From assembly GCA_944323485.1 (NCBI GenBank), contig CALUSR010000001.1:316437-380436 (forward strand): a stretch of 64,000 nt of DNA. Direction: 5' to 3'. Within the stretch, counting starts at the first letter, position 1; each line of letters begins with the position of its first letter. This stretch comes from Candidatus Gastranaerophilales bacterium (lineage in GTDB: Bacteria; Cyanobacteriota; Vampirovibrionia; Gastranaerophilales; CAJFVJ01). The translations under genes and the position numbers were made by a program. The notes below the pieces were generated by a model. The model worked only from the letters and a program-made list of their open reading frames with translations, was not told the DNA's origin and did no database searches. Shown piece after piece: positions 1-64,000 of the stretch.

Positions 1-1
1 A

Positions 2-991
2 GAAATAATCATAGTAACATCAGGCTCTATAGGTATAGGAAAGAAAAAACTCAAGATGATTTCATCTCTTGATAATATTCCTCTTAAACAAGCCTGCGCT
101 GCTGTCGGTCAAGGACAGCTTATGTATATATATGAAGAAGGATTTGAAAAATTTGATATTCTTACAGCACAGGTTTTGTTGACAGAAGACGATTTTTCTC
201 AAAGACAAAAATATTTGAGTCTGAGAAATACTCTAAATGAGCTTCTGAAATACAATGTAATACCTATAATAAACCAGAATGATACGGTATCAACAAACTT
301 CACTGACCCGAATATGATTGCAAGCTTTGGTGATAACGACAAATTATCTGCTCTTGTTGCAAGCAAGCTGGATGCTGATTTAATGGTTATACTATCAGAT
401 ATAGACGGATTATTCGACAAAAATCCGAAAAAAAATACTGACGCAAAACTCATACCTCTTGTCGAAGAAATTACTCCGGAAATTGAATCCCTCGGATTCG
501 AAGCATCAGAAAACGGTAGAGGGGGAATGAAAACAAAACTCGAAGCAGCAAAAGTAGTTACACACTCAGGTCATTATGCCATGATTATCAACGGCGATAA
601 AAATCATATCGTAAGAGAAACATTCCATGGCAATTTTGTAGGTACTCTCTTTCTTCCTGTTGAAAATCTGTCAGGAAGAAAACGCTGGATAGCTTATGCA
701 ACAAATATTACAGGAGGACTAAAAGTGAACAGCGGAGCAAAAAAAGCTCTCGTTGAAAAATTTTCAAGCCTTCTTCCTATCGGTGTAATATCTGTCATAA
801 ACCGATTCCAATCAGGTGATGTTATCAGCATATTAGACGAAGATGAAAACGAATTTGCAAGAGGAATAGTCAACTTCTCTGATAAAGACTGTAAAAAAAT
901 CATAGGCAAACATTCTGAAGAAATAGAGCATATACTCGGAACAACAAATTATGATACAGTAATATCAAGGGATAACATAGCAATACTTTAG
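2..991 (+). CDS. proB: Glutamate 5-kinase (5' end outside window)
   Basis: Phosphorylates glutamate to gamma-glutamyl phosphate, the first step of proline synthesis. The reading frame is open from base 2, so the first ATG at base 56 is internal. The residues before it (VTSGSIGIG) match the conserved SSGA(I/V)..G loop of the amino-acid kinase fold. The kinase domain continues through the conserved NENDTV-like segment (here NQNDTVS), GDND and LSDIDGL. A C-terminal PUA domain follows and ends in SRDNIAIL. proA follows after 11 bases, so the two form an operon. Roughly the first 50 residues are missing. Confidence 0.96.
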   Translation, partial: EIIIVTSGSIGIGKKKLKMISSLDNIPLKQACAAVGQGQLMYIYEEGFEKFDILTAQVLLTEDDFSQRQKYLSLRNTLNELLKYNVIPIINQNDTVSTNFTDPNMIASFGDNDKLSALVASKLDADLMVILSDIDGLFDKNPKKNTDAKLIPLVEEITPEIESLGFEASENGRGGMKTKLEAAKVVTHSGHYAMIINGDKNHIVRETFHGNFVGTLFLPVENLSGRKRWIAYATNITGGLKVNSGAKKALVEKFSSLLPIGVISVINRFQSGDVISILDEDENEFARGIVNFSDKDCKKIIGKHSEEIEHILGTTNYDTVISRDNIAIL

Positions 992-1002
992 AAGGGAAAA
1001 AA

Positions 1003-2304
1003 ATGAATCTTGAACTTATTGCAAAAAATGCAAAAGAAGCCTCCTACAAACTTGCTTCTTTATCAGAAGAAATAAAAAACAAAGCTCTTCAAGAAGTAAG
1101 CAAAAATATAGAAAAAAATAAATCACTGATACTTGAAGCAAACAAAAAAGACCTCGAAAAAGCTCGGCAGATGGTCGAAAAAAAAGAAATTACAAAAGCA
1201 GCCTACAACAGGCTGAAACTTGATGAAGAAAAAATAAATACAATTATTCAAGGTTTCAAAGATATAGAAAAACTTGAAGACCCCGTAAACAAAAAACTAT
1301 GGGCAATGGAAATTGATGAAGGACTTGAACTTTATAAAGTAAGCTGTCCGATAGGAGTTATCGGAGTAATATTCGAAGCACGTCCAGATGTTGTCCCTCA
1401 AATTGCTTCGCTTGCAATCAAATCAGCAAACGCAGTAATCCTAAAAGGAGGCAAAGAAGCGGAATACTCAAACGAAATTTTCTGCAAGGTTATATCGGAA
1501 GCTCTCGATAAGGTGAAAGAATTTCCGAAAAACTCAATCAATTTGATAAAAACTCGTGAAGAAGTCAAACAAATGCTTGACCTAGATGAATATATAGACT
1601 TGATAATACCGAGGGGAGGAAATTCTCTTGTTAAATACATCAAATCAAACACAAGAATTCCCGTTCTAGGACACGCAGACGGAATATGCCACATCTACAT
1701 AGATGAGTCAGCTGACAAACAAAAAGCAATTGATATCTGTGTTGATGCAAAAATCCAATACCCTTCAGCATGCAACGCTGTAGAAACCATTTTGATAAAC
1801 GAAAAATGTTTTGATAACATACTGAAACCTCTTGTTGATGAACTTGAAAAAAACGAAGTCAAAATAAAAGCAGACGAAAAAATAAGATACTTAATCCCTT
1901 CTCTTGAACCGGCAACAGAAGAAGACTGGTCAACAGAATACGGAGAAAAAACAGTATCAATCAAAACAGTTCAAAATATCGAAGAAGCTATAAACCACAT
2001 CAATAAATACGGATCAGGACACACTGATTGTATAATAACCGAAGATGACAAAAACTCTGATTTATTCATGAACCTTGTTGACTCAGCAGGTGTTTACAAA
2101 AATGCTTCCACAAGATTTGCAGACGGTTTTAGATACGGACTCGGCGCAGAAGTCGGCATAAGTACGAATAAAACACATGCAAGAGGTCCAGTTGGTCTTG
2201 AAGGACTTGTTATCTATAAATACAAATTGTATGGAAACGGTCAATTTGTAGGACAATACAGCGGTAAAGCTGCCAAAAAATTTAAGCATAAAAGATTGAT
2301 ATAA
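1003..2304 (+). CDS. proA: Gamma-glutamyl phosphate reductase
   Basis: Reduces gamma-glutamyl phosphate to glutamate semialdehyde with NADPH, the second step of proline synthesis. The 433-residue length is normal for the family. Visible family segments are VIFEARPDV, the catalytic-cysteine region YPSACNAVET, and the end motif ARGPVGLEGL. The gene starts with ATG after an AAGGGAAA ribosome site and directly follows proB, its usual partner. Confidence 0.97.
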   Translation: MNLELIAKNAKEASYKLASLSEEIKNKALQEVSKNIEKNKSLILEANKKDLEKARQMVEKKEITKAAYNRLKLDEEKINTIIQGFKDIEKLEDPVNKKLWAMEIDEGLELYKVSCPIGVIGVIFEARPDVVPQIASLAIKSANAVILKGGKEAEYSNEIFCKVISEALDKVKEFPKNSINLIKTREEVKQMLDLDEYIDLIIPRGGNSLVKYIKSNTRIPVLGHADGICHIYIDESADKQKAIDICVDAKIQYPSACNAVETILINEKCFDNILKPLVDELEKNEVKIKADEKIRYLIPSLEPATEEDWSTEYGEKTVSIKTVQNIEEAINHINKYGSGHTDCIITEDDKNSDLFMNLVDSAGVYKNASTRFADGFRYGLGAEVGISTNKTHARGPVGLEGLVIYKYKLYGNGQFVGQYSGKAAKKFKHKRLI

Positions 2305-2306
2305 AA

Positions 2307-2618
2307 ATGATTATAAAAGCATTTGCCACATATCTTCAGAGTTTTGACAAAGAAAAAACAAACAAAACTTCTCTTGCAATACTCTATCAATGGTTGAGAG
2401 AAATTCTCTCATCCTCTCCCGATGATAATGTCAAAAGAGTAATACATGAAGAAATTGTTATAGAAAAAAATAATATAGGAATGTTTATTATCCATGCAAA
2501 ATCAGGCTCAGGAAAGAAACTTCTAGAATCACTCTATAATTTTGCTCTCAGCTATGAACATCAAAAATTCACAAGATGGGTTCACAAAATAAACCCCGAA
2601 GATTTCAATAATATTTAA
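2307..2618 (+). CDS. Hypothetical protein, 103 aa
   Basis: I do not recognise it. It starts two bases after the proA stop, so it is very probably co-transcribed with proBA. The sequence is mixed charged/hydrophobic with no signal peptide, membrane segment or cysteine. A glycine-rich stretch (KSGSGKKLL) looks like part of a P-loop, but no kinase context supports that reading. Its ATG lacks a strong ribosome site, which fits translational coupling to proA. Confidence 0.7.
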   Translation: MIIKAFATYLQSFDKEKTNKTSLAILYQWLREILSSSPDDNVKRVIHEEIVIEKNNIGMFIIHAKSGSGKKLLESLYNFALSYEHQKFTRWVHKINPEDFNNI

Positions 2619-2754
2619 ATTTTTACTTAAAATAATATTTGGCTCTTGTAAACAAAACGTATTATTTTCTTTAATAAATCTGTTATTTTTGCTTATTAAA
2701 AGTTAAAATAGTATATGTTAGATTATACAATGAGTTCAAGAAAAGTCTGCAAAG

Positions 2755-3405
2755 TTGAGTAATAATTTCCATAACGGTGATATGACAGGTAACTTTAACA
2801 ATATGGAAAGCGATATAAGAAAAGCTTCCGTTGTTAAAGAAAGAGTCAACCTGATATCAAGCCATATGTACAAACAATATCTTGATCATCAGATGGCTTG
2901 CGAAAATACAAAAGAGATGTTTTATCTCATTTTGAAAGAGATGGATTCTGTCATTGACTATCTCAAAGAATCTTTTTCAGCAAGAAGCATTTCATCATCA
3001 AATATATCTTATGAATTTTATAAAGAGAGCTGTATAGCAGTCATAAATATTTTATGGAATTCAATAACTTTCAAAACAAGAAACAATACAAGACCTCAGG
3101 CTCTTGCAAGAGAAAACTATCCTCCTCTTTTTTCAGGAAGGATTATAGCTTTGAACGGAAATTTTAAAAACCCTATAATCACAAACGAAGACTTTACTTC
3201 AACTCTTAAAAACGAGATAGCTTCTCTTTATATACCTGCGGATAAAACAGCAAACTGTATAATAAAAATAAAACACCTTGGAAATAAAGAATTCATAATA
3301 AACCCGATAGATGCACCACGTGAATTTCTTCTGAAAGTAATAGAAATTATATGCGGCGGAGGTATCTACCATGAAGAAGATTTTATTGTTGACCATGATT
3401 TTTAA
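2755..3405 (+). CDS. Hypothetical protein, about 216 aa
   Basis: I do not recognise it. It is a soluble, mostly alpha-helical N-terminal half followed by a mixed half. There is no signal peptide, membrane span or zinc motif. The start is uncertain: a TTG at 2755 gives the longest product, an in-frame ATG lies at 2782, and neither has a convincing ribosome site. Its stop overlaps the stop of the convergent dciA-like gene by four bases. A role cannot be given from the neighbours, because the adjacent genes run the other way. Confidence 0.6.
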   Translation: MSNNFHNGDMTGNFNNMESDIRKASVVKERVNLISSHMYKQYLDHQMACENTKEMFYLILKEMDSVIDYLKESFSARSISSSNISYEFYKESCIAVINILWNSITFKTRNNTRPQALARENYPPLFSGRIIALNGNFKNPIITNEDFTSTLKNEIASLYIPADKTANCIIKIKHLGNKEFIINPIDAPREFLLKVIEIICGGGIYHEEDFIVDHDF

Positions 3406-4049
3406 TCATTGTATTTGCAGCTAGGGCAAAGAACAGGTTCTCCTTCAATAATATAGTTCAAAGTTATTCCGCATTTTTCACATGAAGGATAGTTGTTCTC
3501 TTTTTTCCATATCTCTGATTTAACATCTTTTATCATAAGTTTTTTCATTCTGTTTTTCAGATTTTCATCTCCGAAATGAACTTTTTCTAAAGACTTCTCT
3601 ATATCATCAAATATTGACTTTGGTATGTCTATAAATTCCAAATCAACATCGGAAGGTTCTTTTAAAAATATTATACCTTCATTATCAGATGATTTTTTTT
3701 CTTCTTTTTCGTATTCTCTCCACAGTTTTGCATCAAAATAAATATCATCAATTCTCAAAACAAGAGGTTTTGAATAATTTTCTATCTTTTTCAACAAATC
3801 TTTCTTGAATAAAAATAACTCCTGAGATATAACAGGTGATTTTACGGCAACAACAAGAGTGTTTATATTATTTTTTGACTTAATCATCACTGCTCTTGTA
3901 TTATTTTTGAATCTGAATCCGGCTATTTCACTCCATGAATTAAAAAAAACAGACTCTCTCATTTTTAAATCAAGACCTATTTTTTTCGTGAGCCCTCCCA
4001 TAATATTTTTGAGAGAATCAGGTTTTGCATCTTTGAAAAAGTCAGCCAT
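3402..4049 (-). CDS. dciA: DciA-like (DUF721) protein with C-terminal zinc ribbon
   Basis: DUF721/DciA proteins load the replicative helicase DnaB in bacteria that lack DnaC. The N-terminal half carries the family pattern: a tryptophan followed by an IAG-like turn (W..IAG), then alternating hydrophobics (LVVAVKSPVISQEL) and the QEL...K..LL helix. At the C-terminus, Cys190, Cys193, Cys208 and Cys211 form a four-cysteine zinc-ribbon pattern that many DUF721 proteins lack. Its ATG lies inside the end of recF (8-base overlap), giving the order dnaN-recF-DUF721 seen in many bacteria. The family call is firm; the loader role is inferred from characterised homologues. Confidence 0.82.
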   Translation of the reverse strand: MADFFKDAKPDSLKNIMGGLTKKIGLDLKMRESVFFNSWSEIAGFRFKNNTRAVMIKSKNNINTLVVAVKSPVISQELFLFKKDLLKKIENYSKPLVLRIDDIYFDAKLWREYEKEEKKSSDNEGIIFLKEPSDVDLEFIDIPKSIFDDIEKSLEKVHFGDENLKNRMKKLMIKDVKSEIWKKENNYPSCEKCGITLNYIIEGEPVLCPSCKYND

Positions 4050-5175
4050 CTATCTTACCATCTTTCACTTTGTATATTTTTACATCTTTCAAAAATTCTT
4101 TTTCAAAACTCAAAATGTCTACAGATGTTATTATTGTCTGGATATCAGAACCTATTGATTTGAGTAGAAAATTCTGCCGTGTTTTATCAAGCTCAGCCAA
4201 AACATCATCAAGCAGCAAAACAGGTTTTTCATCAATTTTCTCTTTTATTATATCAAGTTCAGATAATTTGAGTGATAATACTATGGTTCTCTGCTGTCCT
4301 TGAGAAGCAAAGCTCAAAGCATCAAATCCGTTTATAAAAAACTTCAAATCATCTCTGTGAGGACCGACAAGAGTCTGGGCTCTGATTAATTCTTCCTGTT
4401 TTCTCTCCGATAATTTTTCTTCAAATCTTTTTGATATTTCTTCTATACTGAAATTTTTATCATCTGATATATCTATATCTTCAAAAACAGATGATTGATA
4501 AACCATAGATAAATTCTCGCTCTCAGCTATTATTTTATGCTTTTCTTTAGCAATGGAATCAATTTCTTTCAAATATTTCAGCCTTAGATAAATTATATTG
4601 CTGCCAGTTATAATCAACTGTTCATCAAAAGCATCAAGAGTTTTTATCAAACTCGAATTAGAATTAGCTTTATTATCCTTAAGTATATTATTTCTATGAT
4701 TTCTTATCTTATTATATTTATCTAACCTGTCTTTGTATGCAGGATAAATAGAACTGATACTTGAGTCAATCCATTTTCTTCTATCCTGAGGTACTCCTCT
4801 AATCAACAGCAAATCATCAACGCAAAAATTTACGCTGACAATATTCCCCAAAAAATCAGAAGACTTTGTCTTTTTTATATCATTTACCTTAAGAATCTTC
4901 TTCGAAGGCGGGTTTATTATTACCTCAAGAGATAAATCCATCTCATATTTGGTTATATCACCTTTTATTTTGCAAAAAGATTCACCCCATAGTATAAGCT
5001 CACTATCTTTCTGTATACGGTAAGAATCATTGTGCGACAGATAGTAAACAGCCTCAAGAATATTTGTCTTACCCTGAGCATTCTCGCCGACAACCAATGT
5101 TTTAATGCTGTCAAAATCTATGGAACAATCTCTGTAGTTCCTGAAATTCGTCAGTTGTAAATTATTCAGAAACAT
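4042..5175 (-). CDS. recF: DNA replication/repair protein RecF
   Basis: SMC-like ABC ATPase of the RecFOR pathway that helps load RecA at single-stranded gaps. At 377 residues it has normal length. It begins with the typical LQLTNFRNY, followed by Walker A GENAQGKT (residues 30-37). The ABC signature region is SFASQGQQRT and Walker B is VLLLDDVLAELD. It starts two bases after the dnaN stop, so dnaN, recF and the DUF721 gene are one operon. Confidence 0.96.
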   Translation of the reverse strand: MFLNNLQLTNFRNYRDCSIDFDSIKTLVVGENAQGKTNILEAVYYLSHNDSYRIQKDSELILWGESFCKIKGDITKYEMDLSLEVIINPPSKKILKVNDIKKTKSSDFLGNIVSVNFCVDDLLLIRGVPQDRRKWIDSSISSIYPAYKDRLDKYNKIRNHRNNILKDNKANSNSSLIKTLDAFDEQLIITGSNIIYLRLKYLKEIDSIAKEKHKIIAESENLSMVYQSSVFEDIDISDDKNFSIEEISKRFEEKLSERKQEELIRAQTLVGPHRDDLKFFINGFDALSFASQGQQRTIVLSLKLSELDIIKEKIDEKPVLLLDDVLAELDKTRQNFLLKSIGSDIQTIITSVDILSFEKEFLKDVKIYKVKDGKIDG

Positions 5176-5177
5176 AA

Positions 5178-6299
5178 TTATCTAATCTGTACAGGCATAA
5201 CCAAACAGATATAATTATCATCGCTTTGAGGTTTGAAAACAGTTGCACTAAGTGGAGTATTCAAATCTATTCTGACTTTTTCGCTGTCCATAATTTTCAA
5301 TGAATCCAATATATACCTGTAATTGAATGCAATCATCAGCTCGTCATCTTTATAATCAATATCAATCAAATCCATAGATGCACCTGCATCAGATGTATCA
5401 GCTTTCAGAAGAAGTTTATCGTCGCTGAAAGTAAATTTTACGATGCTTGTTCTTTCATTTACCATGGTTGATACTCTATCAAGAGCAACAATCAAAGCTT
5501 CTCTGTCAACAACAGCCGTCTTTTCTCCTTTTTCAGGAATAAGCTGTTGATACTTCGGATATTGACCTTCTAATAATCTTGAAGCCAAAAATCTATCATC
5601 CATCTTGAATAGAATTTGCCCCTTTTTGACTATTATATCCATAGACTCATTCTCAAAACCTGCAGTAAATCTCAATAATTCATTAAGTGTTTTTGAAGGT
5701 ATGACTGCAGTAAAATCATTATCTTCAACAGAATCGAGCTTTTCTATTACTCTTGATAATCTATTTCCGTCAGTAGCAGCCATCTCAAGCTCACCGTTGA
5801 AAATCTTGCAGAAAACACCGCTGAGTATATTGTTCGTATCATAAGACGCTGTAGAAAAAACAGTTTGTTTTACAGCTTTCAAAAAAGGTTTTATTTTAAC
5901 GGATACGGATACTTTATCTTTAAGCAATTCTTTTTGTGCTAACTCTGGAAACTCGGATGAAGATATACCTACTATATCAAATTTTGAATTTCCGCATGTA
6001 ATAGAAACAACATTTGTATCTTCATTAAGCTCAAAAGAAACAGGTTTGTCTGGGAGTTTTGAAATAATTTCGTTTAATTTTTTTGCAGGAAGAGTAATGC
6101 TTCCTTTTTCATTTACAACAGCAGGAGAAGTTAGTTCGATAGCCAAATCCAAATCTGTTGCAGAAAATTTCAGAGAGTTATCACCTACTGTTTCAATAAG
6201 AACATTTGACAAAACAGGTTGAACTGTTTTTTGTGCCGTTATTTTTTCTGTCAATCTCAAACTGTTATTGAATGATTCTTTTTGAATAATAAACTTCAT
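5178..6299 (-). CDS. dnaN: DNA polymerase III beta subunit (sliding clamp)
   Basis: Ring-shaped clamp that tethers DNA polymerase III to DNA. The 373 residues fit three repeated clamp domains. Recognisable segments are the FSATDLDLAIE region near residue 57, AATDGNRLSRV in domain two, and the C-terminal VMPVQIR, the classical family ending (MP.R). A strong ribosome site, AAGGAGAG, lies just upstream of the ATG. It is first in a dnaN-recF-dciA-like operon reading away from the candidate origin. dnaA is not in the window. Confidence 0.97.
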   Translation of the reverse strand: MKFIIQKESFNNSLRLTEKITAQKTVQPVLSNVLIETVGDNSLKFSATDLDLAIELTSPAVVNEKGSITLPAKKLNEIISKLPDKPVSFELNEDTNVVSITCGNSKFDIVGISSSEFPELAQKELLKDKVSVSVKIKPFLKAVKQTVFSTASYDTNNILSGVFCKIFNGELEMAATDGNRLSRVIEKLDSVEDNDFTAVIPSKTLNELLRFTAGFENESMDIIVKKGQILFKMDDRFLASRLLEGQYPKYQQLIPEKGEKTAVVDREALIVALDRVSTMVNERTSIVKFTFSDDKLLLKADTSDAGASMDLIDIDYKDDELMIAFNYRYILDSLKIMDSEKVRIDLNTPLSATVFKPQSDDNYICLVMPVQIR

Positions 6300-6713
6300 A
6301 TTCCAAACTCTCCTTTATATGTTTATTTATCATTTATTATATTATATTTATAAATATATATATATAATTAGTCGTAGTATAGTAATAAAAAATCTGTAGA
6401 AATCATATTGTGTTTCAATTATATCACCAAAAAAAGCTGTATAAAAACTGTTGATAATTTGTTTAATTTTCTATAAGTTTTGTACAGCTTAAAAATTTTT
6501 ATACACTGTTTTTTTTATTTTTTACAACTTCTGTACAAAAATTCTACAGTTTTTGAACAGCTTTTTTCTCTCAACCACATGGTCTATATCATTTTGGCAT
6601 AATTCAATCATGGGATGGATGATATATATACTCAAAATGATGTATTTTTTAATTAGGATATTATATTTTTATCCTTTTAACTAAAAAAGATAGTAAACAG
6701 GTGGTTGGGAAAA
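6300..6713. other. Candidate chromosomal replication origin (oriC)
   Basis: A 0.4 kb AT-rich gap between dnaN (reading left) and the flagellar operon (reading right). It holds a nearly pure A/T tract (about 6316-6390) that could unwind, one near-match to the DnaA box (TTATACACT at 6499-6507, one base off TTATMCACA), a second weaker one (TGTTGATAA at 6449-6457) and several copies of a CTGTNNAAAA motif in both directions. Top-strand composition changes here. Hand counts in 60-base lines give C>G to the left (starting at 421: C14/G8; 3541: C12/G5; 5461: C17/G9). They give G>C to the right, even inside minus-strand genes (58681: C8/G15; 61261: C9/G15). Cyanobacterial origins also lie beside dnaN. 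This is inference, not demonstrated. Confidence 0.6.
6434..6563. repeat. Inverted copies of motif AAGCTGTNNAAAAACTGT
   Basis: Forward copy at 6434-6451 (AAGCTGTATAAAAACTGT, followed directly by TGATAA). Reverse-strand copy at 6541-6563 (reads AAGCTGTTCAAAAACTGTAG on the minus strand). A shorter reverse copy lies at 6478-6490 (AAGCTGTACAAAA). Related half-sites occur at 6394-6402 (CTGTAGAAA) and 6531-6540 (CTGTACAAAA). The arrangement is symmetrical around the TTATACACT box. The copies could be initiator-binding sites or operators shared by dnaN and the flagellar operon. Confidence 0.7.
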
Positions 6714-7271
6714 ATGGAAATTTCAAGTCTGGATTTAACTCTTAGACGTATTCAACAGATTGAACAAACTTTTGGAGACATAGGTGTGTCTTCTGTTGAA
6801 GAACAAAAAAATTTCAACGGTGTTCTTCAAAATGTTATGAACACTCAAAATACACCTGCTGTATCAGAAGAAGAAAGAACAAGTTTTGTAGAAGATATAG
6901 ACTATATTATAAAAGAAAAAGCAGATAAATATAATCTTGATGAAAGTCTGATAAAAGCTGTCATAAAAGCTGAATCAGGATTTAATCCTAATGCTGTATC
7001 AAAAGCAGGTGCATCGGGTTTAATGCAACTGATGCCTGGTACTGCAAGAGGTTTGGGGGTTGAAGATATTTTTGATGTTGAGCAGAATATCGAAGGAGGA
7101 GCAAAATATCTGAGAGGAATGCTTGACAGATTTGACGGCGATAAAAGCCTTGCGCTGGCTGCTTATAATGCAGGACCGAATGCCGTAAAAAGATACGGAG
7201 GCATACCTCCTTATCAAGAAACACAGAACTATGTCAAACGTGTGTTGAGTTACGAAAGAAACTACTTATAG
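6714..7271 (+). CDS. Lytic transglycosylase (SLT family), flagellar-operon head gene
   Basis: Cleaves peptidoglycan glycan strands and probably opens the wall for the flagellar rod. The C-terminal SLT domain shows the catalytic Glu87 in KAESGFNP, then GASGLMQLMPGTA, NIEGGAKYL and ALAAYNAGPNAV. The first 60 residues are a linker with no obvious signal peptide, so export may use the flagellar apparatus or another route. AGGTGG at 6699-6704 sits nine bases before the ATG at 6714, so I prefer that start to the TTG at 6705. flgF follows after nine bases. The operon's flgJ lacks a muramidase domain, so this enzyme plausibly does that job. Confidence 0.88.
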   Translation: MEISSLDLTLRRIQQIEQTFGDIGVSSVEEQKNFNGVLQNVMNTQNTPAVSEEERTSFVEDIDYIIKEKADKYNLDESLIKAVIKAESGFNPNAVSKAGASGLMQLMPGTARGLGVEDIFDVEQNIEGGAKYLRGMLDRFDGDKSLALAAYNAGPNAVKRYGGIPPYQETQNYVKRVLSYERNYL

Positions 7272-7280
7272 GAGTAAGAG

Positions 7281-8108
7281 ATGCTTAGAAGTATAGATTC
7301 TACAAAAAACGGAATAAATACCATAGTAGACCTTAATGACGCTCTTGCTCATAATATGGCTAACGTCAACACAACCGGCTACAAACAGGTAAAACTTGTA
7401 TTCAAAGATATACAACAAACAGCTGTCAGCAACATAAAATCCGATAAAGAATACTTTATAAATGAAGGAACAGGTACTGACTCTATAGGTTCTTTGAGTG
7501 TTGGCCCTCTCACCCAACGTTCTGTAATAGATTTCAGGCAGGGGAGCATAATAGAAACAGGAAATACTTTTGACCTTGCTTTGAATGGTAACGGATTTTT
7601 TAAAGTAAGAACACCTGAAGGAGAGGAAAAATACACAAGAAACGGTGCTTTTACTTTTCACACAAACGGAACAGTTACCGATTTGGAAGGTAATTACCTT
7701 CTTAACCAGCAGAATATGCCTGTAGTTATAGATTTACAGGAATCAAGAACAAAAGACATAATTATTGATAAACAGGGAAATATAAACGTAAAAAGAGGAG
7801 AACCAGGAGCAGAATCTTTCGAAACACTCGATACCATAAATATTGTTGACTTTGCAAACAGAGAAGATATGGAATCTTTAGGCGGAGTTTATTTTAAACC
7901 GAGAAACGAAAGCCTCAACCCTCAAATAGCAACAACATGTGAGATAGTTCAGGGTTCACTCGAATCATCAAATGCAGATGCAGTAAAGACAATGATAAAA
8001 TCAATTGATGCAATGCGAAGTTATGAATCAATGGTAAATACAATCAGAACAGCAAGTGACACACTTGAACAAGCAGTAACACAGACGGGAAGACCAATAT
8101 CAAGTTAA
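7281..8108 (+). CDS. flgF: Flagellar basal-body rod protein, FlgF type
   Basis: Axial rod subunit exported by the flagellar type III apparatus. The N-terminal heptad region has the rod signature (HNMANVNTTGYK) and the C-terminal helix has GSLESSNADAVKTM and MRSYESMV, typical of FlgF/FlgG. The middle has the NTFDLALNGNGFFKV repeat segment. It is placed directly before flgG, which is more canonical, so this copy is called FlgF. FlgF versus another FlgG-like rod protein cannot be fully separated by eye. Confidence 0.85.
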   Translation: MLRSIDSTKNGINTIVDLNDALAHNMANVNTTGYKQVKLVFKDIQQTAVSNIKSDKEYFINEGTGTDSIGSLSVGPLTQRSVIDFRQGSIIETGNTFDLALNGNGFFKVRTPEGEEKYTRNGAFTFHTNGTVTDLEGNYLLNQQNMPVVIDLQESRTKDIIIDKQGNINVKRGEPGAESFETLDTINIVDFANREDMESLGGVYFKPRNESLNPQIATTCEIVQGSLESSNADAVKTMIKSIDAMRSYESMVNTIRTASDTLEQAVTQTGRPISS

Positions 8109-8131
8109 TTTAAATAAAGCGGGAGGATAAA

Positions 8132-8917
8132 ATGTTAAGAGCTCTAATGACAGCCGCAACAGGAATGGATGCACAACAACTGAATATTGACGTAATAGCG
8201 AACAACGTCGCTAACGTATCAACAACCGGCTACAAAAAGGTAAGAACAGAATTTCAAAGTCTTTTGAGCCAGATAGAAAGAGCCCCGGGTGCTCTTGTTG
8301 CTCAGGGTACAAATCAGCCTGTAGGCGTTGAAGTCGGTCTTGGTGTAAAGCCATCTGCAACACAGAGAGTTTTTACAAGCGGTACAATTGTTTCAACAGG
8401 AAACTCTTTTGATGTTGCAATAGAAGGAGACGGATTTTTCAGAATCCAGCTTGATGACGGAACAATAGCCTATACACGTGATGGAAGTTTCAAAGTCGAT
8501 GGAAACGGTACTTTGTGTACAACCGATGGATATATTGTACAGCCTCAGATTACAATCCCTCAGGATGCAAATGAGTTTATCATTACATCTGACGGGAAAG
8601 TATCCGTCAAAATAAATAACGAACCAACACAGACAGAAATAGGTACACTCGAACTTGCAAAATTTATAAACCCTGCAGGGCTTATATCAATGGGTAAGAA
8701 CCTTTTGCTTGAATCACCGGCTTCAGGTCAACCAATACAGGGTATCCCGGGACAGGAAGGTTTTGGAACTCTTCTTCAGTCATCACTTGAAGGCTCAAAC
8801 GTTCAAATAGTAACGGAACTGGTTAATCTTATTCAAGCTCAAAGAGCTTTTGAGGCAAATTCAAATATGATTCAATCTGCAAGTGAAATGCTTCAGCAGG
8901 CTAATCAAATAAGATAA
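8132..8917 (+). CDS. flgG: Flagellar distal rod protein FlgG
   Basis: Forms the distal rod passing through the P and L rings. The 261 residues match the usual FlgG length. It starts MLRALMTAATGMDAQQ with NNVANVSTTGYKK, and ends with GSNVQIVTELVNLIQAQRAFEANS, the hallmark FlgG C-terminus. A good ribosome site (GGGAGG) precedes the ATG. It sits between flgF and flgA in the rod/ring operon. Confidence 0.96.
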   Translation: MLRALMTAATGMDAQQLNIDVIANNVANVSTTGYKKVRTEFQSLLSQIERAPGALVAQGTNQPVGVEVGLGVKPSATQRVFTSGTIVSTGNSFDVAIEGDGFFRIQLDDGTIAYTRDGSFKVDGNGTLCTTDGYIVQPQITIPQDANEFIITSDGKVSVKINNEPTQTEIGTLELAKFINPAGLISMGKNLLLESPASGQPIQGIPGQEGFGTLLQSSLEGSNVQIVTELVNLIQAQRAFEANSNMIQSASEMLQQANQIR

Positions 8918-8929
8918 GGAAGAAAAATA

Positions 8930-9643
8930 ATGTTTAGAACTTTAAGCAAAATATTTTTAATAATACTATCAGGGGTAATTTTTACCTCCTGTGCCGATGC
9001 TAAAGTTTTGAGCAAAGATTTTATAAACAAACAGGTTACCTCACAGCTTAATCAGCAGATGAAATCATCCGTAAAAGGTGAATTGAAAACGGAAATAATG
9101 CCTCTTTATCTGAATGACACCGTTGTACCGGATGGAGAAACAAAAATAAAAGCTTACTTTAAAGACAGAGTTTTTTCTCCTAGAAAAATAGCAACCGTAG
9201 ATATAATCGTAAACGGAAAGACAGAGAAAAAATTAAATATGCCCATTAATCTGAAAGTTTATGATGAAGTTTGGGTTACAACTGGAATAGTTACGAGGGA
9301 TAAGAATTTTAACTTGAGCAATACTGAACTCAAAAGAAAAGATATAACAAATAACTACGAAAACGTTCTTCGTTCAAAAGATGACATAACTGAATATGTA
9401 GCAAATAAAAACTTTGGAATATCAGAAATTATCAATAAAAAATACATAAAACAAAAACCTGATATAACAAAAAATTCTACAATCTCTGCAATTATGCAGG
9501 CGAACACCATACAGATAGCTTTTGAAGTACAGGCAACTGAAAGCGGATGTATAGGAGATATGATAAAAGTAAAAAGTCCCAAATACAAAAGATTTTATAT
9601 GGGTGAGGTTATTAACAAAAATATGGTATTGGTAAAAATATAG
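8930..9643 (+). CDS. flgA: Flagellar P-ring assembly chaperone FlgA
   Basis: Periplasmic protein that assists P-ring (FlgI) polymerisation. The hydrophobic N-terminus (IFLIILSGVIFTSC) is a secretion signal. Cleavage is likely after ADA, although the cysteine in FTSC makes a lipoprotein alternative possible. The C-terminal part has the SAF-domain pattern typical of FlgA (LKRKDIT, ISEIINKKYIK, AGxxI-like NTIQIAF, GDMIKVKSP). It lies directly before flgH and flgI. Confidence 0.83.
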   Translation: MFRTLSKIFLIILSGVIFTSCADAKVLSKDFINKQVTSQLNQQMKSSVKGELKTEIMPLYLNDTVVPDGETKIKAYFKDRVFSPRKIATVDIIVNGKTEKKLNMPINLKVYDEVWVTTGIVTRDKNFNLSNTELKRKDITNNYENVLRSKDDITEYVANKNFGISEIINKKYIKQKPDITKNSTISAIMQANTIQIAFEVQATESGCIGDMIKVKSPKYKRFYMGEVINKNMVLVKI

Positions 9644-9651
9644 GTGGGGAA

Positions 9652-10278
9652 ATGAAAATAAATTTAAAAACATTATTAATAACGTTTATTATGATTGGTT
9701 CTATGAGCTCTTTGACACACGCAGAGTCACTGTTTAAAGGAGGAGTTTATGCAAATGACTATGTTACGCCCCGTTCTCTTTATTACAGTGTTAAAGCAAG
9801 AAACATCGGTGATATGGTAACAGTAGAAATTGATGAAACAGCAAGAGTTCAGGATAACGTACAATTAGATACATCAAAGACATCGGAACTTCGTGACGGG
9901 TTTACAACTCTTTTGAACACATTGCTTCCGGGGAAAATATTTAACGATAAATTTGACGGTTACGGCGGTTCAAATTCTGTTGCAAACTCTGCTGAAGCAT
10001 CAAGAAATACTTCTTATCAAAACTCAATGGCTGCTCAGGTAGTGCAAATTCTTCCTAACGGCAATCTTGTTATACAGGGTAAGAAAACATTGATGAACGC
10101 AGGAGAAAGAACAGACCTCCTTCTGAGCGGGATAATCGATCCGAGGTTGATTGACTCTTCAGGAACAATCAGATCATCACAGGTAGCAAATCTCCAGTTC
10201 GCTGTTGATGGAAAAGGAACAATATCAAGATCAAACAACGAAGGTTTGATAAACAAATATTCAAAATACTTATTCTAA
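9652..10278 (+). CDS. flgH: Flagellar L-ring protein FlgH
   Basis: Builds the outer-membrane L ring, so its presence argues for a diderm envelope. Family segments are ARNIGDMVTVEIDE near the N-terminus, GNLVIQGKKTL and the end motif LINKYSKYLF. The signal peptide ends THAES, like a signal peptidase I site. No lipobox cysteine is present, whereas the enterobacterial protein is a lipoprotein. Spacing to flgI is short and both appear translationally linked in the ring operon. Confidence 0.93.
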   Translation: MKINLKTLLITFIMIGSMSSLTHAESLFKGGVYANDYVTPRSLYYSVKARNIGDMVTVEIDETARVQDNVQLDTSKTSELRDGFTTLLNTLLPGKIFNDKFDGYGGSNSVANSAEASRNTSYQNSMAAQVVQILPNGNLVIQGKKTLMNAGERTDLLLSGIIDPRLIDSSGTIRSSQVANLQFAVDGKGTISRSNNEGLINKYSKYLF

Positions 10279-10297
10279 TTTAGGGGTGGATAAAAAA

Positions 10298-11422
10298 ATG
10301 ATAAAGTTGGGGAAAATATTTTTAACAATAATGATGCTTCTTTCTTATATGTCTTCGGCATATGCCGTAGTGGATGTGCCGAATGCGGCAAGAAGCGTGC
10401 GTATAAAAGATATTACCCATATAGACGGAGTTCGTGACAACCAGCTCGTCGGCTATGGTGTTGTTGTCGGCTTATCAGGTACAGGTGATAACTCAAGATC
10501 AACTCAGATTACAAACCAGTTGATGTTGCAAAATTTGGGTACAATAATCACAAACAGCAACGATATCAAAAAAGGTAATACTGCTGCTGTTATGGTTGTT
10601 GCTACAGTACCTCCTTTTGCAAAAAACGGAGATAAAATTGATGTTGTTGTATCATCTCTTGCTGATGCAAAAAGCTTGGAAGGCGGAGTGCTTGTTCAAA
10701 CCCAGCTGCTTGCTCCAAACGGTGAAGTTATAGCCGTTGCACAGGGTCCTATCAGTACAAGCGGAACAAATGTTTCTGCAAACGGAAGCAGTGTAAGAAC
10801 GGCAATCACAACATCAGCACGTATTCCTAACGGAGCAATTGTTGAAAGAGATATAAATACTCCTATAGGTGATGATGATTCTCTCAAACTTGTTTTGAAT
10901 AAATCAGACTTTACTATGGTTGCAAGAATTACTCAAACAATCAATTCAAACCTCGCACCGGCGAAAGCTCTTGATGGAAGTTCATTGAGAATTACAATTC
11001 CTGATTCATTCAAAGATGACAAAATAACTTTCTTATCTATTTTGGAAAATCTTACCGTCAGCAACACTGATGGGGTTGCAAAAGTTGTTATCAACGAACG
11101 AACGGGAACAGTTGTTATCGGCAATGAGGTAAAACTGCTGCCGGCAGCAATCGCTCACGGTAATTTGACAGTTACTGTAACTACAGTAAACGAAGCATCA
11201 CAGCCAAATGCTTTCGGTCAGGGACAAACAGCTATAATCCAAAATAGTGCGATAAATGTTAATAAAACTCCAGGTAAACTTGTTACACTGCCTGCTAACA
11301 GCAATTTGAACGATTTGGTTCGGGCTTTGAACACCATAGGTGTAGCGCCGTATGATTTGATTTCGATACTTCAGGCTTTGAAATCAGCAGGTTCACTGCA
11401 AGCTGATATAGAACTTATTTAG
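10298..11422 (+). CDS. flgI: Flagellar P-ring protein FlgI
   Basis: Periplasmic ring protein around the flagellar rod. It carries a signal peptide (cleavage likely after AYA), then VRIKDITHIDGVRDNQLVGYGVVVGLSGTG with short breaks, the classical FlgI opening. The C-terminal LNDLVRALNTIGV and LQALKSAGSLQADIELI are equally typical. I start at the ATG at 10298, because AGGGGTGG lies eight to fifteen bases upstream. The GTG at 10286 would fall inside that ribosome site. Confidence 0.96.
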   Translation: MIKLGKIFLTIMMLLSYMSSAYAVVDVPNAARSVRIKDITHIDGVRDNQLVGYGVVVGLSGTGDNSRSTQITNQLMLQNLGTIITNSNDIKKGNTAAVMVVATVPPFAKNGDKIDVVVSSLADAKSLEGGVLVQTQLLAPNGEVIAVAQGPISTSGTNVSANGSSVRTAITTSARIPNGAIVERDINTPIGDDDSLKLVLNKSDFTMVARITQTINSNLAPAKALDGSSLRITIPDSFKDDKITFLSILENLTVSNTDGVAKVVINERTGTVVIGNEVKLLPAAIAHGNLTVTVTTVNEASQPNAFGQGQTAIIQNSAINVNKTPGKLVTLPANSNLNDLVRALNTIGVAPYDLISILQALKSAGSLQADIELI

Positions 11423-11434
11423 GAATAATAAAGT

Positions 11435-11740
11435 ATGGTCAACGGAATAAGAAGAGAAGACATAACATCAATAGACTTCAGAAACATACAGGGTATGAAG
11501 GCAACAGAAGATGAGAAACTCAAAAGAGTATCTCAGGAATTTGAATCTGTATTTGTTGCACAGATGCTCAATATAATGGATAAGACTATTGAAAGAACGG
11601 GTTTTATATCAGGAGGACAGGCAGAAGAAAAATTCCGTTCAATGTTGAATCAGTATATAGCTCAGGATATAGCAAAGAGTCCGACCGGTTCTATCGGAAT
11701 AGCTAAGCAGATGTATGAGCAGATGAAAAGAACTTTATAA
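11435..11740 (+). CDS. flgJ: FlgJ rod-binding domain protein (no muramidase)
   Basis: Rod-capping scaffold. The 101 residues correspond only to the N-terminal domain of proteobacterial FlgJ (QEFESVFVAQMLN, FRSMLNQYIAQDIAKS, GIGIAKQMY-like). The peptidoglycan-hydrolase half is absent, as in many non-enterobacterial lineages, and a stand-alone transglycosylase heads the same operon. It lies twelve bases after flgI. Confidence 0.9.
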   Translation: MVNGIRREDITSIDFRNIQGMKATEDEKLKRVSQEFESVFVAQMLNIMDKTIERTGFISGGQAEEKFRSMLNQYIAQDIAKSPTGSIGIAKQMYEQMKRTL

Positions 11741-11762
11741 GGGATATTTTAGGGGATAAGAG

Positions 11763-12074
11763 ATGGTAAACGGTATAAATTCAGCAGATATAAATAAATT
11801 ACAAGCTTTAAGAGCATTGAGTGCATTTCAACATGATGCAAAAACTGTTCAGAAAGGAAAAGAAGAAACACAAGAAGCTCAAGCTCCCGTTATTGAACAG
11901 GAGGAGTTGAAAAATGAGGAAAGATTACAACAACTGCTTTTGAAGAAAATGTCAGAAACAAAGCTGAATGAAATACAGGATTATGCAAAGAATATGAATC
12001 AAGAGTTGTCTTATGAAGATATAAATTATGGAATAACTTACGGAAGGAGTGTTTTGGTAGACTATTCGGCATAG
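11763..12074 (+). CDS. Hypothetical protein in the FlgM position
   Basis: A 103-residue charged protein between flgJ and flgN, the slot where many genomes carry the anti-sigma factor FlgM. I see no clear FlgM signature. The protein has a Gln/Glu-rich middle, a helical segment and the ending ITYGRSVLVDYSA. Its N-terminus (MVNGI) is the same five residues as the preceding FlgJ. A FlgM-like or export-regulating role is only positional inference. Confidence 0.75.
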   Translation: MVNGINSADINKLQALRALSAFQHDAKTVQKGKEETQEAQAPVIEQEELKNEERLQQLLLKKMSETKLNEIQDYAKNMNQELSYEDINYGITYGRSVLVDYSA

Positions 12075-12101
12075 AGCGTAATAAAAAAGGAGCAAGGGGA
12101 A

Positions 12102-12608
12102 ATGAAACAACAATATATAGATGAAATAGAAAAGATAATTGACGAAGAAATAGAAATTTATTCTAACATCGAGCAGAGCGTTATAGATAAAAGAGAAATT
12201 CTTGTCAAAGCAAAAGTAGAAGAACTAAAAAAAATTGACACCAAGTTGATAGAACAGGCAACGGATTTGGAAAAGGTTCTTCTTAAAAGACGGAGAACAT
12301 CAAAAGACCTTGGATGCAATAATATAACTCTGAAGGATTTGATAGAAAAAACAAAAGATATTAATAAAGTTCAATCAAAGAGATTTGAAGATAAACAAGC
12401 CAGACTGAAAAAAATTGTAGAAAATATAAGAAAAATAAACGAAATAAACACGGCACTTGTAAAGCACTCTTTAATTATTGTTGAAAAATCAATAAAGGCA
12501 ATCATGAACGTTGCCGCTCCTGAAACAGCGTCCTATGGAATGGATGGAAAAGCAACAAAGAAAATTAATCCTAATGTAATAATAAGTTCAATAGAAAAAG
12601 AGGCTTAA
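12102..12608 (+). CDS. flgN: FlgN-like flagellar export chaperone
   Basis: A 168-residue all-helical coiled-coil protein directly before flgK. FlgN family members are such proteins and hold the hook-filament junction proteins FlgK and FlgL for export. Supporting features are the N-terminal helix IDEIEKIIDEEIEIYSNIEQ (broken at 20 residues here), the many Lys/Glu heptads and the gene order flgN-flgK-flgL. Sequence identity in this family is low, so the call rests on length, helicity and position. Confidence 0.75.
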   Translation: MKQQYIDEIEKIIDEEIEIYSNIEQSVIDKREILVKAKVEELKKIDTKLIEQATDLEKVLLKRRRTSKDLGCNNITLKDLIEKTKDINKVQSKRFEDKQARLKKIVENIRKINEINTALVKHSLIIVEKSIKAIMNVAAPETASYGMDGKATKKINPNVIISSIEKEA

Positions 12609-12611
12609 TAA

Positions 12612-14150
12612 ATGAGTATATTACAAGGTATAAACTTAGCACAACAGGGTATGACAGTCAGTCAGGCAGGTCTGACTATTGTTAGCAATAACGTTTCAAA
12701 TATGAATACTCCCGGATATAGCAAACAAAGAGTTGATTTGGCTCAGGGACATTTTTATGCCGAAGGCGGACGAATAAATATATCCGGAGTTGAAGTAAGC
12801 GGTATTACAAGATATCGTGACAGTTTTATGGATAAGTATTATCGTGATGAGAACTCCGTTTTGTCTTATTATCAAGAAATGCTGAATAACGCTACTTTTA
12901 TACAGGACTGTATGAATGAATTATCCGGAACGGGGATTACAGGTGCACTTGATGAATATTATACTGCTGCTCAAAATTTGATGAATGATCCAACAAACAG
13001 CGTGTACAGAGCGGATTTTATTCAAAAGGCAGCTAAAGTGGCGCAGGAGTTTAATACAAAAGTTGACTCTCTTGAAGAGTACAGAAAAACTCTCGTCGGT
13101 GATATCGATGACCCCGCTTCTCTTGAAAAAAGCCAGATAAGCAATGATGTTAACACTGTAAATCAGCTGATAGATCAGATAGCTGAAGTAAACGAGCAGA
13201 TAGCACAATCTGTTAATATGGGAGGAGATCCTCATGCTCTTTATGACCAAAGAGAGCTTCTTTTGGATGAACTTTCACAGTATGTTCCGGTAAAAACAGA
13301 AGACACGCCAAGCGGAGAAATAAATCTCTATATAGGTGACGTAAAAATATTGAACAGGCATGAAAAACTCGGAACTCTTGAAGTTGTGATGGGAGATGAG
13401 AATAATCCTGCCAAGATAAATATTGTGAATGAAGAGGGAGAACCTTATAAAATAGATTTTGAAAAAGAACTCGGCTCAAAAGGAAAACTTGCTGCAACAT
13501 TGGAAATAGCAGGAAACGATTCTGATTCTTTCACAATAAAAGGAGTTATAGGAGAGCTTGATTCTCTTGCTGCTGCTTTTGCACAGAGTGTCAATGAAAT
13601 CCAGCAGTATCGTTCTGCTGACGGAACAGAAGCAAGTATGTGTTTAAGCGATGACGGCAAGAGTCTTGTTCTTGCAGATGAGCCGATTTTTGTGACAAGT
13701 GACGGGTCTGCTGATTTTTCAGCAAAAAATATAACAATCAACACGGAAGTTCTAAACAATCCAAATAAAATAGCAACTGCTGTCGGAGATGTTGACCCTA
13801 ATAATCCTACACAACCGCTAAATCCTGATGCTGTAGGAAATGTTGCAGGTGCCGAAAAATTCTGCAACATGAGAAATGAAGCAATTATCGGAGGGCTTAC
13901 TTCAGAAGATAAGATTACATCAATAATAAGCAATGTGGGTATTGAAACACAAAAAATTACAAATAATGAAGAAACACAATATAATTCACTGGCTTTGATT
14001 ACCACACAAAGAGAATCAACATTTGGCGTCAACCTCGATGAAGAGCTGGTTGATTTGATGAAATATCAACGTTCATATGAAGCATCTGCAAGAGTTTTCA
14101 ATGTAATGGACGAGATATTGCAGATTATAACCAACCTTGCAAACAGCTGA
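12612..14150 (+). CDS. flgK: Flagellar hook-filament junction protein 1 (HAP1)
   Basis: Joins the hook to the filament. The 512 residues start with GINLAQQGMTVSQAGL and NNVSNMNTPGYSKQRV, the FlgK N-terminal signature. They end with VNLDEELVDLMKYQRSYEASARV, the paired C-terminal helix. The internal AVNEIQ-like segment reads AQSVNEIQQY. It starts three bases after flgN and precedes flgL. Confidence 0.96.
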   Translation: MSILQGINLAQQGMTVSQAGLTIVSNNVSNMNTPGYSKQRVDLAQGHFYAEGGRINISGVEVSGITRYRDSFMDKYYRDENSVLSYYQEMLNNATFIQDCMNELSGTGITGALDEYYTAAQNLMNDPTNSVYRADFIQKAAKVAQEFNTKVDSLEEYRKTLVGDIDDPASLEKSQISNDVNTVNQLIDQIAEVNEQIAQSVNMGGDPHALYDQRELLLDELSQYVPVKTEDTPSGEINLYIGDVKILNRHEKLGTLEVVMGDENNPAKINIVNEEGEPYKIDFEKELGSKGKLAATLEIAGNDSDSFTIKGVIGELDSLAAAFAQSVNEIQQYRSADGTEASMCLSDDGKSLVLADEPIFVTSDGSADFSAKNITINTEVLNNPNKIATAVGDVDPNNPTQPLNPDAVGNVAGAEKFCNMRNEAIIGGLTSEDKITSIISNVGIETQKITNNEETQYNSLALITTQRESTFGVNLDEELVDLMKYQRSYEASARVFNVMDEILQIITNLANS

Positions 14151-14165
14151 TGAAAGGGAAAATAT

Positions 14166-15113
14166 ATGTATGTAAGCAGAATTACTACAAATTATTTAAA
14201 TAACTCTATTATATCAAACATAAACAATAACAGAGATATATTGCTCGGTATGCAGGAACAGTTTATTTCTGGCAACAAAGTTAACAAACCTTCAGATAAC
14301 CCCGGTGCTGCATCAGGAATTATGAATACCAATACTTATTTAAGTAAAATGGAAACATATTTATCAAATGTAAAAGGTGCATATGAAGAGGCATCTGCTT
14401 CTGATAGTGTTCTTGATTCAATTATTACAAAATTGCAGAGGGCAAAAGATTTGGCAACACAAGGCTCTCAAGAGCTCAATCAGTCAGAACAGTTGCAGAT
14501 GCTCGGAACAGAAATAGAAGAAATAATGAAAAGCATTGCCCAGCTGGCGAATACTCAGTATAACAGCAAGTATATTTACAGCGGAATAAATACTAAAACA
14601 GCGGCTTATTCTACTGCTGACGGGGAATATATATATCAGGGGGAAACAAGCACGGCAGAGAAAGACCAGCGGTTTATACAGATTGATGATAATATGAATA
14701 TAAGTGTAAGCCCTCTTGGAAAAGACCTTTTTGGTGAATATTATACGGATCCTGACAATCCTGATAATAAAATTGCGACAGGAGCTCTCGGAGATTTGGG
14801 AATTTTGAGAGATGCAATGATGGCAGAGCCGCCTGATTATGAAACGGTGAGAGAGAGTATTGATAAACTCGAAGATGATGTTCAACACATTCTGACGTAT
14901 CGTACGGAACTTGGAAATACGATGCAGACTCTTACTATGATGGAAAACAAATACGAAGATTTGAAAATAAGCTATACCAATCAAAAATCAAACTTGCAGG
15001 ATGTTGATTTAGTTGGACTTTCATCAGATTTGACTTATCAGCAAATGGTTTTGCAGGCATCTTTGAGTATAGGGCAGCAGATGATGCAGCCGTCGCTTTT
15101 GAATTATATGTAG
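14166..15113 (+). CDS. flgL: Flagellar hook-filament junction protein 3 (HAP3)
   Basis: Flagellin-like junction protein. The N-terminus has GNKVNKPSDNPGAASGI, the characteristic flagellin/FlgL loop. A mid segment is KSIAQLANTQYNSKYIYSG and the C-terminus is LQDVDLVGLSSDLTYQQMVL with a terminal helix. It is the last gene of the flagellar run and is followed by a hairpin terminator. Confidence 0.95.
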   Translation: MYVSRITTNYLNNSIISNINNNRDILLGMQEQFISGNKVNKPSDNPGAASGIMNTNTYLSKMETYLSNVKGAYEEASASDSVLDSIITKLQRAKDLATQGSQELNQSEQLQMLGTEIEEIMKSIAQLANTQYNSKYIYSGINTKTAAYSTADGEYIYQGETSTAEKDQRFIQIDDNMNISVSPLGKDLFGEYYTDPDNPDNKIATGALGDLGILRDAMMAEPPDYETVRESIDKLEDDVQHILTYRTELGNTMQTLTMMENKYEDLKISYTNQKSNLQDVDLVGLSSDLTYQQMVLQASLSIGQQMMQPSLLNYM

Positions 15114-15146
15114 AGATTTCACTTACTATTTACTATCTTTTATTTC

Positions 15147-15173
15147 ACGGGTATTTTTATGCCCGTTTTTTAT
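15147..15173 (+). terminator. Rho-independent terminator after flgL
   Basis: The hairpin ACGGG-TATTTTTATG-CCCGT is followed by a run of T residues, about 34 bases after the flgL stop. It closes the flagellar operon. Confidence 0.8.
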
Positions 15174-15186
15174 TACAAAAAATGGG

Positions 15187-15330
15187 ATTTATATAGCAAA
15201 TTCCGTCAAAAATTTCAAAAACAACGTCATACTGAGCGTTAGCGAAGTATCTAAACAAAAAGGATTCTTCGGGCTTTAGCCCTCAGAATGACGGATGTTT
15301 AACGGTATCTGAGGAATTTGTTATATAAGT
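15187..15330. repeat. MITE-like nested palindromic element, copy 1 (144 bp)
   Basis: The outer arms are an 18-bp imperfect terminal inverted repeat. ATTTATATAGCAAATTCC at 15187-15204 pairs with GGAATTTGTTATATAAGT at 15313-15330 (two mismatches). An inner pair, GTCATACTGAG (15226-15236) with CTCAGAATGAC (15282-15292), forms a second stem. A related copy lies at 43195-43316. No open reading frame is inside, so it would be non-autonomous. No target duplication is obvious. Confidence 0.8.
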
Positions 15331-15383
15331 TCTCAAAAAATTCATTTGATGAACAAAATTTTTTATGATATTATCATAGTCAC

Positions 15384-15458
15384 GGGCGATTGGCGCAGTG
15401 GTAGCGCATCACATTGACATTGTGGGGGTCACTGGTTCAAGTCCAGTATCGCCCACCA
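15384..15458 (+). tRNA. tRNA-Val (anticodon GAC)
   Basis: The cloverleaf can be drawn: acceptor GGGCGAT with ATCGCCC, D-loop with GGTAG, anticodon stem CACA/TGTG around loop TTGACAT (anticodon GAC), and T-arm CTGGTTCAAGTCCAG. The ACCA 3' end is encoded (15455-15458). Confidence 0.95.
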
Positions 15459-15468
15459 TTTATTTTTT

Positions 15469-15489
15469 GAGGCGATGAGCCTCTTTTTT
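15469..15489 (+). terminator. Terminator after tRNA-Val
   Basis: The stem GAGGC-gatga-GCCTC is followed by six T residues, eleven bases downstream of the tRNA. Confidence 0.8.
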
Positions 15490-15600
15490 GGTTTTTATGA
15501 AGGTTTGTAAATATCGATTTGTCTTTTAACAATTTAAAAAAATTTTCAATTTTTTATAATCACACGGTTATAAAAAATGGTATGGAAAGGAATGGTTCAA

Positions 15601-16083
15601 ATGCAAATCGGTATGTATGGTTCTCCTATGCATGTTATGACAAATGACAAAGTGCAGGATAAAAAAGGATGTTTGAAAGCTATCGGAAAAGATGCTTTGA
15701 AAGATACGGCAAAAATCGGAGGTATTACTCTCGGGACAGCGGCTGCTGCATCTTTGGTTACCGGCAATTCAAAGAAAGTTTCAGGTCTTTTGAGCAGTAT
15801 GAAACAAAATTTTGCCGGTGTTCTTGATAATTTTTCAGTGAAGCAGTTTGTTAAATCAGCAGAAGATAGTGTTGCTGATACAGTATCAGAGTCACAAACA
15901 TATGTATCTTTAAAAGAAGTTTTAAAAGACAGCAAATTTATTAAAAAACTCAACAGCTTGCCTACTCCGGCAAAAGCAGGATTACTTGCAGGTGGTTTGG
16001 CATTTATGATTGCTTCTCCGATTATTTTGATTGCAAATGCTGCAAAAGGCGGAGCTACCGAAGCAAAATTTGAAGAAAGATAA
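15601..16083 (+). CDS. Hypothetical membrane-associated protein, 160 aa
   Basis: I do not recognise it. Two glycine/alanine-rich hydrophobic stretches are visible, ITLGTAAAASLVTG near the N-terminus and LLAGGLAFMIASPIILIANA near the C-terminus. They are joined by a charged helical middle. Several ATGs lie close together (15577, 15592, 15601). GGAAAGG at 15584-15590 sits ten bases before 15601, so I start there. A strong terminator follows, so the gene is probably monocistronic. Confidence 0.75.
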   Translation: MQIGMYGSPMHVMTNDKVQDKKGCLKAIGKDALKDTAKIGGITLGTAAAASLVTGNSKKVSGLLSSMKQNFAGVLDNFSVKQFVKSAEDSVADTVSESQTYVSLKEVLKDSKFIKKLNSLPTPAKAGLLAGGLAFMIASPIILIANAAKGGATEAKFEER

Positions 16084-16104
16084 ATAAGAACTATATCTTT
16101 TTTT

Positions 16105-16135
16105 AACACTCTCTGATTATGGAGAGTGTTTTTTT
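16105..16135 (+). terminator. Strong rho-independent terminator
   Basis: Perfect 9-bp stem AACACTCTC / GAGAGTGTT with an 8-base loop and a T-tract, just after the small membrane-protein gene. Confidence 0.9.
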
Positions 16136-16165
16136 ATGTTATTTTGATTTAAAAACGGAGTTTTT

Positions 16166-16639
16166 ATGGGAAATAACGATTTATTTATAAAAAAAACTTC
16201 TTATATTCCTGAACTTGATAGTCTTCTTCTGCTTGCAGACCCTGATAAAAATATGGTTGCAAAGTATATCAATGATGGAGATATTTTTGTTGTGTATCAA
16301 TCTGGAGAAATAATAGCGGAGTGTGTTGTTGTCAAAAATTCCGACAGTGAATATGAACTGAAAAATATTGCCGTCAGAGAAGACTTTCAAAATAAGGGAT
16401 TTGGCTCCATGCTGCTTGAGCATATTTTTGATGTTTATTCGAAAAAATGCAGCTATTTGATTGTTGGAACAAGCGAAAGCGGCACAGGTTTTTATGAAAA
16501 ATTCGGTTTTATTCTTTATTCGAAGAGAGAAAATTTCTTCAAAGACAACTATTCTGAACCCGTATATGAAAACGGCAGACTATGTGAGCATATGTATATG
16601 TTGAAGAAGATATTTACTGCTGATAAGACTGCAAAATAG
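16166..16639 (+). CDS. GNAT-family N-acetyltransferase
   Basis: Acetyl-CoA-dependent transferase of unknown substrate, 157 residues. The acetyl-CoA-binding motif A is clear: LKNIAVREDFQNKGFGSMLL (Q/R-x-x-G-x-G/A loop as QNKGFG). The later GFYEKFGF is the usual motif B. CGGAG precedes the ATG. The last 26 bases overlap, tail to tail, with the HNH/coiled-coil gene on the other strand. Confidence 0.88.
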   Translation: MGNNDLFIKKTSYIPELDSLLLLADPDKNMVAKYINDGDIFVVYQSGEIIAECVVVKNSDSEYELKNIAVREDFQNKGFGSMLLEHIFDVYSKKCSYLIVGTSESGTGFYEKFGFILYSKRENFFKDNYSEPVYENGRLCEHMYMLKKIFTADKTAK

Positions 16640-18506
16640 CCTGTCCTTCCTGACAGCGTTTTTCAATTATTGATATTTCGGCTTTGAGTTTGTTTATTTT
16701 ATCTTCAACATTTATCCATTTTGCTTTTGATTCAAGTCTTTTGATAGTTTCGTTTAATGTGTTGAGTTGTTGTTGTATTTCTTCTTCATCTTCGTTTGAA
16801 TAAGCCATTTCGAAGGCTGATGTTTCTTCTTCAAGCCTTGCTTGTCTGTCTTGTGCATCAAGAATATCTTCATCTGCATTGTTTATTTGTTTTTTAATAT
16901 ATTCATATTCATCAATTTTTTTTGCTTTTTGCACAGCCGGGTCTGCTTCGAGGGCATCAAGTTGTCTTAAGAAGTGTTCTTCCGAGATTAAGAGTATTTC
17001 TTGGAGTTCTTTGTCACGTTCTTTGCTTTTTATGAGGTCGAGTTGCTTCAGAGTTTCTTTGTATTTTTTGTATTTTTCTTTTTCTTCATCTGACATTTCA
17101 AGGCTTTGGCTTTGCTCTATTTCCGTTTTTCTTTGTTCGAGAGATGCTTTTCTTTGAGTCAGATTCGGCATGGTAATGTTTTGGACAGCTTGCAGTTCTT
17201 TCATGGCTGCTCTATATTGCCCGTATTCTTTTATTTTTTCTTCAAGACCCTGTTTTTGTTCTCTCAAATCTTCTATATCGGGAAGTTTTGCTCTCAGAGT
17301 TTGTAATCTTTGACTCACCTGTTCTATTTCTTCGTTTGTGTGAACAAGAGTTGTTTGTGCTGCTTCGAGTTTTTGTCCGAGTCTTTCTTTTTTTTCATCG
17401 TTGTCAACTTCTTCCCGTTGTCTTTGTTTTTTTCTCTTCATTTTTTCAACGGTTGAATTTTTTTTGTCTTCTTTTTTGAGAGCAGCATTAATTCTTGAGA
17501 TAGATGTTGTTGCTTGTTGTTTTGTCTTTTTCAAAGAGCTCAGTCTGTCAGAGAGTTGTTTTTTTTCTGAAATAATTTGAAACTCAGGGTCTAATCTCAT
17601 ATCCTTAACTTCTTTTTGAAAATTTTCGAGATCCTGTTCTTTTCTGGTTTTTTCTCTGATCTGCATCTGGATAGCTGTGTCCATATCTCCAAGACATTCC
17701 TGAATATCCCTTGTCAGGCAATCAACCTGACTTTGTGCTGTTGCACGTTTTGATTCAAGAGATTTCAGACGTGTTTTGAGTTCTGTTATATCTTCTGTTG
17801 ATTCAATTGTCCTTGAGAGGGTTTTTGTTCCGTTAACATTAGCGAAATCAAGTTTATCCTCAGGCATGAAATAGGCAATTGTAGGATAAAGTGCTAAAAA
17901 TTCATCAAAAGGCAGACCGTTTTTAATATCGTGGTTGCAGGTGTAGCAGGCTTCTACAAGATTCATCTGATTATTCATGTTGTCAGATTTTTCTCTTTGA
18001 GGGTCAACATGGTCTATTGTTGAGAGCATGGGGTGCATATTCTCGAGGATAACATCCACGGGGTCTTTTTTGTCAGGATTCAGATATTGATTTACCAAAT
18101 CTTTCGCAAGTATTCTCGGATATTTTCTTGATAAAGTATTTAGCTCGTTGAAGAATTTTATTTCTTTTGAGTTTTCTTCTCTTTTTCTTTTTGCAAGATG
18201 GCTGTCATTGCCTATTTGTCCTATGTTTTGGAGAATACTTTTGATATCGCCTTCAAGGAATTTTTTGTTGTGATTTGCGATGGTTCTTGCTTTTGAGAGA
18301 AGTTTTTGTTCGGAATAAACTTTTTCGCCGCAGTAGGCACAGTGATTTGTAGGATGTTCTATCTGTTTTTTGCTGTAGTCTTTCCCTGAGAATGAGACTG
18401 TATCGCAACTAAGTTGAGGTCTCATTTTAAGAGTTGAATTTTGAGCCTCATGATTATTTTTTTGATAAACATTAAATATATTATAGTTTATAGGTAATAT
18501 GTTCAT
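16614..18506 (-). CDS. HNH nuclease-like protein with long coiled coil and N-terminal DTVSFSG tag
   Basis: 630 residues. Residues 1-41 form a low-complexity leader, MNILPI ... DTVSFSG (35-41), resembling that of the protein at 37841-38953. Residues 56-199 hold the pieces of an HNH zinc-bound nuclease motif: Cys56-x2-Cys59, Asp165-His166 in STIDHVDP, Asn182 in NLVEA, and Cys187-x2-Cys190 followed by NHDIKNGLP. About 105 helical residues separate the first CxxC from the DH pair, more than in ordinary HNH domains. From about 240 to the end it is one long Glu/Lys/Gln-rich coiled coil. The ATG has no clear ribosome site. Nuclease activity is inference; a structural role is equally possible. Confidence 0.78.
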   Translation of the reverse strand: MNILPINYNIFNVYQKNNHEAQNSTLKMRPQLSCDTVSFSGKDYSKKQIEHPTNHCAYCGEKVYSEQKLLSKARTIANHNKKFLEGDIKSILQNIGQIGNDSHLAKRKREENSKEIKFFNELNTLSRKYPRILAKDLVNQYLNPDKKDPVDVILENMHPMLSTIDHVDPQREKSDNMNNQMNLVEACYTCNHDIKNGLPFDEFLALYPTIAYFMPEDKLDFANVNGTKTLSRTIESTEDITELKTRLKSLESKRATAQSQVDCLTRDIQECLGDMDTAIQMQIREKTRKEQDLENFQKEVKDMRLDPEFQIISEKKQLSDRLSSLKKTKQQATTSISRINAALKKEDKKNSTVEKMKRKKQRQREEVDNDEKKERLGQKLEAAQTTLVHTNEEIEQVSQRLQTLRAKLPDIEDLREQKQGLEEKIKEYGQYRAAMKELQAVQNITMPNLTQRKASLEQRKTEIEQSQSLEMSDEEKEKYKKYKETLKQLDLIKSKERDKELQEILLISEEHFLRQLDALEADPAVQKAKKIDEYEYIKKQINNADEDILDAQDRQARLEEETSAFEMAYSNEDEEEIQQQLNTLNETIKRLESKAKWINVEDKINKLKAEISIIEKRCQEGQAILQSYQQ

Positions 18507-18557
18507 ATGTTGATTTTAAGTTGTTTAAGAAAAATATTTGATACTTTGTTACAAAAT

Positions 18558-18588
18558 AAAAAGACCGATTTTTAAAATCGGTCTTTTT
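18558..18588 (-). terminator. Terminator of tRNA-Cys (bidirectional form)
   Basis: AAAAAGACCGAT-tttaaa-ATCGGTCTTTTT is a perfect 12-bp hairpin flanked by A- and T-runs. It lies just downstream of the minus-strand tRNA-Cys. Confidence 0.85.
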
Positions 18589-18591
18589 ATC

Positions 18592-18662
18592 AGGCGGCAC
18601 CCAGATTCGAACTGGGGGTAAAAGCTTTGCAGGCTTCTGCCTTACCACTTGGCCATGCCGCC
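18592..18662 (-). tRNA. tRNA-Cys (anticodon GCA)
   Basis: On the minus strand the acceptor GGCGGCA pairs with TGCCGCC. The anticodon loop contains CTGCAAA (GCA) and the T-arm is CCCAGTTCGAATCTGGG. The discriminator is U, as expected for cysteine. CCA is not encoded, unlike the tRNA-Val gene. Confidence 0.95.
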
Positions 18663-18775
18663 ATGTTGTTTAATTATTTTATGTTAAGCGATTTAATATT
18701 TCATTGTCAAGTTATATTTTATATTGTATTTCAAATAAACGGCAATTAATCTTTTTGTTATAAAATTAGGTTAGG

Positions 18776-19459
18776 ATGAGAGTTATACCATACAGAGTTT
18801 ATGACGGCGCAGAGAATATGCGCATAGATGAAGAGCTGTTTGATGAGGCAATTACAAGTTCTTGCAAAGAGCCTGTATTGCGTCTTTACGGCTGGAAGCG
18901 TCCGACACTGACAATCGGCAGAAATCAGTCCTGCAATGGTATAGATGAAGGATTTTGCAGAGATAGAAATATTTCGATAATCAGGCGTATCACGGGTGGG
19001 CGGGCTGTCCTGCATGATAGTGAGCTTACATATTGTTTTGTTGTTCCTGTTGATTTTTTAAGAGACGGTTCATGTGTTATAAAATCTTACCGTGAGATAT
19101 CTGAGGCGCTTGTTTTGGGATTTTCTGAAATGGGTGTAGAAGTTTCTTTTATAGACAACAAAAAAGTCAGTGTAAAAAATCCTTATTGCATGGCCATTTC
19201 TAGCGGTGCAGATTTGAGTGTCTGCGGAAGAAAATTTATAGGTTCGGCGCAATGTAGAAAAAGAGGTTATATTCTTCAGCACGGTTCCATTGTTTTTGAT
19301 ATTGACAGTTCTCTTGTATCAGGAATATTTGGCGAAGATGAGGGGAAAGAGTCTGTTATCACATTGATGGAGATAAATCAAAATCTTGCTTCAGATATAG
19401 ACTTTGTTTGCAGGAATGTTATTTCCGGTTTTGAAAAAAAATTCGGAACTTATGTTTAA
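18776..19459 (+). CDS. lipM: Lipoate/octanoate protein transferase family (LipM-like)
   Basis: Cofactor transferase of the biotin/lipoate ligase fold, 227 residues. Visible are IIRRITGGRAVLHDSELTYC, a conserved lysine in GRKFIGSAQ (Lys153), LQHGSI, and a cysteine in NPYCMAISSG (Cys138). That cysteine sits where LipM-type octanoyltransferases carry their catalytic cysteine. It starts a run with bioF, bioG and bioC, 14 bases before bioF. LipM is the best fit; lipoate-protein ligase LplA is the alternative. Confidence 0.78.
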   Translation: MRVIPYRVYDGAENMRIDEELFDEAITSSCKEPVLRLYGWKRPTLTIGRNQSCNGIDEGFCRDRNISIIRRITGGRAVLHDSELTYCFVVPVDFLRDGSCVIKSYREISEALVLGFSEMGVEVSFIDNKKVSVKNPYCMAISSGADLSVCGRKFIGSAQCRKRGYILQHGSIVFDIDSSLVSGIFGEDEGKESVITLMEINQNLASDIDFVCRNVISGFEKKFGTYV

Positions 19460-19473
19460 GATAGAATATTGTT

Positions 19474-20637
19474 ATGGATATTTTTGAAAAAGAAATAGAA
19501 GAACTCAAAACACATGATATGTTCAGGCATGTCTATGATATTGATAAGAAAGAGGGTAAATATATTTTTCTTGACGGTAAGAGATATTTGAACCTGTCAT
19601 CGAATGATTATCTTTGTTTGTCAGCGGACAAGTCGCTTGTGAGCGAGTTTGTATCGTCATGTTCGGGGAGTTCCGAGTTTCTTTTTTCTTCCGCATCAGC
19701 CAGATTGCTGAGCGGAAGTTCTGAGATTTATAAAACGCTTGAGCGCAGGCTTGCAGGGATGTTCTCAAAAGAAGCGGCTTTGTTATTTAACACCGGATAT
19801 CAGTGCAATTTGGGTGTTGTTTCCGCTTTTGCACAAAAACATGATGTTATCTTTTGTGACAAGCTCAATCATGCAAGTATTATCGATGGGATAAAGTTGT
19901 CTGGGGCTGATTTTTATCGTTACAGGCATCTTGATTATGAACATCTTGATGAGTTGTTAGAAAAACACAGAGCTGATTACAGACGAGCGTTGATAGTATC
20001 TGAGTCTGTTTTTAGCATGGATGGTGACATTGCTGATATCAGAAAGCTTGTTGAACTGAAGAAAAAATATGATGCTGTCTTAATGATTGATGAAGCGCAT
20101 GCTTTCGGGGTTTTTGGCAGCAATCTCTGCGGTGTCAGCGAAGAAGAGGGTGTGTTGAAAGAGGTTGACATTATCAGTGCAACGCTCGGGAAATCGATGG
20201 CTTCTATGGGAGCATTTGTTGTTGCCGATAAAAGTACGGTTGATTATTTTGTTAATAAGTCGAGGTCGTTTGTTTTTTCAACGGCACTTCCTTCTGTGAA
20301 TATTCTCTGGACAAACTGGCTGTTGAACGATAAGTTTGATTTGCTTTTACAAAAAAAAGAAAGAATAAGATATATAATAAAGTTTGCTTTAGATTATTTG
20401 AAAGACAGAGGAATTGAGAGTGTTTCAAGTTCTCAAATAATTCCTGTAGTGACAGGTGATAATAAACGGGCTCTTGAACTAGCTTTGTTTTTGCAGGAGC
20501 GTTGTTTCTTTGTTTTGCCGATAAGACCGCCGTCTGTAGCTCCAAAATCGTCACGGATAAGATTATCTCTGAATGCTGATATTGGCATGGAGGAGATAAA
20601 AGAGATAATAGATTTAGTAAGCGGAGAGTTAAGATGA
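19474..20637 (+). CDS. bioF: 8-amino-7-oxononanoate synthase
   Basis: PLP enzyme condensing pimeloyl-ACP (or -CoA) with alanine in biotin synthesis. Residues fit the family: His133 in NHAS stacks on PLP, DEAH at 206-209 contacts its nitrogen, and Lys240 in TLGKS is the Schiff-base lysine. At 387 residues it has normal length. It overlaps bioG by the ATGA tetranucleotide. The neighbours bioG and bioC favour BioF over the related 2-amino-3-ketobutyrate CoA ligase. Confidence 0.92.
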   Translation: MDIFEKEIEELKTHDMFRHVYDIDKKEGKYIFLDGKRYLNLSSNDYLCLSADKSLVSEFVSSCSGSSEFLFSSASARLLSGSSEIYKTLERRLAGMFSKEAALLFNTGYQCNLGVVSAFAQKHDVIFCDKLNHASIIDGIKLSGADFYRYRHLDYEHLDELLEKHRADYRRALIVSESVFSMDGDIADIRKLVELKKKYDAVLMIDEAHAFGVFGSNLCGVSEEEGVLKEVDIISATLGKSMASMGAFVVADKSTVDYFVNKSRSFVFSTALPSVNILWTNWLLNDKFDLLLQKKERIRYIIKFALDYLKDRGIESVSSSQIIPVVTGDNKRALELALFLQERCFFVLPIRPPSVAPKSSRIRLSLNADIGMEEIKEIIDLVSGELR

Positions 20638-21293
20638 AACATATATGGATAAAAAAAGATAACACAAAGTCGCTGATAGTTTTCTTTTGCGGGTGGGGGA
20701 TGGACAAGAATGTGATAGAGCATCTCGGTTCTCAGTCTGATTTAGTTATGTTTTATGATTATAGAAATCTTGATTGTGATAAAACGGTTTTTGATGATAT
20801 AAACAGGTATGAAATAAAGTACCTTATAGGGTGGTCGATGGGAGTTATGGTCGGCAGTATATTTTCAAAGAAACTCGGTCCTTTCAAAAAATCCGTTGCA
20901 ATAAACGGTACTCTTCGTCCTATTGATGATAAATACGGTATAGTTAAGACAGTATATCTTCTTATGGTAAAGGGTTTTGGAGAAATATCGAAAATAAAAT
21001 TTTTGGAGAATATGTTCAAGAGTGCTTATGAGCTTGAGAAAATAAAACCTCCCGCACGAGAGCTGGAGGATCAGCGAGAAGAGCTTGTATCTTTGATGGA
21101 TTATAAGTCTGATGAGGATTTTAAATATGATTGTGCAATAATATCTGATAAGGATATTATTATTCCTACAAAAAATCAGATTAATTTTTGGAAAACTCAG
21201 CCTCAAGCTCAGATAATACACCTGCCTGCCGGGCATTATCCTTTTTTAAATTATTCATGTTGGGAAGAGATAATAAATGATGAACCTAGATAA
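20634..21293 (+). CDS. bioG: Pimeloyl-ACP methyl ester esterase, BioG type
   Basis: Alpha/beta-hydrolase that ends pimeloyl chain synthesis by removing the methyl group added by BioC. The family pattern (DUF452) is visible: FFCGWGMD near residue 20, nucleophile Ser68 in GWSMG, and a C-terminal His201 in AGHYPF. The 219 residues match BioG rather than the longer BioH. It is translationally coupled to bioF (ATGA) and overlaps bioC by 17 bases. Confidence 0.88.
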   Translation: MKHIWIKKDNTKSLIVFFCGWGMDKNVIEHLGSQSDLVMFYDYRNLDCDKTVFDDINRYEIKYLIGWSMGVMVGSIFSKKLGPFKKSVAINGTLRPIDDKYGIVKTVYLLMVKGFGEISKIKFLENMFKSAYELEKIKPPARELEDQREELVSLMDYKSDEDFKYDCAIISDKDIIIPTKNQINFWKTQPQAQIIHLPAGHYPFLNYSCWEEIINDEPR

Positions 21294-22032
21294 AAATTTG
21301 GTTGCCAAGCGTTTCAGAAAAAGTCTTACAACTTACGGAAAAAATGCTGTTGTGCAGAGGCATATGACAAATCGTTTGGGGGAGTTTATCAAAGATATTC
21401 CCCTTGAACATGCGGATTCTGTTTTGGAAATCGGATGCGGTACAGGATTTTTGACGGAATATTTTATTCAGAATTTTTCATTTAACAGATATGTGGCAAA
21501 TGATATTATTCCCGAGTGCGCTGATTATGTCGATATGATATCACCTGATGTGGAATTTCTTGAAGGTGATGTTGAAGAACTTGCGCTTGATGAGAAGTTT
21601 GATTTGATTGTGTCAAATGCAACGCTTCAGTGGGCTGAAGATTTGAAGGGTGTTGTTTCAAAGCTGAATAATATGTTGACAGACCGTGGAGTTCTGGCTT
21701 TTTCTATTTTTGGAAATCGAAATCTTGAGCAAATGTCAAAAATACTTCAGCGCGGGCTGAAATATTATTCGGTCGACCAACTACGAGAGTTGTTCAGTGA
21801 TTATAAGATACTTCTTATTCAGGATGAGATAATAAAGCTGAATTTTGAGAGTCCGATAGATGTTCTCAAGCACATAAAATTCACGGGAACAAATGCCCTA
21901 ACCGAGTATAGATGGAGCAAAAGCGGTTTAAAAAATTTTGAATCACAGTACAAAAGATTTTATACATCATCAGAAGGCGTTTACCTCACATATCATCCCG
22001 TTTATGTCATTTTAGAGAAAACAAACAGCTGA
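21277..22032 (+). CDS. bioC: Malonyl-ACP O-methyltransferase
   Basis: SAM-dependent methyltransferase that disguises malonyl-ACP so fatty-acid enzymes can build pimelate. Motif I is VLEIGCGTGFLTEYF and motif post-I is FDLIVSNATLQW, the latter typical of BioC. The N-terminus has RFRKSLTTYGKNAVVQRHM, also family-like. It ends the biotin run; bioA, bioD and bioB are not in the window. Confidence 0.92.
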   Translation: MMNLDKNLVAKRFRKSLTTYGKNAVVQRHMTNRLGEFIKDIPLEHADSVLEIGCGTGFLTEYFIQNFSFNRYVANDIIPECADYVDMISPDVEFLEGDVEELALDEKFDLIVSNATLQWAEDLKGVVSKLNNMLTDRGVLAFSIFGNRNLEQMSKILQRGLKYYSVDQLRELFSDYKILLIQDEIIKLNFESPIDVLKHIKFTGTNALTEYRWSKSGLKNFESQYKRFYTSSEGVYLTYHPVYVILEKTNS

Positions 22033-22034
22033 TA

Positions 22035-22391
22035 TTACATGCCTAGCATAAAATATTTGTTGAGGTCGGCAACCTGCATTTGTCCGACCATGCCGGCTGA
22101 GTCCGTAGGCAAGCTTGATATGCCGATACCCTCGCTGCCAGTACTGCTGTATGCAGATGAAACACCGTAGGAAGAAACACCCTGAGAGGTCGTTTCTTCT
22201 GTTTCGCTTGCGCCTTCCGCAGCTTCTGCTTCGAGTTCTGCTTCAGCTATAGCTTTTGCTTCAGACAGGCTATAGCCCTGTGACACAAGGCTTTTTATCA
22301 ACTCATCAAGTTTTGAGTTGCCGGTGCTTATATTATTAACATTATAGTTCGAATAACTACCGCCGTTTATTCCGTTTATAGAACTAACCAT
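22035..22391 (-). CDS. Hypothetical small protein, 118 aa
   Basis: I do not recognise it. It has a Ser/Gly/Asn-rich N-terminus (MVSSINGINGGS), a short amphipathic helix (LDELIKSLVSQGYSLSEAKA) that resembles a UBA/CUE-like helix pair, and an Ala/Glu-rich stretch. A Ser/Gly/Tyr-rich tail follows. A very good ribosome site, AAAGGAG, precedes the ATG, so it is probably expressed. Its stop is two bases from the convergent bioC stop. Confidence 0.7.
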   Translation of the reverse strand: MVSSINGINGGSYSNYNVNNISTGNSKLDELIKSLVSQGYSLSEAKAIAEAELEAEAAEGASETEETTSQGVSSYGVSSAYSSTGSEGIGISSLPTDSAGMVGQMQVADLNKYFMLGM

Positions 22392-22660
22392 TAATAACTC
22401 CTTTGTTCAGACTATAAAACATAGCCTATCTTTCATGTTCCACATAAATTAATTTTTAAACCAAAAGATAATTTTTATTTTAAAAATTCATCTATATGGA
22501 GTATTTATATGAAAAATAGTTGACAATATAGTATATCGGATGTTTTTTGAAAAACTTTATAGTTCTCTGGAGTTATATTGAGAAATTATAACAGCAGGTT
22601 TTGAACCTGAATCGAATGGCATATAAAGTCAGGCAGTTTGATTTGTTAAGCAGCAAATTT

Positions 22661-23407
22661 TTACTGCATAATAAACGGGATGTTGTTGTCAGCAAGCACT
22701 TTTTTGACATAATTTTTCAAATCTGTCACCTGCTTTGGTTTGAGCACTTTGAATTTTCCTCTCTCAAGATTTTGAAGAGTCAAATTCCCATGAGCAATTC
22801 TTTTGAGTGAGATGACAGGATGCCCCACAGCATCAAGCATTTTCCTGATTTGGCGGTTATAACCCTGAAACAGTGTCATCTGAAGAGTTGTCTGCGCATT
22901 TGTAGACTCAATCAAGCAAACGTCGGCATAAGCAATTTTACCCTCTTCAATTTCTATACCGTCAACCAGCTTTTGCAGCTCGATAGAGTTTATTTTTCCT
23001 TTTGCATGCACCAGATAAATTTTTGGGATATGAGCCTTTGGGTGTGTCATCTTTTGCACAAGATAACCATCATTGCTCAAAAACAGAAGACCTGTAGAGT
23101 CTTTATCAAGTCTGCCTGCCGGATTCAGATGGTGATATTCTTCAGGCAGCAAATCGTATATGGTTTTTCTGCCTTTTTCATCTGATTTTGTTGTTATATA
23201 ACCAGGAGGTTTGTGGAAAATCAGATATTCGAATTTTTTCGGCCTTAAGAGCTCTCCATTGATTTTCACTTTGTCTTTAGGTCCGACGTCATACCCGGGT
23301 GTTGTGATAATCTCGCCGTTGACTTTGACTTTACCTTCTTTAATAAGCTCGTCGGCTTTTCTTCGTGAAACAATTCCTGATGATGCTATAAATTTGTTTA
23401 TTCTCAT
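22661..23407 (-). CDS. rluB: Pseudouridine synthase, RsuA/RluB family
   Basis: Isomerises a uridine in rRNA. It has an N-terminal S4 RNA-binding domain (MRINKFIASSGIVSRRKADE), then the synthase domain with catalytic Asp in AGRLDKDSTGLL, and the later GYNRQIRKML motif. The 248 residues match RluB/RsuA. Whether the target is 23S U2605-type or 16S U516-type cannot be seen. Its ATG overlaps the stop of the MazG-like gene (ATGA). Confidence 0.88.
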   Translation of the reverse strand: MRINKFIASSGIVSRRKADELIKEGKVKVNGEIITTPGYDVGPKDKVKINGELLRPKKFEYLIFHKPPGYITTKSDEKGRKTIYDLLPEEYHHLNPAGRLDKDSTGLLFLSNDGYLVQKMTHPKAHIPKIYLVHAKGKINSIELQKLVDGIEIEEGKIAYADVCLIESTNAQTTLQMTLFQGYNRQIRKMLDAVGHPVISLKRIAHGNLTLQNLERGKFKVLKPKQVTDLKNYVKKVLADNNIPFIMQ

Positions 23408-23853
23408 GATTGTCCGCCGTTTTTCAGTGTATCGCTGAGACTAAGCTGGTTTGCTCCTTCCCAGATTATTTTACATTTAAATTCTTTTGCCATTTTTTGA
23501 GCATCTTTGATATCCTGAGATGTCCAGATTGCCCATCCGCCTTTTATTTCATCCCCGACTCTTATTTCTACTCTGTCAGAAAAAATATGCATGGTCTTCT
23601 TTGGCGCATTTTTCATCTGGTTGACCTGACGCTCCACAACTTCGTCGAGATCTATATCCATCATCTTAAATGCAATAAACATACATGATAAAGCATCTTC
23701 AAGCTCTGCCTGTGCTGTTTCTTTGTTCCCGCTAAGAATTGCCTTAAGACTCTCCGCCACTTCTTCATTAAGATGGCTTATTGCTTCAATGTATGAAGAA
23801 GGCTCATACTTACGATTTTCCCATATCTCATCAACGGCTTCTTGAAGATTCAT
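23404..23853 (-). CDS. MazG-like nucleotide pyrophosphohydrolase domain protein
   Basis: 149 residues. The N-terminal two thirds are an all-alpha MazG-like domain with the acidic pattern NEEVAES (residues about 27-33) and, later, ELEDAL. These would bind Mg and hydrolyse an (oxidised or damaged) NTP. The last third (MHIFSDRVEIRVGDEIKGGW onward) is an unassigned extension. An upstream in-frame ATG at 23931 exists, but AAGG upstream of 23853 and the family start MNLQEAVDEI favour the shorter form. Translationally coupled to rluB. Confidence 0.75.
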   Translation of the reverse strand: MNLQEAVDEIWENRKYEPSSYIEAISHLNEEVAESLKAILSGNKETAQAELEDALSCMFIAFKMMDIDLDEVVERQVNQMKNAPKKTMHIFSDRVEIRVGDEIKGGWAIWTSQDIKDAQKMAKEFKCKIIWEGANQLSLSDTLKNGGQS

Positions 23854-23903
23854 TTTTTTAGACCTTTTAAGCTTTACAAAATATATCATATCACAATTTT
23901 TAG

Positions 23904-23912
23904 TGTTATAAT
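23904..23912 (+). promoter_or_regulatory. Extended -10 promoter upstream of ycf23
   Basis: TGTTATAAT (TGn plus TATAAT) lies 38 bases before the ATG of the ycf23 gene. No good -35 hexamer is seen at the usual distance. Confidence 0.45.
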
Positions 23913-23950
23913 ATTTTGCAGAAACAAACATTGTTCACTCAGGAGGTCAA

Positions 23951-24706
23951 ATGAACAGAATAGAGCAATTTAAAAAAGATTTAAAAGCAAAACGCGCACT
24001 CAAAGTAATTGCAGGTATTGATAATTATGATATTGAGAGCGTAAAAAGAGTTGTATCGGCAGCAGATATGGGCGGTGCAAGCGCAGTTGACGTTGCTGCA
24101 AGAGAAGATATAATCTATATTGCAAAAGAATTGAGCAATATAGCTGTCTGCGTATCATCAATTGAACCTGAAAAACTTTTAATGGCAAAAGAAAACGGTG
24201 CAGATATGCTCGAAATCGGTAACTTTGATGCTATGTACAAAAAAGGAATGAGAGTGACAGCTGAAGAAATTCTTGATATTACATCAAGAACAATAGATTT
24301 GGTTGGACATGATATTTTCTTAAGTGTAACTGTTCCGGGACATATTGACATCAGTGAACAAATTGAGCTTGCACAAAAATTGGAAAAAATGGGTGTTGAT
24401 TTGATTCAAACAGAAGGTGCATGTGTTGCAAATGTTTCAAACACAGGAGCCCGCGGTTTACTTGAAAAAGCTAATGTATCAATTGCAAACACAATTGAAC
24501 TTTCAAGAAATGTAGAAGTTCCGATTATGACAGCAAGCGGAATTACACCTACTACATCACGTATGGCTTTTGCTGCAGGTGCAAGCGCTATCGGTGTCGG
24601 TTCATGCATCAATAAACTCTCTTCAGTAATTGAAATGATTGCTGTAGTTCGTTCATTTGTTGAACAGCATGAGAAAGCCGAAGAAAAAGAAGAAATGTTT
24701 ATCTAG
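23951..24706 (+). CDS. ycf23: Ycf23/DUF561 family protein
   Basis: TIM-barrel-like protein of unknown reaction, 251 residues. The match to Ycf23 is strong along the length: LKVIAGIDNYD, AADMGGASAVDVAA, CVSSIEPEKL, GADMLEIGNFDAMY, LSVTVPGHID, LIQTEG and AFAAGASAIGVGS. The family is known mainly from cyanobacteria and red-algal plastids, so it is a lineage marker here. A very strong ribosome site (AGGAGGT) precedes the ATG. It is monocistronic, with its own terminator. Confidence 0.88.
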   Translation: MNRIEQFKKDLKAKRALKVIAGIDNYDIESVKRVVSAADMGGASAVDVAAREDIIYIAKELSNIAVCVSSIEPEKLLMAKENGADMLEIGNFDAMYKKGMRVTAEEILDITSRTIDLVGHDIFLSVTVPGHIDISEQIELAQKLEKMGVDLIQTEGACVANVSNTGARGLLEKANVSIANTIELSRNVEVPIMTASGITPTTSRMAFAAGASAIGVGSCINKLSSVIEMIAVVRSFVEQHEKAEEKEEMFI

Positions 24707-24730
24707 ATTTTTCTGAAATCATATAAAAAA

Positions 24731-24755
24731 GGAACTCTTTTAAGAGTTCCTTTTT
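24731..24755. terminator. Bidirectional terminator
   Basis: GGAACTCTTTTAAGAGTTCC, a perfect palindrome flanked by A6 on the left and T5 on the right. It separates the convergent ycf23 and cytidylyltransferase genes. The T-run overlaps the stop codon of the latter. Confidence 0.9.
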
Positions 24756-25443
24756 ATTTGTTTTGCATCATCAATTTTTCTGCCGCATCAAAATCTGCCT
24801 GAGTATCAATGTCAATAAGCTTTACGTCAGTTGTTACTATATCTGGGTTTTCACCGATAAAATCTTTGCATTTTTTGAATGCATCAATTTTTATTGCATA
24901 AACTGCTCCCGTTTCTCCATAAAGCATTTCGCATTCTTCTGCTGCATTTTGCCATCTCGGACGGGTGTGGTAATCATAGAGCGCCTGCATTTTTCCGTCA
25001 AATTGCTTTTTCCACATTGCCATGGTGCAGCATATCGGGAATGCACTGAAAACAGAGTCGTTATCTGAATTTATGAGCTTTTCGATAATTTCGTCTATTA
25101 GCTCGACAGGTTTATTCGGGCATGTCGCCTGTAAAAGAACTACTATATCAGGGAAATATCCTGTTTTTTCGAGTTCTTCGACCGCATGCAAAAGCACAGG
25201 GGCTGTTTTTGTTGTATCCTGCGCAAGTTCTTGAGGTCTTTTGATTATTTCTGCTCCGAATTGTTTTGCTATTTCTGCGATTTTCTCATCTTCCGTTGAG
25301 AGAATTATTTTGTTTATATATTTTGATTTTTTTGCTGTTTCGATGGTATGTGCTATGAGAGGTTTTCCTGCAAGCAGTTTTATATTTTTGCCGGGTAATC
25401 GTTTTGACCCTCCACGAGCCGGAATAATTCCTACTATATTCAT
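24754..25443 (-). CDS. Nonulosonate (sialic/pseudaminic/legionaminic-type) cytidylyltransferase
   Basis: Activates a nine-carbon acidic sugar as its CMP derivative. The N-terminal nucleotide-binding motif is IIPARGGSKRLPGKN, followed by LLAGKPLIAHTI and LLQATCP. The C-terminal part has RPRWQNAAE and YGETGAVYAI, as in the NeuA/PseF/LegF group. KdsB lacks this pattern. The other genes of such a pathway are not nearby. In a flagellated cell the likely use is flagellin or surface-glycan modification, but this is inference. Confidence 0.82.
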   Translation of the reverse strand: MNIVGIIPARGGSKRLPGKNIKLLAGKPLIAHTIETAKKSKYINKIILSTEDEKIAEIAKQFGAEIIKRPQELAQDTTKTAPVLLHAVEELEKTGYFPDIVVLLQATCPNKPVELIDEIIEKLINSDNDSVFSAFPICCTMAMWKKQFDGKMQALYDYHTRPRWQNAAEECEMLYGETGAVYAIKIDAFKKCKDFIGENPDIVTTDVKLIDIDTQADFDAAEKLMMQNK

Positions 25444-25463
25444 TTTGGACTCCTTTTGTGCAA

Positions 25464-25492
25464 AAAAGGGAAGAGTTGTGCCCTTCCCTTTT
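25464..25492 (-). terminator. Terminator after pepA
   Basis: AAAAGGGAAG / CTTCCCTTTT hairpin with a 9-base loop, between the pepA stop and the start of the cytidylyltransferase gene. On the minus strand the stem itself ends in a T-run. Confidence 0.75.
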
Positions 25493-25503
25493 AAATATGT
25501 TTC

Positions 25504-26982
25504 TTACTGTGCGATCAGATATTCTATTAAGCTGGCAACAGTAAATCCTGATGCTCCTTTTGGAGTTCCTCTCATTTCTTTTTCGAGGTATGCAGGTCCT
25601 GCAATATCTATGTGAGCCCAATTTTTATTATCCGTAAATTCTTTCAGGAATGCGGCTGCTGTCATAGCACCTCCTCCTGTTGTGCTTCCGGTATTTTTGA
25701 TGTCAGCTACAGGGCTTTTGATTGCCGTTGCATGTTCAGGATAAAGCGGAAGCTGCCAGAATCTTTCGGCACCTTTTTCACCGGCTTTAATCAGGTTATC
25801 GATGAGTTCCTGATTATTTCCCATAATTCCTGCCGCTTCTTCTCCTAGAGCGACGATGCAGGCACCTGTCAAAGTTGCTATGTCTATGATTTCGTCGACA
25901 TCCAATTTAGCGGCATAAGCAATTGCATCGGCGAGAGTAAGTCTTCCTTCAGCATCAGTGTTGTCAACTTCGATGGTTTTCCCGTTCAGAGCTCTGATGA
26001 TGTCACCGGGTTTGTAGGCGGCACAGCCGGGCATATTTTCAGTGGCTGCTATCAAAGCGTGTACTTCGACGTTTGGTTTTAGTTCACGGATTTTGCTCAT
26101 AATACCGATAACGGCTGCTGCCCCTGACATATCGGTTTTCATATTACGCATTGATTTTGGAGGTTTCAAATCAAGCCCGCCGCTGTCAAATGTCAGCCCT
26201 TTACCGATGATGGCTATTTTTTTCTTGGGTGTACCATCTGGAGTATATTTCATGTGGATAAATTTTGGTTCTTCCGCACTTCCGTAGCTTACGGCAAGGA
26301 ATGCATCCATTCCCATTTCTCCAACTTCGTCTTCGTCCATAACTTTTGTTTCAAGTCCTTCGATTTGGAGAGCTGTTTCAGCGAGGTATTCCGGTGTTAC
26401 TACGCTTGCCGGTTCGTTTATCAAATCTCTTGCGATATTAACCGCTTCACCTATAATTTGTCCGGTTTTTGCTCCGTTTTCAGCTTCTTGCGGATTATTA
26501 TTTTCTGCTATTTCAAAAACTTCAATCGAGGAGGTTTTTTCTCCAAGGTATCTGTCAAATTTGTATGCGCCGATTAGAATGCCATGAACGATGGCTTTTG
26601 TTGCATCATACAGGCTTATACCTTCAATTCCTTTTCCATAAGGTGTTAGACATACTGTTTTTGCTTTAAGTGTAGAGTCACATTTTTTTGCTATTTTTGC
26701 GCCGAGTTCTCTAAGTTTTGCTATATCGAGCTCTTCTTCTTTGCCAAGTCCTACCAGAAGAACTTTGGAGGCGGCTATTTTGTCGTAGGTTTGAAGAATA
26801 TAGGTTTGTCCGAATTTTGCTTCAAACTTGTCTTTTTCGATTACATATTTTGATATAATGCCATCCAGCGCATTATTCAACTCAGCAGCGGAACCGTTGA
26901 GTTCCGGTTGTTCAAACAAGCCTGCTACTATGACATCGCAGTCAATTTTTGACAGCTCGTTTTGGATTACTTTGATTTCCAT
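25504..26982 (-). CDS. pepA: Leucyl aminopeptidase (M17)
   Basis: Di-metal aminopeptidase that trims N-terminal residues. The 492-residue product has the metal-binding core GKGLTFDSGGLDLKP and the signature NTDAEGRLTLADA. MKTDMSGAAAV and IATLTGACIVALG are also present. I start at the ATG at 26982 because AGAGGA lies eight bases upstream. An in-frame upstream start at 27012 would add ten unlikely residues. Confidence 0.95.
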   Translation of the reverse strand: MEIKVIQNELSKIDCDVIVAGLFEQPELNGSAAELNNALDGIISKYVIEKDKFEAKFGQTYILQTYDKIAASKVLLVGLGKEEELDIAKLRELGAKIAKKCDSTLKAKTVCLTPYGKGIEGISLYDATKAIVHGILIGAYKFDRYLGEKTSSIEVFEIAENNNPQEAENGAKTGQIIGEAVNIARDLINEPASVVTPEYLAETALQIEGLETKVMDEDEVGEMGMDAFLAVSYGSAEEPKFIHMKYTPDGTPKKKIAIIGKGLTFDSGGLDLKPPKSMRNMKTDMSGAAAVIGIMSKIRELKPNVEVHALIAATENMPGCAAYKPGDIIRALNGKTIEVDNTDAEGRLTLADAIAYAAKLDVDEIIDIATLTGACIVALGEEAAGIMGNNQELIDNLIKAGEKGAERFWQLPLYPEHATAIKSPVADIKNTGSTTGGGAMTAAAFLKEFTDNKNWAHIDIAGPAYLEKEMRGTPKGASGFTVASLIEYLIAQ

Positions 26983-27313
26983 GTTTTTAATCCTCTTAAA
27001 CTCTTGTTTCAAATATTATTACAACTTATATTATATACTTTTTTGAGCAAATTAAAATCCCCGCAAAAAAACTTACGGGGAAGAAGAGATCATGAGGCAG
27101 AAATTTGTAATTATACAAATTACTCTTTTTAAAGTAAGTAGTGAAAGTTCTCTATTTCCTAACTAAAACCAATTTGTATAACATATCTATCATAGTTGAA
27201 AATATGAAAAATGAAATAGCTCTTAAGCATAATATCTATTAGTCTTAAGAGCTATTTATGTCTGAAAAGCTTATTAATTGTACAATTGACACTAATGCTT
27301 TAGAGCAATTTGG
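26983..27313. other. 331-bp gene-free stretch between two minus-strand genes
   Basis: It holds the pepA leader, a hairpin CCCCG/CGGGG at 27059-27080 (12-base loop), and a 14-bp perfect inverted repeat at 27214-27257. No coding potential is evident; a plus-strand frame starting at 27258 runs through the histidine kinase and is a shadow. Confidence 0.7.
27214..27257 (-). terminator. 14-bp perfect inverted repeat, probable histidine kinase terminator
   Basis: AAATAGCTCTTAAG at 27214-27227 and its exact complement at 27244-27257, with a 16-base loop, 57 bases after the kinase stop. Read on the minus strand it is followed by a T-rich run (TTTCATTTTTC). Confidence 0.55.
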
Positions 27314-29272
27314 TTATTCTTTTTCGATGGAAATTTCCCAGTCATCGTATGTAAAGCTGTTTTCGTTATTTTCAGAAGAACCGTTGTTTTCAAGAAGTTC
27401 TTCTTCTATTTGCTGTATTGTTTTTGAGTCATGGGATGGTGAAATCTCTTCGGTTTTTTCTTCTTTGAGTTCTCCTTCTGCAATAATCGGCAGTCTGAAT
27501 CCGAAGGTGCTTCCTTCTCCAGGCTTGCTTGTAACAAATACTTTGCCGTTGTGGTGTTTTTCGATGGCTATTTTCACAAGATGAAGCCCGAGTCCGGTAC
27601 CTTTTATTGTATGTATTTCATTTTCTATTCTGTAGAATCTGTCAAACACGTGGTCGAGATGTTCAGGAGCTATTCCGATACCGTTGTCTTCGACGCTTAC
27701 TTCTATATTTTTTCCTGTTTTGTCGACTTCTGCTCTGATTTTGATTTTGCCGTTGTCTTTTGAGTATTTGATAGCATTTGAGATAATATTTTTCAGTGCT
27801 CTTTCTATGTTATCGGGATTCATATATGTTTTTGGCAGTTCAGGTTCTATTATGACAGAGAAGGAGATATCTCTTTCGTCGGCGAGCACTTTCATTGAGT
27901 CAACGGTTGTGTTGATGATTGATACAATGCTTGTATATTCTTTTTGAAGGTCTATATTGGGCGACTCGAGTCTTGAGAAGTCGAGGATGTTGTTCACAAG
28001 ATTTTGCATTCTTATGATTTCCTGATTAATTACGCCGATAAATTCCTTTTGAGTGTTTGTATCAAACTCATCACCGTGGTTATAGAGTGTATCTATGTAA
28101 CTTCTCAGTACCGTAACAGGTGTTCTGAGTTCATGGCTTACGTTTGATATGAAGTTATTTTTCATCAGGTCAATTTGAGATTCTTTGGTTATGTCATGAA
28201 GGACGATAATATACCCTTGATATTGCTGGTTGATGTTGAACATAGGGGATATAGTTGCTTTTAGGGTTTTGTCGTCAATAACGGTCTGGAATTCAGGCGG
28301 TTCATTTTCTATTTCTTCAAGCGGGAGGTCTTTGAACTTGCTTATTCCTTCCTGGAAGCATAACTCGCCGTTTGAATCGCAATATTCCTGTATTTTTGAA
28401 TTTTTGAAGGCTCTTTCGCTTACATTCAGAGTTTTGAGAGCTGCGTTGTTATATAAAATAACACGGTCATAGTTGTTGCAGACAATTACTCCGTTTGCTA
28501 TGCTGATGAGGACTGTTTCGAGTTTATTTCTTTCTGATGTAAGTTTTTCGATGTTTTGTTCTTCATAGCGTCTTAGCCTTGAAGACATATCATTGAATTG
28601 CTCGAAGAGTTCTTTTATGTCTCCCCAGAGGTCATTTGTGTTGAATGTATAGCCAAATTCTCCTGTTGAGATTTTGTTTACGCCGTCAGTAAGAAGAGTA
28701 ATTTGTCTTGTGAGGAGAATTGTATTCACGATTACAGCCAGACATGAGAGCATCCAGGCTATGATAAAGATAAATATCATGGAATTTTTTGATGTTGTGA
28801 GAACATTCCTGAAAGTTTGTCCCGTAAATCCTACTTGAAGAGAGCCGGCGAGAATTTTTTCTCCGTCTTCATTTTCTATAAACACAGGTGCACTAAAACT
28901 AAAATCATCAAGCGGTTTGAATTTTTCTTTTTCTATTGAATAAACAGGTATTCCGGTTGCATCTGTAAAACTGACAAAAGCTATATCATCGTTGTTTTGT
29001 ACCAGTGTTTCTGCGTTATTTTTAATTTTTTTGTATTTTTCTGTTTGGTCAGTGTTTGTTTCTGCGAGCTGGAGTTCGTCAACGGTTTGTTTTGCCATGG
29101 TTTTTGTCATCATCTGGCCGAAGTTGTAATAGCTGTCGAAGATTTTTTTCTGGGTATTGTTTATTGCAAAGTAAGCTGTTACTACTATCAGAACTGAACT
29201 CAAAAGCATTCCTAGAATTAGCAGTTTGCTCCTTGTTGACATATTAAATATTTTCAAAGACTTGATACTCAA
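27314..29272 (-). CDS. Membrane sensor histidine kinase (HAMP-PAS-HisKA-HATPase)
   Basis: 652 residues. A first membrane segment near 15-35 and a second near 168-190 enclose an extracytoplasmic sensor region. Then come a HAMP linker, a PAS domain (LISIANGVIVCNN), HisKA with phospho-acceptor in NVSHELRTP, and an ATPase domain with NIISNAIKYS, VEDNGIGIAP and GTGLGLHLVK. An acidic tail of about 50 residues follows. This is the WalK/PhoR-like layout. No response regulator is adjacent. The start is TTG: AAGGAGAG lies a few bases upstream, and the next ATG (29242) has no ribosome site. Confidence 0.92.
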   Translation of the reverse strand: MSIKSLKIFNMSTRSKLLILGMLLSSVLIVVTAYFAINNTQKKIFDSYYNFGQMMTKTMAKQTVDELQLAETNTDQTEKYKKIKNNAETLVQNNDDIAFVSFTDATGIPVYSIEKEKFKPLDDFSFSAPVFIENEDGEKILAGSLQVGFTGQTFRNVLTTSKNSMIFIFIIAWMLSCLAVIVNTILLTRQITLLTDGVNKISTGEFGYTFNTNDLWGDIKELFEQFNDMSSRLRRYEEQNIEKLTSERNKLETVLISIANGVIVCNNYDRVILYNNAALKTLNVSERAFKNSKIQEYCDSNGELCFQEGISKFKDLPLEEIENEPPEFQTVIDDKTLKATISPMFNINQQYQGYIIVLHDITKESQIDLMKNNFISNVSHELRTPVTVLRSYIDTLYNHGDEFDTNTQKEFIGVINQEIIRMQNLVNNILDFSRLESPNIDLQKEYTSIVSIINTTVDSMKVLADERDISFSVIIEPELPKTYMNPDNIERALKNIISNAIKYSKDNGKIKIRAEVDKTGKNIEVSVEDNGIGIAPEHLDHVFDRFYRIENEIHTIKGTGLGLHLVKIAIEKHHNGKVFVTSKPGEGSTFGFRLPIIAEGELKEEKTEEISPSHDSKTIQQIEEELLENNGSSENNENSFTYDDWEISIEKE

Positions 29273-29429
29273 ACTCGCTCTCCTTTTTTCTTAAGTAAAT
29301 TATATCATTATCTTTAGAATAAGAGTATTTTTTGTTTTTGTAAGGAAAAATCATTTAAACAAACTACAGAATAAGTATGCAAAATATGCAAAAATAATAG
29401 TATATCTTCTAATAATAGGGGAAAGAATA

Positions 29430-30047
29430 ATGTTTAACAGATTATGCAAGATTATTTTCATAAGACATGGATCGACGATTTATAATGAAGAAAACAGACT
29501 TTTTGACAGCGAAGAGTATCCTCCGCTGAACGAAGCCGGAAAATACGAAATAGAAACACTTACCGAATGGCTGAAAAATACAACTCCAAAGATTGATTGT
29601 ATTTATACAAGCTCGGCTTTAAGGGCAATTCAGAGTGCAAGGCTAATTGCAAAATCTTATAAAACAGGTTTTGAGATACTTGACAATCTTTATGAGAGAA
29701 AAGCCGGTCTTTGGGGCGGGCTGACATTTGATCAGATAGAAGAAAAATATCCTCAGGAGCTTGAGCAGTATCATCAAAATCCTTTTGAATTTTGGCCTGA
29801 TGGAGGGGAATCTACAAAAGAGCTGAATGCCAGAGTGAAAAAGACAATAGGCGAGATAATTGACAACAACAAATATAAGATTCTGGCGGTTGTCACCCAT
29901 GCCGGAGTAATCCAGGCTGCAATAGCAAATGCTCTTGATATTCCCCCGAAAAATCAGTCAAGAGTAATCATAAGAACAGGGTCAGCTACACAGATTAATT
30001 ATTATGAATATGGTGCAGGGCTAATTTATTCTTCGTACGTACCTTAG
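29430..30047 (+). CDS. Histidine phosphatase family (phosphoglycerate mutase-like)
   Basis: 205 residues with the catalytic FIRHGSTIYN near the N-terminus, SSALRAIQSA, the YERKAGLWGG segment and a second histidine in VVTHAGV. Members remove phosphate from sugars, alpha-ribazole phosphate and other small molecules; the substrate here is unknown. It is divergent from the upstream histidine kinase, and a GGGG-rich ribosome site precedes the ATG. Confidence 0.87.
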   Translation: MFNRLCKIIFIRHGSTIYNEENRLFDSEEYPPLNEAGKYEIETLTEWLKNTTPKIDCIYTSSALRAIQSARLIAKSYKTGFEILDNLYERKAGLWGGLTFDQIEEKYPQELEQYHQNPFEFWPDGGESTKELNARVKKTIGEIIDNNKYKILAVVTHAGVIQAAIANALDIPPKNQSRVIIRTGSATQINYYEYGAGLIYSSYVP

Positions 30048-30123
30048 AGTTTTATATTCGAATTGATTATTTTGGGATATTTAGTATTATAATAATCAAT
30101 GATGTAGGAAACAGGAGTTTTGA

Positions 30124-30924
30124 GTGTACGAAGCGTTTAATTTTATTCGTTCAAAAACAGATATTGTCCCTGAAATAGGTATTATTCTCGGGTCAGGACT
30201 CGGGGCGTTTGCTGATGAAATAGAAGGAGTGAGAATACCTTATTCAGAAATACCGTCATTTGGCGCATCCTCAGTAAGCGGGCATGCCTCACAGCTTGTG
30301 ATAGGCAGTTACGGCGGGAAAAATGTTGTAGCAATGCAGGGACGTTTTCATTATTATGAAGGATATTCTATCGAGCAGGTTGTTTTGCCTGTGAGAGTTA
30401 TGAAACTTCTCGGAGTAAAGACGCTTATTGTTACAAATGCGGCAGGCGGTGTAAACCTTGATTATTCTCCTGGGGATTTGATGATAATCCGTGACCATAT
30501 AAATCTTTTTGGGACAAATCCTCTGATAGGAAAAAATATTGATGAGTTTGGACCTCGTTTCCCTGATATGAGCGAGGCATATAGCAGAGATTTAATAAGG
30601 CTTGCTCATGGTATTGCTGATGAACTCGGGATAAAAGTAAAAGAAGGAGTTTATGCAGGCAGCAGCGGTCCTTCTTATGAAACTCCGGCAGAAACAAGAA
30701 TGATACGTATTTTGGGTGCTGATGCCAGCGGTATGTCAACAGTTCCTGAAGTAATTGTTGCAAATCATTGCGGGATAAAGGTTTTAGGAATTTCATGCAT
30801 TACAAATATGGCATCAGGTATTCTCAGCGGGAAACTTGACCATCAGGAAGTTATTGATACTGCTGATAGAATAAAAGATAATTTTTTAGGCTTAATTCGA
30901 GAGGTAATAAAGAATCTCCCGTAG
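30124..30924 (+). CDS. punA: Purine nucleoside phosphorylase, class II
   Basis: Splits guanosine/inosine with phosphate for purine salvage. The 266 residues include ILGSGLG, GHASQLVIG, MQGRFHYYEGY, VTNAAGGVN and GRFPDMS-like (PRFPDMSEAY), all typical of the trimeric class. Translation starts at GTG, with CAGGAG six bases upstream. It follows the phosphatase gene by 76 bases. Confidence 0.93.
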   Translation: MYEAFNFIRSKTDIVPEIGIILGSGLGAFADEIEGVRIPYSEIPSFGASSVSGHASQLVIGSYGGKNVVAMQGRFHYYEGYSIEQVVLPVRVMKLLGVKTLIVTNAAGGVNLDYSPGDLMIIRDHINLFGTNPLIGKNIDEFGPRFPDMSEAYSRDLIRLAHGIADELGIKVKEGVYAGSSGPSYETPAETRMIRILGADASGMSTVPEVIVANHCGIKVLGISCITNMASGILSGKLDHQEVIDTADRIKDNFLGLIREVIKNLP

Positions 30925-30946
30925 GTTAATTTTTAATTTTATTTAT

Positions 30947-30956
30947 TTGGCATAAT
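30947..30956 (+). promoter_or_regulatory. Possible extended -10 upstream of GAF histidine kinase
   Basis: TTTGGCATAAT-like element (TG-G-CATAAT) 27 bases before the ATG. It has one mismatch to the -10 consensus and no obvious -35. Confidence 0.3.
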
Positions 30957-30982
30957 TTTATATTCTCAGAGAGTATAGAATT

Positions 30983-32827
30983 ATGAATTTTGATGACATT
31001 GAAAATCAAAAAATCTGCAACAGTAAAGAGCTTGCTTATTCCTCGGTCAGTTTATCTAAAATAATGCTGAGGCAGATAGAGCTGTTTGATTGTCTTTTGA
31101 AAAAGTATAAAGGACGGATTGAGGTACTTGAGATTTTAAATACAATGCTTTTCGTTGACAATCTCAAAGAAGCTTCAGATATTTTGCTCAGAAATTTGTG
31201 TAAAAAAATGTATTTTCAATCCGGGATTATAAAATTTTTTGATGCAAATTCCGGTAATTTTATGGACATAGGGAGTGTTTATTGCAAAAGCGGGAATCCC
31301 GATTGTATCAATGAGCTTTCAAAGCCTTTTGGTGAAAAGATGGAGATGTATCTGAAAAAGGAAGTGTTTGAAAAAAATAAGATACTGATGATTGATGATA
31401 TAAGAGAAGGTGTCGGGAGTGTGTCTGTTTTACAGAAGTTATATTCTCTCAAAGCGAATAAAGCTGTGTTTATTCCCGTGTCTTATCATCAACAGCCGAT
31501 AGCGTTGATTTTTCTGGCGGGAGAAGAATGTTTTGAGCATGATAGTTTGTTTAGAGAGAATATTTTTTCTTTGCTTCCGAGAATATCTGTTGCTCTCAGT
31601 TTATTTCGGCTGAATGACAGATACAAAAAGACACTTGAAATAGAATCGGATATAAAAGATATTTTGAGTCAAGTTCAAACATTAAGCGAGCCTGATGGGA
31701 TATTTGATATTGCAATGAAATATATTCTTGACGCATTTGATGTTGATGGTGTGCTCAGATTGACAGTTAGGGGTGATGAGAGTTATGAGCTGAAGAATGT
31801 TATAAGCAGAGAGTCTTTTGATTATGATAAGTTTCCTCGTACAGGCAAATTTCAGAAGCCGTTGATAGATGTTTCGAAAGAAAAATTTTTGTTTATGAAC
31901 GATGTACAAAGAGATATTATGACATGGAATATAAAGCAGATTCTTGTTGACAGCGGAATAAATTCTATAGTTTTTTATCCGAATATAGGAAATTGTGAAT
32001 TATTGAAAAAATATGAGGATGAGGGATTTCTTCTTATATATACAACTAAAAATAGGATATGGACTTCTGATGAACTGTATTGGATAAGTTTGATTTATGA
32101 TACCATATCGCTTGCATATTCTGATTTGAAAAAGAGATTGGCGCTAGAGGAAACAAAAAATAATTTTGTGCTTTCTCTTACGCATGATTTAAAAGCTCCT
32201 TTGCTTGCCGAGCAGAAGGCTCTTGAGATGATTATAGACAATAACGGTGATGTTTCGTTTATAAACCAGCTTGTTGAGATTCAGAAGATGAACTCTGAAT
32301 TAATCAAAATGATAAATGATTTGTTATCTGTTTATCACTATGAAAATTTTGAGTATAAGCTGTTTGTAGAGAAGACGGATATAAAAAAACTTATAGCTGA
32401 ATCGATCCAGATGTGGAAGTATCTGTGTGCGGAGAAGAAGTGCAGATTTTCGGTTAATGCGCCGAGGCATGTGGCTGATGTTTATGTTGACAGACGTGAG
32501 ATAAAGAGAATTTTTTCAAATTTGATATCAAATGCGATAAAACATTGCGGCGAAGGAGTGAAGATAGTTGTTGGAATTGAAGAAAAGGCTGACGAACTTG
32601 AAATTTCGGTCAAAGATAACGGTCCCGGGATTAGTCCTGAGGATATTAAACATATTTTTACCCGTTATTATACAAAAAAGCGTGAAGTAGGAAATGGCTT
32701 AGGGTTGTTTATTGCAAAGCAGATAATCGAAGCGCACCATGGAAATATACGGGTAGAATCAACGGCAGGCAAGGGAACTGTTTTTTATTTCACATTGCCT
32801 ACCGTTGATTTTCAAAAAACTGATTAG
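30983..32827 (+). CDS. Soluble GAF-domain sensor histidine kinase
   Basis: 614 residues with no membrane segment. Two GAF-like sensor regions (about 45-210 and 215-380) precede HisKA with SLTHDLKAPL, then NLISNAIKH, VKDNGPGISP and GNGLGLFIAKQI in the ATPase domain. The phospho-acceptor box reads HDLKAP rather than HELRTP, as in a subset of bacterial kinases. It stands alone, with no response regulator near it. Confidence 0.9.
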   Translation: MNFDDIENQKICNSKELAYSSVSLSKIMLRQIELFDCLLKKYKGRIEVLEILNTMLFVDNLKEASDILLRNLCKKMYFQSGIIKFFDANSGNFMDIGSVYCKSGNPDCINELSKPFGEKMEMYLKKEVFEKNKILMIDDIREGVGSVSVLQKLYSLKANKAVFIPVSYHQQPIALIFLAGEECFEHDSLFRENIFSLLPRISVALSLFRLNDRYKKTLEIESDIKDILSQVQTLSEPDGIFDIAMKYILDAFDVDGVLRLTVRGDESYELKNVISRESFDYDKFPRTGKFQKPLIDVSKEKFLFMNDVQRDIMTWNIKQILVDSGINSIVFYPNIGNCELLKKYEDEGFLLIYTTKNRIWTSDELYWISLIYDTISLAYSDLKKRLALEETKNNFVLSLTHDLKAPLLAEQKALEMIIDNNGDVSFINQLVEIQKMNSELIKMINDLLSVYHYENFEYKLFVEKTDIKKLIAESIQMWKYLCAEKKCRFSVNAPRHVADVYVDRREIKRIFSNLISNAIKHCGEGVKIVVGIEEKADELEISVKDNGPGISPEDIKHIFTRYYTKKREVGNGLGLFIAKQIIEAHHGNIRVESTAGKGTVFYFTLPTVDFQKTD

Positions 32828-32830
32828 AAA

Positions 32831-33610
32831 CTATTTTGTTCTGTTATTTCTGACCCGTGTCGGGTTTGCGTCACGGAGTAAGTCTTCTGCCGTTGTTATC
32901 TCTTTTTTGGTTTGTCTGCTTTTGTACGGACTGTATAGTTTATCGGTTCCAATAAGTTCAACTCTACCGTTGTTGCATAATTTAAATCTGAAGATATCAA
33001 GCCCGAATATGTTTTTACTTTTATCAACGGTTTGCCCGTTGTTAAGCCGCTGGAGGTCTGTTCCGTTGACATCAACAATTATTATTTTGCAGGCATCAGG
33101 GTCGGTTATATCACCGAAAGAACCGTCGCAGAGTTTGTTTTCAAGCTGTGAGTCATTTGCCGCAGCACATGATTCTGACTTACCTCCGAGTCCCCACCAT
33201 ACCATTCTGTCAGCTGATATAATTCTTGGGTAGTCTTCTGAATAGTAAGTATCATCAAGATGTGTCCCTTCTTGATATGTCGGTATAGTTTCATTGTTAC
33301 AGACTTTTTCCGGGAGATCGCCGATAGTGTTGATGGTTGAAACAAATTCATCGCAGAAGTTGATTTGTCTGTTCTCATCAACATTTGTTGCACGGCACTG
33401 TGCAAGCAATCCTTTTGGATAATTCTGCCTGTTTGAGAGAATATTTGCTGCGTTTTGCGTAAGGCTTACGTATGCTTTACGCAGTAAAAATTTGTTTCTT
33501 TCCTGTTCTTTCAATCCGGCTTTTGAAATAGCGTTTATGAGAAATGCTGAGATAATTCCGAGTATTGCAAGAACTACGAGTACTTCTATTAATGTAAAAC
33601 CTTTTTTCAT
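32831..33610 (-). CDS. Type IV pilin-like / pseudopilin protein
   Basis: 259 residues with a class III signal, KKG|FTLIEVLVVLAILGIISAFLINA. A prepilin peptidase would cut after the glycine and methylate Phe. The rest is a globular domain with about eight cysteines. It follows the Nif3-like gene by 20 bases. Whether it belongs to a type IV pilus, a type II secretion or a DNA-uptake machine cannot be told. A degenerate GspE-like gene sits at 60-62 kb. Confidence 0.85.
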   Translation of the reverse strand: MKKGFTLIEVLVVLAILGIISAFLINAISKAGLKEQERNKFLLRKAYVSLTQNAANILSNRQNYPKGLLAQCRATNVDENRQINFCDEFVSTINTIGDLPEKVCNNETIPTYQEGTHLDDTYYSEDYPRIISADRMVWWGLGGKSESCAAANDSQLENKLCDGSFGDITDPDACKIIIVDVNGTDLQRLNNGQTVDKSKNIFGLDIFRFKLCNNGRVELIGTDKLYSPYKSRQTKKEITTAEDLLRDANPTRVRNNRTK

Positions 33611-33630
33611 ACTTCACACCTTTTTAAATT

Positions 33631-34374
33631 TTAGACAGTCAGCCATGGGCTTTTTTCTTTTGCTATAAAAATTTGTATATCTTTATTTTTAAATATTTTT
33701 TCAAATAAATCAACGACAAATTTTTCTGATTCAAAATGTCCTATATCTAGGATAATTTTGTTGTTTGCATCAAGTGCACTATGAAATTTTACATCTCCTG
33801 TGATGAAAACATCCGTGTCTGCCGAGTTTGAAAATTCGCTTCCTGAGCCGGTACATAGTGAGACGGAGTTTACTGTAGTCTTATTTTGAGGATTTATAAC
33901 TCTTATAGTTTCACATTCGAGTTGTTTTTTTATGTATTTTATAAATTCATCCAGAGAGTATTCTTTTGCAGTAAAACCCTGTATAACGAAATCATTTATT
34001 TGAAATAAATTTTTTAAGCCAAGCCGTTGGGCCAGTTCATGGTTAAGCCCTTCAGGTGCTTTGTCCATGTTTGTATGTGCCGAATAGATTTGTATATTAT
34101 TTTGAATTGCAATTCCGGCGATTTTACAGGTTATATTATCTGTTGAAAATTTGTTTATTTTATCGAAGAACAGAGGGTGATGTGTTATAATCAGGTCACA
34201 TTCTTCCTGTGCTGCCTGTTTAACTACCTCTAAAGAAGGAGAGAGGGCAAGGCATATTTTTTTTGTATGCTCTATTCCGAGGTTGATTTGCCATCCTGAG
34301 TTATCCCAGTCTTCTGCAAACTCAGGAGGGGCAAAGTCTTCAATAAGTTTGATTATTTCTTTAGTTTTGAGCAT
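33631..34374 (-). CDS. Nif3-like dinuclear metal centre protein (DUF34)
   Basis: Toroid-forming family of unclear reaction (sometimes called GTP cyclohydrolase I type 2). Segments visible are FAPPEFAEDWDNSGWQ, LIITHHPLFF with the metal-binding His pair, SAHTNMDKAPEGLN, and DIGHFESE near the end. The 247-residue form starts at the ATG at 34374, which overlaps the end of coaBC. A TTG at 34392 is less likely, because GAGGAA then falls inside the gene. Confidence 0.88.
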   Translation of the reverse strand: MLKTKEIIKLIEDFAPPEFAEDWDNSGWQINLGIEHTKKICLALSPSLEVVKQAAQEECDLIITHHPLFFDKINKFSTDNITCKIAGIAIQNNIQIYSAHTNMDKAPEGLNHELAQRLGLKNLFQINDFVIQGFTAKEYSLDEFIKYIKKQLECETIRVINPQNKTTVNSVSLCTGSGSEFSNSADTDVFITGDVKFHSALDANNKIILDIGHFESEKFVVDLFEKIFKNKDIQIFIAKEKSPWLTV

Positions 34375-35551
34375 TTTTGAATATTTCCTCAAGAATTTTT
34401 TCTGCTATATTATTTTTTGTGTCTTTTTGAAAAAATTTGATATTGTTTGATTTGTCTATAATCTTCACTTCGTTTAAGTCGCTGTTGAATCCGATTTCTT
34501 TTGATGAAATGTCATTTGCCACAATGAAATCAAGATTTTTTGATTTTATTTTCTTTTTGGCATTTTCAACAAGATTTTCACTTTCTGCACAAAAACCTAT
34601 GACAAGCTGGTTGTTTTTTTTGATATTTGATATTTCTTTCAGAATATCAGGATTTTTAATAAGTTTCAGAACGAGTTCGTCAGTGTCTTCTTTTTTTATT
34701 TTTTGTTCATTTATTTTTTCCACACGAAAATCAGCCGGTGCTGCTGCCATAATTAGTGCATCAGCGTTCATAAAAGCTTGTTTAGCTTCTGAGAGCATAT
34801 CCTGTGTTGAGGCTGCGACAATTGTTCTATAGGGTTTTTTGGTATCAAATGTTGCAATCAAGGTAACATCAGCGCCATGCCTGCAGGCTGCATCAGCGAT
34901 AGCTATTCCCATTTTGCCTGAACTATGGTTACCTATAAATCTCACGGGGTCAATTTGTTCTTTTGTGCCGCCTGCTGTTACGATAATTTTTTTTCCGTTT
35001 AAGAATTTATCTCCGGTAAGTATTGATATGGCAGTGTTTTTAATATCTTCAGGCTCAGCCATTCTTCCGTTGCCATCGTATCCGCATGCAAGATAACCTG
35101 AAGAAGGGGGGATTACGGTTATGTTTTTTTGTGATTTCAGAGTTTCAATATTCTTCTGTATCAGATGATTACTCCACATGTTGCAGTTCATTGCTGGAGT
35201 TATGATTATGGGATTTGAAAAAGCTGCTGCAGTTGATGTCAGCAGATTATCGCATATACCGTTTGCGATTTTTCCTATAGTATTTGCAGATGCGGGTGCT
35301 ATGATGAATAAATCAGCTTCGCTCAGCGAGATATGTTCGGGTCGCCAGTTTTGTGAAGAAAATTCATCGCTGTAGACAGGATTTTGCGAGAGTGTCATGA
35401 GAGTTGTTTCCGTAACAAAATTTTTTGCATTCGGGGTTAAGATTGTTTTTACATCAGCATTCAGCTTTTTAAGTTCTCTAATCAAAGAGCATACTTTGTA
35501 GGCAGCTATGCCGCCTGTTATCCCGATTAATATTTTTTTATTTTTGAGCAT
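34361..35551 (-). CDS. coaBC: Bifunctional phosphopantothenoylcysteine decarboxylase/synthase
   Basis: Two steps of coenzyme A synthesis. The N-terminal flavoprotein half has GITGGIAAYK, the active-site PAMNCNMW and cysteine ACGYDGNGRM. The C-terminal synthase half has TAGGTKEQIDPVRFI and HSSGKMG. At 396 residues it has normal length. It overlaps gmk by one base and the Nif3-like gene by 14. coaE occurs separately at 54 kb. Confidence 0.96.
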   Translation of the reverse strand: MLKNKKILIGITGGIAAYKVCSLIRELKKLNADVKTILTPNAKNFVTETTLMTLSQNPVYSDEFSSQNWRPEHISLSEADLFIIAPASANTIGKIANGICDNLLTSTAAAFSNPIIITPAMNCNMWSNHLIQKNIETLKSQKNITVIPPSSGYLACGYDGNGRMAEPEDIKNTAISILTGDKFLNGKKIIVTAGGTKEQIDPVRFIGNHSSGKMGIAIADAACRHGADVTLIATFDTKKPYRTIVAASTQDMLSEAKQAFMNADALIMAAAPADFRVEKINEQKIKKEDTDELVLKLIKNPDILKEISNIKKNNQLVIGFCAESENLVENAKKKIKSKNLDFIVANDISSKEIGFNSDLNEVKIIDKSNNIKFFQKDTKNNIAEKILEEIFKNAQN

Positions 35552-36120
35552 TAATTTTGTTTCTCCCGAGAAATAATTTTTTGAAGCTCTTCTGTTGCTT
35601 CATCAAGGTTGTCATTTGTAATTTTGTAATTGAACTCGAATGATTTGGCATATTCATCTTCGAATATTGCGAGACGTTGCTTTATTTCTTCTGTTTTTTC
35701 GGTATTTCTTCCTGTGAGGCGTTTTTGGAGTTCATCAAATGATGGTGGAAGGATAAAAATTAAAACGGCTGATGGAATTTTATTTTTGATTTGCATGGCT
35801 CCTTTGACTTCGATTTCCAAAATCAAATCATAGCCGTTTTGAAGAGTATTGTTAATTGTATCGTAATATGTCCCGTAATAATTACCCGAAAATTCTGCCC
35901 ACTCGGCTAGTTTATCTTCTTTGATTAATTTGGTAAAGTTATCTCTGGAAATGAAATAGTAGTCGACCCCATCTGTTTCATGAGGTCGAGGAGCACGTGT
36001 GGTTGCAGAGATTGAAAGTTTTATGTTCGGATTTTTTTCAAGGAGTTTGTGAATGATAGTACCTTTCCCGACTCCGGAAGGACCTGATATTACGAATAAC
36101 TTTCCTGATGTTTTTTGCAT
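35551..36120 (-). CDS. gmk: Guanylate kinase
   Basis: Makes GDP from GMP. P-loop SGPSGVGKGT (residues 12-21), SATTRAPRPHE, GVDYYFISRDNF and ILEIEVKGA are family motifs, and the 189-residue length is usual. It is first gene of a minus-strand operon gmk-coaBC-Nif3-like-pseudopilin. Confidence 0.96.
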   Translation of the reverse strand: MQKTSGKLFVISGPSGVGKGTIIHKLLEKNPNIKLSISATTRAPRPHETDGVDYYFISRDNFTKLIKEDKLAEWAEFSGNYYGTYYDTINNTLQNGYDLILEIEVKGAMQIKNKIPSAVLIFILPPSFDELQKRLTGRNTEKTEEIKQRLAIFEDEYAKSFEFNYKITNDNLDEATEELQKIISREKQN

Positions 36121-36297
36121 TTTGGATAATTCTCCAGACTGTATTTTAAAAAATTATATAGTAAATGTTTTACAAATTAAAGAAATAAGTGTAAAATTAT
36201 TATATATAAATTCAATTTATAATACCGGCAGAGATTTTGGTAGAGAAGAGATGTATAAATATATCTTTCAATTTTTATTTGGGCAGGCGAGAGCAAA

Positions 36298-37620
36298 TTG
36301 AAAAAACTAAATGAAATACCAGCGCCGTTATATGAGATAGAAGAAGAGATAGTTCAATATTTAAACAATATATTCGAACAGCAGGAAAAAAGCAGAGTAA
36401 TCAATGCCATATCAAATAAAGTCAGAAGTTCTTTATTATTAGACAGAGTTTTGAAAAATATATTTTTTGAGATTAACTCTTTGATAGATATAGAAGGAAT
36501 AGGAATCTTTTTATACAACGAAGAAACAGATAGTTTGGATGTTGGTTTCAAAGGTTATAAGGGTTGTCAGATAGATTCTGTCGGCTTTAATCAGATTTTG
36601 CGGCATGTTGCTGACAGTCTGAAATCAGGAGAACAATTTGTTGATGATACGGTTGAAAAATTCTTTTCGGATAAAAGTCTTGTAGAGAAGATAAACAGCA
36701 ATATTGATATAAAAACTTTTGTGATAACACCTATGGTTTATCAGGAAAAGTTTATAGGGTTGATTGCTGTTTATGGAGCAAAACCGATAATAAACAGCCA
36801 GCTTGATTTGCTGCAAAATATTAGTGATAAGACGTCGATAGCTGTTTTTCAGGCACAATTGTTCAGTGAGTTGAAGAACAAGAATGATAAAGATCAGAAT
36901 TTATACAGGCAGGCTCAAAAAAGAGATGAAATGAAGAATGAATTTTTAGTAAATATATCTCATGAACTGCGTACGCCTTTGAATTCAATTATAGGTTTTT
37001 CAAAGATTTTGGCTTCCAAGGATAATGAAAATTTTACGCCGAAACAAATACAATATGTAAATAACATTTTAGTAAGCGGAGAGTTTCTTGTGAAGCTTAT
37101 AAATGAATTTTTAGATTTATCTAAAATAGAAGCAGGTGTTTTGGATTTAACTTATGAGTGGTTCAATTCTAAAAGTGTAATATATGAAGTTATGTCCGTT
37201 TTGTATGAAACGGCGAAAGAGAAAGATTTGAATATAGAGTTTGATTTAAAGAACATTTATGTAAATGCTGATAAGAAACGATTTACAGAGGTTATGTACA
37301 ATCTAATTTCTAATTCAATAAAATTTTCAAATAATAACGGTGTGATTATCCTGAGTAATAAAGATTTAGGGAACAGTGTTTATGTTGAAGTTGCAGATAA
37401 TGGCATAGGCATATCTGAAGAACAAAAAGGAAATATTTTTAATAAATTTGTATCTTATGCTGGTGCGAGAGAAGGAACAGGGTTAGGGCTTCCTCTTTCA
37501 AAGAAGATAATAGAAATGCACAGAGGGAATATATATTTTGAGTCTGTTCCAAACGAGCTTACGAGATTTTGGTTTGTTATTCCAAAGGATTATACATGTA
37601 AAGAAAAAAGTGAACAATAA
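36298..37620 (+). CDS. Soluble GAF-domain histidine kinase
   Basis: 440 residues. A GAF-like sensor domain lies at about 45-195, then HisKA (EFLVNISHELRTPLNS) and an ATPase domain (NLISNSIKFS, VADNGIGISEEQ, GTGLGLPLSKKI). No membrane segment is seen. The start must be TTG, because no ATG is in frame until beyond residue 90; AGGCGAG lies upstream. It is a stand-alone gene without an adjacent response regulator. Confidence 0.9.
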   Translation: MKKLNEIPAPLYEIEEEIVQYLNNIFEQQEKSRVINAISNKVRSSLLLDRVLKNIFFEINSLIDIEGIGIFLYNEETDSLDVGFKGYKGCQIDSVGFNQILRHVADSLKSGEQFVDDTVEKFFSDKSLVEKINSNIDIKTFVITPMVYQEKFIGLIAVYGAKPIINSQLDLLQNISDKTSIAVFQAQLFSELKNKNDKDQNLYRQAQKRDEMKNEFLVNISHELRTPLNSIIGFSKILASKDNENFTPKQIQYVNNILVSGEFLVKLINEFLDLSKIEAGVLDLTYEWFNSKSVIYEVMSVLYETAKEKDLNIEFDLKNIYVNADKKRFTEVMYNLISNSIKFSNNNGVIILSNKDLGNSVYVEVADNGIGISEEQKGNIFNKFVSYAGAREGTGLGLPLSKKIIEMHRGNIYFESVPNELTRFWFVIPKDYTCKEKSEQ

Positions 37621-37789
37621 ATAGAAAAAGTTGGCTAAAAAACGAATATATGAGAAAATAATATTGCCTCTGCGGGTTCATTCGTTTTGATCCTACATTT
37701 TTTTATACAGGGAGTCTGACTTCAGAATAACAAAGTATACCTAGTGTTTTTGCATTTTAGGAAACGGCGATTTATTCGAGAGGACACCC

Positions 37790-37808
37790 ACCTGCTGGCT
37801 TAGCAGGT
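37790..37808. repeat. Short hairpin in a 220-bp gap
   Basis: ACCTGCT-ggctt-AGCAGGT, a perfect 7-bp stem in the gap 37621-37840 between a kinase and the beta-solenoid gene. The region is less AT-rich than its surroundings and has the look of a decayed intergenic repeat (also CCTGTAGGGGCAC nearby). I see no gene in it. Confidence 0.45.
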
Positions 37809-37840
37809 ATCAAAACCTTAGCCTGTAGGGGCACAATTTT

Positions 37841-38953
37841 TTATTTTTTGGGTTTTACATCTCTGTTAATTATCAGATTTGCACTTTTATCTTCGATAGG
37901 TTTAGAGCTTGAAGGAAAGTATTTTACTTCATATTTCGGATTTTGTTTAAGAACAAATACTTGACCATTCAGCTGGGCTCCCTCTTCAACGTTGATTATA
38001 TAATTTGCGCCGGGAATATTTTCAACTTGTTCAAAAACTATATCACCATTTATGTTTGTGCCTTTTGGAATGGTAACTTCAATGTCTTCGCCGGGTTCAT
38101 AAAAGAAACAGCTGAAGGTAACATCACCGAGTTCATTATTCCCTGACATTTTAAGATTTTGCGGGTTGCATCTCAGTTCATCTATTTTTGTATTATGGAG
38201 GGTTATTTTTGACAACGGAACTCTTGTGTCAATAAATTTTTCTATATGGCTGTCAGAAGCATCAAGGACCTGTTTGTGTCTTATTTGGTAGAAATCCATA
38301 GGACCTATTTTGCTGTTATTTGTAATATAAAAAATGTTTTGACTCGGGCGGGTTTCAGGGTATCTTATTTGTTTGATTGTTGAGTTATTGACAGTCAATT
38401 CATTATCAATAAGATTTCTGCCGCCTTTTATCGGATCATTTGTGAAAAGGGCAACACAACCAATGGTGCTGTCAGAGATATTGGCATGTGCTATAGTTTG
38501 TGATCGAAGTTCGACTGTAGCTGCATTTGAGTTATCAGCCATGGTCAGATTGCCGGCACGTACTTCTGATACTGTTGTTTTTTTCAAGTTTACATCAGGT
38601 GCTTCAAGAATTCTTTCTATATTACAGTTTCTGGCATTTATAATTCTTGCATCTATAGGCTTAGATGGTTCATCTGTTTTGCTTACACGTTTTTTTGCTT
38701 TGATTGTTGAATTAATGAAGGTGTATTCTTTTTTTCTGTCGGTTTTGAATTTTTCGTGTGCTCCTACTACTTCGCCTGATAAAACAGCAGGGGCTTTCTT
38801 GAATCTGTTTTGTGGTCTCGCTGCAGCTGAAAAAGTTACCGTATCCAGAACAGGCTGCTTTAAATTTTGATATGTACTTGAAGATGGTGAGTTCAGATTA
38901 TTTTTAGGTTGATGGTTTGTTGAAAAACTAATTTTTACGGGTTGTATATTCAC
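37841..38953 (-). CDS. Predicted beta-solenoid protein with N-terminal DTVTFSA tag
   Basis: 370 residues, function unknown. The leader MNIQPV ... DTVTFSA (37-43) parallels that of the HNH/coiled-coil protein at 16614-18506. From about 95 to 340 the sequence has short alternating hydrophobic strands separated by N/D/G turns (ARIINARNCNIERI, TVELRSQTIAHANISDSTIG, LTVNNSTIKQI), the look of a right-handed beta-helix such as bactofilin- or adhesin-type folds. There is no conventional signal peptide. It starts with GTG preceded by AGAGG at good spacing. Confidence 0.75.
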   Translation of the reverse strand: MNIQPVKISFSTNHQPKNNLNSPSSSTYQNLKQPVLDTVTFSAAARPQNRFKKAPAVLSGEVVGAHEKFKTDRKKEYTFINSTIKAKKRVSKTDEPSKPIDARIINARNCNIERILEAPDVNLKKTTVSEVRAGNLTMADNSNAATVELRSQTIAHANISDSTIGCVALFTNDPIKGGRNLIDNELTVNNSTIKQIRYPETRPSQNIFYITNNSKIGPMDFYQIRHKQVLDASDSHIEKFIDTRVPLSKITLHNTKIDELRCNPQNLKMSGNNELGDVTFSCFFYEPGEDIEVTIPKGTNINGDIVFEQVENIPGANYIINVEEGAQLNGQVFVLKQNPKYEVKYFPSSSKPIEDKSANLIINRDVKPKK

Positions 38954-39078
38954 TTTTAACCTCTTTAATTTTTTTCTTATATGAGATAATTATATGTGTT
39001 TTTAAGGAATATGAAAAATTTTTTTTGACAGAATTTGGAAATAAATTTAATTTTTTTAATAAAAAGTATTTTTTAGGG

Positions 39079-39084
39079 TATAAT
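39079..39084 (+). promoter_or_regulatory. Possible -10 element for tsaE-tsaB
   Basis: A TATAAT hexamer 25 bases before the tsaE GTG. A TTGACA occurs at 39025-39030 but is too far away (48 bases) to serve as its -35. Confidence 0.35.
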
Positions 39085-39109
39085 TCATTTTGATAAAGGG
39101 AATAGTTAC

Positions 39110-39601
39110 GTGAGAATTATATCAAAATCTTTGAACGATACTGAGGAAATAGGTAAAGCTATTGCCTCTGTTTGTGAAAACAGCGGGGGATTAATTTGTC
39201 TTTATGGCAGTGTTGGTGCCGGAAAAACGGCTCTTGCCAAATCTATCGGAAAACACTTGGGAATTGAAGAGAAAGTCACAAGTCCGAGTTTTGTTATATT
39301 GAATGAGTATCACTCGGGGACTATTCCCATGTATCATTTTGATTTGTATCGTCTTGAAAAAGAAGGTGTATCTACGATTCTTGATGAACTTGAAGAATAC
39401 GGTGAAGATGACCATGCTCTTACTCTTGTTGAGTGGGCAGAGTTTTCGAATGACCAGCTTTCAAAGGACAGACTTGATATCAGGATAAATTACATAGACG
39501 AAGATGCCCGTGAATTTTGTTTTGAAGCTTACGGCGATAAACATGAAAAGTTGTACAATAAATTGAAAGAGAGTTTGAAAAGTGTATTTACTGGCGTTTG
39601 A
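39110..39601 (+). CDS. tsaE: tRNA threonylcarbamoyladenosine biosynthesis ATPase TsaE
   Basis: ATPase of the t6A modification complex. Walker A GSVGAGKT (residues 33-40), VTSPSFVILNEY, YHFDLYRL and LVEWAEF are diagnostic. Translation begins at GTG, with AAAGGG upstream. It overlaps tsaB by 20 bases, so the two partners are co-translated; tsaD and tsaC lie elsewhere. Confidence 0.95.
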   Translation: MRIISKSLNDTEEIGKAIASVCENSGGLICLYGSVGAGKTALAKSIGKHLGIEEKVTSPSFVILNEYHSGTIPMYHFDLYRLEKEGVSTILDELEEYGEDDHALTLVEWAEFSNDQLSKDRLDIRINYIDEDAREFCFEAYGDKHEKLYNKLKESLKSVFTGV

Positions 39602-40250
39602 TACAAGTTTAAACAAGACATATATTGCGCTCGGTTGTGATGGTCAAATTGTGAATTCACAGGTTGTTGAGAGCAAAGACGGGATTTATCATTCCGAGTT
39701 TTTAACTGAAAAAATAAAAGAAATTTTATCTGATAATTCTCTAAAGATTACTGACATAGGTGCTGTTATTACAAATGTTGGACCGGGCAGTTTTACCGGA
39801 ATAAGAACCTGCAATACCGTTGCCAGAATGCTCGGTCAACAGCTTGATGTTGATGTAGTCGGTGTGTCCTCTCTTGAGATATTATCTTCGCTGAATGATT
39901 CTGAAAAAGAGTCTTTATGTTTGATGGATGCAAGAAAGCATAAGGCTTATGCCGCTATATATTCGGGGTCTGTAGAAATTTTGCAGCCATCTGCGCTTGA
40001 AATCGATGATGCAATAAAAAAAGCCTCTGATAACAAATATTTTGTTATAGCGGACACAAAAATATCAGCTATTCTGAAGGAAAATGGTATTGAGTCGTTA
40101 AATTATGAAGAGACTAATTATGATTTGGGGCGTAATTTATTGAAGTTGGGATATGAGCATTTGAAAAGAGGAGGCAACTTCAATTTTGCTCTTCTTAAGC
40201 CTTTGTATATTCAACCGCCGTCTATTACCATGCCAAAACCAAAGAATTAG
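39582..40250 (+). CDS. tsaB: tRNA threonylcarbamoyladenosine complex subunit TsaB
   Basis: Inactive ASKHA-fold partner of TsaD. The N-terminus YLLAFDTSLNKTYIAL, the middle GPGSFTGIRTC and GVSSLEIL are typical. The 222 residues match the family. GTG start inside the end of tsaE. Its stop overlaps by four bases the end of the small convergent gene at 40247. Confidence 0.94.
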   Translation: MYLLAFDTSLNKTYIALGCDGQIVNSQVVESKDGIYHSEFLTEKIKEILSDNSLKITDIGAVITNVGPGSFTGIRTCNTVARMLGQQLDVDVVGVSSLEILSSLNDSEKESLCLMDARKHKAYAAIYSGSVEILQPSALEIDDAIKKASDNKYFVIADTKISAILKENGIESLNYEETNYDLGRNLLKLGYEHLKRGGNFNFALLKPLYIQPPSITMPKPKN

Positions 40251-40492
40251 TCTCTTTCATCGTTAAATTCTTCATACTGTTCAATCAATTCTGTTTCAGG
40301 ATAAGTATCCATGACAGATTCATCGTAGTCTTCATATCTGTCATCTGTCATATTTTCACCCTGACAATATAACAACACTTCTCTGCGGTCTGTTCTCGGG
40401 ATATTTTCTTCTTCATCCATCACAAGAACTTCGCATTTGATATATTTCTTCAATTCTTCCGAATATATCTCTTTCACTACTGTATGAGCCAT
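40247..40492 (-). CDS. Hypothetical acidic protein, 81 aa
   Basis: Unrecognised, very acidic (many Asp/Glu, especially in the second half), without signal peptide or membrane segment. The ATG is preceded on the minus strand by AAAGGAATTAAG, a fair ribosome site. It is separated from glcD by a divergent promoter region. Confidence 0.6.
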   Translation of the reverse strand: MAHTVVKEIYSEELKKYIKCEVLVMDEEENIPRTDRREVLLYCQGENMTDDRYEDYDESVMDTYPETELIEQYEEFNDERD

Positions 40493-40574
40493 CTCTTAAT
40501 TCCTTTTTTTACAGCTTAACATATTGGGAATTTATTTTTATGCGAAAAAAGTGTAATGAATTTGATATTTGCAC

Positions 40575-40580
40575 TATAAT
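40575..40580 (+). promoter_or_regulatory. -10-like element upstream of glcD
   Basis: TATAAT 27 bases before the ATG of the GlcD-like gene; no clear -35 is seen. Confidence 0.35.
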
Positions 40581-40607
40581 TTTATCGTAAGGCAGGATTT
40601 GTGAATT

Positions 40608-42005
40608 ATGGTAAGAACTTTATCTTCAAAACAAAATGAAATTTTATCAAAACTATCCTCTATAGTAGGAAAGGATAATGTACTTTACGAAAAAGAAGAC
40701 TTATATTGCTACTCTTTTGATACCATGAGCCATGGCTACAGTGTTATGATGCCTGATTATGTTGTACTTCCTTCTGATGCTAGGCAGGTGTCAGAGATAG
40801 TGAAAATAGCGGCTTATTACAAGCTGCCGATTATTCCACGCGGTGCGGGAACAAATCATGTCGGCGGATGCGTTGCAGTGGACGGAGGGATTATAATTCA
40901 TTTTTCCAAGATGAATAAAATACTTGATATAGACATAAAAAACTTAACCTGCCGTGTTCAACCGGGAGTCATTTTGCAGGATTTACAGACAGCTGTCGAA
41001 AATCTCGGTTTTTTCTTTCCACCTGACCCTTCAAATCTGAAAGTATCAACTGTAGGTGGCGCATTAGCCCTTTCTTCAAGCGGGCCGCGTCATTTCAAGT
41101 ATGGAGGTATGAATGAATACACTCTTGATTTGGAAGTTGTGAATGCTCAAGGGGAAATTTTCCATACAGGCATGGCGGTGAAGAAAAATGTCAGCGGGTA
41201 TAATTTGACAAACCTTTTCGTTGGTTCCGAAGGAACTTTAGGAGTTGTGACTGAAGCTACGTTTAGACTTATTCCAAAGCCGATGTGCAGACAAATTATG
41301 CTTGCATTTTTTGATCAGGTAGAGAGAGCTTCTGATGCCGTAAGAGCTGTTATTCAGGCGAAACTTACGCCGTCAGTCCTTGATTTGATAGACAGAAATA
41401 CTATTACAACAATCGAAAAATTTTATCCGACAGGTGTTTTTAAAGAAGCCGAGGCATGTTTGATTATAGAGGTTGACGGTTCTGATGAGCAGGAGATAAC
41501 AACTCAGAGTTCAAAAATAGAAAAAGTTTGCAAGCTCTTTTGTGCAACTGATTTCGTACTTGCCAAAAATAAAGAAGAATCTGAAAAAATATGGTTTGCC
41601 CGCCGTTCCGCTTTTGCAGCCGTAGCAAAATTGGCACCTGATGTTGTAACTGAGGATGCTGTAGTCCCTCAGGATAAGATTACCGATATGGTAAAGAAGA
41701 TTAAAGAACTCTGCGAAAAATACGGGATTATGGCATGTATTATGGGACATGCCGGCGATGGAAACATACATCCGAATTTTTCTCTTGATTTGCGGGATGA
41801 AAAACAGAGAGAAAATTTTGAGAAACTTAAGGATGAATTTTTTGAGTATGCATCTTCTTTAGGCGGAAGTATTACGGGAGAGCATGGCATAGGTATGACA
41901 AAGTCGAAGTATCTGGATAAAAATGCTCCTGTTTATCGTTATATGAAACAGATTAAAGATGTATTTGACCCTGAGAACATACTCAATCCTCATAAGATAT
42001 GGTAA
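40608..42005 (+). CDS. glcD: FAD-linked 2-hydroxyacid oxidase, GlcD type
   Basis: Oxidises glycolate, D-lactate or a similar 2-hydroxyacid using FAD. The FAD-binding part shows PIIPRGAGTNHVGGCVA, VQPGVILQDLQ, FFPPDPSN and SEGTLGVVTEATFRL. The C-terminal part has GHAGDGNIHPNF and GSITGEHGIGMTK, all hallmarks of this vanillyl-alcohol-oxidase-type family. It overlaps the iron-sulfur partner gene by seven bases. The natural substrate cannot be told. Confidence 0.92.
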   Translation: MVRTLSSKQNEILSKLSSIVGKDNVLYEKEDLYCYSFDTMSHGYSVMMPDYVVLPSDARQVSEIVKIAAYYKLPIIPRGAGTNHVGGCVAVDGGIIIHFSKMNKILDIDIKNLTCRVQPGVILQDLQTAVENLGFFFPPDPSNLKVSTVGGALALSSSGPRHFKYGGMNEYTLDLEVVNAQGEIFHTGMAVKKNVSGYNLTNLFVGSEGTLGVVTEATFRLIPKPMCRQIMLAFFDQVERASDAVRAVIQAKLTPSVLDLIDRNTITTIEKFYPTGVFKEAEACLIIEVDGSDEQEITTQSSKIEKVCKLFCATDFVLAKNKEESEKIWFARRSAFAAVAKLAPDVVTEDAVVPQDKITDMVKKIKELCEKYGIMACIMGHAGDGNIHPNFSLDLRDEKQRENFEKLKDEFFEYASSLGGSITGEHGIGMTKSKYLDKNAPVYRYMKQIKDVFDPENILNPHKIW

Positions 42006-43228
42006 ATGTAATGAAAAAATTTGAAGAGTATAAGGAAGAAATATACAGCTGTTCACGCTGCGGACTTTGTCAGGGGATTTGTCCTCTTTACAAAACAACA
42101 GGACTTGAAACAGTTGTTTCTAGAGGTCAGTTTTCTTTGTTGAATGGCATTTTGAACGGAGATATGACTTTTAACAAAAAAGTTTATAAAAACCTTGATA
42201 TGTGCCTGCACTGTGATGCTTGCAAAAGTTATTGCCCGTCTGATATTGACGCAGAGAAGATTATTACATCTGCAAAAATAGAGTGTTACAAGTATGCCCC
42301 GCTTTCAAAAAAGTTTAAGTTATTTTTGCTTAACTCAAATATTTTTTTGAAAACAGCAGGCCGATGTGTTGATATTTTTCGCTTTTTAGGGCTGCATAAC
42401 CTTCTTCCCGTTTTTCACTTTGGTTCTGTTGTAAAGAGATTTCTCGAAGAGAATGTCAGATACAGAAAGCTCAAGCCTGCAAGACAACTCGGGCTAAAAG
42501 TGTTTTATTTTCCGGGGTGCGTTAACACTTATTTCAACAAATCAATTCTTAATTCAATGCGTATGCTTGCTGAAAAAAACGGTTTTGAACTTGTTATTCC
42601 TGATGGTTTGCACTGTTGCTCTGTTGCCCATCTCAGCGCAGGAGATTTTGAAACTTTTTATCGCAATGCCGTATTGAATCTTGATATGATACCTGATGAT
42701 GTTGATTATGTTGTATTTGATTGTGCTTCATGTCATAAGGCATTTGAATTATATGATGATATTTTAAACAGCAAGAAAACAAAGAATTTGAAAGATAAGC
42801 TGATTCATCTGAATAACTTTATAGAGAAACAGGATATTTATATTCCTGAGAGAGTAAAATTTGAAAAAATCGTCTGCGAACATATCCCATGTCATTTAAA
42901 GGACAAAGAAAGTATATGGAAAGCTGTGAAAAAGATGGCTTTTATTGATAATTTTCAAAAAGATGAAACAAACCAATGCTGCGGTGCTGCCGGTCTGTTT
43001 TGCTTTGAGCATGGGAAAATTTCAAGAGAAATCTCCAAGAGCAAATCATCAAAACTTGAGGAGAAAGCCGATGTAATTTTAACATCATGTTCTTCATGCA
43101 CTATGGGAATACTCCAAGGCTTATCAGAGAATGGCAAACACATTAAAATATATAATCCTGTAGAGCTTTTAGCGGAGCAATATATTGAAGAAGAAAATTT
43201 GTCAAAACAGTGTCATACTGAGAGTTAG
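41999..43228 (+). CDS. glcF: Iron-sulfur subunit, GlcF type
   Basis: Passes electrons from the GlcD-type partner to the respiratory chain. It has two 4Fe-4S ferredoxin motifs (CSRCGLCQGICP and CLHCDACKSYCP), followed by two CCG domains (FPGCVN with CCSVAHLSAGD, and CHLKDKES with CCGAAGLF). 409 residues. The last ten or so codons, reading NLSKQCHTES, lie within the second copy of the MITE-like repeat, so the present C-terminus was probably rewritten by that insertion. Several close ATGs exist; I take the one overlapping the glcD stop. Confidence 0.9.
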   Translation: MVNVMKKFEEYKEEIYSCSRCGLCQGICPLYKTTGLETVVSRGQFSLLNGILNGDMTFNKKVYKNLDMCLHCDACKSYCPSDIDAEKIITSAKIECYKYAPLSKKFKLFLLNSNIFLKTAGRCVDIFRFLGLHNLLPVFHFGSVVKRFLEENVRYRKLKPARQLGLKVFYFPGCVNTYFNKSILNSMRMLAEKNGFELVIPDGLHCCSVAHLSAGDFETFYRNAVLNLDMIPDDVDYVVFDCASCHKAFELYDDILNSKKTKNLKDKLIHLNNFIEKQDIYIPERVKFEKIVCEHIPCHLKDKESIWKAVKKMAFIDNFQKDETNQCCGAAGLFCFEHGKISREISKSKSSKLEEKADVILTSCSSCTMGILQGLSENGKHIKIYNPVELLAEQYIEEENLSKQCHTES

Positions 43229-43316
43229 CGAAGTATCTAAACAAGAAGGATTCTTCGGACTAAAGCCCTCAGAATGACGGATTTTTAATAGTATCTGTGG
43301 AATTTGCTATATAAGT
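43195..43316. repeat. MITE-like nested palindromic element, copy 2
   Basis: It is colinear with the element at 15187-15330. The inner stem GTCATACTGAG (43212-43222) / CTCAGAATGAC (43268-43278) is unchanged and the right arm GGAATTTGCTATATAAGT (43299-43316) differs by one base. The left arm is lost or diverged where the element enters the end of the GlcF-like gene. Confidence 0.8.
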
Positions 43317-43398
43317 TCCAAATATTCTTGCTTTACTTTTTGTGAAAAAAAGTAGATAATGGGAGAGGTATAAAATTTAAAACAAAGAAAGATTAAAA

Positions 43399-43713
43399 AT
43401 GTTTAGCGAAGAAAATTTTCAAGATCGAGAAATCGTATGTTCTGACTGTGGTCAGACTTTTGTATTCACAGCAGAAGAACAAGAGTTTTATTCACAAAAA
43501 GGATTTGAAGAACCCAAAAGATGTAAAGCATGCAGAAATGCAAAAAAAATGCAAAACAGAAAAAAAAGACTTAGATTTGATATGCGTTATGAGATAACAT
43601 GTTCTGATTGTGGAACACAAACAACCGTACCATTTAAACCGCGTGAAGATAAACCAGTTTATTGCTCCGATTGTTATAAAAAACATCAACAAGCACATGT
43701 AACTCAAGAATAG
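43399..43713 (+). CDS. Double zinc-ribbon protein
   Basis: 104 residues with two four-cysteine sets, Cys14/17/42/45 and Cys68/71/89/92, each shaped as CxxC ... CxxC. The first half (VCSDCGQTFVFTAEEQEFY..KGF..PKRC..CR) is the widespread probable zinc-ribbon family; the second half (TCSDCGTQTTVPFKP, VYCSDCY) is a CxxC-GxxT-VPF-type ribbon found fused to it in several lineages. The function is unknown and may involve nucleic acid binding. It lies nine bases before the nitronate monooxygenase-like gene. Confidence 0.85.
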   Translation: MFSEENFQDREIVCSDCGQTFVFTAEEQEFYSQKGFEEPKRCKACRNAKKMQNRKKRLRFDMRYEITCSDCGTQTTVPFKPREDKPVYCSDCYKKHQQAHVTQE

Positions 43714-43721
43714 GAGCAAAA

Positions 43722-44726
43722 ATGGAAAAAGAAAAAATTTTCAAATTGCCAAAACTTGATTTTGGCAATGGTTTGTTTGCCAAAAATCCAATCGTCCAGG
43801 GAGGTATGGCAATCAAAGTAAGCACGGCAAAATTAGCAGCTGCTGTTGCCAACTGCGGCGGTGTCGGTATTATTGGCGCATCTGGTCTGACAGAAGAAGA
43901 ACTGCGTTCTCAAATTCGTTTAGCACGCAGTTTGCAGAAAAATCATGACGGGCTGATTGGTGTTAATATTATGTTTGCTGCAAGAGAATTCAGCATGCTC
44001 GCTAGAGTATCGATGGAAGAGGGTATTGATATTATCTTCTTCGGAGCAGGGTTCTCAAGAGATATCTTCGAAGAAGGCAGAAAACATCACACTCCCATTG
44101 TTCCGATAGTCAGCTCTCCCAAACTGGCAGCATTATCACAAAAACTCGGTGCAAGTGCTGTTGTCCTTGAAAGCGGAGATGCAGGAGGGCACCTTGGAAC
44201 GGATAAATCTCTTGAGGAGCTTCTTCCGGAGGTAAGAAAAGCCTTGGATGACTCGGCTCCTGAGGGAAAACATGCCATCCCGCTGATTGCAGCAGGCGGA
44301 ATAGCAAACGGTTTTGATATTGCCAAGTTTTTGAAAATGGGCGCAGATGGTGTCCAGATGGGAACAAGATTTCTGCTCAGCGATGAGTGTGAAGCGTCTG
44401 ATAAGTTTAAGAAAATGCTTGTCAGCGCAAAAGAAAGTGATATTGTGAAAATTCTCAGTCCTGTCGGTTTGCAGGCGAGAGCAATTGTTTCTAACTTTAC
44501 AAAAAAACTTTTGGAAAACAAGGCTCCGAAACCGCAGCATTGCGACCGCTGTTTGAAACATTGTTCGGGAAGTTTTTGTATTATGAAGGCTCTGAACCTA
44601 AGCTGCTCAGGAGATGTCGAAAACGGTTTGTTCTTTACCGGAAAAAGTTTGTTGAATATTCATGAAATTCTTCCTGTGAAGGAAATATTCAAAAGACTCG
44701 AGCGGGAAATCAAAGCAAATTTCTAA
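43722..44726 (+). CDS. Nitronate monooxygenase / FabK-like flavoenzyme with C-terminal cysteine cluster
   Basis: FMN TIM-barrel enzyme of the 2-nitropropane dioxygenase group. Visible are PIVQGGMA at the N-terminus, GVNIMFAA, ESGDAGGHLG (the His of the family), IAAGGIANG and GVQMGTRFLLSDE. The extra C-terminus, with cysteines at 274, 277, 281, 286 and 295, is unusual and may hold a metal. FabK (enoyl-ACP reductase) is an alternative, but no fab genes are near. It probably shares a transcript with the zinc-ribbon gene. Confidence 0.83.
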   Translation: MEKEKIFKLPKLDFGNGLFAKNPIVQGGMAIKVSTAKLAAAVANCGGVGIIGASGLTEEELRSQIRLARSLQKNHDGLIGVNIMFAAREFSMLARVSMEEGIDIIFFGAGFSRDIFEEGRKHHTPIVPIVSSPKLAALSQKLGASAVVLESGDAGGHLGTDKSLEELLPEVRKALDDSAPEGKHAIPLIAAGGIANGFDIAKFLKMGADGVQMGTRFLLSDECEASDKFKKMLVSAKESDIVKILSPVGLQARAIVSNFTKKLLENKAPKPQHCDRCLKHCSGSFCIMKALNLSCSGDVENGLFFTGKSLLNIHEILPVKEIFKRLEREIKANF

Positions 44727-44754
44727 ATTTGTGAAATTCGGTTTGTAAATTATG

Positions 44755-44793
44755 AAAGAAGTGTAAATATTAATTGTATATTTACACTTCTTT
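44755..44793. terminator. Long hairpin terminator
   Basis: 15-bp perfect arms AAAGAAGTGTAAATA (44755-44769) and TATTTACACTTCTTT (44779-44793), 28 bases after the flavoenzyme stop. The right arm itself ends in T residues. Confidence 0.8.
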
Positions 44794-44930
44794 AACAATA
44801 TCTTCTTTATTTTTTGAAAAATTGATAAAATAAATATGTAAAGATTTTAAAATTGAGGCAATTTTTTAAGTCAGTATGTTTTTACATGATTAGTTAGGTA
44901 TGTCTTTAATTTTTAATAAGGTATATAAAA

Positions 44931-46760
44931 TTGAATCCTGAATCGAAGTTGGTTAGATCAAGTGACAGTCAAAGTGTGGAAAAAAGCAGCAATCCGATAA
45001 GTCTTGCGCATATTGGCGGTCCTAAAAAATCAGCTAACCGTTTGTATGGCGGTTATAATAAGCAGCAATTTTTCTCAAATCAAATTAATAATGTTGATGC
45101 ACTTGATATTATAACGGACTTTTGCTCTAACATAAGCTCGAAGAAAAATATAGAAGATGTATTGTTTTATTTACACCATATTGTAATAAACAAACTGAAC
45201 TACAATTTTTCTGCGGTTGGTTTTATCAATTCATCAGGGGCAATTGATGTAAAACTTGTTGACAGAATAAGCAATGTATTTTCTACAAAAGTCTTTGCCC
45301 ATGAGGCAAGCAGCCCTGTTGCACAATGCATAAACGAGAAAAAGGAAGTTACAGTCGGGACAACTGCTTTTTTGAATATTAACTATCTTCAAAATTCTCC
45401 TGCGCTTCTTCTTCCTATAGTCGAGCAGGGCAGATGTATAGGCATTTTCATTGTGGGAATGAATGTTGCAAATCCTCATAACAATAGAATTTTGAACATT
45501 CTTGTGAACTATGCAAGTACTTATATGTCAAATTTGAAACTTCTTGCAAAGGTAAAAATCGGCGATGACAGAGACCCTCTTACTAATCTGATGACTCATA
45601 GAGTTTATCAGGAAACACTGCGTCATGAGCTTAAGCAGGCACAAGAGAACGAAACTCCTTTGTCTATAGCTGTTTTAGATATCCAAAATATTTGGACTAT
45701 CAACAGAGATTACGGTTTTTCCCGTGGTGATGAAGTTATTAAAACAGTAGCAAAGACTGTTGAAAAAGCCGTTGCAGGAAAAGGCTTTGCTGCAAGATAC
45801 GGCGGTGATGAGATTGCGATTATTCTCCCTAATCACAACCACCAGCAGGCAATGTATGTGGTTGAATACATCAATCATGCTCTTTCTTGCTGTATGGTTG
45901 ATGATGTCGGAGCTATCAAAGCAAGTTTTGGTATTGCATCTTTCCCGAGTTGTTCACGCACTCAGGAAAAGCTGCTTATACAAACAGAGCAGGCATTGAT
46001 GATGGCAAAACACAAGTCATCACAGGATGGAAAATCAAATATTGTCAGTGCAAATGATTTTGATTTCTGGAGTGAGACGGCTCTTGATTCGTTTGCTGCG
46101 GTAATTACCAAAAAACATGCTCAATTCGGGATTAACTTTGAAGAAGAACTTGTCGATAAACTCCACAAAGAAACAATAACTTCAAATTCACATCTTATAG
46201 AAACCATAACATCATTAGCAGGAGCAATTGATGCGAAAGATACTTATACCAAAGGTCATTCGATGTCAGTATCCCGTTATGCGGAAGCTCTTGCGAGGGC
46301 TCTTGAACTTCCTCAGGAAGAAGTTGAGCGTATCAAACTCGGTGCACTTGTTCATGACGTCGGCAAAATAGGTATCCCAGAATCTGTGTTGACAAAACCT
46401 GACAGACTCAGCGATGATGAGTGGGAGATTATGAAGCAGCATCCTGTCATTGGTGCGGAAAAAGTAATTGAACCTATTGAATCTTTGAAACATCTTATCC
46501 CTATGGTCAAACATCACCATGAACACTGGGATGGCTCAGGTTATCCCTGCGGGTTGAGGGGAGAAGAAATTCCTCTTGATGCAAGAATTGTTTCGGTAGC
46601 TGACGCATTCCATGCCCTTATCAGTGACAGACCGTACAGAAAAGGTTTAAGCCTCGAAAAATCTCTTGAAATTTTGAAATGCGGTGCAGGCATCCAGTGG
46701 GATAAAACGTTGGTAAGAAAATTTATCGTGATTGCTCCATCGTTATACAATACTTTTTAA
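44931..46760 (+). CDS. GGDEF plus HD-GYP cyclic-di-GMP protein
   Basis: 609 residues. A GAF-like sensor region (about 55-205) is followed by a GGDEF domain (215-375, signature GGDEI at 291-295) and an HD-GYP phosphodiesterase (His475-Asp476 in HDVGKIG, HHHEHWDGSGYP at 528-539). The single-residue change F to I in GGDEF may leave synthase activity or make it a regulatory GTP-binding domain; the HD-GYP motif is intact. The start is TTG, with AAGG nine bases upstream and no in-frame ATG until well into the sensor domain. Likely controls motility or surface behaviour. Confidence 0.9.
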   Translation: MNPESKLVRSSDSQSVEKSSNPISLAHIGGPKKSANRLYGGYNKQQFFSNQINNVDALDIITDFCSNISSKKNIEDVLFYLHHIVINKLNYNFSAVGFINSSGAIDVKLVDRISNVFSTKVFAHEASSPVAQCINEKKEVTVGTTAFLNINYLQNSPALLLPIVEQGRCIGIFIVGMNVANPHNNRILNILVNYASTYMSNLKLLAKVKIGDDRDPLTNLMTHRVYQETLRHELKQAQENETPLSIAVLDIQNIWTINRDYGFSRGDEVIKTVAKTVEKAVAGKGFAARYGGDEIAIILPNHNHQQAMYVVEYINHALSCCMVDDVGAIKASFGIASFPSCSRTQEKLLIQTEQALMMAKHKSSQDGKSNIVSANDFDFWSETALDSFAAVITKKHAQFGINFEEELVDKLHKETITSNSHLIETITSLAGAIDAKDTYTKGHSMSVSRYAEALARALELPQEEVERIKLGALVHDVGKIGIPESVLTKPDRLSDDEWEIMKQHPVIGAEKVIEPIESLKHLIPMVKHHHEHWDGSGYPCGLRGEEIPLDARIVSVADAFHALISDRPYRKGLSLEKSLEILKCGAGIQWDKTLVRKFIVIAPSLYNTF

Positions 46761-46788
46761 ATATTTTACATGATGAATTTATTTCTTA

Positions 46789-46818
46789 ATTAGGCTATTA
46801 TATTAGTAATAGCCTAAT
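46789..46818. repeat. 11-bp perfect inverted repeat
   Basis: ATTAGGCTATT (46789-46799) and AATAGCCTAAT (46808-46818) with an 8-base loop. They lie between the GGDEF/HD-GYP gene and the secreted-protein gene. There is no T-run after it, so it could be an operator or a weak terminator. Confidence 0.6.
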
Positions 46819-46832
46819 CGGGTTTGCGGGAG

Positions 46833-47978
46833 ATGGGAAAAAGATTTTTAGCTTTTATATTGGGTTTTGTGTTTTTCTTTAATTTTCTGTGTCTTGTTCC
46901 TGAAGCATTTGCAGATGATACTAAAGACAACGGAGGATATATCTTCCATGGGCATGCCGAGATAAATCAGGATGTTCCTCAGCGCAAGCAGGATATATTC
47001 ACAGGCGAGCACAGCACCATTGATGAAGGAACAAAGGTTAAGATGACCGTTTCATCAGTTTTGAGTGCGGGATATACTGAAGAGGGTGACGAATTTTTTG
47101 CTGAAATAGTTGAAGATGTTGAAGGCGAAAACGGTGTTGTTATCCCTATGGGCAGCATTGCTCATGGCACGGTTACCCGTCTTGAAAATTCAAAAAGACT
47201 CGGTCGTGACGGGTATATCGTGTTGAATTTTGACTCAATAATCACTCCTGATGGCAGAGAAATTCCTGTTGAAGCTCATATGACAACAAAACCCAATCCT
47301 GTTGCCTCTGTCGGAAAGACAGTGTTAAAAGATACCGGTTATATGCTTGGCGGTGGTGTTATCGGAGGGCTTGCTTCTGTCCAGCTGTTAGGTGTCGGTG
47401 CTGCTGTCGCAAGCCATGGATATACTGTTGTAGGCGGTGCAGGGCTTGGGGCTGTTGTAGGGCTTGGTTATGCTCTCGGGCGTAAGGGAAAAGAAGTTCT
47501 TTTGCAACCTGGTGATGAGATTAACGTAAAAATTCTCGGGGCGCTCAAGCTGCCTGTTTTGAAAGAAGAAGCTTATAAAGAAAAAGAGTTGAAATATGAC
47601 GGTCTTGATATAAGGATTACAAATTATAAAATAGAAGAAGACCCATTTGGTGACCCTAATATAATTACACTTTCACTGGTAATAGAAAATGCGACTCAAA
47701 AAACTTTTTCCAGTTTTGATTTTTCATTAGTAAATGATTATAAGAATGAATATCATCCCACACCTTTTACAAATACAGAGATGTGGTTTAACCGCATAAA
47801 GCCGAATGACAAGATGGTTGGTAAGATTTCATTTTTTGTTGATAATCCTAAAAGAAAATACTGGCTTGTGCTCTGTGATCCTATCACAAGAGAGCAGCTT
47901 GTGAAAATTTCTCTTGATAATGTCAAAAGAGATTTGATGAAGCAGGCAAAAGCTGACAAGAAAAAGAAGAAAAAGTAG
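46833..47978 (+). CDS. Secreted protein with glycine-zipper segment, function unknown
   Basis: About 381 residues. The N-terminus is a signal peptide (ILGFVFFFNFLCLVPEAFA, cleavage after AFA). The next part contains GTKVKMTVSSVLSAG, VIPMGSIAHGTV and an IPVEAHM-like segment. This resembles the beta-rich repeats of TrbI/VirB10-type proteins. A glycine-rich stretch of about 45 residues follows (GGGVIGG, GVGAAVASHG, GGAGLGAVVGLGYALG), able to form a membrane-associated helix. The tail is very Lys-rich. A TTG at 46824 is an alternative start. No secretion-system genes are adjacent. Confidence 0.7.
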   Translation: MGKRFLAFILGFVFFFNFLCLVPEAFADDTKDNGGYIFHGHAEINQDVPQRKQDIFTGEHSTIDEGTKVKMTVSSVLSAGYTEEGDEFFAEIVEDVEGENGVVIPMGSIAHGTVTRLENSKRLGRDGYIVLNFDSIITPDGREIPVEAHMTTKPNPVASVGKTVLKDTGYMLGGGVIGGLASVQLLGVGAAVASHGYTVVGGAGLGAVVGLGYALGRKGKEVLLQPGDEINVKILGALKLPVLKEEAYKEKELKYDGLDIRITNYKIEEDPFGDPNIITLSLVIENATQKTFSSFDFSLVNDYKNEYHPTPFTNTEMWFNRIKPNDKMVGKISFFVDNPKRKYWLVLCDPITREQLVKISLDNVKRDLMKQAKADKKKKKK

Positions 47979-48920
47979 TTATTTTTTTACCAGAGATAAG
48001 AACAAGGATTCTAACAGCCCGATTGAAGAAACATAGCTGAGGGATTCAAGTTTTGCTTTGTTTATTTTTTGTATTATGTTAATTATTTTCATAGCGTTTA
48101 TTTTGTTTTCTGAATTTTTCTCGAGTAATCTTTTGAAGTGTTCAAGCAGCATATCAATAAGAGAATCAAGCGTATAACTCTTTGATAAATCTATAAATTC
48201 CTGAGCCAGAATTACTGCCTCTGCTTCGTTCCGTGGTGGAATTTTTTGAACAAGATTTTCAACAGGAGAAATGTCCAATGACGGTATTTTATTTGAGATG
48301 ACATTTATGCACTGGCTTCTTGAGATAATTGTCGGGAGCATATCGTCTTTGTTTGATGTGAGAAAAAAGAAAGTGACTTTATCATTAGGCTCTTCTATAC
48401 TCTTGAGAATGGCATTAGACGGAGATGCTTTGAAAATTTTTTGTGAGAGACCTGTCGGAAGCCAGTTGCGTTTTTCGTCGCTGTCTTTTGTTGTCGGGGG
48501 AGAAAATGGTGTGTCAACTTCTTCGTTTTTTTCTTCCGCTCCTGTAAATATTATTATGCGATGATAAGGCGAGGTCAGAGAAAGAGCATTTTTGAGGTGT
48601 CTTATTTGGTCAACACTTATTACGCTCTTGGGTTTACCGTCGCTGTGCCCTTCAAGATAGTCTATCGGTGAGATTGTTATTACTGCAGGATGTTTGTTTT
48701 CTTTTATCCATTTGCAGTTAAGACACTCACAGGTTTCAAAATGTTCTTTGTTCTGGCAGTTCAGGTACCTTGCAATTTCAAGAACCAGGTCATACTGTGC
48801 GACGGGGTTTGAACCTGTCAGCAAAAACGAGTGAAAAAATTTATCACTGCCGTGTTTTAGAGCGGATTCAAAGAAATTTGTTGCGAACGGAAATTCTTCT
48901 TTTAGATACTGCTTAAACAT
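47979..48920 (-). CDS. holB: DNA polymerase III delta-prime subunit
   Basis: Clamp-loader stator. AAA+ fold with a four-cysteine zinc module (CQNK..FETCECLNC), the VDQIRHLKNALSL segment, PSNAILKSIEEP and IISRSQ (sensor region). The Walker A region (TGSNPVAQ) is degenerate, normal for delta-prime. It overlaps the end of holA. I prefer the ATG at 48920 (GGAG four bases upstream) to the TTG at 48938. Confidence 0.9.
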   Translation of the reverse strand: MFKQYLKEEFPFATNFFESALKHGSDKFFHSFLLTGSNPVAQYDLVLEIARYLNCQNKEHFETCECLNCKWIKENKHPAVITISPIDYLEGHSDGKPKSVISVDQIRHLKNALSLTSPYHRIIIFTGAEEKNEEVDTPFSPPTTKDSDEKRNWLPTGLSQKIFKASPSNAILKSIEEPNDKVTFFFLTSNKDDMLPTIISRSQCINVISNKIPSLDISPVENLVQKIPPRNEAEAVILAQEFIDLSKSYTLDSLIDMLLEHFKRLLEKNSENKINAMKIINIIQKINKAKLESLSYVSSIGLLESLFLSLVKK

Positions 48921-49911
48921 ACTGCTCCTGTGTTGCAAGAATCATATCAAAAGCTATTTCATCAGAGAGTTTGCCTGATTTGATGTTGTATTCTATATCA
49001 GTGATGGCTTGTCTGATTGCTATGAGGTAGTTGATATCTACTTTTTTGAGTTTTTCCATGTCCTGTTTCACTACAAATTCATGGAGGTTTACTATTCTTG
49101 ATATTTCCTGTGGTGATTTTTTATGCAGGGCTTCAATTTTTATGCGGAGCCATCTTTTGATAACTGACTGTAAAACGGCAAGAATTTTCAACGGGTGTTC
49201 TTTTTGAGTGAGCTTTCTCAGTTCAGAGAGAGTGTTTTTTCTGTCGTTTTTCAAAATACAATCGGCAAAGAAGAAAACATTTTCGTTGTTTCCGGAGAAA
49301 GAGAGTACATCTTTTTTTGTGATTGAAGTGTTCGGATAAACTAATAGCTTTAGTTTATCAAGTTCATTGTCAAGAAGTCTCAATTCATCTCCTTTTAGGA
49401 ATAACAGTTCTTCTGCTGCGTCTTTGTTTATTTTGATTTCTTTTTCCTGACAGGTTTGGTTTATCCAGGATATGAGTTTGTCTGTTTGATAACTCTTTAG
49501 CATAGGGAATTCTCTGACTTCGCCTGCTGACTGGATGAGTTTGACCAGTTTTGATGATGAGTCAATTTTTTTGTTTGCTCCCCGTGGAATTTTGCAGACA
49601 AAAAGAGCATGAAAGTTCGGTACAAGATTTTCCAGTGTCTCAAAAAAAGATTGCATAATTTTGTCTGATGAAGACGGTTTGTTTGTTCCTCTAAGAAATA
49701 AATCAGGAGTATAAATCTCGAGCAAAAAATTCCCGAACATCATCGGTACAGCCTGAAGCTCTTCAAGGATTGATTTTATATCGAGTTTATTTGGTTTGAG
49801 GATTTTGTGGTTCAACCCGGCAAGAGAATCATCAAGAACATTTTTTCTCAGGTTTTTAACAGCCTTATCAATGTTGAAATCTTCTTCTCCCCAATATAAA
49901 TAAACCGGCAT
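48913..49911 (-). CDS. holA: DNA polymerase III delta subunit
   Basis: Clamp-loader wrench that opens the beta ring. It begins YLYWGEEDFNIDKAV, has the RELLDNEL-like segment (DELRLLDNELDKL) near residue 170, and a C-terminal helical collar (LKILAVLQSVIKRWLRIK). 332 residues, normal size. GGAGG precedes the ATG. It directly follows the ROK kinase gene and precedes holB. Confidence 0.92.
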   Translation of the reverse strand: MPVYLYWGEEDFNIDKAVKNLRKNVLDDSLAGLNHKILKPNKLDIKSILEELQAVPMMFGNFLLEIYTPDLFLRGTNKPSSSDKIMQSFFETLENLVPNFHALFVCKIPRGANKKIDSSSKLVKLIQSAGEVREFPMLKSYQTDKLISWINQTCQEKEIKINKDAAEELLFLKGDELRLLDNELDKLKLLVYPNTSITKKDVLSFSGNNENVFFFADCILKNDRKNTLSELRKLTQKEHPLKILAVLQSVIKRWLRIKIEALHKKSPQEISRIVNLHEFVVKQDMEKLKKVDINYLIAIRQAITDIEYNIKSGKLSDEIAFDMILATQEQYV

Positions 49912-49926
49912 GGGAATGCCTCCGTT

Positions 49927-50886
49927 CTATTTGTTGTCAATTAGCAAGCTTGCGCCAATTACGCCTGCTCTTTCTCCGAGTTTGGCGGTAACTACTTCGA
50001 CAGCATCTGCTGATACTTTTATTGCTCTTTCATTTATGGTTTTTCTTATCGGGTCAATCAAGAAATTTCCTGCCTGGCTTACGCCGCCGCCGATGATAAT
50101 TTTTTCAGGGTTCAGCAGGTTAACGACGCTTGTGAGGGCTATTCCAAGCCATTCGCCGACTATAGCAAAAATCCTTTTGGCAACGGCATCTCCCTGCATT
50201 GCTGCTTCATATACCATAAAAGGTGTTATTTCTCTGCCGTTTGCAAGTTCTTCGAATTTTGCAGATTTGCCTCCCGAGAGATATTCTTTTGCAAGCTGGA
50301 CAATTGAAGGTCCTGAGGCAAATGCTTCAAGGCAGCCTGTGTTTCCGCAGCCGCAGATAGGACCTTCATGAGCCTGCAAAATCATATGACCGATTTCACC
50401 TGCTGACATGCTTGCTCCACGGACAAGCTGACCATTAACGATGATTCCTGAACCAACCCCTGTTCCTACGGTAATACATACAAGGTTTTTGCAGCCTTGA
50501 CCTGCTCCATAGGTAAACTCACCGAGTGTTGCAACTCTAACATCGTTATCTATTTTGCATTTTACTTTAAATTCATCTTCAATAATTTGACCGAGAGGAA
50601 CGTTTACCCAGCCCGGGATATTTGGAAGGAGTCTTACAACGCCTGCTTCAGAGTTAATTTGTCCAGGCAGACCAAATCCTATACCTCCGATAGAGTCTAT
50701 GGTAACATCACTTTCTTTCATACTTGTATAAATAGTTTCTTTGATATTTTTGACGGTATATTCATAACCCATTTCAGCTCTTGTCGGCACGCTGTTTGAA
50801 TAAACAATAGCTCCTTTTTGGTCTACAAGAGCGATTTTTACGTTTGTTCCACCGATATCAACGCCTATGTTATACTTTTTTACCAT
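49927..50886 (-). CDS. ROK-family sugar kinase (glucokinase-like)
   Basis: Phosphorylates glucose or a related sugar. N-terminal phosphate loop VDIGGTNVKIAL, sugar site DNDVRVATLGE, GTGVGSGIIV, GEIGHM, and the ROK zinc motif CGCGNTGCLEA. 319 residues, no DNA-binding domain, so an enzyme rather than a repressor. Substrate not certain. Confidence 0.92.
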   Translation of the reverse strand: MVKKYNIGVDIGGTNVKIALVDQKGAIVYSNSVPTRAEMGYEYTVKNIKETIYTSMKESDVTIDSIGGIGFGLPGQINSEAGVVRLLPNIPGWVNVPLGQIIEDEFKVKCKIDNDVRVATLGEFTYGAGQGCKNLVCITVGTGVGSGIIVNGQLVRGASMSAGEIGHMILQAHEGPICGCGNTGCLEAFASGPSIVQLAKEYLSGGKSAKFEELANGREITPFMVYEAAMQGDAVAKRIFAIVGEWLGIALTSVVNLLNPEKIIIGGGVSQAGNFLIDPIRKTINERAIKVSADAVEVVTAKLGERAGVIGASLLIDNK

Positions 50887-50945
50887 TTTGAAATTCTTCT
50901 CCTAATTCCTCTTACAGCCTGAAAATAGTGTATCATAAATAAAAA

Positions 50946-52055
50946 CTAAACAGCAAATCTGAAATGAACTATGTCTCCATCCTGCATAACGTATTCTTTG
51001 CCTTCAAGTCTTGTGAGTCCTTTTTCTCTTGCAACGGCATAAGAACCGCAGTTTACAAAATCGTCATACCCTGTTACTTCTGCTCTGATAAATCCTTTTT
51101 CCATATCGGAGTGGATGACTCCTGCCGCCTGAGGAGCTTTGGCGCCAGCCTTGATGGTCCATGCCCTCACTTCTTTTTCTCCCGCCGTAATGAATGTTCT
51201 TAGCCCCAGCAGTTCATAGACGCTTTTGACCATACGTTCTATCCCTGAATTTTCAACTCCAAGTTCTTTGAGATATTCAGCAGCTTCTTCTTTTCCGAGT
51301 TCTGCAAGTTCAGCTTCAATTTTTGCGCTGATTATGACAACAGCGGCTCCGTGTTTTGAAGCATAGTCCTGTACCTGTTTTACATAATCATTTCCTTTTG
51401 CAAGGTCAAATTCTGAAACGTTAGCGGCATAAATCACAGGTTTTACGCAGAGTAAGTGTAGGTTTTTGATAATTTCTTTCTCGTCATCAGTAAAATTTTC
51501 AACTGAGAAGAATGTTCCTGCTGAGAGGAGTTCTTCGAGTTTTTCTATAACTTCCTGCTCCAAAACGGCTTCTTTTTCTTTTGCTTTTACCTGTTTTGTG
51601 ATACGGGCTTTTCTTTTATCCAGAGATGCAAGGTCTGCGAGAGCAAGTTCTGTATTTATTACTTCGATATCGTCAAGAGGGCTTATTTTGCCTGCAACGT
51701 GGATGGTATTTTCGTCATCAAAACAGCGTACAACCTGGATTATGGCGTCTACTTCTCTTATGTTATGCAAAAATTGGTTTCCAAGCCCTTCTCCTTTGCT
51801 TGCTCCTTTGACAAGACCTGCAATGTCAACAAATTCGATTGCCGTAGGGATTACAGTGTCGGTTTTAACCAATTTTTGGAGGGTTGTGAGCCTTTCATCA
51901 GGTACTGTAACAACTCCGACGTTTGGTTCTATTGTACAGAAGGGATAATTTGCCGATTCTGCATTTTTTGATGATGTTATTGCATTAAAAAGTGTTGATT
52001 TTCCTACATTTGGGAGTCCTACGATACCTGTTCTTAACAATTTTTTATTCCTCAT
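50946..52055 (-). CDS. ychF: Ribosome-binding ATPase YchF
   Basis: OLA1/YchF P-loop ATPase. GIVGLPNVGKS (residues 10-20), the switch region YPFCTIEPNVG, DIAGLVKGAS, and the C-terminal TGS-like domain (KAPQAAGVIHSDMEKGFIRAE, with HF at the end) are all visible. 369 residues, as expected. No nearby pth gene, the usual partner elsewhere. Confidence 0.96.
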   Translation of the reverse strand: MRNKKLLRTGIVGLPNVGKSTLFNAITSSKNAESANYPFCTIEPNVGVVTVPDERLTTLQKLVKTDTVIPTAIEFVDIAGLVKGASKGEGLGNQFLHNIREVDAIIQVVRCFDDENTIHVAGKISPLDDIEVINTELALADLASLDKRKARITKQVKAKEKEAVLEQEVIEKLEELLSAGTFFSVENFTDDEKEIIKNLHLLCVKPVIYAANVSEFDLAKGNDYVKQVQDYASKHGAAVVIISAKIEAELAELGKEEAAEYLKELGVENSGIERMVKSVYELLGLRTFITAGEKEVRAWTIKAGAKAPQAAGVIHSDMEKGFIRAEVTGYDDFVNCGSYAVAREKGLTRLEGKEYVMQDGDIVHFRFAV

Positions 52056-52142
52056 TTATTCCTGATATAATTTATATTAGCATAAAGAAAAAAGTATAAA
52101 TTTGAAAATCGTGTTTGGGGATATAGATATCGGGAAGCGGAA

Positions 52143-52763
52143 ATGAAAGATTACAGATTTGAGATTATCACAGGACCTATGAGCTGCGGAAAGACTGAGG
52201 AACTCTTAAGACGTATAAAAAGGGCGGTTATTGCAAATAAGAATGTCAAAGTTTTTTTCCCTGAAATTGATAAACGTGTGTCAGGGGATTATATTCGTTC
52301 CCGCAACGGTATTGCAAGAGATGCAATAAGAGTTCACAGTGCAAAAGAGATTCTGGCTTACACAAGAGATGCTGATATTGTTGCAATTGATGAGCTGCAG
52401 TTTTTTGACAGACATATTGTCGAGGTAATCAGAACTCTGACAAAACAGGGTAAGAAAGTAATAGGTGCAGGGCTTGATTTGGATTTCAAGGAAGAGCCGT
52501 TCGGACATATGCCTGAGTTGTTGTGTTATGCAAACAAGGTTGATAAGCTGACTGCTATTTGTATGAAATGCGGATCTGAATACGGGCTTCGTACACAGCG
52601 TTTGATTAACGGAGAGCCTGCAGATGTATCTTCTCCGCAGATTATGATTGGCGGAGATGAAACTTATGAAGCAAGGTGCCTTGATTGTTACGAACTGAAG
52701 AAGACAAAAGAAGATAAAAAGCTTTTTGTTTTGAGCCGCGCAAAAATTGAACATAACGTATAA
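52143..52763 (+). CDS. tdk: Thymidine kinase
   Basis: Salvages thymidine. P-loop GPMSCGKT (11-18), IDELQFFD, GLDLDFKEEPFG, then two zinc cysteine pairs (CMKCGSEYGLRTQR and CLDC). 206 residues, normal for type II thymidine kinase. First gene of a plus-strand cluster followed by crcB. Confidence 0.95.
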   Translation: MKDYRFEIITGPMSCGKTEELLRRIKRAVIANKNVKVFFPEIDKRVSGDYIRSRNGIARDAIRVHSAKEILAYTRDADIVAIDELQFFDRHIVEVIRTLTKQGKKVIGAGLDLDFKEEPFGHMPELLCYANKVDKLTAICMKCGSEYGLRTQRLINGEPADVSSPQIMIGGDETYEARCLDCYELKKTKEDKKLFVLSRAKIEHNV

Positions 52764-52774
52764 GAAGAGTTATA

Positions 52775-53155
52775 ATGAATGTTTTTCTTGTTTTCTTAGG
52801 AGGCGGTTTAGGTTCTGTTCTCAGATATCTTGTGAAAGTATTTTGTGAAAAGAATTTGATTGGGGTATTTCCATATTCTACTTTTAGCGTAAATATTCTC
52901 GGTAGTTTTTTCATCGGGTTTGTCTGTGCTTTAGTGTTTTATAAAACAAGCTTAATCAGTCCGCAGTTAAAGTTATTTTTGACGGTAGGAGTGGCGGGAG
53001 GTTTTACAACCTTCAGCTCATATTCTTTTGAAGTGGTTGAGTTGTTTAAAAACGGTCATTTTATTGCCGGCTGTGTTTATTCTGTTTTGAGTGTTATAAT
53101 TAGCTTAGCTGCGGTGATATGTGGTGTGCTGTCAGCAAAATATATCGGGAGCTGA
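52775..53155 (+). CDS. crcB: Fluoride exporter CrcB/Fluc
   Basis: 126-residue four-helix membrane protein that exports fluoride as a dual-topology dimer. GGLGSVLRY, TFSVNILGSFFIGF and GFTTFSSYSFE are the family motifs. It lies 11 bases after tdk, too close for a fluoride riboswitch between them. Confidence 0.94.
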   Translation: MNVFLVFLGGGLGSVLRYLVKVFCEKNLIGVFPYSTFSVNILGSFFIGFVCALVFYKTSLISPQLKLFLTVGVAGGFTTFSSYSFEVVELFKNGHFIAGCVYSVLSVIISLAAVICGVLSAKYIGS

Positions 53156-53156
53156 T

Positions 53157-54086
53157 ATGTCTTTAAGAGTTTTATTTATAGGTTTGCCTGATATGGGGAC
53201 AATTTGTCTTCGAGCGCTTACAAAGGCGGGAATAAATGTCGCCGGGATTCTTGCTGCACCTAAAGACAATTCGGCTTATGCGATGTTTTTAGAAGAAACA
53301 AAAGGGTATAATCTTCCCGTTTTGTTTTATGACACACTGAAAGATGAGCAATTGTTGACGTCAATAAAAGAGCTTCATCCTGATATTGCTGTTGTTTGTT
53401 CTTTTTCGAAAAAAATTCCCAAAGAGATGCTTGATATTGTACCTATGGGTTTTATAAACTGTCATCCGTCTTTGCTTCCTGATTATCGCGGGGGCAATCC
53501 TTATTTTCATATAATAAACAACGGAGAGAAATTCAGCGGGGTAACACTGCATTTTATGGATGAGTCTTTTGATACGGGTGATATTGTTGCTCAGCAGAAG
53601 TTTGCTATTGAAAAATTCGAAACAATGGGAACGTTATTTAACAAGACAAATTTTATGATAGCGGATATGCTTGTTAAAGTGTTGAAAGATATAGAAAGCG
53701 GAAATCCTCCGAAGAGATATCCGCAGCCGAAGGAAGGAAATTTCAAAAAAGCGCCGATGATTGATTTTGAACATGGGGCAAACAGGATTGATTGGGAGAA
53801 AACAGCGGAAGAAATAGACAGGTTTGTCAGGGCATGCAATCCTTTCTGGGGTGCTTATTGCTTTTTCAGAGGGTGCTTTATAAAAATATATGCGGCATCT
53901 TTTGAGAAAAAAAAGCACAATTTTCCACCGGGGACAGTTGTCAAAGTTAAGAGCGATTATATTGCAATTGCTGCAAAAGAAGGGCTTTTCTTTCCTAAGG
54001 TACTGCATGTGGGGTCGTATTTTTGCAGCGATGTAAGAGATTTTATAAAATTCTCCGCTCCGTTAGCGGGGGAACAGTTTGAGTAG
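53157..54086 (+). CDS. fmt: Formyltransferase (methionyl-tRNA formyltransferase-like)
   Basis: Transfers formyl from 10-formyl-tetrahydrofolate. The catalytic region INCHPSLLPDYRGGNPYFH and SGVTLHFMDESFDTGDIV is clear, and a C-terminal OB-type domain follows, making 309 residues, the usual Fmt length. The HPSLLP variant also occurs in sugar or amino-acid formyltransferases, and no peptide deformylase gene is adjacent, so Fmt is likely but not certain. The ATG at 53157 follows GGGAG; an upstream start at 53121 would run through the crcB end. Confidence 0.75.
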   Translation: MSLRVLFIGLPDMGTICLRALTKAGINVAGILAAPKDNSAYAMFLEETKGYNLPVLFYDTLKDEQLLTSIKELHPDIAVVCSFSKKIPKEMLDIVPMGFINCHPSLLPDYRGGNPYFHIINNGEKFSGVTLHFMDESFDTGDIVAQQKFAIEKFETMGTLFNKTNFMIADMLVKVLKDIESGNPPKRYPQPKEGNFKKAPMIDFEHGANRIDWEKTAEEIDRFVRACNPFWGAYCFFRGCFIKIYAASFEKKKHNFPPGTVVKVKSDYIAIAAKEGLFFPKVLHVGSYFCSDVRDFIKFSAPLAGEQFE

Positions 54087-54092
54087 GGTATT

Positions 54093-54683
54093 ATGTTGAA
54101 GGTTGCGATTACAGGTTCTATAGCTACGGGAAAAAGTTTGATAGAAGGCTTTATCAGAGATGATGGTTTTTCAATTCTTGATACTGACAGAGTTGTCCAT
54201 CATCTTCTTAAAGAGAACGAAACTGTAATTTTAAAGATAAAAACAGCTTTCGGTGATGAGGCTTTTGATGGTGATGAGATATCCAGAGTCAATTTAGGCA
54301 AGATAGTGTTTTATGACAGCGAAAAAAAGAAGCTTCTTGAGAGCATTCTTCACCCTTGTGTAAAACAGGAAATTTTTCATTTTTTGATGTCACATCGCAG
54401 GGAAAGAGTTGTTTTTGTATCTGTTCCCTTGCTTTATGAAGTTGGCTGGCAGGGGTTATTTGATTATGTACTTGTTGTTTATGCAGAGGCTGATGTCCAG
54501 CTCAAGCGCCTTATGGACAGAAATTTGATTGATGAGAATGCTGCACGCAATCTTGTAAGCTTACAAATGCCTCAATCAGATAAAGTGAAGGCTGCTGATT
54601 TTGTCCTTGATAATTCAACTACGATTGATAGTGCAAAGAGGCAGTTTGATTATATTTTGAAAAAGCTGTTGATGTTAACTTAG
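54093..54683 (+). CDS. coaE: Dephospho-CoA kinase
   Basis: Last step of coenzyme A synthesis. P-loop GSIATGKS (8-15), DTDRVVHHLL, HPCVKQEI and VPLLYEVGW are typical. 196 residues. It overlaps the convergent PNPOx-like gene by four bases. Confidence 0.95.
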   Translation: MLKVAITGSIATGKSLIEGFIRDDGFSILDTDRVVHHLLKENETVILKIKTAFGDEAFDGDEISRVNLGKIVFYDSEKKKLLESILHPCVKQEIFHFLMSHRRERVVFVSVPLLYEVGWQGLFDYVLVVYAEADVQLKRLMDRNLIDENAARNLVSLQMPQSDKVKAADFVLDNSTTIDSAKRQFDYILKKLLMLT

Positions 54684-55075
54684 GTTTCGAGAGTTTCTTT
54701 TTTTCCGCATAAAGAAAAGACGGTTGCCGAGGTGTTTGTGATATAGAAGATTTCAAATTTCCCGTCATCTGCACTGTACATAGTTTTTAGGACAGGACAT
54801 TCATCTAGCATTGCCTGTTTTATATCTTTTGATGTATCAAAGACAGCTTGCCCGCTGAGTCTAAGCCAGTCGCCGTTTTCCTTGGTGGCGGAGATTTCTA
54901 TATTGGGATTTTTTTGCATTTGGCGGTAAACGTCTTTTTGGTTGTTTGTGCAGAAATAAATTTTTCCTTCTTTTTCCATAACAGCTCCGAAGGGGCGGAC
55001 ACGAGGTTTATCTCCATCTATGGTAGAGAGATAGAAAATTTTTGTGTCGTTCAAAAATTCTACGATTTTGTTCAT
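54680..55075 (-). CDS. Pyridoxamine 5'-phosphate oxidase-like flavin protein
   Basis: 131 residues of a split-barrel FMN fold (FYLSTIDGDKPRVRPFG, IYFCTNNQKDVYRQM, WLRLSGQAVFD). This small family binds FMN or F420 and usually acts as a reductase of unknown substrate, not true PdxH. It follows aroB at 21 bases and may share its transcript. Confidence 0.82.
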   Translation of the reverse strand: MNKIVEFLNDTKIFYLSTIDGDKPRVRPFGAVMEKEGKIYFCTNNQKDVYRQMQKNPNIEISATKENGDWLRLSGQAVFDTSKDIKQAMLDECPVLKTMYSADDGKFEIFYITNTSATVFSLCGKKETLET

Positions 55076-55096
55076 GGTTGTTTCTCCGTTATGAAA

Positions 55097-56209
55097 TTAT
55101 TTTAGACTTTTCAGCGTTTCTAAGATGATATTTTTTTCAATATCATCAAACATTTTTACTTCAGCTTTTGATGTTGCGAGGATAAATCTTATATGTTTAT
55201 TTTCTACTTTTTTATCAGAAAACATAGCATTATAGAGGTCTTCTGCGGGAATATTTTGAGGAATTTTGTACATCAGGTTATATTCATTCAGCAAGTTGAT
55301 TGCAGTGTCAAAATAGTCTTGTGATATAAGGTGTTTTTTGAGAGAAATTTCGAAAGCTCCTTTCAAACCCATTGCAACAGCTTCACCATGAGTAAAAATG
55401 GTGTAATTTGTGCATTTTTCTATTGAGTGTGCTATGGTATGACCAAAGTTGAGGATTGCTCTCAGACCTTTTTCTGTTTCATCCTGATTTACGACACAGG
55501 CTTTCAGTTCACAGCATATAGCTATCAGTTTTTGTATGGTTTGATGATTAAGGTTTTTAATGTTTTCTGAATTTATTTGCAAAAAATTCAGAAGGTCAAA
55601 ATTTGTGTTGTGGTTGCAGGTTTTTTCGATGAAAGCATATTTAATAATTTCCGAAAGACCAGTTTTGATTTCTCTTTCAGGCAGGGTATTGAGAGTATCT
55701 GTATCAGCAATTACTATCTTTGGCTGGTAAAATGCGCCCATCAGGTTTTTCCCGTTTTGGTGGTTGATTGCAACTTTTCCTCCTACGGATGAGTCAACCT
55801 GAGCGAGCAGAGTTGTAGGAATTTGTATAAAATCAACTCCCCGCAGATAACTTGCAGCGGCAAATCCTGTTATGTCGCCGATGACCCCTCCTCCGAGTGC
55901 AACGATTGCATCTTTTCTTTCAAGTTTGATATCAATTGCTTTTGTCCAGATTTTTTCGAGAGAGGAGATATTTTTGTATTCTTCTCCGTCTTCGAGGATT
56001 AGGCAGTCGTATTCGAACAGATTTTTGAGAGAGTCTTCGAGTTTGTTCAGATAAAGTTTTTCAACGGTTGAGTTTGTAACTATCAATAATTTTTTTGCTT
56101 TTGTTGAAGATTGTATCAGTTCGCCTGATTTTTGCAGCAAATTTTTATCTATGATTATGGGATATTCTTTTTTAGGTTGTTGTGGAGTTTTTACAAAAAT
56201 TTTACTCAT
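55097..56209 (-). CDS. aroB: 3-dehydroquinate synthase
   Basis: NAD- and metal-dependent second step of the shikimate pathway. Segments are ALGGGVIGDITGFAAASYLRG, IPTTLLAQVDSSVGGK and ILNFGHTIAHSIE (metal-binding His). 370 residues. It overlaps aroK by eight bases. Confidence 0.96.
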   Translation of the reverse strand: MSKIFVKTPQQPKKEYPIIIDKNLLQKSGELIQSSTKAKKLLIVTNSTVEKLYLNKLEDSLKNLFEYDCLILEDGEEYKNISSLEKIWTKAIDIKLERKDAIVALGGGVIGDITGFAAASYLRGVDFIQIPTTLLAQVDSSVGGKVAINHQNGKNLMGAFYQPKIVIADTDTLNTLPEREIKTGLSEIIKYAFIEKTCNHNTNFDLLNFLQINSENIKNLNHQTIQKLIAICCELKACVVNQDETEKGLRAILNFGHTIAHSIEKCTNYTIFTHGEAVAMGLKGAFEISLKKHLISQDYFDTAINLLNEYNLMYKIPQNIPAEDLYNAMFSDKKVENKHIRFILATSKAEVKMFDDIEKNIILETLKSLK

Positions 56210-56711
56210 AGTTTTTTATTGCCTTTATTATTTCTTCCGTGATTTTTTCGGGGCTTTTGTTGTCTGTAATAATTGTGATATCTGCCATAAGATAAAATTT
56301 TTTACGTTTTTTTATTAGTTTTTTGATTACTTCAAGAGGATCTTGTTCTTTTAGCAGCGGACGTTGAGTTTCATTTTTTACTCTTTTGAAAAGTTCTTCT
56401 ATGTCTGCTTTAAGATAGATAATTATGCCGTTTTTTTGGAGGTTTGAAAGATTATTTGCTTTTTCAAGCGCCCCCCCGCCTGTAGAGATTATCAAATCTG
56501 ACATATTCGAAAATTTTTCAATAGTTTCACTTTCGAGTTTTCTGAATGCTTCTTCACCGTCGTCTGTAAATATTTCAATAATACTTTTTTTCTGCTCCTG
56601 TTCTATTACACAGTCAATATCTTTCAGCTCTCTATTTAATTTTGTAGCAAGAAGTTCTCCGACAGTCGTTTTCCCTGCTCCCATCATACCAACCAGAACA
56701 ATATTTTTCAT
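56202..56711 (-). CDS. aroK: Shikimate kinase
   Basis: Phosphorylates shikimate. P-loop GMMGAGKT (8-15), DIDCVIEQE, FRKLESE and STGGGALEKANN are characteristic. 169 residues. It overlaps aroC by four bases. Confidence 0.96.
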   Translation of the reverse strand: MKNIVLVGMMGAGKTTVGELLATKLNRELKDIDCVIEQEQKKSIIEIFTDDGEEAFRKLESETIEKFSNMSDLIISTGGGALEKANNLSNLQKNGIIIYLKADIEELFKRVKNETQRPLLKEQDPLEVIKKLIKKRKKFYLMADITIITDNKSPEKITEEIIKAIKNYE

Positions 56712-57895
56712 AGTTCGCCTCTTATGCGTTTTTGGTAATTTTTATAATTTTGTTTTATATCTTCGAGATTATCCGAAGAAAATTTTTCTAGAAACGCTCC
56801 TGTCAGAATAATTGCAGCCATTGCTTCTGCAACAACGGCACAAGCCGGTACCGCACAGGTGTCTGAACGTTCAAAGTGAGCTTGAGTGTTTTCTTTTGTA
56901 TATAAGTTTATTGAATTAAGCGGAGTTCTCATTGTTGGAATTGCTTTCATAGCGGCTCTTATTATTATGGGTTCACCGTTTGTCATTCCTCCTTCTAATC
57001 CGCCAGCGTTATTTGTTTTTCTTGAAACTTTTCCGTTTTCGCAAAAGATTTCATCGTGCATATCAGATCCTTTGATATAAGCACTTTGAACACCTGCTCC
57101 TATTTCGACCGACTTTATGGCCGGTATGCTCATAATTGCTTGGGCAAGAAGTCCGTCGAGTCTTTTATCCCATTGTGTATGCGAACCGAGTCCTATCGGG
57201 AGGTTTCTTATTACTATTTCTATATACCCGCCAAGAGTTACTCCTTCTCTTTGAGCTTTATCTATTTGTTCCATCATTTCTTTTGATGTTTGTTCATCAG
57301 CGCATCTGACTTCCGAGAGTTCGGCTTTTGATTTTATTTCATCATAGTTTGAGTTTGACTCTTTGACTTTTGCATTGCCGATTGCGAGGACATGGGAGAA
57401 GATGTCTATGCCAAATTCTTCGAGGAGGCATTTGCAGATTGCGCCTGCTGCAACACGTGTTGTTGTTTCTCTGGCGCTTGAGCGTTCAAGGATATTTCTT
57501 ATGTCTTTTTGGTTGTACTTTAATGCCCCTGCGTAGTCTGCATGTCCCGGACGTACTTTTGAGATTGCTTTATCATCCAAGAGTTTTCTTATTTCTGGAT
57601 TTGATGTGTCTACACTTTTGCTTGACATAACAACAGACCAATTTTCCCAGTCTTTGTTTATTATTTCAGCGCATATAGGGCTGCCGGTTGAATAAGAGTG
57701 TCTTACCCCCGAGTTGAATTTTATTTTATCCGTTTCAATTTTCATTCTGCCGCCGCGTCCATATCCGCTCTGGCGTCTTTTCAGGTCGTTGTTTATTTTT
57801 TCTTCATTGATTAATACGCCTGATGGGAATCCGTCTATAATTAAATTCAGGCATTTGCCATGGGACTCTCCTGATGTAAGATATCTGAATGTCAT
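56708..57895 (-). CDS. aroC: Chorismate synthase
   Basis: Reduced-FMN-dependent last step of the shikimate trunk. GESHGKCLNLIIDGFPSG, RPGHADYAGALKYN, RSSARETTTRVAAGA and GGLEGGMTNGEPI are hallmarks. 395 residues. Third of the ald-aroC-aroK-aroB run in transcription order. Confidence 0.97.
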   Translation of the reverse strand: MTFRYLTSGESHGKCLNLIIDGFPSGVLINEEKINNDLKRRQSGYGRGGRMKIETDKIKFNSGVRHSYSTGSPICAEIINKDWENWSVVMSSKSVDTSNPEIRKLLDDKAISKVRPGHADYAGALKYNQKDIRNILERSSARETTTRVAAGAICKCLLEEFGIDIFSHVLAIGNAKVKESNSNYDEIKSKAELSEVRCADEQTSKEMMEQIDKAQREGVTLGGYIEIVIRNLPIGLGSHTQWDKRLDGLLAQAIMSIPAIKSVEIGAGVQSAYIKGSDMHDEIFCENGKVSRKTNNAGGLEGGMTNGEPIIIRAAMKAIPTMRTPLNSINLYTKENTQAHFERSDTCAVPACAVVAEAMAAIILTGAFLEKFSSDNLEDIKQNYKNYQKRIRGEL

Positions 57896-57898
57896 TTT

Positions 57899-59017
57899 TT
57901 AAAATCCTATTATTGACTCAAGAGGGGTATATTCTTTGAATAATCCGTCTGCTACAGGTTTGTAGGTTATAGCTCCGTCTATAACATTTATTCCTTTTGC
58001 TAATGCGCTGTCGTGTTTAACACCTTTTATGCCGTTGTCCGCTATTGATACAACATAGGGAATTGAAACGTTGTTCATAGCTATAGATGCTGTTTTGGCA
58101 ACTGAACCCGGCATGTTTGAAACAGCGTAGTGTATTATTCCGTGTTTTTCGAAAGTCGGGTTGTCATGAGTGGTTGTTCTGTTCATTGTCTCGACAGAAC
58201 CTCCTTGGTCAATTGCTGCATCGACTATTACCGAGCCTTTTTTCATTTTTTTGACCATATCTTCTGTGATTACTATCGGAGGTTTTGACCCTGGGATAAG
58301 AACGGCAGAGATTACGAGGTCCGCTGTTTTAACTTCTTTTTCTATTGTTATCGGGTTTGCAACGATTGTTTTCACTTTTGAGTACATAATATCGTTTATG
58401 TATCTCAGTCTGTCGATATTTATATCAAGAACACTTACTTCGCAACCGTAGCCTGCTGCTACTTGAGCCGCATTTTTCCCGACGTTGCCCGCACCGATAA
58501 TGGTTACTTTCCCCGGTCTTGTCCCAGGAACTCCTCCGAGAAGCAATCCTTTTCCGCCGTAGTAATTTTCGAGGAATTGAGCGCCTATTTGCACTGACAT
58601 TTTGCCTGCTATTTCGCTCATTGGTCTAAGCACGGGGAGTGAACCGTCAGGTTTTTGGATTGTTTCGAAGGCGATAGCCGTAATTTTATTTTTCTGGAGG
58701 GCTTTTGTAAGCTCTGATTCCGCTACGAGATGGAGATATGCCATAAGAATCTGCTCTTTTTTCAGCAGGTTATATTCTGAGAGCTGGGGAGCTTTCACTT
58801 TTAGTATGAGTTTTGAACGGCTGTAGAGTTCTTTTGGTGTTGCGACTATTTCAGCGCCGCATTTTTCGTAGTCTTCGTTTGAAAAACTGCTGCCCAATCC
58901 TGCATTTTTTTCTATTAAAACAGTGTGTCCTTTTCTTACCAGAGCAACAACACCTGAGGGGGCGATTGCTACACGGTTTTCATTTGGTTGGATTTCTGTT
59001 GGAACACCGATTATCAT
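57899..59017 (-). CDS. ald: Alanine dehydrogenase
   Basis: Interconverts alanine and pyruvate with NAD. The opening GVPTEIQPNENRVAIAPSGV, the nucleotide fold IIGAGNVGKNAAQVAAGYG, VIVDAAIDQGG and VSNMPGSVAKTAS match the family. 372 residues. It starts the minus-strand run that continues into aroC after three bases, an unusual but plausible coupling of nitrogen and aromatic amino-acid metabolism. Confidence 0.96.
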   Translation of the reverse strand: MIIGVPTEIQPNENRVAIAPSGVVALVRKGHTVLIEKNAGLGSSFSNEDYEKCGAEIVATPKELYSRSKLILKVKAPQLSEYNLLKKEQILMAYLHLVAESELTKALQKNKITAIAFETIQKPDGSLPVLRPMSEIAGKMSVQIGAQFLENYYGGKGLLLGGVPGTRPGKVTIIGAGNVGKNAAQVAAGYGCEVSVLDINIDRLRYINDIMYSKVKTIVANPITIEKEVKTADLVISAVLIPGSKPPIVITEDMVKKMKKGSVIVDAAIDQGGSVETMNRTTTHDNPTFEKHGIIHYAVSNMPGSVAKTASIAMNNVSIPYVVSIADNGIKGVKHDSALAKGINVIDGAITYKPVADGLFKEYTPLESIIGF

Positions 59018-59080
59018 AATATTGCAATCCTTATACTTCTTTTAGAACTATATTAGCAGATTATTCATCAAATTAAAAAT

Positions 59081-59935
59081 TTATTTATTTATTTTTTTAA
59101 TTCTGCCGCCTCTTACTTCATGGATATTTTGTACTGTGACAAAGGCTTCTTTGTCTATGCCTATGACTATTTCTCTGAGTTGAGACAGTTCAAGCCTGCT
59201 TATTACACAGTAGATAACCTTTTTGGGATCTTTTGTGTAGCCGCCTTGTGCCTGAATGAATGTTACTCCTTTATCCAATTCTGTCATGAGCGTATTAGAT
59301 ATAACTTCATACTTATCAGATATTATCATAACGCTTTTTGTATCATCCATTCCTTCGAGTATGAAGTCGATGGCTTTAGAGATAATGTAGTAGGTAGCAA
59401 TTGAATACATCGCTCTATCCCATCCGAGAACAAAACCCGATGAGCCCAGGATGAATATGTTAAAGAACATTACAATTTCGCCTACAGAAAAGCCGAGTTT
59501 TTTTGTAAAGGCAACGGCAAGTACTTCTGTTCCATCGAGAGAACCGTTATTTTTGAGGACAATACCGACTCCGACTCCTGTGATAATACCTCCGAATATT
59601 GTGGCGAGGAATAATTCATGTGTTGCGTATTGTACATGAAAGTCTTCTTTGATGTGGTCAACCAGCATGGTAAACACAGAAAGTGAGGTAACGGAGAACA
59701 GAGAGTTTAGAATAAACTTATGCCCAAGTTTTTTCAAACCAAAAAGCAGAAAAGGAAAATTCAGGCAGAAAATCAAAATACCGAGCTGGTAGTTTGTAAT
59801 ATAGTTCAGGATTATAGATATACCGATTACGCCGCCGTCTATGATTTTGTTTGGTACAAGAAACAGTTCAAGTCCGATTGCAACAAGGATTGTTCCGAAG
59901 ACTATCAAAAGTTTTGAGGTTATTTTATCAAGCAT
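59081..59935 (-). CDS. YitT-family membrane protein
   Basis: 284 residues. About five hydrophobic segments in the first 180 residues (LIVFGTILVAIGLELFLVP, GVIGISIIL, LGILIFCLNFPFLLFGL, GIITGVGVGIVLKNNGSLDG) form the DUF161 part. A soluble C-terminal DUF2179 domain follows (GVTFIQAQGGYTKDPKKVIY, ending IHEVRGGRIKK). Transported substrate unknown. Starts one base after apt. Confidence 0.9.
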   Translation of the reverse strand: MLDKITSKLLIVFGTILVAIGLELFLVPNKIIDGGVIGISIILNYITNYQLGILIFCLNFPFLLFGLKKLGHKFILNSLFSVTSLSVFTMLVDHIKEDFHVQYATHELFLATIFGGIITGVGVGIVLKNNGSLDGTEVLAVAFTKKLGFSVGEIVMFFNIFILGSSGFVLGWDRAMYSIATYYIISKAIDFILEGMDDTKSVMIISDKYEVISNTLMTELDKGVTFIQAQGGYTKDPKKVIYCVISRLELSQLREIVIGIDKEAFVTVQNIHEVRGGRIKKINK

Positions 59936-59936
59936 A

Positions 59937-60458
59937 TCAATATGTCACCATAGTAACTATTTTAGCGTCTTCAGGGAGTTTTTCTCTTCCGTTCAGGTCT
60001 GAGAGTTCAATCATAAAAGCGATGCCGGCAGTTTTCCCTCCGAGTTTTTCTATAAGCTGGCAGGATGCACAGATTGTTCCGCCTGTAGCAAGGAGGTCGT
60101 CGACGAGAAGGACTCTTTTTCCCGGTTCTATTGCATCTTTGTGAATTTCCAGTGAGTCTGTGCCGTATTCAAGGTCATAACTTACTCTTTCTACCTCTGC
60201 CGGGAGTTTTCCTGGTTTTCTGATTACTATAAATCCTGCTCCTAGTTTGTAAGCAAGAGGTGCCCCGAATATATAACCGCGTGATTCTATGGCAGCTACA
60301 TAATCTATTTTGTCGTCTTTGAACATGTCATAGAAGTAGTCGATGACATATTTGAAAGCATCAGCGTCTTTTATTACGGTTGTTATATCTCTGAATATAA
60401 TTCCTTTTTTGGGAAAGTCTTTGATATCTCTGATTTTGTCTTTTACTGATATTGACAT
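59937..60458 (-). CDS. apt: Adenine phosphoribosyltransferase
   Basis: Purine salvage: adenine plus PRPP to AMP. FPKKGIIFRDIT, AIESRGYIFGAPLA and the PRPP loop VLLVDDLLATGGT are classical. 173 residues. It follows the GspE-like gene by 11 bases. Confidence 0.96.
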   Translation of the reverse strand: MSISVKDKIRDIKDFPKKGIIFRDITTVIKDADAFKYVIDYFYDMFKDDKIDYVAAIESRGYIFGAPLAYKLGAGFIVIRKPGKLPAEVERVSYDLEYGTDSLEIHKDAIEPGKRVLLVDDLLATGGTICASCQLIEKLGGKTAGIAFMIELSDLNGREKLPEDAKIVTMVTY

Positions 60459-60469
60459 GGTTTCTCCTT

Positions 60470-61840
60470 TTATAAATATTTCTCAAGATCATTTTTTGTG
60501 AAGACTTCTATCGAATCTTTGCTGTGCACGAAAATAAGACAGCTTATAAGATTTTTGAAAAGTTCAAATTCACTGAAAGAGAGTTTTTTTCTCAGTGATT
60601 CTATATTATTTGCACAGAATTCCGTTATGATGGTTTTTTGCTGCAATGCAAGGTGGACAAAGTAGTCGAGAGTTGTTTTTGTGTTGAATGCTTCGAAGTA
60701 GATTATGTCAGGCATTTGGAATTCTATAAACCTTATTACTTTATCGAGGTTAAATCCGATATTCTCATTTAATTCGCATTGATTTATTTCTTTGATGTTG
60801 TATTTGACAATTGACTCTACTGTCATTATGGATGTTTTTTCTTTTGCCATTTCTGAAAGGAGAGAATAAATTATGTGTGTTTTACCGCTAAGCTCGCTGC
60901 CGCAGATGAGGAGTATTCCATGGTTGTTAATTGATTGTTTGATATATTCTTTCTTATCAACACTGATAGGAAGTGAGTCAAATGAGTTTGGAGGGCTGTA
61001 AATTTTTAGAGCAATCCTTTCTCCTGCTATTGTCGGAAATGCAGAGATACTTGCAACATAGTCTATGTTGTTTAGTCTGAATACAAGTTTCCCCAGCTGA
61101 GGCATTTCTGATATGTCAGGGTTAAGTTTTGACATTTTTTTGAGCTTTGCAATAAACAAAGGAACAAGCAGAGAAGGAATTTCACCTTTGTTTTCGATGT
61201 TTGAGTTATGTTTAAATTTCAGGCAGAATCCGCTCGGGTCATGTTCGAAGAAGATTTCATGAACTTTTTCGTGAATTGCCTGCATTAGGATTACGTCAAT
61301 GAGTTTTTGGAGCTGGTCTTCGTTCTGAATGTTGTTTGTTATATACGTACGCCAGTCGATATTTTCTTCTTGAAGCGAGATATTCTCGGGTGTTTTAAAG
61401 TAGTATTTGTTGATTGCTTTCAGGATACTTTTTTCTGAACAAATAATCGGCTCAATTTTCATATCAGCAGTTGATATAAGGTTATTTATAAGGAACAAAT
61501 CCATGGGGTCAGCCATAGCAATTGTCAGAACATCTTCTATGGCAAAGAGCGGCATTATTTTGTATTTAATTGCGTCCTGAGCGTTTATATAGGTCAGGGT
61601 TTTTTCATCAGGGGTGTAGTCATCGAGGTTTACATACGGAATATGCAGCTTGCTTTCGATGAATTTCAGAAGAGGCTCTTCTTCAATGATATTAGATCTT
61701 ATGAGCGCCTGAGCGATGTTTATTTTTTGGGCTACGGCTATTTCTTCCGCCTTTTCGAGGTCGTCGAAGTTTATCAGGCCTTCTTTGACAAGGTCATGTT
61801 TCAGTTTTTCGACTGTTTTATTTGTTAATAACTCCTGCAT
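60470..61840 (-). CDS. Degenerate GspE/PilB-like ATPase with MshEN domain
   Basis: 456 residues. The N-terminal 150 match the MshEN region of type II secretion/pilus ATPases (ALIRSNIIEEEPLLKFIESK, IPYVNL, MADPMD), a domain that often binds c-di-GMP. The rest follows the PilB core (QAIHEKVHEIFFE, LFIAKLKKMSKLN, ISAFPTIAGERIALKI). Walker A keeps the GxxxxGKT form (GSELSGKT), but the Asp box, the GEIRD Walker B/arm and the His box (here TEFCANN) are eroded, and the usual zinc cysteines are absent. It sits directly downstream of a response regulator, so a signalling or regulatory role is possible. Confidence 0.82.
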   Translation of the reverse strand: MQELLTNKTVEKLKHDLVKEGLINFDDLEKAEEIAVAQKINIAQALIRSNIIEEEPLLKFIESKLHIPYVNLDDYTPDEKTLTYINAQDAIKYKIMPLFAIEDVLTIAMADPMDLFLINNLISTADMKIEPIICSEKSILKAINKYYFKTPENISLQEENIDWRTYITNNIQNEDQLQKLIDVILMQAIHEKVHEIFFEHDPSGFCLKFKHNSNIENKGEIPSLLVPLFIAKLKKMSKLNPDISEMPQLGKLVFRLNNIDYVASISAFPTIAGERIALKIYSPPNSFDSLPISVDKKEYIKQSINNHGILLICGSELSGKTHIIYSLLSEMAKEKTSIMTVESIVKYNIKEINQCELNENIGFNLDKVIRFIEFQMPDIIYFEAFNTKTTLDYFVHLALQQKTIITEFCANNIESLRKKLSFSEFELFKNLISCLIFVHSKDSIEVFTKNDLEKYL

Positions 61841-61841
61841 T

Positions 61842-62210
61842 TTATTGTTCCAGATATTTTTTTACTTTTTCGACGACATCATTTATTTCAAAAGGTTTTG
61901 TGATATATTCATCAGCGCCTGTTTCTTCGCCAATCATCTTATCTTCTTCCTGTGAGCGTGCTGTGACCATGAGAATTGGAATATTTTTGTATTTTGCATC
62001 GAACTTTAGGAGGCGGCAGACTTTGTATCCGTTAATTTTTGGCATCATAACATCAAGGATAAGCAAGTCAGGCATTTCTCTTTTTGCCAGATTCAGCGCA
62101 TCTTCCCCATTGTAGGCAGTCAGGCATTCAAAGCCTTCGACTTCAAGCATAAACTGAAGAGTTTCAACAATATCCGTTTCATCGTCAGCTATCAATATTT
62201 TTTTGCTCAT
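61842..62210 (-). CDS. CheY-like response regulator (single REC domain)
   Basis: 122 residues, receiver domain only. Acidic pocket Asp9/Asp10, phospho-acceptor Asp53 in LILDVMMP, Thr83 in MVTARS and Lys105 in ITKPF are all present. There is no output domain. Its ATG overlaps the stop of the upstream kinase by four bases and its stop is one base from the GspE-like start, so the three form a tight operon. Confidence 0.95.
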   Translation of the reverse strand: MSKKILIADDETDIVETLQFMLEVEGFECLTAYNGEDALNLAKREMPDLLILDVMMPKINGYKVCRLLKFDAKYKNIPILMVTARSQEEDKMIGEETGADEYITKPFEINDVVEKVKKYLEQ

Positions 62211-64000
62211 ACTTTTTCCTCGGTTTTCATTTTGTCGTGCTCTTTTGTTGTTTTTTCTATGAGTTCATTTGCGCTGAGAGCTCCCTCGGGGTAAATACAG
62301 CTGCTCATGAATATATTATAGTCTAAATAATTATTTTTATTACTTTGTATATAATCTTTCAATTTTTGGATAATTATATCGGCTGCCATTTTGTTAGCGG
62401 ATGGCAGGATTATAAATGCAGTGTTTTTATCTTCTTTTTTCTGAGTGAAGACCTGTGCATTTTTGTATTTTTGCAATATACCGAAGGTATCCTGTGATAT
62501 TTCTTTGATAAGTTCATCGGTGTGCTGTTGCTCCGCTCTAATCAAAGCGAGGTTTGAGTGGTTGTATTTTGCATATTGGATTTGTTTGTCGAGTTCCATC
62601 ATAAATTTGTTTATGTCTTTTGCTATAGGGATTATGAAAGAGAACGTGCTGCCGTGATTTAGCTCGCTTTCGACCCATATCATTCCTCTGTGCGCTTCGA
62701 TGAGTTGTTTTGCAATAGGAAGCCCTAATCCTGTGCCTCCGATTTTTCTGACAAGAGAGCTTTCAATTTGCTGGAATTTGTCGAAAACTTTAGGAATATC
62801 TTCCTGTTTGATTCCGATGCCGTTGTCTTCTACGGCTACCTGAAGATAACCTCCTTTTAGTGCGTTTTTCATGCTGATTTCTTCCGGTTTGGCTTTTTTG
62901 ATTTCGACTTTAATTTTTCCGTCTTCATTTGTAAATTTAATGGCATTTGCGATGAGGTTTGCAATAACCTGTTCAATTTTGCTGCTGTCTCCGTAGACTT
63001 TTGGCAGGTTATCTTCCGCTTTGATTTCAAGGGATATATTTTTATCTTTTGCGAGTCCCTCGAGAGTGGCACATACTTGTTCAGCGGGGTCTTTGATGTT
63101 AAATTCGTCGAAGCGGTATTCCATTTTTCCTGCTTCGATTTTTGAGAGGTCAAGCAGGTCGTTTATGATACCTGAGAGTCTGTTCACATTTCTGTTCGCA
63201 AGATTCAGAAATTTTGTTGAGGTTTCGTTCATTTCTCCTGATTTTCCGCTGAGCATAATATTCAGAGAGTTTTTTATGGCGGTAAGCGGAGTTCTCAATT
63301 CATGGGATACGATAGAGATAAATTCTGATTTGAGTTGTTCCAATTTTTCAAGTTTTTTATTTGTTTTGGTAATTTCTTCATACAAAAGAGCGCTCTCAAG
63401 AGGAAGTGACACCTGTTTTACGAGAGTTTGGAAGCAGGTAAAGTCTTCGCTTGTGAGCTTATCTTCTCTAAAAACTTCTATCAGACCGAAGAATTTGTCA
63501 GAGGTATTTATCGGGCAGAAAAGAGTGTCGTAATTAAGGATTTTTAGGTCATAAATTCCGTCGGTGTGTTTTGATTGTTTTTTGATGTGTATATTATTGA
63601 TTGAAAAATCGAGCGGTTGTTTTTGGTTTTCGAACAGGTTTTTGTAGTTAATCATCATTCTCAGTTTGAGAGCCTGTTCAAGCCTTTCTGATACAGGGTT
63701 TAGAGAGTGTATTATGAGTTTTATATCTGATTCGTCGTTGAATATCAGAACGGCACAGAGAGAGTAGCTGATGCTTCTTTCAAGACCTTCTGTCATGATG
63801 TTTATGAGTTTTGTCTTATCAAGGGTTCCTGCAAGCTGAGAGCTTGTGTCATACATAACATTGAGCTGGTACAGGCTTTTTGCCAGCTCGCTTGTTTTGT
63901 TGAAAATCATATCAAGGCGATTTCTTGTCCGCATGTGCGCATTTATTGTTGCTACTGCTATTTTTTTGTTTATGGGTCTGAGAAGATATCCGTCAATTTT
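62207..64000 (-). CDS. REC-GAF-histidine kinase with degenerate C-terminal domain (5' end outside window)
   Basis: The frame stays open from the ATG at 63934 to the window edge, and those extra codons read KIDGYLLRPINKKIA, the end of a receiver domain, so the gene continues beyond the window. Next come a GAF-like domain (about residues 15-180 after the internal Met), HisKA (SIVSHELRTPLT) and an ATPase domain (NLIANAIKFT, VEDNGIGIKQED, GTGLGLPIAKQL). The last 135 residues look like an eroded GGDEF-type fold (ELDKQIQYAKYNHSNLALIR ... TAFIILPSANK). Start of the signalling operon. Confidence 0.88.
   Translation of the reverse strand, partial: KIDGYLLRPINKKIAVATINAHMRTRNRLDMIFNKTSELAKSLYQLNVMYDTSSQLAGTLDKTKLINIMTEGLERSISYSLCAVLIFNDESDIKLIIHSLNPVSERLEQALKLRMMINYKNLFENQKQPLDFSINNIHIKKQSKHTDGIYDLKILNYDTLFCPINTSDKFFGLIEVFREDKLTSEDFTCFQTLVKQVSLPLESALLYEEITKTNKKLEKLEQLKSEFISIVSHELRTPLTAIKNSLNIMLSGKSGEMNETSTKFLNLANRNVNRLSGIINDLLDLSKIEAGKMEYRFDEFNIKDPAEQVCATLEGLAKDKNISLEIKAEDNLPKVYGDSSKIEQVIANLIANAIKFTNEDGKIKVEIKKAKPEEISMKNALKGGYLQVAVEDNGIGIKQEDIPKVFDKFQQIESSLVRKIGGTGLGLPIAKQLIEAHRGMIWVESELNHGSTFSFIIPIAKDINKFMMELDKQIQYAKYNHSNLALIRAEQQHTDELIKEISQDTFGILQKYKNAQVFTQKKEDKNTAFIILPSANKMAADIIIQKLKDYIQSNKNNYLDYNIFMSSCIYPEGALSANELIEKTTKEHDKMKTEEKV

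What the first reader, a model, noticed from the sequence alone, without database searches (positions are those of the whole stretch)
18378..18506. Shared N-terminal MNI-x-P ... DTV-x-FS signature in two unrelated proteins
The HNH/coiled-coil protein (DTVSFSG, residues 35-41) and the predicted beta-solenoid protein at 37841-38953 (DTVTFSA, residues 37-43) start with MNI-x-P(I/V) and a polar low-complexity leader, ending in the same short motif, while the rest is unrelated. This looks like a modular address or processing tag, not homology of the mature proteins. I recall similar leaders in Gastranaerophilales proteins but know of no described function.
Basis: partly seen in the sequence, partly recalled or inferred. 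Interest (0 to 1): 0.75.

Follow-up and report, generated by a model that had tools for sequence, protein, structure and literature searches.

The report
Shared N-terminal leader on unrelated proteins
In a lineage of uncultured gut bacteria (Gastranaerophilales) dozens of otherwise unrelated proteins begin with the same kind of short, unstructured, two-ended leader that looks like an address label, most likely for export, and nothing like it turned up in the papers I could search.

Summary
Both window proteins start MNI-x-P and carry DTVSFSG (35-41) or DTVTFSA (37-43); the rest is unrelated. The literal hexamer is rare (4 DNA hits genome-wide, 3 N-terminal), but it is one version of a broader bipartite leader: M-[NKQ]-[IV], a disordered, Asn/Ser-rich, acid-poor linker of variable length, then [VILP]-[ST]-F-x-[GSA].

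In 46% of the genome a strict form sits at 17 of 800 protein starts (2.1%) against 0.14% of internal Met. Two independent families confirm it: 32 of 34 HNH homologues and all 30 alpha-amylase-type homologues keep the distal motif while the linker is scrambled. Cargo includes ankyrin, TPR, HNH, amylase and membrane proteins.

Best reading: an N-terminal targeting or export signal, resembling the two-part signal of early flagellar type III substrates. Nearly all 146 genomes of the order keep FlhA and FlhB, including about 90 of 92 without flagellin, so a flagellum-derived type III system is the leading candidate machine. Against it: a sister family with the same FlhA shows no leader (0/446), and the motif is not the flagellar Fxxx-phi motif. 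Leader real ~0.95; address/export signal ~0.65; via type III ~0.4.

The parts
16614..18506 (-). HNH/coiled-coil protein, 630 aa, carrier of the leader
   Evidence: ORF; HNH PF01844 sub-threshold 16.4 bits vs 21.4; AlphaFold: residues 1-51 disordered, HNH region and coiled coil mostly confident; homologues in Gastranaerophilales
18384..18506 (-). Leader of the HNH protein, residues 1-41: MNILPIN... polar linker ...DTVSFSG
18384..18404 (-). Distal leader motif DTVSFSG, residues 35-41
   Evidence: [VI][ST]F in 32 of 34 homologues as scored
18486..18506 (-). Proximal leader element MNILPIN (Ile at 3 and 6, no acidic residue)
17925..18026 (-). HNH endonuclease-like core
   Evidence: Pfam PF01844 match at 160-193 of the Met-less query, E=0.01, below cut-off
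37841..38953 (-). 370-aa repeat-like protein (possible solenoid), second carrier of the leader; GTG start
   Evidence: ORF; only a hint of pentapeptide repeats, E=0.19; one homologue, 87% identical, among 146 genomes of the order, same genus
38825..38953 (-). Leader of the 370-aa protein, residues 1-43: MNIQPVK... polar linker ...DTVTFSA
   Evidence: DTVTFS is DTISFS in the sister genome
38825..38845 (-). Distal leader motif DTVTFSA, residues 37-43

Best explanation
The shared N-terminus is a bipartite, intrinsically disordered protein-targeting leader. Element 1 is the extreme N-terminus, M-[N/K/Q]-[I/V]-x-x-[I/V/L]. Element 2 is [V/I/L/P]-[S/T/N]-F-[S/G/K]-[G/S/A], about 10-60 residues in. 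The acid-poor, Asn/Ser/Thr/Pro-rich stretch between them acts only as a flexible spacer. A cellular machine reads the two short elements and carries unrelated cargo to one place. I infer that the place is outside the cytoplasm and that the machine is the second, flagellum-derived type III export apparatus (FlhA2-FlhB2-FliF/E/H/I, with rod genes in several genomes). On this model element 2 docks the substrate at a cytoplasmic gate component such as FlhB-C or FlhA-C, and the hydrophobic N-terminus then opens the gate, as proposed for early flagellar subunits. SHOWN: reality of the leader, conservation of its ends, predicted disorder in one case, composition, diversity of cargo, near-universal second FlhA/FlhB. 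INFERRED: that it is an export signal, that type III reads it, and the order of steps.
For: Strict leader at 17/800 protein starts vs 4/2939 internal Met. Two families keep the ends while the linker is scrambled: HNH, 34 homologues, linker identity 0.32 vs 0.27 for a shuffled partner, motif 0.62; amylase-type, 30/30 with the Phe and Gly/His two residues on. Leader disordered in the HNH model. Acidic residues at 2-12: 0.13 vs 1.32 in controls; Asn/Gln/Ser/Thr 44% vs 24%; Pro doubled. Ser/Thr/Pro/Asn-rich coil is what published type III signals favour (PMC3617162). Early flagellar subunits use non-polar residues 3-7 plus a docking motif, best about 30 residues apart, with a spacer whose sequence does not matter (PMC8983047). 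FlhA family in 146/146 and FlhB in 144/146 genomes of the order, flagellin in only 54. FlhA2 cluster with FliI, FliH, FliF, FliE and rod genes. Cargo includes ankyrin, TPR, HNH and amylase proteins without an evident Sec signal. In G057 a leader gene (MNVRPSS...VRFSG) follows flhA2 on the same strand, 77 bp on.
Against: Sister family f8 has the same FlhA class but 0/446 strict leaders. The distal motif does not match the flagellar Fxxx-phi docking motif. 3 of 30 leaders have the Phe before residue 19, less than the spacing needed in Salmonella FlgD. Several cargos look like multi-pass membrane proteins, odd for a secreted substrate. Two of 146 genomes show no full-length FlhA. No localisation data exist.
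Confidence: 0.4

Rival explanations
1. Intracellular docking tag: the two short elements bind a cytoplasmic or inner-membrane scaffold and hold the cargo at one site without export, as short linear motifs or encapsulation peptides do.
For: Short conserved ends on a disordered linker fit any peptide-binding receptor. Some cargo looks like multi-pass membrane proteins and HNH is usually intracellular. Leaders are much rarer in f8, which has the FlhA.
Against: Cargo is biased to ankyrin, TPR, amylase and unassigned proteins and no housekeeping enzyme was among the convincing cases. Acid depletion and a non-polar residue at position 3 are typical of export signals rather than of generic docking peptides.
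Confidence: 0.28
2. Export leader read by another machine (an unknown transporter, outer-membrane vesicles, or a T1SS-like peptidase transporter that cuts after F-x-G/A).
For: The motif often ends in Gly/Ala/Ser, like many cleavage sites. Leader and type III apparatus are not co-extensive.
Against: Not a double-glycine leader: the residue before the final small one is Ser/Lys/Gly/Thr at will. Gut members were reported to lack a type I system (PMC3787301). No hydrophobic core for Sec/Tat.
Confidence: 0.2
3. Relic of gene fusion and duplication: a spread N-terminal extension without function.
For: Several leader genes are tandem paralogues (L098, L105, L020), which shows spread by duplication.
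Against: In homologues at 22-28% identity to the window protein the linker is randomised but both ends survive. Thirty amylase-type homologues keep Phe 30/30.
Confidence: 0.06
4. Chance or low-complexity artefact in an AT-rich genome.
For: The linker is simple Asn/Ser/Lys-rich sequence. An unbiased search for the distal motif alone is not significant after multiple testing.
Against: 15-fold excess at true starts over internal Met of the same proteins; conservation of both ends in two diverged families.
Confidence: 0.03

Closest known systems
Two-part export signal of early flagellar (rod/hook) subunits, FlgD type (PMC8983047)
   Same: Non-polar residues at 3-7, a second short motif about 10-60 residues in, disordered spacer whose sequence and length vary.
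   Different: Distal motif is [VIP]-S-F-x-G, not Fxxx-phi; cargo is not rod or hook protein; export untested.
Type III effector N-terminal signals (injectisome)
   Same: Ser/Thr/Asn/Pro-rich disordered start, acid-poor; the same signal on unrelated cargo.
   Different: Published type III effector signals have no common linear motif (PMC3617162); here there is one. No injectisome secretin, needle or translocon was looked for or identified.
Filament-less flagellar basal bodies of Buchnera (PMC8109811)
   Same: Export apparatus and rod genes kept after loss of flagellin; protein export proposed.
   Different: Here the apparatus runs through a whole order and a large candidate substrate set with a common leader exists; no secreted proteins are recognised in Buchnera.
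Non-flagellar T3SS of Myxococcales (PMC3459982)
   Same: Flagellum-related secretion apparatus without motility, conserved over long times.
   Different: The apparatus here scores closer to flagellar FlhA/FliF than to SctV/SctJ and keeps FliE and rod genes.

Membership tests
Early flagellar type III substrate signal (FlgD type) | Small non-polar residues within positions 3-7 | tested here: met
   Ile/Val at 3 in 26/30 and Ile/Val/Leu at 6 in 17/30 leaders; position 3 is partly selected by the search, position 6 is not
Early flagellar type III substrate signal (FlgD type) | Gate recognition motif Fxxx-phi | tested here: not met
   The residue four after the motif Phe is rarely hydrophobic (about 3 of 20 read off by eye); the conserved element is [VIP]-S-F-x-G
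Early flagellar type III substrate signal (FlgD type) | At least 19, better 30, residues between the two elements | tested here: inconclusive
   Phe at residue 12-61, median 32; 3 of 30 before residue 19; amylase family 9-35 as scored, several below 19
Type III secretion substrates in general | Secretion depends on a type III apparatus | not testable with these tools
   Needs an experiment
Type III secretion substrates in general | Disordered, Ser/Thr/Asn/Pro-rich N-terminus | tested here: met
Sec or Tat signal peptide | Hydrophobic core or twin Arg in the first about 30 residues | tested here: not met
   ILVMF 22% vs 30% in soluble controls; none visible by eye; no dedicated predictor was run
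Double-glycine (C39 peptidase) leader | G-[GAS] at the cleavage site | tested here: not met
   The position before the final small residue is Gly in 14/30 and otherwise Ser, Lys and others; in the amylase family Gly in only 2/30
HNH endonuclease (cargo of 16614-18506) | PF01844 above its gathering score | tested here: inconclusive
   16.4 vs 21.4 bits here; a distant homologue, L036, exceeds it with 27.5 bits

The most novel reading that the evidence does not exclude
The leader marks the substrate set of an unrecognised protein-delivery route. Gastranaerophilales kept a flagellum-derived type III apparatus after losing the filament and use it to export dozens of unrelated effector- and exoenzyme-like proteins that carry a common two-part N-terminal signal.
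Probability: 0.3. Interest if true: 0.9.

Novelty: new variant of a known kind. Interest (0 to 1): 0.72.

Why it matters
Gastranaerophilales are widespread, mostly uncultured gut relatives of cyanobacteria. A readable leader turns dozens of 'hypothetical proteins' into one testable set, possibly the proteins with which these bacteria act outside their own cytoplasm. It also offers a reason why so many flagellin-less members keep a flagellar export apparatus, a pattern that was read as ongoing genome reduction in one earlier genome (PMC3787301).

Tried and rejected
Whole-genome DNA pattern counts were dropped: photosynthetic cyanobacteria also give an excess over the control, so the pattern is not specific. 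The strict hexamer as a genome-wide tag was rejected (4 hits). Motif-only enumeration was too weak by itself. Fold search of the HNH model gave only coiled-coil noise. The model of the 370-aa protein was uninformative. PDB sequence searches of three cargo proteins gave nothing significant, so my impressions by eye of calpain-like (L001), ADP-ribosyltransferase-like (L024), phosphoribosyltransferase-like (L020) and HExxH metallopeptidase-like (L006) cargo are unverified. Literature searches found no description of the leader or of a type III delivery system in this group. A tie to the canonical flagellum was rejected: the HNH leader family occurs in flagellin-less genomes.

Full report
What is there. 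The window lies at C1:316437-380436 of a 2.05 Mb, 99.5% complete genome. A homologue of the HNH protein at 95% identity is in Candidatus Adamsella avium, and all homologues found sit in Gastranaerophilales records or in unnamed or cyanobacterial gut MAGs. They share essentially only the leader, and its codons differ at wobble positions.

The literal motif is rare but N-terminal. DTV[ST]F[ST] has four DNA hits in the genome; three are N-terminal leaders, the third on a 498-aa protein at C1:7515. A further leader gene has DTVSFG (L080). In other genomes of the order it appears on further unrelated proteins: L126 (340 aa), and L148 and L161 (about 450 aa, two genes that resemble each other and lie beside the HNH gene).

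The real thing is broader. I sampled 46% of the genome, called genes with a simple script, and searched for M-[KNQR]-[IVL] ... [VILSTAPN]-[ST]-F-[small]-[small]. It occurs at 17 of 800 protein starts, against 4 of 2,939 internal methionines of the same proteins. A looser form gives 31 against about 3.5 expected. In a hand-curated set of 30 leaders, residues 2-12 hold 0.13 acidic residues against 1.32 in 568 soluble controls; Asn, Gln, Ser, Thr and Pro are enriched; position 6 prefers Ile/Val/Leu and position 7 Asn/Ser; the Phe lies 12-61 residues in, median 32. Position 3 was partly selected for by the search, and the hand list is not blind. The 17 regex-only hits show the same acid depletion (mean 0.12).

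Independent support from two gene families. (a) HNH family: of 34 homologues, 32 have a [M/V/L][KNRQ][IV] start and 32 have [VI][ST]F at the motif as scored by the script; the linker shows 32% pairwise identity against 27% for a shuffled partner, while motif and flank reach 62% and 70%. (b) A 1,340-aa alpha-amylase-type protein, with matches in 143 of 146 genomes of the order (some weak matches may be other amylases), carries the leader in all 30 N-termini examined: Phe 30/30, Gly or His two residues later, linker scrambled in length and sequence, start often GTG as in the window's 370-aa protein. In an AlphaFold model of the HNH protein residues 1-51 are disordered and most of the rest is confidently folded, so the motif is not part of the mature fold.

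Cargo. By Pfam: ankyrin repeats (two genes), TPR, alpha-amylase, and sub-threshold HNH; the rest unassigned. Several look like membrane proteins. Pairs and triplets in tandem (L020, L098, L105, L017) suggest expanding families.

What reads it. There is no hydrophobic core, so not Sec/Tat. The closest functional parallel is the two-element signal of early flagellar type III subunits (PMC8983047): non-polar residues at 3-7, a docking motif further in, a spacer whose sequence does not matter. The order offers a matching machine. FlhA-family proteins are in 146/146 genomes and FlhB in 144/146, while flagellin is in only 54. FlhA falls into two score classes; the roughly 870-bit class follows flagellin and the roughly 700-735-bit class is in nearly all genomes. 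The second FlhA sits in a FliI-FlhA-FliH-FliF-FliE-FlgC-FlgB-type cluster, is closer to flagellar FlhA than to SctV, and falls below both curated cut-offs. Di Rienzi et al. saw a filament-less gut genome and read it as ongoing reduction (PMC3787301); retention of FlhA and FlhB in about 90 flagellin-less genomes argues for a kept function. That genome also lacked the L and P rings, so export may end in the periplasm rather than outside.

Limits. The type III link is circumstantial. The f8 sister family has the same FlhA class but no strict leader in 446 genes; it also lacks the amylase-type protein and, in the three genomes checked, the stand-alone FlhA C-terminal domain that G000, G001 and G104 have. 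That last protein is a possible receptor, but G134 shows only one FlhA-family hit and still has a leader-like HNH gene (L036), so the association is not strict. Leader density is clearly highest in the window's own genome (2.1%, against 1 of 246 in G001 and 2 of 198 in G104), and the single strict match counted in G001 and in the cyanobacteria are at background level by that form. The distal motif is not the flagellar Fxxx-phi motif. Cleavage and location are unknown.

Noticed in passing
L078:13888-15369 (own genome C1:553888-555369); also L123:2512-3969: A soluble protein of about 490 aa whose second half is the FlhA cytoplasmic domain (PF00771 positions 309-655) on an unrelated N-terminal domain, next to fliJ-, flgD- and flgE-like genes. 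Also in G001 and G104, not in three f8 genomes.
   Followed up: partly
window 37662-37837 (+): 6S RNA (RF00013, 54.9 bits) ends 3 bases from the stop codon of the 370-aa leader gene on the other strand.
   Followed up: no
L010:4374-6845: An 823-aa membrane-type protein seems to be a tandem duplication with the leader motif twice: ISFKG near residue 60, and LSFSAN...ISFGKK again in the middle, before the second copy.
   Followed up: no
L082:2585-3559 and L082:4870-5202; L087:18856-19182: Conserved coiled-coil-like proteins starting MGxxxSQxRxLxLxxxxxxxEYxxQ lie near the second FlhA cluster in flagellin-less genomes G001 and G030; no convincing Pfam family. Possibly structural parts or substrates of that system.
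   Followed up: no
L024:360-653: A called ORF here is a translated short-spaced repeat (AIVSFRNHLLYN three times), probably the edge of a CRISPR array; it mimics the leader motif and was excluded.
   Followed up: partly
window 37841-38953; L232-L254: Leader genes often use GTG starts (about half of the amylase-type homologues and the window's 370-aa protein).
   Followed up: no
L086:10212-10880: In G057 a leader gene (MNVRPSSDYNNSVRFSG...) lies 77 bases downstream of the second flhA on the same strand.
   Followed up: no
window 8132-9643 (+): Flagellar flgG-like and flgA-like genes lie in the window, outside both flhA clusters.
   Followed up: no
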